From: a virus
DNA length: 21,369 bases
Direction: 5' to 3' (one strand)
IMG/VR virus record: IMGVR_UViG_3300032050_000944
Coordinates: 1-21,369 of that record
Positions 1-21,369 of this stretch are shown here, one piece after another. Under the pieces are notes generated by a model. The model did no database searches. It had not been told where the DNA came from and was given only the letters and a program-made list of their open reading frames with translations. The position numbers and the translations under genes are program-made. Positions within the stretch are counted from its first letter, which is position 1. Each line of letters opens with the position of its first letter.

Positions 1-847
1 CGGGATCACCAGTAATGTCACCAGTCATCATTTTAACTTGAGCATTACTTACTTCTTGAGAACGAGCCAAGTCATCTAATGCTTGAGCTTTATCTGAAAC
101 CATTGACTGATATGCGCTGGAAGCAAGTTTTTCAGCTTCTGCTGTCTTTTGAGCGGCAGATTTAGGGAGAAGAGTTAGTGCGCCTCGTCCAAGTCCTGCT
201 GCAATTGGAACAGCAATACCAGCACCAAGACCTCCACCAAGTTGAGCTAATGGGCCTGCTTCTTCTTGCTTCATCTTCTCCATTACGCCACCAGCGGCTC
301 CACCAGCGGCAGCTTGCACGACAGGACGCTCGCCCATTAGTTTAGTGAATCTGCGAGTTGCTTCAGCAGAAATCCTTTCGCCAACAGGAAGAATTGTTTC
401 GGGTTGAATCGCCTTACTAATTGTTCCAAGTGCTTTTGCGCCACCGCCCATTTGAGATGTTCCAGCAGAAACAGCCTCAATAATCTTTTCTCCAGATGAT
501 TCGGGTTCAGGAACTCCAATTTTATCCAAAAGGTGAGTTACGGCATCTTTAGTATTTGAATACTTTGTTCCAAAGTTTGAATTAACTAAATCAATGGTAA
601 GGTCTGCAAGTTGACCTGCAACAACGCCACCAGCAGCACCAACAGCCATTCCAGCAGGGCCAAATGGAAGACCAAGCAACGCCCCTGCTCCAGCTTGAGC
701 GGCAGTAGGGGAAACGCCACGAACTACTGCGCCAGCAGCTCCCTTCGCTGTCATTGAAGGTTCTTCTTCAGGGGCAATCTCGTCCTCTGGAGTGAATTTA
801 ATATCAGTGTCCTCCTCCTCTTCCTCTGGAACAAAATCAATTGCCAT
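1..847 (-). CDS. Probable internal virion (ejection) protein, 3' end beyond window
   Basis: This open frame starts at an ATG (845-847) five bases after the stop of the preceding gene and runs off the left edge, so 282 residues are visible and the C-terminus is missing. Residues 8-30 are strongly acidic (runs of Glu/Asp). Residues 32-82 are a Gly/Ala-rich, weakly hydrophobic stretch, and a second such stretch covers about 177-224. Residues 228-268 look like an Ala/Lys/Glu helix. I recognise no enzymatic motif. Glycine/alanine stretches that could enter a membrane, at the end of a run of Ala/Gln-rich proteins after the tail nozzle gene, fit a podovirus internal or DNA-ejection protein. That role is inferred from composition and position. 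The leader is A/T-rich without a clear Shine-Dalgarno. Confidence 0.72.
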   Translation of the reverse strand, partial: MAIDFVPEEEEEDTDIKFTPEDEIAPEEEPSMTAKGAAGAVVRGVSPTAAQAGAGALLGLPFGPAGMAVGAAGGVVAGQLADLTIDLVNSNFGTKYSNTKDAVTHLLDKIGVPEPESSGEKIIEAVSAGTSQMGGGAKALGTISKAIQPETILPVGERISAEATRRFTKLMGERPVVQAAAGGAAGGVMEKMKQEEAGPLAQLGGGLGAGIAVPIAAGLGRGALTLLPKSAAQKTAEAEKLASSAYQSMVSDKAQALDDLARSQEVSNAQVKMMTGDITGDP

Positions 848-852
848 ATAAA

Positions 853-2430
853 TTATTCAATTATTTGATAGCCTTCTTTTTTTGCGGCTTCAATATCTTT
901 TTTGTCAATTTTAACTCGCGCTCCGTTTGGATGAATGGCTGAAATCATTTCTTTTTTTGATTTAGATGGTTTCTTTTCCAAAGATGGGTATTGCAATTCT
1001 GGCAAATTAAATTCTGGATCAACCTTTTTAATTTCACTTCCAGACATTTTAATAAGTTTAAGCCTTGCATCCCTAAGTCTTTCAAGTCTAGGAATAATAT
1101 ATTCTGATGGAAGATTGTCTAAATCAAATGATCCTTCTGTAGAAGCCAATGCTTCGCGCTCTCCCTCTGTCAATCCTCCTAATCCAGATGCTCCAGTTGG
1201 AGATGCTTGTTTTAATCCTATCATTGCATTTAATGCTGTGGTAGCATGAATTGTTTTTATCATTCCCCTTGCAATTTTTGCTGGACTATTTCCGGGTATT
1301 TTTGATGCAATAGTGCTCCATCCGCCAACTGATGTTAAAGGATTTTCATTTATTAAACTAATCAAATCATTAATTTCCCTTACAGAAGATGCGGCCTGAT
1401 CTACTTGTGTTTTATATTGACTTACATTGGCTTTTGTTATTTTGCCAGATTTTTCTTCAGCTTCTTGAGACTTTCTTTCTGCCTCGGCTTCCTCTCTAGC
1501 TTCTTTTCTTTGCTCTCTTTGAGCTGAAGCTATATCTTGTTGCTCTCCAATTCTTTTATCCCTAATGCTTACTGGAACAACAGTTTTGTATTCTTCTGCT
1601 TTACCTAAGTTAATGACTTTATATTCATAATCTGGGTTGGTATCTTTTAGTTGATTATTTAACTCAGAGGCGAGATTTTGCGCTTCTTCATCAGTTTCGA
1701 TTTGTCCATAGGATGGCGGCTCTGGATATTTTGTATAATCAACGCCTTCAATTTGTTTTTTCTGTGTAGTAACAACTTGAGGACGACGCTCCGGTTCTGG
1801 CAATTCCTCTAATACTTGAGCAGGAGGCGCAGCAGTTGTAGAAACTGTCATAGCCTCCAATGCTGGCTTTTCTTGGGGCATCCTTGGAGCAGGTTTCCAA
1901 CTAAATACTCCGGGCCTTTCTTCAGGAATATCTCCTGAATCTAAAAATTCAGCGTCTGGAAGCGGCTCTTCTACAGTTTTATAATCAGAAGGCTCCTTAT
2001 CAACTTTAGTTTCTGGAACTCTGTCAGAAAATCCAGAATAAGCCTTCTTAAATTCATCATACTTTTTAGCAAACCCCGGTTTACCGCTATTTTCAGAAAT
2101 AAACCTAGCCTCTTCTTTTGCGTAAAAATCTGCATTATCAGATTTCTCTTTAGCACCATAAAGCATAAGCTCGTGAGCATACTTACGCTTCTCTTTTTCT
2201 TCCGCCTCTTCCTTCTCGTATTTAGCAGTAATTCCACTCAATGCGCCTTGAGCAATGCTAGAAACAGCACCAGCGATGCCTTCAGCTACAAGCTCTGGTC
2301 GAGAAGACTGAATCTGGATAGCTTGAAGTGGCTGGAACTGCAATGCAGCACCGCGAGTCACATCGAGTGCTGGCAATGGTTGAAGACCACTAAGATTAGC
2401 GAATTGAGGAGAGAAAGAATAGTCAGCCAT
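853..2430 (-). CDS. Probable structural / internal virion protein, 525 aa
   Basis: The product is hydrophilic and modular. Residues 44-70 form a small Ala/Gly/Ile-rich segment, and 70-130 is a Lys/Glu-rich helix. Residues 135-250 are Pro/Glu-rich and probably disordered. Residues 295-328 are a highly charged probable coiled coil. Residues 365-465 are a better-ordered region with a Gly-Leu-Gly-Gly-Leu-Thr-Glu-Gly-Glu stretch (416-424) followed by an Arg/Leu helix, of the kind seen near the end of podovirus ejection proteins. The last 30 residues (about 496-525) look like a small separate module (PNGARVKI...AAKKEGYQ). The start is supported by a good SD (GGAGG, six bases from the ATG). The ATG overlaps the upstream TAA by one base, suggesting coupling. 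No enzyme motif is visible; function is inferred from composition and neighbours. Confidence 0.8.
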   Translation of the reverse strand: MADYSFSPQFANLSGLQPLPALDVTRGAALQFQPLQAIQIQSSRPELVAEGIAGAVSSIAQGALSGITAKYEKEEAEEKEKRKYAHELMLYGAKEKSDNADFYAKEEARFISENSGKPGFAKKYDEFKKAYSGFSDRVPETKVDKEPSDYKTVEEPLPDAEFLDSGDIPEERPGVFSWKPAPRMPQEKPALEAMTVSTTAAPPAQVLEELPEPERRPQVVTTQKKQIEGVDYTKYPEPPSYGQIETDEEAQNLASELNNQLKDTNPDYEYKVINLGKAEEYKTVVPVSIRDKRIGEQQDIASAQREQRKEAREEAEAERKSQEAEEKSGKITKANVSQYKTQVDQAASSVREINDLISLINENPLTSVGGWSTIASKIPGNSPAKIARGMIKTIHATTALNAMIGLKQASPTGASGLGGLTEGEREALASTEGSFDLDNLPSEYIIPRLERLRDARLKLIKMSGSEIKKVDPEFNLPELQYPSLEKKPSKSKKEMISAIHPNGARVKIDKKDIEAAKKEGYQIIE

Positions 2431-2969
2431 TAGGAGCCTCCGAAGGTAAGATTAAAAATAGAAGGTAGTTGAAATGTATTTGATGGTTGTCCAGTTCCTC
2501 CTGCACCCAAATTAGCTGCGACTTGCCCACCATATACATCTCTAAGCCCAGCTATTGCGCCAGCACCGCCAATTCCCATAGAATTTAGTTTCTGAGCTTG
2601 GGTTTGTGGTTGCGCTCCACCAGCAACTGCTTGTGATCCTGCCGCGCCTTGAGCTTGTTGTGCGCGAGTCAATGCCTCCTTATCGGCTGCTTGCTGCTGC
2701 ATTCCAAACTGGCCCAATTGCTGTCTAGCAAGAGCCTCACCCTGTTGAGCGGCAGCAAATCCAGCCTCTTTCTGCTGATTAATTATTTCTCGGCGACGAG
2801 CAGCTTCAGCGGCACGAGCGGCTTGAGCGGCTTGAGCGGCTTGTTGCTGTTGAAGTGCTAGTAGGGCATCTGAAGAGCTACTTCGTGAAGAGCCGTTTCC
2901 TGAAGAGGTGGAGCCAACGCTCATCCTCTTTTTACCCTTATCAGTTAGCCAAGAAAATAAATCAGCCAT
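2430..2969 (-). CDS. Ala/Gln-rich virion-associated protein, paralogue of next gene upstream
   Basis: The 179-residue product begins with a short ordered stretch (MADLFSWLTDKGKKRM), then a Ser/Gly linker (residues 17-34). A long Ala/Gln/Arg helix follows (36-110, AAQAAQAARAAEAARRRE-like). A Gly/Ala region follows, and then a conserved-looking tail, SNTFQLPSIFNLTFGGS. The tail matches the C-terminus of the adjacent 166-residue protein (SNLFNLPKTSGITFGGQ), and both share the Gln/Ala helix. The two therefore look like a tandem duplication that has diverged. The ATG lies two bases after the upstream stop, behind a weak GGTGG. A structural or ejection role is inferred from position; no catalytic motif is visible. 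Confidence 0.78.
   Translation of the reverse strand: MADLFSWLTDKGKKRMSVGSTSSGNGSSRSSSSDALLALQQQQAAQAAQAARAAEAARRREIINQQKEAGFAAAQQGEALARQQLGQFGMQQQAADKEALTRAQQAQGAAGSQAVAGGAQPQTQAQKLNSMGIGGAGAIAGLRDVYGGQVAANLGAGGTGQPSNTFQLPSIFNLTFGGS
2437..2441 (-). promoter_or_regulatory. Strong Shine-Dalgarno for the 525-aa gene
   Basis: The minus strand reads GGAGG followed by six bases and ATG (2428-2430). It is one of only two textbook SD sites I found before a gene in this window, so it supports this start and suggests stronger initiation here than at neighbouring genes. Confidence 0.7.
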
Positions 2970-2971
2970 GA

Positions 2972-3472
2972 TTATTGTCCACCAAATGTTATACCACTGG
3001 TTTTTGGAAGATTAAAGAGATTAGATGATTTACCAGTTGATCCAGCACCAGCATTCATGCTATCCATCCCATAAAATGGCAGAGGAGCGGTTGATGGAAT
3101 AGCTCCAGCCCCAGCAAGGTTTGCCGATTGCTCTTGTTGCGCTTTTGCAATATCAAATCCTTCGCCAACAGCAGAAGTCCCAGCGGCAGATGTGGCCTGC
3201 TGTTGAGCCTGCTGCGCGGCAATATCTTTTGCTTGCTGCATTGAGCCAGCTTGAGAAAGAGTTTGTTGAGCTGCCATTTGTCCTTCACGGGCAGATGCAA
3301 GTGCAGATTGTTTTTGAGCTTGAATGATTGCTTGCTGTTGGGCTTGTCTAGCAGCGGCAGCTTGTGCCGCCTGTTGCTGCTGCATCATAGCAAGATAGCC
3401 CATCATCGGGTCTGGGGAAGATTGTCCTCCTCCGCTTTTGCCTCCACCTCCGCTTCTTCGTGATCCACCCAT
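2972..3472 (-). CDS. Gln/Ala-rich virion-associated protein, paralogue of the 179-aa gene
   Basis: The 166-residue product has a Gly/Ser/Arg-rich start (residues 1-20, with GGSRRSGGGG), then about 75 residues of Gln/Ala helix including AQQQA and QQQAIIQAQ stretches. Its C-terminus (SNLFNLPKTSGITFGGQ) is shared with the following gene. It follows the YkgJ-like gene after a 13-bp gap and has only an A/T leader before its ATG. The low-complexity helix suggests a flexible or assembly-linked virion component, possibly one that leaves with the DNA. That role is inference, since similarity beyond composition can only be seen to the neighbouring paralogue. Confidence 0.75.
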   Translation of the reverse strand: MGGSRRSGGGGKSGGGQSSPDPMMGYLAMMQQQQAAQAAAARQAQQQAIIQAQKQSALASAREGQMAAQQTLSQAGSMQQAKDIAAQQAQQQATSAAGTSAVGEGFDIAKAQQEQSANLAGAGAIPSTAPLPFYGMDSMNAGAGSTGKSSNLFNLPKTSGITFGGQ

Positions 3473-3485
3473 AATATTAAATAAG

Positions 3486-3782
3486 TTAAGTTTTAATGTT
3501 TAGTTTTTTTCTTGCTTCAAGGCATAAATCGCCATTCGGCTTAAAATGCCTACAAGAATCTGGTCTGTCAAAGTAAATTGAGCATGATACGCAATTTCCC
3601 ACAGTTCCTTGTAATGCCACGCATCTGTTATTTTCAGTTTTCATCAAAGGATAGTCTCCTCGTTGCATTTCTTTCGGTATCTTTTCTGCATCCGATCTGT
3701 CACGCTTAAGAATCGGCCAAGACCATTTGTAAGTACAGCAAGCACCGCAAGAAATACAGTCTTCACTTGTTACTTCTTCCAT
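3486..3782 (-). CDS. YkgJ-like cysteine-cluster protein (putative metal or Fe-S binding)
   Basis: The 98-residue product carries the CxxCxxCC signature of the YkgJ/UPF0153 family: Cys9, Cys12, Cys15 and Cys16 (CISCGACC). Further cysteines lie at 54, 64, 67 (CVSC), 77 and 87. Family members are thought to bind zinc or an iron-sulfur cluster, and their reaction is not established. The start ATG overlaps the end of the PAPS-reductase-like gene by 13 bp in another frame. The two are therefore probably translated together and may work together, with the cysteine protein as a possible redox or metal partner. This pairing is inference. The gene sits among structural genes, an unusual place for a small metal protein, and looks like an inserted accessory gene. 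Confidence 0.85.
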   Translation of the reverse strand: MEEVTSEDCISCGACCTYKWSWPILKRDRSDAEKIPKEMQRGDYPLMKTENNRCVALQGTVGNCVSCSIYFDRPDSCRHFKPNGDLCLEARKKLNIKT

Positions 3783-4606
3783 TCCACAGGACGAAATCCA
3801 AGGTCATCAATAACGATGTCTTCGTATGGAGCAATTTCGCTTATATTCGTGATAGTGGCGTTTAGTTTAGGGCAATGCACATGGCGACCTAAATGGCGAT
3901 TCACGCAATTAAAACAAGCTGGATAGAAGTCGGCATTTAATGACTTATCTGGATTGTTTTTCCATTGTCCATTTTCCTTTATGTAGCGAGTAGGGTCAGG
4001 CTCAACACCGCTTTCTTCAAGATACTGGAATATCTCATCATCAGTCCAATCACGCATTGGATATAGGGATACTGGCGCACCATCAACAATTCGGATGTCT
4101 TGAGCAAGTGGCACATGACCCTTAATCAAGTCTGTGTCTTCGTATTTTGTTCCGATAAATACTGCCCCCCACGGCCAATTAAATGTGCCAGTAGGTCGTT
4201 GCAAGAAGTCATCAACCCCACACAAGAATTTTTCATCTGGCTTTGGCTTCTCTGTGCCTAAAGATAAGACAACACAATTCTTGCCCCATTGAAAATAATG
4301 GAGCATATCGAAGCGAACCTCGCCAGTATTGACATCTGGGCCATCTGCCAATGACACCTTCATCGGAGGATACTCATATACCTCCAAGTTCCATTCTTTG
4401 ATTAAGCGATCAGAATAGGCATATCGCTCACGGAACTTTGGCTGACGATACTGAACAACAGGAATATCAATCTCTGCCTCGTATCGGATCAAATGAAGCA
4501 ATGCAGTAGAGTCTTTTCCTCCACTCCATAATACTACTGATCTAGGCCATCTTTTGTTCCACTCTTTTATTCTATTTATTGTTTTATTTATTAGGTGATG
4601 TCTCAT
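3770..4606 (-). CDS. PAPS-reductase-like PP-loop enzyme
   Basis: The 278-residue product has the PP-loop SGGKDS at residues 28-33, which binds the pyrophosphate of ATP or of an adenylylated substrate. It also has the family's later motif LYPMRDWTDDEIFQYL (181-196). It belongs to the adenine nucleotide alpha-hydrolase superfamily, closest by eye to phosphoadenosine phosphosulfate (PAPS) reductases. The C-terminal ECGLH catalytic motif of classical PAPS reductases is absent. In its place is a Cys/His cluster with Cys231, Cys234 and Cys245 plus nearby His residues, which could bind metal. True sulfate reduction is therefore unlikely, and a sulfur or nucleotide modification role (RNA or DNA thiolation, for example) is possible. 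Its ATG overlaps the upstream TAA by one base, and its end overlaps the YkgJ-like gene by 13 bp. Confidence 0.87.
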   Translation of the reverse strand: MRHHLINKTINRIKEWNKRWPRSVVLWSGGKDSTALLHLIRYEAEIDIPVVQYRQPKFRERYAYSDRLIKEWNLEVYEYPPMKVSLADGPDVNTGEVRFDMLHYFQWGKNCVVLSLGTEKPKPDEKFLCGVDDFLQRPTGTFNWPWGAVFIGTKYEDTDLIKGHVPLAQDIRIVDGAPVSLYPMRDWTDDEIFQYLEESGVEPDPTRYIKENGQWKNNPDKSLNADFYPACFNCVNRHLGRHVHCPKLNATITNISEIAPYEDIVIDDLGFRPVEWKK

Positions 4607-5391
4607 TAAATAATAATTGCCGCCCCTAACGCCGCTCCAGCCACTGCGCCTCCAGCACCAATCATCTGACCAGTCATTGCATTCTTAGAAGCTGCATTTT
4701 GCACAGCATTGTTATACATTGCCTGCTCGTAGTTTTGCTTGTTCTGTTGAGAAATATTATTCGCTTGGGAGAGTTCACCAAGATTCTGATTGATGAAATC
4801 AGAAGTAGATTGTTGCAATCTTTGACCACTTGAAATCACATTTTGTTGATACTGCTGCATTGCCTGCAAGTTAGCTGCTTTAGCCGCCATTTCAGCTTGG
4901 ATAGCAGTTGCTGGATCAAGTCCTCCAACTGGGGCAGGAGTTTGAGCGAGGTATCCTTGTTGCAGAGCAAGAGCGCGAAGTCTTGCCTGCCTGCCAGCTT
5001 CAGTCCCAGTGTCATACATTGCAGCGCGGCCAATGGTTCCACCAAGTCCAGTTGTATACCCAGAAGTCAATCCTTGCTTCTTTGCAAGCTCATTCATGCT
5101 ACGCTGAATTGCGGAAATATCAGAAAGCTCTGCAACCTTGCCTCCCATCTGACTACGCATTCTTGCAGCTTCTGGATCAGTTAGCCCCTCAAGCTCACGA
5201 GAGCGAGTGATATTTTCAAGTCCAAATTCGGCAGCTTCTTTAGATGTTCTCCCAGCATCGAATGTTTGAGTCTTTGGAGGCATTTCAGCGTATGCCTTTA
5301 GAAGGTCTGCTTGGCCCTGCAAATACTGACTACCTATTGCTTGTTTACCAGCAATCAGCGCAAACATAGATGTGTCGTCAGGTCTTTTCAT
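4606..5391 (-). CDS. Virion-associated protein, paralogue of the 295-aa gene
   Basis: The 261-residue product is rich in Ala, Gln, Gly and Met and predicted largely helical. It shares several blocks in the same order with the upstream 295-residue protein. These include a K-Y/A-E-M motif near residues 33-37, IGRAAMYD (about 119-126), YLAQTPAPVGGL (148-159 region), and a following segment with an AxNxxAMxxY pattern. The last 25 residues are a hydrophobic Gly/Ala tail ending in AIII that could insert in a membrane. Such tails fit proteins ejected into the host envelope. No catalytic motif is visible. It begins one base after the upstream stop, and its stop overlaps the ATG of the PAPS-reductase-like gene. 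Confidence 0.8.
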   Translation of the reverse strand: MKRPDDTSMFALIAGKQAIGSQYLQGQADLLKAYAEMPPKTQTFDAGRTSKEAAEFGLENITRSRELEGLTDPEAARMRSQMGGKVAELSDISAIQRSMNELAKKQGLTSGYTTGLGGTIGRAAMYDTGTEAGRQARLRALALQQGYLAQTPAPVGGLDPATAIQAEMAAKAANLQAMQQYQQNVISSGQRLQQSTSDFINQNLGELSQANNISQQNKQNYEQAMYNNAVQNAASKNAMTGQMIGAGGAVAGAALGAAIII

Positions 5392-5392
5392 T

Positions 5393-6280
5393 TTAATGTT
5401 GATACCCAGCCGCAGACATATCTACTGGAGGCTTTGTTCCTGTAGTCCCAAATCCACCAGTTTTCCCATAAGCACCAATAGCAGAAGATGCGGCCTGTCC
5501 ACCAGCTTGAATATATGCGCCAGTAATTGCGCGTTGAGATGCTAGATTTTGAGCTTGATTGTCAAGCATGGCCTGTTGATATGTTTGCTGAGACTGCTGT
5601 TGAGCATTCTGCATTCCTCCAAGATTAGAAAATTGATTCATTGCAGATTGAAAGCCTGTTTGCCCAAGTTGACCAGCACTACCAAGTATCCCTTGTTTAT
5701 ATGCTTCCATTGCGGCAATGTTTTGAGCTTCAGCCCCCATTTTTCCCGCAATAGATGTCTCTGGAGATAAACCGCCAACTGGGGCTTGTGTTCTTGCAAG
5801 ATATGATTGGCGTTGTGCAGTTAGATTTTCCTCGTATGCCTGTTTAGCTGCAAGCGCACGATCATACATTGCAGCACGGCCAATAGTAGAGTCGCCAAGG
5901 CCAGTCTCGTATTGCGTTGGAAGTCCTTCAGTTCGCATATACTCGCGCATATACTGATCCGCATTTTGCTGTGCAGTAAGGTCTTCAATCTGCTTAGATT
6001 GAGCAAGTCGCATTGCGGCTTCTTGAGGATTGGAAATGCGCTCCAATTCCCTTTGTCGCAAAATATTACCAAGTCCAAGCTCTGCGGCCCTACGAGATTG
6101 AGCGGCTGCATCATATCTCTGTTGCTCTGGAGTCATTTCAGAATACATTTTAAGCATTTCTGCTTGATTCTGCATCTGTTGCTGTTGGGCTTGTTGCATC
6201 ATCATTGCAATAGCAATGTCACGCGATGGATCGCGTTTTGAAAAATAGCTACTTGCGTTTACTGTGCTTGCTCCACCCAT
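5393..6280 (-). CDS. Gln/Ala-rich virion-associated protein, paralogue of the 261-aa gene
   Basis: The 295-residue product starts with a short Ser/Asn stretch, then a Met/Gln-rich helix (AMMMQQAQQQQMQNQAEM). The shared block follows: EMTPEQQRYDAAAQSRRAAE, STIGRAAMYDRA, YLARTQAPVGGL and AQNIAAMEAYKQG. It then has a long Gln-rich region and a Gly-rich end. Order and spacing of shared blocks match the next gene, so the pair arose by tandem duplication. The long Gln/Ala helices and the location directly after the nozzle region fit an internal virion protein. The role is inferred. The ATG lies two bases after the previous stop in an A/T-rich leader. Confidence 0.8.
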   Translation of the reverse strand: MGGASTVNASSYFSKRDPSRDIAIAMMMQQAQQQQMQNQAEMLKMYSEMTPEQQRYDAAAQSRRAAELGLGNILRQRELERISNPQEAAMRLAQSKQIEDLTAQQNADQYMREYMRTEGLPTQYETGLGDSTIGRAAMYDRALAAKQAYEENLTAQRQSYLARTQAPVGGLSPETSIAGKMGAEAQNIAAMEAYKQGILGSAGQLGQTGFQSAMNQFSNLGGMQNAQQQSQQTYQQAMLDNQAQNLASQRAITGAYIQAGGQAASSAIGAYGKTGGFGTTGTKPPVDMSAAGYQH

Positions 6281-6282
6281 TT

Positions 6283-6672
6283 TTAAGTCAATGAATCGTA
6301 ACTATAAATCTCTCTGTTCATCTTAGTCAATCCCAATTTACTCATAACATCATTAGTAAATTTTGGACGATCATCAATAAGTGGAACGCCAATGTATCCA
6401 AGACCACCAGAAAGTTGAGCGTGAGATCGCCAATCGCTCATTACTTGAATTACATCCTGCGGCCTAGTATGATTCGGGTGAAAAGCTGGATAGACAGTAG
6501 GAATGAAAACATGGTCAGAATAGCCAAACAACTCACCGTTCCGATAATGAGCGTAAACATTGATGTTAGGATGTTCGACAATTTTGTGGTCAAACGATTC
6601 AGCGAAGTCTTGTAAATTTCCAAATTCAAATGAGTCTTTAGATATGAGTCGATAGTCGATTCTGGTTTTCAT
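6283..6672 (-). CDS. Small protein, possibly GNAT-like fold, 129 aa
   Basis: I do not firmly recognise this protein. Residues 38-52 (NVYAHYRNGELFGYS) resemble the central strands of a GNAT acyltransferase, and the end (FTNDVMSKLGLTKMNREIYSY, about 105-125) resembles the closing helix-strand with a K-L-G motif. The acetyl-CoA loop (R/Q-x-x-G-x-G/A) is not evident. The middle (residues 58-90) is rich in His, Pro, Arg and Trp. If the fold is right, the protein could be a degenerate or adapted acyltransferase used as a structural or host-modifying protein. It is one of two short genes between the nozzle-like gene and the internal-protein cluster. Confidence 0.7.
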   Translation of the reverse strand: MKTRIDYRLISKDSFEFGNLQDFAESFDHKIVEHPNINVYAHYRNGELFGYSDHVFIPTVYPAFHPNHTRPQDVIQVMSDWRSHAQLSGGLGYIGVPLIDDRPKFTNDVMSKLGLTKMNREIYSYDSLT

Positions 6673-6677
6673 ATTTA

Positions 6678-6932
6678 TTAATTAAATCCAACCTTTGGAT
6701 TATTCCCTGCAATTTCGTTAGGAATGTAATCCTTAAATCGGATTGCTTGTTGAGCAATGATTTTTTTGCGGTCAGAATAATTTCCACAGGCAGCACACGG
6801 CAAGCATCCAGATTGAGGAGTAAACAGTGGAACTGACGAATACAATGGAACAACTGGATCGTCATTAAATGGCGAAATATATCTGAATGGAAACTGAGTT
6901 ACTTGCTTTGTTGCTGTTGTAATGGATGGCAT
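6678..6932 (-). CDS. Small CxxCxxC protein, 84 aa
   Basis: The frame is open further upstream, to 7019, but I place the start at ATG 6930-6932. It lies one base after the stop of the nozzle-like gene (TAA T ATG), which fits the tight packing of every neighbour. The longer version would need an 86-bp overlap. The 84-residue product has a Pro/aromatic N-terminal half and a single SGCLPCAACGN motif (Cys43, Cys46, Cys49) that could bind metal. The Lys/Arg-containing C-terminus (FKDYIPNEIAGNNPKVGFN) looks ordered. Function unknown. Confidence 0.72.
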   Translation of the reverse strand: MPSITTATKQVTQFPFRYISPFNDDPVVPLYSSVPLFTPQSGCLPCAACGNYSDRKKIIAQQAIRFKDYIPNEIAGNNPKVGFN

Positions 6933-6933
6933 A

Positions 6934-9066
6934 TTAACAAGGATTCTGATATAGATATTGTTGCGCTGCCTGATTTGCTGCAACTTGGGCCAATTCCCCA
7001 GCTTGATTCTTGGCATCAATTTGAGAAATGCTTGAAAGATAACTTGCCGATGCAGTAGCTGAAATTGATTTTGCTGGATTCAATGTGCAGGAAAGGGTGA
7101 CAGTTCTAAATTCTTTTGCCCACCAAGATTTTTGACTTGTATCAGCTTGCTCAAATGGAGTGGGAAGCAAATCAATTTCAAGACTTGTTCCATCTTGAGA
7201 TGTAACACAAGATTTAGTTTCTGGAGCTTGCGGAACACCTGTGCTGCGCTCGCTCCAAGGATCAATGAAGATGCGAAGTGCCTCTACACCGAACTCCCCG
7301 CACCATTCGATCAATACGGAAAATGCTTTATCAATATCGCTTGTAAGAACGGACTCGCAAGTAATGGCTGATTGCCTGCGCTGAGAGTTTTCAGTAACTA
7401 GCCTGCGGTATTGCGTGTTCAGAAATCCTAATTTTGCAATCTCATCAGCGTAGTCAGTATTGACCCATTGATAATCTTCCGTCACAGCAAGCAATCTGGT
7501 CTCAAGAATATTTTGATATGATCCTTTTGAGCCACGATACGAAACTTTGACATCCACAGTTCCGCCAATTTCGCAAGCCTCAATTTCTGCATATTGAAAT
7601 TGCTTGTAGTCTAATCCATCACCCAAAAGTCCAGTCTCCATCTGGGAATAAATACGATTGACCTTTTCTGTAATGTTACCATCAACATCAATATCAAAAT
7701 ATGTATCAGCGCGATTCTGAGTGAATGCCTCCCAGAGATGGTTGTATGAACCATCATTTGTTGCGGAATAGTCAACTGAGAAATGGAAACAACGAGGAGT
7801 TCCGTCAATCACACCAGAAATCCATTCTACGGGCCTTGTTCCAGTCCATACACCAGACCATGCTGGAGTCCTTTGAGAAGACCATTCTGCCGCCGCTGCA
7901 TAATCAAGAACCATTGTAGCAGAGTTGCACGGCTCCAAGTATGGGACAGAATAGAGGAGATAGTTCTCAAAGTTCATCGCGCAAATCTTACTGGTATCTC
8001 CAGCCATGTATGATTTGACTCTTGCCATTTCAATATCTCGATAAACAGACTGAGATGTTATGTATGCAGATGCAGCGACATCCGCAGAAACCAATCCGCC
8101 TTGAGAATACCACCAAAGCTGACCAGCTTGAAACGCAATAGATTTTCCAGAAACGCATCCAATCGTAGGATACAAGGTAGTCTGGAAGTTTGCCGTGCTT
8201 GCCCATTGCGTTCGATCATAGATTCCACTGGCAAGTGAGTATGTTGCACGATCCGTAAAAACAACGAGTTTCGTGTCATTGTTCTGGCCGATATAGTTCG
8301 TCATTCCAGTAACAACGCGAGCGAATGCAAAGTCTCCACGGCCAGTCCCAGTCAATCTTTCAGTAAAAGATGTGGGGTCGCCCAAGTCAGATGCAAGAAC
8401 AATATTTTTAGAGGCAACCCACAACCGATTCCCACTATATGCCATCCAGTATCCAATAGGAATAGATGCAGTCTGGATACCAGTCTGATTTGATCCATCC
8501 CAATATGCGGGAGCAGAAATCCCATCTTGAATCACAACGATACGATGAGATGGAGTAACAGTTACATCTCCACCAGTTGAAACCTGTGCAGTTTGTGTTG
8601 CTGATGTAAAAACAAATTGGTCAACAGATGGATCGAGCTTGATGTTTTTTAGACGAAAATCCTCCCAGTTTTTTGGCTGAATAATTGGGAATGGAGAATA
8701 GTAAACATTACCATTAACCGCGAACAATACATACGGCAATTCATCAGCCAAAGATGTTGTTCCATCTGGATTGTAAATTTGCGCTGGAATGGTTTTCGTA
8801 ACTCCATTTTGAATGATTGTGTCTGATGCGCTGGCTTGCTTGTTTGCAGAAAATAAAATTCCACCTTGGAAGTTGCCCGGAGGCAAGGACAGGCGCATTG
8901 AATATCCCGGCCTAGTCTGAATAATGCCACCACGAACAGAACAGTTTACTGCCCATTTGATTTGATTATCTGGCAATGCCCACGGGTTGCGAACGGAATT
9001 AACCCCTAGAAGCCACCCAGAGGAAGTCTTGACTTCTCTGCCCGATGTAATCTGTGCGCTTTTCAT
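6934..9066 (-). CDS. Tail nozzle-like protein (T7 gp12 / P22 gp10-like role)
   Basis: The 710-residue, beta-rich product has near its start (residues 21-55) a pattern often seen in podovirus tail tube or nozzle proteins. It reads NPWALPDNQIKWAVNC, then GGIIQTRPGY, equivalent to the usual Asn...Gly-Gly...Arg-Pro-Gly element. Alternating aromatic and polar stretches follow with no enzyme motif, consistent with a propeller-like ring. It is immediately downstream of the adaptor-like gene, with a one-base stop/start overlap, as gene 12 follows gene 11 in T7-type phages. The C-terminal 60 residues are Ala/Gln/Ser-rich and helical (LNPAKSISATASASYLSSIS...AAQQYL). The nozzle call rests on one motif, length and order. 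Confidence 0.75.
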   Translation of the reverse strand: MKSAQITSGREVKTSSGWLLGVNSVRNPWALPDNQIKWAVNCSVRGGIIQTRPGYSMRLSLPPGNFQGGILFSANKQASASDTIIQNGVTKTIPAQIYNPDGTTSLADELPYVLFAVNGNVYYSPFPIIQPKNWEDFRLKNIKLDPSVDQFVFTSATQTAQVSTGGDVTVTPSHRIVVIQDGISAPAYWDGSNQTGIQTASIPIGYWMAYSGNRLWVASKNIVLASDLGDPTSFTERLTGTGRGDFAFARVVTGMTNYIGQNNDTKLVVFTDRATYSLASGIYDRTQWASTANFQTTLYPTIGCVSGKSIAFQAGQLWWYSQGGLVSADVAASAYITSQSVYRDIEMARVKSYMAGDTSKICAMNFENYLLYSVPYLEPCNSATMVLDYAAAAEWSSQRTPAWSGVWTGTRPVEWISGVIDGTPRCFHFSVDYSATNDGSYNHLWEAFTQNRADTYFDIDVDGNITEKVNRIYSQMETGLLGDGLDYKQFQYAEIEACEIGGTVDVKVSYRGSKGSYQNILETRLLAVTEDYQWVNTDYADEIAKLGFLNTQYRRLVTENSQRRQSAITCESVLTSDIDKAFSVLIEWCGEFGVEALRIFIDPWSERSTGVPQAPETKSCVTSQDGTSLEIDLLPTPFEQADTSQKSWWAKEFRTVTLSCTLNPAKSISATASASYLSSISQIDAKNQAGELAQVAANQAAQQYLYQNPC

Positions 9067-12000
9067 TAGAACATTACTGGATCAGTCGTATCGCCATATG
9101 TGATCGCATTTATTTGCGGGACTGACATTGCGTGACCATCAATGCTCTCTTGCTGATTCTTGAGATATGCAAAGGCAATCTGCCAGTAACGAGCGGACTG
9201 ATCCGCAAAGTCTTTGTCTTCCAAATCGCAGGCGTGAACAGCAGTGATGATTGCTCGCTCTTGCTCCAGCGGAATGAAATCGTAGATGCTGGTGATACTT
9301 GGAGTCTGAATACGATAAGAAATCCTAGCCCATGCACAAGGCTTACCAATGCGAATCCTGCGGTATTGAGGATTAACTTCAGATGGATGATATTGACCGA
9401 TCAAAGTCATGTCATTGCTACGGCCATAATCGTAAGCGTAGAGTGAAACATAACCTTCAGTAATTGGCTTATCGACTTGCGATACAGACTTCACAAATGT
9501 TGGCAATGTTACAGAGTCAACAAAGAATGTTGATTCCACAGTTTCTCCAGTTGTCGTGTATATCTTGCGGCCAGTAGTAGAAGAAGTATTTCTTGCATGA
9601 GCAAGCGTATCGTAAAGCTCAAACGAATTGTTATCTAGCCTGCGAGCGTAGTATGTCGTTCCAGCAGTCAATCCAGTTGGCAACACATCGCCTTCTTTGG
9701 CGCGAGGAACAACGGCATCACCAGTATTAAAGTGGGCTTGGTCAGCATCAATACTCGTAGATGGAGAGACATTGAATGTGCGAATAATGTCAACGCTCAA
9801 CTGACCATTTCCCGGAGTGGTTAGAACTTGCAGGGTTACTCCAGAATATACCTTGAATTTATTTCCTTCAAGTTTGATCGTATAATCAGTTCCAGAAATC
9901 AAAGGAGATGGCAGAACTCCAGTAGTAGAGAACCTTACAATTTCACCTTCATTTAGATACTCGATTTCACTAGGAACAATCACATTTCCAAATGGCAATG
10001 ACTGGAATGATTTTCTCAGTGCGTAATAAGATTGACCAGAGCCAAATGATGTAACAGTAATAAGACCAGTTGTTCCGCCAGCATTAGCATTAACTAGACT
10101 ATTGTAAATCTTGCCAGTCGTATTGTTAATCTTATTTAAATAAAATGGTGTTACTCCATTATCAATAGATGGATTAGTGTTAGGAAGTAGATAATCCGTT
10201 CCAAAATACAATTCTTGTCCAGTAGCAAGATTAGTAAACTCGCCCTCCCAGTTGTTATTAAATGTTACGCTGAATGCACGAGATAACGATACATACAATG
10301 TTCCGGTTCCAGAAGAAGTGATGTTAATATCACTAAAGTCAGCATCCTTAACAGTAAAGTTTCCAGTAGAAGTATTTAGCGGAGATTCTGCGCGATATGC
10401 AGTTCCAGACACAAGCGGAGCAGGAAGAGTTCCAGTTGATGTAAATGCAACAAAAACACCAGTAGATGGAGATATTGTAACTGTTGGAGTTCCGGTATAT
10501 CCAAATCCAGATGTAACTACATTTAATTGTGTTACATCGCCAGAATAAGATGTGATAGTGCCTGTTGCTGGAGTTGTTGTTCCAGACGCAATTGCATACT
10601 GGAATGTGGTTCCAGTTGGATCAGGGACACTAGATGTAATAGTTCCAGTAGCTGGAGTTGTTAGTGTGGATGCTACACTGTAAGTAAACTCATTTGGATT
10701 AGAATAAACAGTAACTACGAATGCTCCATTATATCCACTAGGAGTTGCTCCACTAATAGTAACAACATCTCCAGTAGAATAATCATGTGGAGTTGGAGTA
10801 ACGGCAGTAGCAATTGTTCCAGACCTAGAAATAGTTACTCCACTTATTGTTGTTAATGGAACAGATGTTATTACTTTTGTTCCATTATACGCGTTTGGTA
10901 TTGCTCCAGAAATTGTTACTGACTGACCGACACTATAACCATGAGCGGATGATGTTGTGGCAGTTGCAGTAAAACCAGACCTTGTAAGTAAAGAAACATT
11001 TAGAACATTACTATTTATTGTTGCCGTTGCAGTTGCTCCACTCCCATTTCCTCCAGTTATTTTAACTTGTGGAGGTTCAGTATAATTCAATCCGCCTGAA
11101 ATCTTTCTAAATCCAGAAATAAATGAAGTTTGTATTTTTGCAGATGCTTTTGCCGCACCGCTACTAAAGGTAATCGTTGGTGGACTAGAGTATCCCAGCC
11201 CAGCACTTGTAATAACTACTTGGTTTACTGCGCCAGACACAATAATTGCATATCCAGTGGCAGTTGATGTTTCTATATTGCTTCCCGGTGGCGGCGAAGG
11301 AGGATCAGAAAAAGTAACATCTGGGGCTGCTCCATATCCAGAACCTCCAGCAGTAACTTGAACAGAAACAACAGAGCCAACAGTAATAGCTTGGAATTGC
11401 GCTCCAGAACCAGATGGGGCAGCTATATTGAGTCCAGTTGCCGTTATTTGAGATTCCGATCCTATAGTAACAGACGCTGGTATGAGCTTAACAATGGAAT
11501 TTGTCCCGCTTCCAGAATCTTTAATTGTAATTGGATTGATTAGATTTGTAGGAGATGAAGCTAATGCATCTGCTTTATTTTCGTGCAGTGAAACAATAAA
11601 TGGATCAATAACATTTACGAAATAGTTTTGATTCGCAATAAGTGGCTTTGGAAGCGTGCCAGATGCAGTAAATGCTTGAACTTGATCTCCATCATTGTAG
11701 TAGTGGCGAACAGAGAATGTCAGAGTTGTCTGAGGATCAATTTGTTTACGAATATCAGCATACAGAGTTCCCGGCGCAGGAGGAACTGGCCCAGTCGTTC
11801 CAGTGGTGTAAACTGGATTGATATTCTTTTTTGCATCATTCTCACTTTCAAATATCGTCAAATGCGTAGCATCTTCTGCATTCGCATAATATGTCTGATT
11901 TGAGTTAAGTGGTGATGGAAGAGACTGTCCAGTTGGAAATGTGAGCTGGTTAGCTGTATCAAGTGTAAATGCAGGAGCAGATGAAAGCTGAAGCGCAGTG

Positions 12001-12818
12001 ACAACTTCTGCTTCTCGCGTGTCACGGAATGTCAAGTTGCCAGCACCGACAATGCTCTGCAAATCTATTGGATATTGCAATGCTTGGGCATTCAGAGGAT
12101 CATTGAAAAGCTGGACTGTATATGCGTCGATTACTCCAATGTAGTATGTCTGGCCATTCTCCAATGCTACAGGAATCGTTCCAGTTGTCGCAGTAACGCT
12201 CATTCCTTGACCAGATGATAGTCCGTGAGCAGTTGTGCTTGTAAAGAGATTGATTGGCGTTATAGCAACACTGCGGGTCTTTACAGTAGCATCATCTGGA
12301 GTAATCGTTCCATACGCAAAATCACTTTGCGAGTGAATTGGAACAAGCAAGCCATCAACGCCAGTTCCATTCGCAAGTTGCGAGCGAAGTGTTCGATTGT
12401 CTTGATCGTTGCCAAGAACACGAAGCGTCTTGCCAACATCATTCTCCAACTCAGCAACAGCGATAAGCTGTGAAGGCTGAATGATGTCCATGAGTGTAGC
12501 AACATATCCGCGATCATCCCATGCCCATTCAACGGAATTGAACATTCCGCCTTTGTTTACATGGTATTGGAATAGGCGATTGCGGAAGTATGTCGGAGAG
12601 CCGTCAATGTTGACCGCAAGAGGAACATCAATATTGCGAGGAAGCGTGATAGAACAACGATCCCATCCTGTGCATACATCAACATCAGCAACAGAGTGAG
12701 TCCAGTGACCAGACTCCATCAATGTCGCTACTGCCTGCTGAATTTTACGAAAGATTTTACTTTCGTCAGTCGTTCCTAGAATTTCAGCACATTCCTCAAA
12801 GATTTGCGAGACAAACAT
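9066..12818 (-). CDS. Head-tail adaptor-like protein with giant beta-repeat insertion, 1250 aa
   Basis: Residues 1-165 look like the start of a podovirus adaptor (tail tubular A-like): a helical pair (FEECAEILGTTDESKIFRKI...LMESGHW) followed by a strand-rich part. Residues about 1115-1250 resemble its end, with a helical segment (EQERAIITAVHACDLEDKDF... to LKNQQES). Known adaptors of this type are roughly 200-250 residues. Here about 930 residues of beta-repeat modules sit between the two halves. Six copies of a TGxLPxPLxxGTxYY-like module lie near 189-243, 289-333, 377-420, 787-827, 958-1000 and 1028-1078. Four GGxGYxxxPxVTF-like motifs lie at about 485-783, and two HGYSxGxxVTISGAxPxxYNG units at 615-727. 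The insertion probably projects from the neck as a decoration or adhesion domain. The adaptor assignment is inference from ends, order and the following nozzle gene. Confidence 0.78.
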   Translation of the reverse strand: MFVSQIFEECAEILGTTDESKIFRKIQQAVATLMESGHWTHSVADVDVCTGWDRCSITLPRNIDVPLAVNIDGSPTYFRNRLFQYHVNKGGMFNSVEWAWDDRGYVATLMDIIQPSQLIAVAELENDVGKTLRVLGNDQDNRTLRSQLANGTGVDGLLVPIHSQSDFAYGTITPDDATVKTRSVAITPINLFTSTTAHGLSSGQGMSVTATTGTIPVALENGQTYYIGVIDAYTVQLFNDPLNAQALQYPIDLQSIVGAGNLTFRDTREAEVVTALQLSSAPAFTLDTANQLTFPTGQSLPSPLNSNQTYYANAEDATHLTIFESENDAKKNINPVYTTGTTGPVPPAPGTLYADIRKQIDPQTTLTFSVRHYYNDGDQVQAFTASGTLPKPLIANQNYFVNVIDPFIVSLHENKADALASSPTNLINPITIKDSGSGTNSIVKLIPASVTIGSESQITATGLNIAAPSGSGAQFQAITVGSVVSVQVTAGGSGYGAAPDVTFSDPPSPPPGSNIETSTATGYAIIVSGAVNQVVITSAGLGYSSPPTITFSSGAAKASAKIQTSFISGFRKISGGLNYTEPPQVKITGGNGSGATATATINSNVLNVSLLTRSGFTATATTSSAHGYSVGQSVTISGAIPNAYNGTKVITSVPLTTISGVTISRSGTIATAVTPTPHDYSTGDVVTISGATPSGYNGAFVVTVYSNPNEFTYSVASTLTTPATGTITSSVPDPTGTTFQYAIASGTTTPATGTITSYSGDVTQLNVVTSGFGYTGTPTVTISPSTGVFVAFTSTGTLPAPLVSGTAYRAESPLNTSTGNFTVKDADFSDINITSSGTGTLYVSLSRAFSVTFNNNWEGEFTNLATGQELYFGTDYLLPNTNPSIDNGVTPFYLNKINNTTGKIYNSLVNANAGGTTGLITVTSFGSGQSYYALRKSFQSLPFGNVIVPSEIEYLNEGEIVRFSTTGVLPSPLISGTDYTIKLEGNKFKVYSGVTLQVLTTPGNGQLSVDIIRTFNVSPSTSIDADQAHFNTGDAVVPRAKEGDVLPTGLTAGTTYYARRLDNNSFELYDTLAHARNTSSTTGRKIYTTTGETVESTFFVDSVTLPTFVKSVSQVDKPITEGYVSLYAYDYGRSNDMTLIGQYHPSEVNPQYRRIRIGKPCAWARISYRIQTPSITSIYDFIPLEQERAIITAVHACDLEDKDFADQSARYWQIAFAYLKNQQESIDGHAMSVPQINAITYGDTTDPVMF
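9519..12323 (-). repeat. Beta-repeat insertion within the adaptor-like protein
   Basis: Protein-level repeats at about residues 166-1100. Three families are interspersed: a 40-55-residue TG-LP-PL-xxGTxYY unit ending in an acidic A-containing strand (six clear copies, plus a degenerate one near 862-912); a roughly 48-residue GGSGYxxxPxVTF unit (cores at 485-505, 533-553, 571-590, 766-783); and an HGYSxGQSVTISG-type unit with TTPATGTITS ends (615-655, 672-727, and a partial one at 739-758). The copies are diverged, so this is not a recent DNA tandem array. Confidence 0.75.
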
Positions 12819-12827
12819 GGCGCGACA

Positions 12828-13154
12828 TTATCGCATCGAACCTTCTGCCGCAAGTGATTTAAGAAACTCTTCGTCTTCAGCGGTAGCAACAGCCTCTGGA
12901 GCCATTTCTTCGGCAACAGCAACGGCTTCCCCACCTTTTTGAGCGTCAACTTCAGCTTTGAGTGTTTCAAGACCAGACTGTAGCTGGCTGACAAGGGTGT
13001 AGATAGAATCAAAAGCATCAGATGGCATTTGAACCATAACCTTACCACCAGCAGGAGCAGCCATGTCAGGAGTTGGTGCGGCCATTTCCCCCGGCATCGC
13101 TTCTGGTGTTGGAGTTGGAGCCTCGGTTGGAGGCATGGTTTTATCTTGTGCCAT
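12828..13154 (-). CDS. Small Pro/Ala/Glu-rich virion-linked protein, 108 aa
   Basis: Residues 5-37 are Pro/Thr/Ala/Met-rich (TEAPTPTPEAMPGEMAAPTP) and probably unstructured. Residues about 38-72 are a likely amphipathic helix (VQMPSDAFDSIYTLVSQLQ, then Gly, Leu, Glu, Thr, Leu). The C-terminal third is Ala/Glu-rich and acidic. The profile fits a short scaffold, capsid accessory or assembly protein, but I recognise no family. It starts with ATG four bases after the stop of the acidic gene and ends nine bases before the adaptor-like gene. Confidence 0.75.
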   Translation of the reverse strand: MAQDKTMPPTEAPTPTPEAMPGEMAAPTPDMAAPAGGKVMVQMPSDAFDSIYTLVSQLQSGLETLKAEVDAQKGGEAVAVAEEMAPEAVATAEDEEFLKSLAAEGSMR

Positions 13155-13158
13155 AAAA

Positions 13159-13560
13159 TTAATCTTCGTATTCTTCTTCAGTTTCTTCCTCTTCGCCCTC
13201 GGCTTCTTTCAAGCCTTTTTCAATAGCGTCTTCATCGTCCTCTTCTTCTTCCATCATTGGCTCCATCTTGGATTTGCCATTGGATTTGATGCCGTGGATT
13301 TCAAGTTCTACGCAATAGCATTTCTTTTCTTCGCCATCGCGCATCACAGTCTCTTTCTTTTCCATGACTTTCTTGAAGTGAATGACAGCAGTCCCCTCTT
13401 TCGGAAAATCCATCAACTCTTTAGCATTGCTGAAATAGAGAGAAGGATAGTGAACAGAAGATGGTTCACGCTCAATTTCTATAGCCATCGCTGGCTTCAT
13501 TTCCTCGCCAAGGTCAACGAAACCTTCTGGCAAATTTACTTTTTTGGATGTGTATGGCAT
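13159..13560 (-). CDS. Small phage protein with acidic C-terminal tail, 133 aa
   Basis: The first 95 residues are mixed with regular strands (MPYTSKKVNLPEGFVDLGEE; KKVMEKKETVMRDG; KCYCVELEIHGI). They suggest a small beta-rich fold. Residues about 98-133 are almost only Glu/Asp with a few Lys (MEPMMEEEEDD...EEETEEEYED), a strongly acidic tail. Such tails can bind basic partners or mimic DNA, but no target can be named. It is preceded by the S74 fibre gene and followed by the 108-residue protein, so it is probably virion-linked. A weak GGAAG lies nine bases before the ATG. Confidence 0.75.
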   Translation of the reverse strand: MPYTSKKVNLPEGFVDLGEEMKPAMAIEIEREPSSVHYPSLYFSNAKELMDFPKEGTAVIHFKKVMEKKETVMRDGEEKKCYCVELEIHGIKSNGKSKMEPMMEEEEDDEDAIEKGLKEAEGEEEETEEEYED

Positions 13561-13561
13561 A

Positions 13562-14392
13562 TTATTTAGCTTCCAATTCAGCTACTTTAGCAGATAGTTC
13601 TTTAACTGCATTAATAAGAATATAAGTCAAAGCATGAGAATTGAAATTATATAATTCTGTTTTTTCAGAATCATTTTCATTTAATTTTGCTTTAAATGTA
13701 GAAATGCCTTCTGGAACAATATCTTTTATTTCTTGAGCAATTACACCTACATTGTTTTTAATTTTTTCAAATCCTGCATTTCCATTATAATCATAAATGA
13801 CTGGTTTTATAGAATTAATAGCATCAAGTCCTTTTGTAAAAGGCTTGATATTTTCTTTAACTCTTTCATCAGATGCAATTGTCCATGTGTTTGTTGATGG
13901 TTTTGCAGCGGAGTCAGTTGCAAGTTGCAATAGATATGATGGGTTAATATTGCCAATTGCAACATTTCCTCCAGCTTTATTTAAAAGCAATGGAGTTCCT
14001 GCGCCAGAATCGTCAATTGCTGAAACAATTCCGTGTTGTCCTGCCGATGGTTCCCAATATGCTCCTAAAAATAATCTTTGAAAATTATTATCAACTAATA
14101 TTTTACCCGTATAACCAGATGCTGAACCCTCTGTCATTACAATATGCAATTTTGCTTCTGGAGAAGTTGTTCCAATTCCAACATTTCCATCATTATCAAT
14201 TGCAAATGGACTATTATCTGGATTTGTTGAATCTTCAATTTTGAATGCGTCACCAGTTCCTGTTTGCGTGATTGTTAGTGCCGTTGATGTAGAACTTGTA
14301 GAAATTGTTTTAATTCCTGTGATCGTCTGTGTTGTATCTGTAGTTACAATATTAGGTGTAATTACATTTTGTGTTGCTTTAGTTAGTGGCAT
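13562..14392 (-). CDS. Tail fibre/spike with S74 intramolecular chaperone domain
   Basis: The 276-residue product begins with a short anchor-like segment (MPLTKATQNV...), then beta-repeat material rich in Thr/Ser/Gly. It contains the common GNVGIGTTSPEAKLHI fibre motif at about 69-84. From about residue 172 it has the S74 chaperone domain: IASDERVKENI (172-182), VGVIAQEIKDIVP (215-227) and YNFNSHALTYILINAVKELS (248-267), ending in a coiled-coil-like tail. Such domains help trimers fold and are then cleaved off by a Ser/Lys dyad. Ser174 and Lys179 have the five-residue spacing of the known dyad, so self-cleavage is plausible. It follows the collagen-like fibre after a 46-bp gap, and the host ligand is unknown. 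Confidence 0.9.
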   Translation of the reverse strand: MPLTKATQNVITPNIVTTDTTQTITGIKTISTSSTSTALTITQTGTGDAFKIEDSTNPDNSPFAIDNDGNVGIGTTSPEAKLHIVMTEGSASGYTGKILVDNNFQRLFLGAYWEPSAGQHGIVSAIDDSGAGTPLLLNKAGGNVAIGNINPSYLLQLATDSAAKPSTNTWTIASDERVKENIKPFTKGLDAINSIKPVIYDYNGNAGFEKIKNNVGVIAQEIKDIVPEGISTFKAKLNENDSEKTELYNFNSHALTYILINAVKELSAKVAELEAK

Positions 14393-14438
14393 AATTTTAG
14401 TTTTTCTATTTTAGTTGTTTGTTAGTTGTTTTTGATTG
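14393..14438 (-). other. 46-bp intergenic spacer between the two fibre genes
   Basis: A/T-rich spacer between the collagen fibre stop and the S74 fibre ATG. On the plus strand it contains two adjacent copies of ttagttgttt (14411-14420 and 14422-14431). I see no hairpin plus U-run terminator, no clear promoter and no SD. The start is preceded by AAAATT. Confidence 0.5.
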
Positions 14439-16184
14439 TTAAGCTACTGATAGTGATACTATTGTTATTTCCGATCCAGATGGAATTGGTGTCGAGAAAG
14501 TTAATGTTCTTGGGATTACATTGTCAATAGTGTAATTTGTTGATTTCTGATAAACTCCGTCAACGCAAACAAGATATGCTGTAGCAAGTATAGACAATCC
14601 ACCTGTAATTGCAAATACTGTTTGAATGCCATCTCCAGTATATGCCCATGCATTTCCAAAATTAGAAGGAGGAAGAACGCCTGTTGCCCCAGTAGCTCCA
14701 GTCGCACCAAAACCAGTTGCACCTTGAGGCCCAATTAATCCAGTGGCTCCATCTGGGCCAATAACTCCAGTTGCACCAGTTGTTCCAGCACCTGTTGCAC
14801 CAACTGGCCCTGTGCTTCCCGTGGCTCCCGTTGGGCCGTCAACTCCAGTTGCACCAGTTGTTCCAGCACCTGTTGCACCAACTGGCCCTGTGCTTCCAGT
14901 AGCTCCCGTTGGGCCTGTAGCACCTAGTCCTCCATCACCAGCAATGCCGATTTCCCAATCAGCAAAATTTCCACTGCCTTGGACTGTATCAACTTGAATT
15001 TTTACCCAAGAATTATTTACCTCAATAACATTTCCTTCAACCCAGTCATAAGGATATGCCGAGTTAGCTACTGCGCGAAGTCGAGTTCCGTATGTCCATC
15101 CAATAGGGGCATCTGGAGTATAGTAAAATTGCTTATATCCAGTATCAATGTCATGCGATGTAAAACTTTGACGAACAATGACCTGTGAAATTCCAGACGC
15201 ACCAGTTGAACCTTTAATTCCAGTTGCTCCAGCAATTCCATTCAATGATATAATTACAATTTGCGATCCTGATGGAATAGGTGACGACATTGTTAAGATT
15301 GCCCCGCTGATTGAGTAATTAACAGGGTCTTGAGTAACGCCATCAATGTTGACTGAATAAGCTAATGGGTTGTTTGTCGTATTCCCTGAAATATTAAATG
15401 TGGTATTATTGCTACCCGTATAAGCCCAACGAACACCACCAAACGGGCCTGCTGAACCTGCAACTCCTGTTGCGCCTTGAATTCCAGTTGCGCCAGTTGA
15501 TCCAGCACCAGTCGCGCCAGTTGCGCCCCTAATACCAGTTGCGCCAATAACTCCTGTTGCGCCAGTTGACCCAAGTCCAGTTGCTCCTTGAAGACCAGTT
15601 GATCCCGTTGCTCCAGATGCTCCAATATTTCCTTGAATTCCTGTTGCTCCAGTGCTTCCAACAGCGCCAGTGGCTCCAGTCGCACCAGCTCGGCTCGAAA
15701 GCTCAACAATAGTCAAAATTGAGCCTGCTGGGAGGAATGTATCAAGTGTTAAAACTCGCGGCAATGAAGTAGAAATAGTGTAACTAATGGGGTCTTGGAC
15801 AACACCATCAATATATGCCAAATATGCATTTCGATCTGGCTGATAAGCTCCAGTCAGAGTGAATGCAGATTGACCAGAACCAGTAAATCCCCAGCGTAAG
15901 AATGTTCCATATCCATCAAGTGAATTAGAAAACAAACGAAGCAAGTAGCAAAGCAATCCCTCGCCCTCTTCACGAGGAATGTCATCCACCTCTGTTGTGT
16001 TATTTGGATCACAAGGAATATCCCAAACTACGCGACCATTAACCACAGTCTTGTTAATCGTGCCATATAGAGCATAAACAAGATTAGAAATCAAAGAAGG
16101 AACGGACTCCGGTGAAACCTGTGGATATGGAGTGTCGGGGCAGCAAGTGCTGCTGTAAGTGGAATTATTGCAATTGCAGGACAT
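14439..16184 (-). CDS. Collagen-like tail fibre with three repeated beta domains, 581 aa
   Basis: Residues 1-97 are an N-terminal anchor-like part with four early cysteines (3, 5, 14, 15) and an acidic stretch. A beta domain follows three times (about 98-164, 252-316 and 512-581), each opening with W-G/A-F/Y-T-G and containing an IDGV/VDGV strand and a PxGSxxTIV-type end. Between copies are Gly-X-Y triplets rich in GAT (166-250, 317-332 and 415-504), as in collagen-like phage fibres. Residues 337-414 form a further domain, with a [13 protein letters not shown]-type core seen in many fibres. The triplets should form a trimeric stalk. No enzyme motif is present. The fibre probably acts in host binding together with the S74 fibre; its start has only an A/T leader. 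Confidence 0.9.
14673..14942 (-). repeat. C-terminal collagen-like (GAT-rich) segment
   Basis: Residues about 415-504 of the collagen fibre consist of Gly-X-Y triplets broken by two-residue register shifts (GAG-TT-GAT, for example). It contains the 78-bp duplication listed separately. Confidence 0.85.
14763..14918 (-). repeat. 78-bp near-perfect tandem duplication in the collagen fibre
   Basis: Two adjacent copies of 78 bp (14763-14840 and 14841-14918) differ at only a few positions. Each encodes one 26-residue unit ([20 protein letters not shown] then GATGVD or GATGVI). The high identity compared with the diverged rest of the fibre points to a recent duplication or copy-number variation. 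78 is a multiple of three, so changes in copy number keep frame. Confidence 0.85.
15435..15689 (-). repeat. N-terminal collagen-like (GAT-rich) segment
   Basis: Residues about 166-250 of the fibre are Gly-X-Y triplets rich in GAT, GST and GIQ. Phase breaks occur at GLG-ST-GAT and GAG-ST-GAT, matching the interruption type in the second collagen segment. Confidence 0.85.
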
Positions 16185-16229
16185 AATTTTCGTTGATTTA
16201 ATTGTTTGAAATTACTTTGTCAAAACATA
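16185..16229 (-). promoter_or_regulatory. Candidate sigma-70-type promoter before the collagen fibre
   Basis: In the 45-bp gap, the minus strand has an exact TTGACA (16218-16223), a 16-base spacer and TTAAAT (16196-16201), which matches four of six bases of TATAAT. Transcription would begin only about five bases before the ATG, leaving almost no leader. That makes the call weak unless the mRNA is leaderless. If real, it would be an internal promoter for the fibre genes. Confidence 0.3.
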
Positions 16230-16502
16230 TCAAGAAATTTGTTCCATTTCTTCGTAACTTTCCGCCAGAAGCGTCCCCATATCTTCGACTGCTTCTTCCT
16301 CAAGGTCGGGAAACCTCGCATGAAGCAATTCATGGCATAGAACATTTAACATTGACCTTTCGCATTTTGGATTGATGAAAATAGTTCTACTTGAGTAGTC
16401 ACAAATTCCATCATTATCGACTCCGTTTGTTTTTCCTGCGTGACCCAATCGTATCTTCCATGACTTTCCGTTGATTGTCTTTTTGATTATTTTCTTTTTC
16501 AT
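16230..16502 (-). CDS. Small zinc metalloprotease-like protein (HELLH), 90 aa
   Basis: The product has HELLH at residues 57-61, followed by ARFPDLEEEAVE (62-73). His57 and His61 would bind zinc, Glu58 would be catalytic, and a following Glu could be the third ligand, as in gluzincin-like or SprT-like folds. The N-terminal half has the SWKIRLGHAG (14-23) and ICDYSSRTIFINP strands that lead into the active-site helix. The ATG at 16500-16502 is needed to keep the first strand, so I accept an 89-bp overlap with the upstream gene in another frame. The protein is far shorter than most metalloproteases but matches small phage and bacterial versions. The substrate is unknown; virion-protein processing or peptide digestion are possible roles. 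Confidence 0.82.
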   Translation of the reverse strand: MKKKIIKKTINGKSWKIRLGHAGKTNGVDNDGICDYSSRTIFINPKCERSMLNVLCHELLHARFPDLEEEAVEDMGTLLAESYEEMEQIS

Positions 16503-16725
16503 GGAATTTGTAGTGAGGAATCCTCATTATGCGATCTCTTTTAATCAAGAACTTCTTCTCTGTAACATATCCAAGTTCTTTTCCAGTTTTGATTTTCTTC
16601 TGGACATTACTGATAGTCACACTCCACATTTTTGTTAATTCAATAGCGGAATACCAACCATCAGGAATTACATCCAATGGCATAGATTCTTGCTGTATGA
16701 TTTTTAGGAAATCATTCGGCGTCAT
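16414..16725 (-). CDS. Probable DNA-binding (HTH-like) protein, 103 aa
   Basis: I place the start at ATG 16723-16725 (MTPNDF). It has an SD (GGAGG, 16731-16735) five bases away and overlaps the upstream stop as ATGA. The frame could also begin at a TTG, 16735-16737, which has no SD. Residues about 20-60 (WYSAIELTKMWSVTISNVQK followed by KIKTGKELGYV) look like a helix-turn-helix of the kind that follows an IPDGWYS lead-in. The rest to residue 103 is basic and low in complexity (KENNQKDNQRKV, RRKNKRSR). It may regulate or bind phage DNA or RNA. The last 29 codons overlap the zinc-protease gene and may be constrained by it. Confidence 0.72.
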   Translation of the reverse strand: MTPNDFLKIIQQESMPLDVIPDGWYSAIELTKMWSVTISNVQKKIKTGKELGYVTEKKFLIKRDRIMRIPHYKFHEKENNQKDNQRKVMEDTIGSRRKNKRSR

Positions 16726-17468
16726 GGCAACCTCCAAGGCTGATTTGCCTCACGGGTTGTAATGTGAATGCAAGATTGCTTTAGTTCCTCGCAATACTCA
16801 CCCCACAAGAAGCCCTGCTGCCATGCAAGCGTAGCCCTGCGCCCTTTTGCATAGTCCATTGCTGACCTATTTGTGAGGGAGCCAATGTTGTATCCAGTTC
16901 CGCCAACTAGATTGCGACCTGATTGCATAGAAACCTTGTGCGTGTGACCAAATACAATTTTACGCCTTGTGCTATTGCAGAATGCTTCAGCCGTATCACG
17001 AGCAGCCATTTCATTGAACAATACTCCGTGCTGAAATCCAATGTCTGCGATGTCAAACATCTGAAAAACTCCATCCCAAGGAATAAGCGGAGCGCGAAGT
17101 TTTTTGCAACACTCGCTAATCGCTTCAACGATCTTGTATGCGGCATGAGCTACAACAGCATTATTACTTGCTTGCAGCCTCCATGCGCGGTCTTCGTGAT
17201 TTCCACAAAGCACAATATTTGCTTTCAGCATCTTTAGGTGCATCAAGCCTGTATCAATGTCTGGGATAAGCGGCTCTGCTTCACTTGAACCTTTTGCTCC
17301 AGCCATTAGGGCTGTTAGGTCCACGAAGTCTCCTAGATGAATTGTGGTATGCGGTTTGAAGTCACTTTGGAAATTTAAAACACTATTGAGTGCTTCCTTG
17401 TCACAATATTTTGCATGGGAGCAAGACACAGCTAGTATCCGCTTCCACTTATGATTTATGTTTGCCAT
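16722..17468 (-). CDS. Calcineurin-like metallophosphoesterase
   Basis: The 248-residue product has the metallophosphoesterase motifs in order: HLGDFVD (44-50, motif II GDxxD), CGNHED (88-93, motif III GNHD/E), a later FQHG (145-148) and FGHTHK (173-178, motif V GHTH). The first motif, normally DxH, is SCSH (15-18) with Cys at 16 in place of Asp, a change that would affect metal binding. The fold cleaves phosphomonoesters or phosphodiesters using two metals. Phage versions are variously nucleases or nucleotide phosphatases, and the substrate cannot be told. It directly follows the endolysin stop and ends with an ATGA overlap to the next gene. Confidence 0.87.
   Translation of the reverse strand: MANINHKWKRILAVSCSHAKYCDKEALNSVLNFQSDFKPHTTIHLGDFVDLTALMAGAKGSSEAEPLIPDIDTGLMHLKMLKANIVLCGNHEDRAWRLQASNNAVVAHAAYKIVEAISECCKKLRAPLIPWDGVFQMFDIADIGFQHGVLFNEMAARDTAEAFCNSTRRKIVFGHTHKVSMQSGRNLVGGTGYNIGSLTNRSAMDYAKGRRATLAWQQGFLWGEYCEELKQSCIHITTREANQPWRLP
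16731..16735 (-). promoter_or_regulatory. Strong Shine-Dalgarno deciding the HTH-gene start
   Basis: GGAGG on the minus strand, five bases before ATG 16723-16725. It favours this start over the in-frame TTG twelve bases upstream. Confidence 0.7.
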
Positions 17469-17993
17469 TTATTTATTGATGGAGCCGCTTGGATTAATAC
17501 GAATTAAATCTTTTACAAGAGTTTTTTTTCTTATTTTTCTCCAAACGCCATCACCAGACTCTGAATCTCGCTCGCCTTTCCCATTCGTATTTCCCTCTAG
17601 TGTTTCTATCCAGATTCCATTGTCACTGACAACAAAACCAACATGAGAGAAATCAAATGTCACAATATCTCCAAGTTTTGCTTTATCTTTTTCAGTGAAA
17701 ATACGAGTAGTATTTGGACGCTTTTTTGCCCATGCAGTTAAGCCATAAGCAAGCGCAGTTTTTGGTCGCCACTCTTCGGGAGTTCTGTTTTTCAGATTGA
17801 GCCATTTAACAACTTGAGAGTCTTCAAGCCATTCCTTGATGCACCAATCCGTAAAAGCGGCACACCAAGGCCAAGCACCCGGAGCAAGGTCTGTTGCGGT
17901 TTGATATTCACGGATTTTATCTCCGCGATTATTGCCGCCAATTTCTCTAACGCCAACTTGCGATTCCGCAATGGCAATTAGTTTTTCTAACAT
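17469..17993 (-). CDS. Endolysin, CHAP/NlpC-P60-like peptidase
   Basis: The 174-residue product has a papain-like cell-wall peptidase layout. WPWCAAF (41-47) supplies the probable nucleophile Cys44, and DFSHVGFVV (114-122) the His117. Near TLEGNTN (131-137) lie the third polar residue and the conserved GN signature of this lysozyme-like group. It has no signal peptide or obvious membrane anchor, so it would rely on the nearby holins to reach the cell wall and cut peptide or amide bonds in peptidoglycan. The ATG follows the stop of the 58-residue holin-like gene directly, and the gene lies in a block of membrane and lysis genes, which supports the call. No wall-binding domain is visible. Confidence 0.87.
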   Translation of the reverse strand: MLEKLIAIAESQVGVREIGGNNRGDKIREYQTATDLAPGAWPWCAAFTDWCIKEWLEDSQVVKWLNLKNRTPEEWRPKTALAYGLTAWAKKRPNTTRIFTEKDKAKLGDIVTFDFSHVGFVVSDNGIWIETLEGNTNGKGERDSESGDGVWRKIRKKTLVKDLIRINPSGSINK

Positions 17994-18170
17994 TTATTTT
18001 TTATCTTTTCGGATGATATTGATGAGTCCAACGAGGCTCAATCCAGCCGCAAGAATGCCTTCCTGCATCGAAGGATCAAGTTTTACGCCGAGAGCAGTCG
18101 CTACCAAAATCAAACCACGCCATGTGCTATTCTCGCTGAGTCGTTCAAGAACTGTATTTACGATTTTCAT
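17994..18170 (-). CDS. Second holin-like membrane protein, 58 aa
   Basis: This is a 58-residue frame from ATG 18168-18170 to TAA at 17994-17996. The first 20 residues are charged (MKIVNTVLERLSENSTWRGL). A hydrophobic stretch follows (ILVATALGVKLDP...EGILAAGLSLVGLINII), ending in RKDKK. It could form one or two membrane helices, and the positive tail suits a cytoplasmic end. The STWRGL-to-ALGVxLDPxxxxGI pattern resembles small phage holin-like proteins. Its stop is followed at once by the endolysin ATG, strong evidence for a lysis role. Whether it is the holin, an antiholin or an accessory protein is undecided. Confidence 0.75.
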   Translation of the reverse strand: MKIVNTVLERLSENSTWRGLILVATALGVKLDPSMQEGILAAGLSLVGLINIIRKDKK

Positions 18171-18171
18171 A

Positions 18172-18402
18172 TTATTTGTCTTTTATTGTTTTTGAGAAGT
18201 GTTCCCAAGCATACATCACACTTGGGTCTTCTTTGGGTTTATCTTCTTTTGGTTTATCTGGGTCGATGTATGGAATGTAGGATACTGCCAGCTTTAATTG
18301 AACTGAACCGAGCTTACCTTGATTCTGTCCTGCTGGCGGTATTGGAATATTGACGCATGAATTAAGCGCAAACGCAAGCAGAATTATTCCAAGCGATTTC
18401 AC
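18172..18402 (-). CDS. Small lipoprotein in the lysis block (possible spanin or exclusion protein)
   Basis: The 76-residue product starts with GTG (18400-18402), which overlaps the TGA of the holin gene as GTGA. Residues 4-15 are hydrophobic and end in the lipobox LNSC (13-16), so Cys16 would be lipid-modified and the remaining 61 residues face the periplasm. The absence of Asp at the next position fits outer-membrane sorting. The mature part contains a Lys/Pro/Glu/Asp-rich repeat (DKPKEDKPKED, about 48-58). Its placement between two holin-like genes fits an outer-membrane spanin subunit or a superinfection-exclusion lipoprotein. No inner-membrane spanin partner was found. Confidence 0.72.
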   Translation of the reverse strand: MKSLGIILLAFALNSCVNIPIPPAGQNQGKLGSVQLKLAVSYIPYIDPDKPKEDKPKEDPSVMYAWEHFSKTIKDK

Positions 18403-18599
18403 TTGTCTTTATCCTTATCTTTCTTGAAACGAGCAAGCATTATGTAGATAGACACCCATGCGGCAGCAATCGCACTCAGAGAGGCTAAGATACGGAACCA
18501 AATGTCAAGTTCTGGGAGCATAGATACTGCAACTGCAAGCACGCTATAGATCGTGCCAGCATACCCCGTTCCATGTGAAAATCCGCTATCTGAGTTCAT
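18399..18599 (-). CDS. Holin-like protein with two membrane segments
   Basis: The 66-residue product has a short polar N-terminus, then two hydrophobic segments (about 13-28, TIYSVLAVAVSMLPEL region; and about 35-56, ILASLSAIAAAWVSIYIMLA). It ends in a basic/acidic tail (RFKKDKDKDK). Size, two segments, charged tail and position before lipoprotein, second holin-like and endolysin genes match a phage holin that permeabilises the inner membrane at the end of infection. It follows the esterase-like gene by two bases, with only an A/T leader and no SD. Confidence 0.8.
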   Translation of the reverse strand: MNSDSGFSHGTGYAGTIYSVLAVAVSMLPELDIWFRILASLSAIAAAWVSIYIMLARFKKDKDKDK

Positions 18600-18601
18600 T
18601 G

Positions 18602-20065
18602 TTAATTTAGTTTATTAGGAATTACTGCATTGAATCTTGTTGAGGTAACAACTCCATTTGTATAGATGATATTTGCATAAGCAAAGAGATATTTAGCATT
18701 ATCCGCTACTGGCATTGAGCCAATCCAAGTGCGCCCGTCATTCGTCGTTGTTACGCTAGACCAAACACGGCTAACATTGAATGGCTCCACTTCAGCTTTC
18801 CAGAACTCAACAGAAGAAATTGGAAGCGTTGTATCTGGCTGGACATTGAATTGGCAAGTCCCAGACACCTTGGACAACCACGAACTAGGACGCTTCGGCC
18901 AAGTAATAGCAGAACCAAGAACATACTTGTTAAGCCACAGAAGTTCGTTGCCTACATTTATAGATACATTGTGTCCTTTGTTCGCGTCATGCGAGAAATC
19001 CCAAGGAACTCCAGCGGGTATCTTATCGAAAGTATCGTCCACCCTGTCGTGTCCTCCATGATGATCTGCTGATCCATTGATAAGCAGCATTGGAACTTTG
19101 GCATACTTTGCCATTGCTTCGGAGGTTGGTGCATTCAGATAGATTTTCTCACCAGACAACCAAGCTGGATATGATGTAGCTGGTATTTGATATTTCCAAA
19201 GAAGTTTGTCCCTATAATATGTAGTCCACCCGTTTCCGAAATATGCTACGATAGCTTTCATCCGAGGCTCCATAGCCATATTCCACGCAATCGTCCCTCC
19301 GTAGCTATGCCCACGCATTCCGATTTGATTAACATTGATCTCTGGCTGGGTAACAAGAAACTCAAAAGCCCTACGCATTACTGAATGCCACAGGTATTCA
19401 CTTGTCTGCCGAGGATCGGAAATCTGGCTTCCATCTTGCAATGTCGTATTGATTTGGTATCCGCCCTGCGATGTAAGATGCCTTCCATATGCTAACGCAT
19501 TCGGATAATCCGTGCATGGCGATCCATCATCTTTTTGACCCGCATAATCAAACCCAAATGTAGCCCATCCCGCAGTGTTGTATGATGGAAACTCTTGCGG
19601 TCCTTGCTGCCATCCAGATGCAGTAAATAGACATGGGAATCCTCCTACTGGTGGAGTGCTGGTTGGAACACGATAGATGATGTAGATATTAAATGTCAGT
19701 CCAGCAAATGTAATGTCTATGTAAATTTGCCGCCTGCGAACCCCTCCAGCAGTAGTGTCAGAAATTATTGTCGGGTTGAATGGCCCGTTGCCAGCAGCGG
19801 TAGGATCGAATTGTGCAAAGGCTCCACTCCATAGCGATCCAGCGTTTGCAATAAGATTGGTATTGTTTGTCTTAATCCAAGCTCCGTCTTTGCGGTAGGC
19901 ATACGAGCCATAGACTGGAGTTGTGTTTGGAACAGTCATTCCATTCCCATCTGGGCAATAAATAAATTCTCCATTGCTCGCAGAAACAGGAAGTCGATCA
20001 GTTGCGTATTGTGCAATATCTGATGTTACCGGGGAAAGAGAAGATGTTCCGAATTTAATTGGCAT
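18602..20065 (-). CDS. Virion-type alpha/beta-hydrolase esterase
   Basis: The 487-residue product has an N-terminal part (1-110) of short strands with no signal peptide, which could anchor it to the tail. An alpha/beta-hydrolase domain follows. The nucleophile elbow is GHSYGG (252-257) with Ser254, the acid is probably Asp334 in NGSADHH, and the His is probably His365 in NKGHN. Between them lie a DYAG element (173-176) and a YLWHSVMRRAFEFL helix (224-237). From about 395 onward is a beta-rich C-terminal domain. The layout resembles acetyl-xylan-esterase or dienelactone-type hydrolases, suggesting removal of acyl groups from host polysaccharide at adsorption. The substrate and the exact acid and His are inference. 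Confidence 0.85.
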   Translation of the reverse strand: MPIKFGTSSLSPVTSDIAQYATDRLPVSASNGEFIYCPDGNGMTVPNTTPVYGSYAYRKDGAWIKTNNTNLIANAGSLWSGAFAQFDPTAAGNGPFNPTIISDTTAGGVRRRQIYIDITFAGLTFNIYIIYRVPTSTPPVGGFPCLFTASGWQQGPQEFPSYNTAGWATFGFDYAGQKDDGSPCTDYPNALAYGRHLTSQGGYQINTTLQDGSQISDPRQTSEYLWHSVMRRAFEFLVTQPEINVNQIGMRGHSYGGTIAWNMAMEPRMKAIVAYFGNGWTTYYRDKLLWKYQIPATSYPAWLSGEKIYLNAPTSEAMAKYAKVPMLLINGSADHHGGHDRVDDTFDKIPAGVPWDFSHDANKGHNVSINVGNELLWLNKYVLGSAITWPKRPSSWLSKVSGTCQFNVQPDTTLPISSVEFWKAEVEPFNVSRVWSSVTTTNDGRTWIGSMPVADNAKYLFAYANIIYTNGVVTSTRFNAVIPNKLN

Positions 20066-20241
20066 TACTTCAATTTCGTTTCAGCTTCTTCTTTAGAATT
20101 AAACCATTTCCATCCATCTACTGGATATGTGTGCGAATCTTTTTCTTCGCGCAGAAGAGTGAAATTCTGATTGTAAACGCCATTTGGAGCGAACAGAAGT
20201 TCTTCTCCATCCAATTTGTAGAATCCAGATGTGTCTTCCAT
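20065..20241 (-). CDS. Small conserved-looking phage protein, 58 aa
   Basis: Frame from ATG 20239-20241 to TAA 20065-20067; the TAA overlaps the ATG of the esterase gene by one base. The product is compact and polar, with a DGEELLFAPNGVYNQNF strand region and a C-terminal YPVDGWKWFNSKEEAETKL motif. A Gly-Trp...Trp-Phe...Glu-Glu-Ala ending like this occurs in small phage proteins near fibre genes, and a fibre chaperone or assembly role would fit the position between the LRR fibre and the esterase. I recognise no family with confidence. Confidence 0.72.
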   Translation of the reverse strand: MEDTSGFYKLDGEELLFAPNGVYNQNFTLLREEKDSHTYPVDGWKWFNSKEEAETKLK

Positions 20242-20245
20242 AAGA

Positions 20246-21369
20246 TTAGGTTGTCACAGTCCAGCCCTTTGCGGTGGCAATACTTGGATTGTGCGTTGCT
20301 GTTCCAAAGTTTCCTGTAACAGTAATCGTCTTTCCTGCTCCAGTTGCGGATAGGCCAGTATAGATGGCGTCGAGTTCTGGCCCAGATAGCATACAATTTG
20401 CAAAGCTCGTTGATGAGTTGATGCCGATAAATCCTGCGGATTTGAGAGATTGCGCCCCAGAGCAAAGAGCAGTTGTGCTTGCGCCTGATGGAACATTGAT
20501 AGTTCCAATCGTTGGAAGGCTAAAGCAGAACTCAAACATCTGATTCATGTTTGTTGCCGCTGGCAAGGATAGCGTTGTGATATTCGTATCGCGCAGATTC
20601 CAGCAGTCACGAACAACGCCAAGAGCATTTGTGAGATTGGTGAGTGTCCAGCTTCCAATAGAAAGTTCTGGCAATGCTCCACATGAATTGAATGCAAATT
20701 GAAGCGTTGTGACATTTGCCGTGTTCCATGCAGAAACATCAATGCGTGAAAGCGCACGACAATCGAAGCAAAAAAATCCTAGATTCTGCAATGCTATTGT
20801 ATTCCATGCAGAGCATTTAATTTCAATTAAAGAATAGCAAGACCTGAACATTGAGTTCATCGTTGTTACTAACGCAGTATTCCATGTGCTTGCATCCAGA
20901 ACTTGCAGCCCCCAGCACTCAAAAAACATTGAACTCATGTCCGTGATTGCGGTTGTATTCCATTGTGCTGAATTTATTTCCCGTAATGCAGCGCACGAAG
21001 AAAACATATTGCTTGAGCTTGTAATAGCCCCCCAAGAAGTGATGTTTACTCTTTCAAGGAATCCATGCCTAATTGAATTTGAGCCAACTAATAGCCTTTG
21101 ACCAGAAGTTAGATTTGGAAGGTTGATATTCATGTCCAACCACCCAGAAGAAAATCGAGTAGTGGCAGGAATTGTTACTCCAGATGAATATTTATCACCA
21201 AAGTTAGCGTAGCTGAATGTTGCTCCAGATGGAGGAGTGATAGTTACAAGTGCTTGACGATACCCGCCAGAGGTAATCGTTGCGGAAGAAACATTGCTCC
21301 ACACATAATTGTGCTGCATTATTGTATTACTTGCAGCGGACTCAACAATACCATCACCCCAGTCAATCG
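20246..21369 (-). CDS. BspA/DUF285-like leucine-rich-repeat fibre protein, 5' end beyond window
   Basis: The visible frame starts with IDWGDGIVESAASNTI before the internal Met (21317-21319), so the N-terminus lies outside the window. A DWGDG element leading to HNYVW is the usual entry to BspA-type domains. From residue 105 (counting from that Met) are seven repeats of exactly 26 residues with the pattern MFxxCxxL...xWNTxxVTxM, followed by a degenerate unit. A C-terminal module (about 305-357) contains ELDAIYTGL, TITVTGN and NPSIATAKGWTVT, seen on many phage and bacterial surface proteins. Each repeat has a Cys at the same site. The protein probably binds the host surface or other proteins as a fibre tip; no enzyme motif is visible. 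Confidence 0.85.
   Translation of the reverse strand, partial: IDWGDGIVESAASNTIMQHNYVWSNVSSATITSGGYRQALVTITPPSGATFSYANFGDKYSSGVTIPATTRFSSGWLDMNINLPNLTSGQRLLVGSNSIRHGFLERVNITSWGAITSSSNMFSSCAALREINSAQWNTTAITDMSSMFFECWGLQVLDASTWNTALVTTMNSMFRSCYSLIEIKCSAWNTIALQNLGFFCFDCRALSRIDVSAWNTANVTTLQFAFNSCGALPELSIGSWTLTNLTNALGVVRDCWNLRDTNITTLSLPAATNMNQMFEFCFSLPTIGTINVPSGASTTALCSGAQSLKSAGFIGINSSTSFANCMLSGPELDAIYTGLSATGAGKTITVTGNFGTATHNPSIATAKGWTVTT
20462..21007 (-). repeat. Seven 26-residue LRR (DUF285-like) repeats
   Basis: Repeats begin at residues 105, 131, 157, 183, 209, 235 and 261, counted from the internal Met at 21319. A Cys lies at 109, 135, 161, 187, 213, 239 and 265, exactly 26 apart. The first four copies keep the WNT motif; later ones are diverged. 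Confidence 0.85.

Follow-up and report, generated by a model that had tools for sequence, protein, structure and literature searches.

The locus and its neighbouring genes

The window, that is, the whole stretch of DNA that was analysed, is a virus record of 21,369 bases. An intact open reading frame with an ATG start lies on its minus strand (9066..12818) and encodes a protein of 1250 aa, referred to here as adaptor-like. Its stop codon shares one base with the start codon of the gene that follows (6934..9066, minus strand), which encodes a conserved protein of 710 aa and is a candidate for the nozzle or Hc3 protein. In the relatives checked (56–100% identity) this downstream gene adjoins the adaptor-like one, and the length of its product is 700–714 aa across relatives. 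On the other side lies a small upstream gene of 108 aa (12828..13154, minus strand), and a gene of similar size was found at the same place in the relatives L104 and L087. The adaptor-like protein recurred with 100% identity in three other contigs with different sample ids (L001–L003) in a viral-contig scan, and 88 non-identical full-length homologues were obtained, so that an assembly artefact is ruled out for this reading frame.

The downstream protein of about 710 aa was linked to two protein families. In 22 of 36 members it matched phrog_511 (E to 1.6e-7), with a weak PHROG link to "internal virion protein", and in five of 36 it matched phrog_8040, annotated as "head closure Hc3" (E 2.9e-4). 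For phrog_511, no match was found in T7, P22 or SU10. As phrog_8040 likewise had no match in P22 or SU10, there is no confirmation that its Hc3 label means a gp10-like protein, and neither family could be tied to a known nozzle. The AlphaFold2 model of the 710-aa protein was poor (pLDDT 50) and gave no PDB match.

Gene order could be followed in two relatives of ~60 kb (G003 and G004). It starts with TerL (phrog_2, E 2e-8) and continues with unassigned genes, the candidate portal and capsid among them, then fibre-like genes, small genes, the adaptor-like gene, the ~710-aa gene, glycine-rich genes and a gene of 2974–3425 aa. Downstream of the ~710-aa gene, some genes are rich in glycine and glutamine, and others, one of them giant (~3000 aa), are ejection-like. 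A portal candidate lies at L114:9973-12414. The candidate portal and capsid proteins had no convincing family match in PHROGs and none in the PDB. In P22, the adaptor gene gp4 lies directly before gp10/Hc3.

Conserved ends and a variable middle

Scans of viral contigs turned up 184 relatives when the whole window protein was used and 304 when its C-terminal end was used, with at most the best 80 loci per scan available for comparison. Comparison of the homologues divides the protein into three parts, all on the minus strand. The N-terminal end (residues 1–178, 12285..12818) and the C-terminal end (residues 1100–1250, 9069..9521) are conserved, with a mean identity to the window of 79% and 77%, respectively, among 73 representatives. 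Between them lies a variable, all-beta middle of ~920 residues (residues 179–1099, 9522..12284), in which mean identity falls to 45–71% for the individual modules. An earlier note, made from this sequence alone, had placed a swollen span at 9519–12323 (residues ~166–1100), which is near the conserved/variable boundary of 178/1100 drawn from the homologues.

Structure was predicted by AlphaFold2 on the homologue L022 (1170 aa, 50-row alignment), with a mean pLDDT of 78 and a pTM of 0.46. The model has two helices at the N-terminal end (residues 4–14 and 19–35), followed by beta strands. At the C-terminal end, beta strands lead to two predicted helices, which map to residues 1187–1200 and 1205–1226 of the window protein, and to a tail of ~24 residues. 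Between the helix pairs the model is all beta structure except for a few short helices, each about six residues long. Parts of the ends were modelled poorly: pLDDT was about 28–66 at residues 31–110, and residues 73–109 and the C-terminal tail lay below 50.

The earlier note had also raised the prospect that homologues might carry the two ends as separate genes. Both ends lay within one reading frame in all 88 non-identical full-length homologues from the fetched viral-contig loci, and the ends are therefore not separate genes.

Repeat modules of the middle

Three repeat families had been reported in the earlier note, and all three motif counts are well above those in shuffles of the same residues. 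The six LP-x-L...YY modules were borne out (starts at residues 215, 300, 389, 798, 969 and 1046); the shuffled mean was 0.009, and none of 5000 shuffles reached six. The four motifs described as GGxGYxxxP proved to be three GxGYxxxP motifs (residues 492, 540 and 771) and one variant, GGLNYTEPP, at residue 575. Two HGYSxG units are present as HGYSVG (626) and HDYSTG (678) and are related to each other (42% identical over 57 aa, E 3e-11), and a third such motif, HGLSSG at residue 198, is part of the first LP-type module. Since the LP-type motif sits in domains of ~80 residues, some with an upstream HGLxxG-like half, the middle consists of about ten modules, a small correction to the earlier note.

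The order of the modules, all on the minus strand, is as follows. Three LP-x-L...YY modules come first: F1 (residues 181–266, 12021..12278), which is putatively FCCH-like, F2 (267–347, 11778..12020) and F3 (348–445, 11484..11777). A GGxGY region with three repeats, G, follows (462–606, 11001..11435) and varies from 101 to 700 residues across the family. Next are the HGYSVG unit H1 (610–670, 10809..10991) and the HDYSTG unit H2 (671–757, 10548..10808), each largely gapped in about half of the relatives, and a fourth GGxGY repeat, G4 (757–784, 10467..10550). The array closes with F4 (785–852, 10263..10466), which at 71% is the best conserved of the middle modules, the degenerate F5 (853–925, 10044..10262; 60–438 residues in the family), F6 (930–1012, 9783..10031) and F7 (1013–1096, 9531..9782). 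Modules were mutually related by blastp (F1–F3, E 4e-8; H1–H2, 3e-11; G–G4, 1e-5).

In a Foldseek search of the PDB, the whole L022 model matched UBA1 chains with a probability of up to 1.00 over ~100–125 columns, but with E values of 0.07–0.4 and with the aligned query region not reported, so that the UBA1 links, noted for F1 but belonging to the model as a whole, are a lead. We take the matching part to be the FCCH domain of this ubiquitin E1 protein, since phage modules of this kind resemble that domain; a Pfam search of the protein gave no match to an FCCH family. Matches to neocarzinostatin were weak (E 0.03–0.3) and were taken as a chance likeness of beta repeats.

Turnover of modules between fixed ends

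The 88 homologues range from 1111 to 1921 aa, with clusters near 1170, 1250 and 1330 aa, and their lengths often differ in steps of ~80 residues. Modules were gained, lost and swapped between relatives with near-identical ends. Both ends of L104 and L110, for example, are nearly identical, and little is shared in one stretch of the middle. L017 is 94–95% identical to the window protein except for one extra HGY unit of 79 aa; this unit is 41–43% identical to the other two of the same protein and was thus either duplicated long ago or imported. An extra module of ~78 aa lies at residue 297, within F2, in L076 and L079; in L076 this unit shares just 33% identity with the protein's other units, so that an import is the better fit.

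A gain such as that in L017 relative to a 95%-identical protein, together with the spread of lengths, would also be expected if the modules were a tolerated mobile decoration with little function, added and removed by recombination at shared repeats. This explanation appears very unlikely, as every homologue seen keeps a middle of at least ~780 residues (780–1600 in all) and modules F1, F3, F4 and F7 are 60–71% conserved.

No insert-free relative was found in three viral-contig scans among at most the best 80 loci of each, a depth at which distant ones could escape, and no empty site was seen, so that the term insertion is taken from comparison with known adaptors. By that analogy, the middle would be an insertion into an adaptor.

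The same repeats in other phages

The GGxGY repeats matched phrog_701, phrog_460, phrog_19630 and phrog_2885 (E 2e-15 to 3e-9). Judged by these sequence matches, the repeats are known phage modules. One of the closest parallels is the cyanomyovirus neck protein gp14/Hc2, which carries an optional GGxGY insertion of variable size: it has 308 aa in P-SSM3, ~389 in S-RIM2 and 486 in S-MbCM6, and the extra length is GGxGY sequence. A limited literature search found no discussion of this optional insertion. The parallel concerns the insertion and not the protein that bears it. Within phrog_460, only the GGxGY part (profile 221–303) is matched, the gp14/Hc2 core had no sequence match in the adaptor-like protein, and core and adaptor-like ends were unrelated by every test run. 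Cyanomyoviruses are moreover T4-like contractile phages, and their insertion measures about 80–180 residues, whereas the middle has 780–1600 residues here.

GGxGY repeats also occur in the giant baseplate wedge (gp7-like) proteins of cyanomyoviruses (tblastn E to 2e-6, and BFVD matches), which differ in having about 6000 residues and no adaptor ends. Matches of the model in BFVD were mostly to repeat-rich structural proteins of cyanophages and uncultured phages, and a further one was to a protein annotated as P22 gp10-like.

Comparison with known head–tail adaptors

T7 gp11 is built from an up-down bundle of four helices, a fibre dock of five strands and an embracing helix. Adaptors have the helix bundle in common without sequence homology (PMC6702177). 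In the adaptors of T7, SU10 and P-SCSP1u, the helix bundle is combined with a fibre dock and with an embracing segment at the C terminus; those of P22 and Sf6 are without the dock (PMC6702177, PMC9509320, PMC10575957). The dock of T7 gp11 probably lies between helices 2 and 3, because the C133–C171 bond joins helices 3 and 4 in this protein of 196 residues. In the absence of portal, T7 gp11 is monomeric.

As modelled, the ends of the adaptor-like protein plausibly fit the order of helix pair, beta domain and helix pair of the T7/SU10 adaptor. Like T7 gp11 and P-SCSP1u gp22 (tail tubular protein A), it has a predicted helix pair, a beta domain, a second helix pair and a C-terminal tail, and its gene lies directly before a large gene at the nozzle position. 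It differs from them in size (about 196 residues versus 1250 here), in having a beta part of ~920 residues instead of a small five-stranded fibre dock, and in showing no detectable sequence similarity. SU10 (Kuravirus) gp11 is likewise reported to have the bundle and the dock, with an embracing loop at its C terminus, and it holds the tail fibres (PMC9509320); nine members of this family have about 205–250 residues, and none has detectable similarity to the protein described here. An extra beta domain on an adaptor is known from roseophage R4C (PMC10276861), a siphophage in which it is a single N-terminal Ig-like domain of ~106 residues that contacts the capsid.

Sequence searches with the ends found nothing in isolated phages, PHROGs or the PDB, and neither did a search of genome contigs with a divergent homologue. 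By hhalign, the ends, joined or separate, did not score above column shuffles against ten T7-type adaptors, P22 gp4, and SU10 gp11 with eight relatives. In the same test, T7-type and SU10-type adaptors also failed to detect each other, so it has no power here and cannot count against an adaptor. For the same reason, likenesses read by eye (SGHWTHS with SRGWTFN in T7 gp11; HAC...NQ in SU10 gp11) were dropped as evidence. No fold match to a solved adaptor was recognised among the 50 PDB matches listed by Foldseek for the L022 model, whose ends are poorly modelled.

An alternative is that the protein is no adaptor but a peripheral tail, baseplate-like or appendage protein of large size, whose place before a conserved structural gene is fortuitous. 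Sequence matches fall on the repeats alone, which are known from peripheral tail proteins and other proteins of the virion; no known protein matches the ends, and homology has confirmed neither portal nor capsid nor nozzle. Fibres, however, do not typically have conserved ends with predicted helix pairs, the genome has separate fibre genes besides the adaptor-like gene, and among those small genes near the 710-aa gene that were tested no second adaptor candidate stood out. On balance, a non-adaptor is considered rather unlikely.

That the protein is a head–tail adaptor, taken by itself, is judged fairly probable. The earlier reading of the ends as the two halves of an adaptor holds in so far as they form one conserved unit that is always encoded in one reading frame, with predicted helix pairs, a fitting gene order and the conserved ~710-aa gene downstream; packing as an adaptor and a match to a known one did not emerge. 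The earlier adaptor interpretation is therefore reasonable and partly supported, and its key step is the adaptor identity of the ends.

Possible function of the module array

We favour a head–tail adaptor of an uncultured podovirus-like lineage that bears a projecting adhesive or docking array, a view to which we give about an even chance. In more specific form, each subunit of an adaptor ring would carry a recombining array of about ten modules, together a large, variable neck crown that would be used for adhesion or fibre docking and would evolve as modules are gained, lost and swapped; this version is put forward tentatively, at somewhat below even chances. The beta domain between the helix pairs, the fibre dock in T7-type adaptors, would have been replaced by, or grown into, the beta modules. 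The ends would form a ring on the portal, linking it to the nozzle, and from this ring the modules would extend outside the virion as flexible arms. There they would probably make weak, multivalent contact with polysaccharide of the host surface, dock tail fibres, or both, and contact could be retuned as modules come, go or are exchanged while the ends stay fixed.

Twelve copies, outward projection and binding are features that we infer for this array; if there are twelve copies, 12 × 1250 residues would amount, as an arithmetic estimate only, to about 1.6 MDa. An adhesive role is suggested indirectly, by the module turnover and by the occurrence of the same repeat families in peripheral tail proteins; a lectin domain or glycan-binding site was not identified in the protein. 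Fibre docking is supported by the position of the modules, which is equivalent to that of the T7 fibre dock, and by the fibre genes of the lineage, which have a common N-terminal anchor sequence.

The same anchor, and the way in which T7-type docks hold fibres, would also suit a neck adaptor whose modules bind the virion itself, either wrapping the neck–capsid junction or locking the tail fibres as a stabilising collar. The small Ig-like attachment domain of the roseophage R4C adaptor, which contacts the capsid (PMC10276861), offers a precedent. Turnover of modules between near-identical ends is less expected of an internal stabiliser with constant partners, and a collar of this kind is likewise considered rather unlikely.

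The observation of an adaptor-like protein with fixed ends and a changing middle is real and more general than the reading of a single sequence could show. Known adaptors of short-tailed phages are small rings; the protein that occupies their position here exceeds them about five- to eightfold in size, and it is the middle that varies. If the adaptor with a projecting adhesive or docking array is correct, a part seen as plumbing would serve an uncultured phage lineage of ~60 kb as an organ of host contact or fibre docking, and the optional GGxGY neck insertion of cyanomyovirus gp14 would extend to short-tailed phages. Modular changes in the array could then be linked to host range.

Accessory and enzyme-like genes

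Several genes in the window and in related phage contigs resemble enzymes. A gene similar to PAPS reductase and other PP-loop proteins lies amid the structural genes (window 3770-4606, minus strand), and, judged by eye, a gene resembling it occupies the equivalent place in a related contig (L112:14189-15154). Also in the window, a 98-aa protein (3486-3782, minus strand) starts at its N-terminus with the cysteine-rich motif MEEVTSEDCISCGACCTYKW, which may bind a metal or an iron-sulphur cluster. A 487-aa protein (window 18602-20065, minus strand) contains an alpha/beta-hydrolase domain with matches to Peptidase_S9 and DLH (E 2e-6) and is possibly a tail-associated esterase. Adjoining genes for a YcaO cyclodehydratase (Pfam E 2e-60) and a TfuA-like protein (E 2e-28), a pair familiar from peptide backbone modification, are carried by L104 (14253-16390), a phage contig from the family of the adaptor-like protein.

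Structural genes

Fibre-like genes (window 14439-16184; L104:1877-2659 and L104:2683-5184) have a 22-residue N-terminal anchor in common and differ in their distal parts. In another related contig, a giant protein of 3425 aa (L117:5501-15778) lies where an ejection protein would be expected; it has a ParB-N-like domain around residue 2840 and also matches ART-PolyVal weakly.

In cyanomyoviruses (L129, L133, and L134), GGxGY sequence of about 80-180 residues is inserted optionally into the neck protein gp14/Hc2, whose lengths were 308, ~389, and 486 aa. At window 9064-9068, the stop codon of the adaptor-like gene and the ATG of the next gene, encoding 710 aa, overlap by one base, which points to translational coupling of the two genes.
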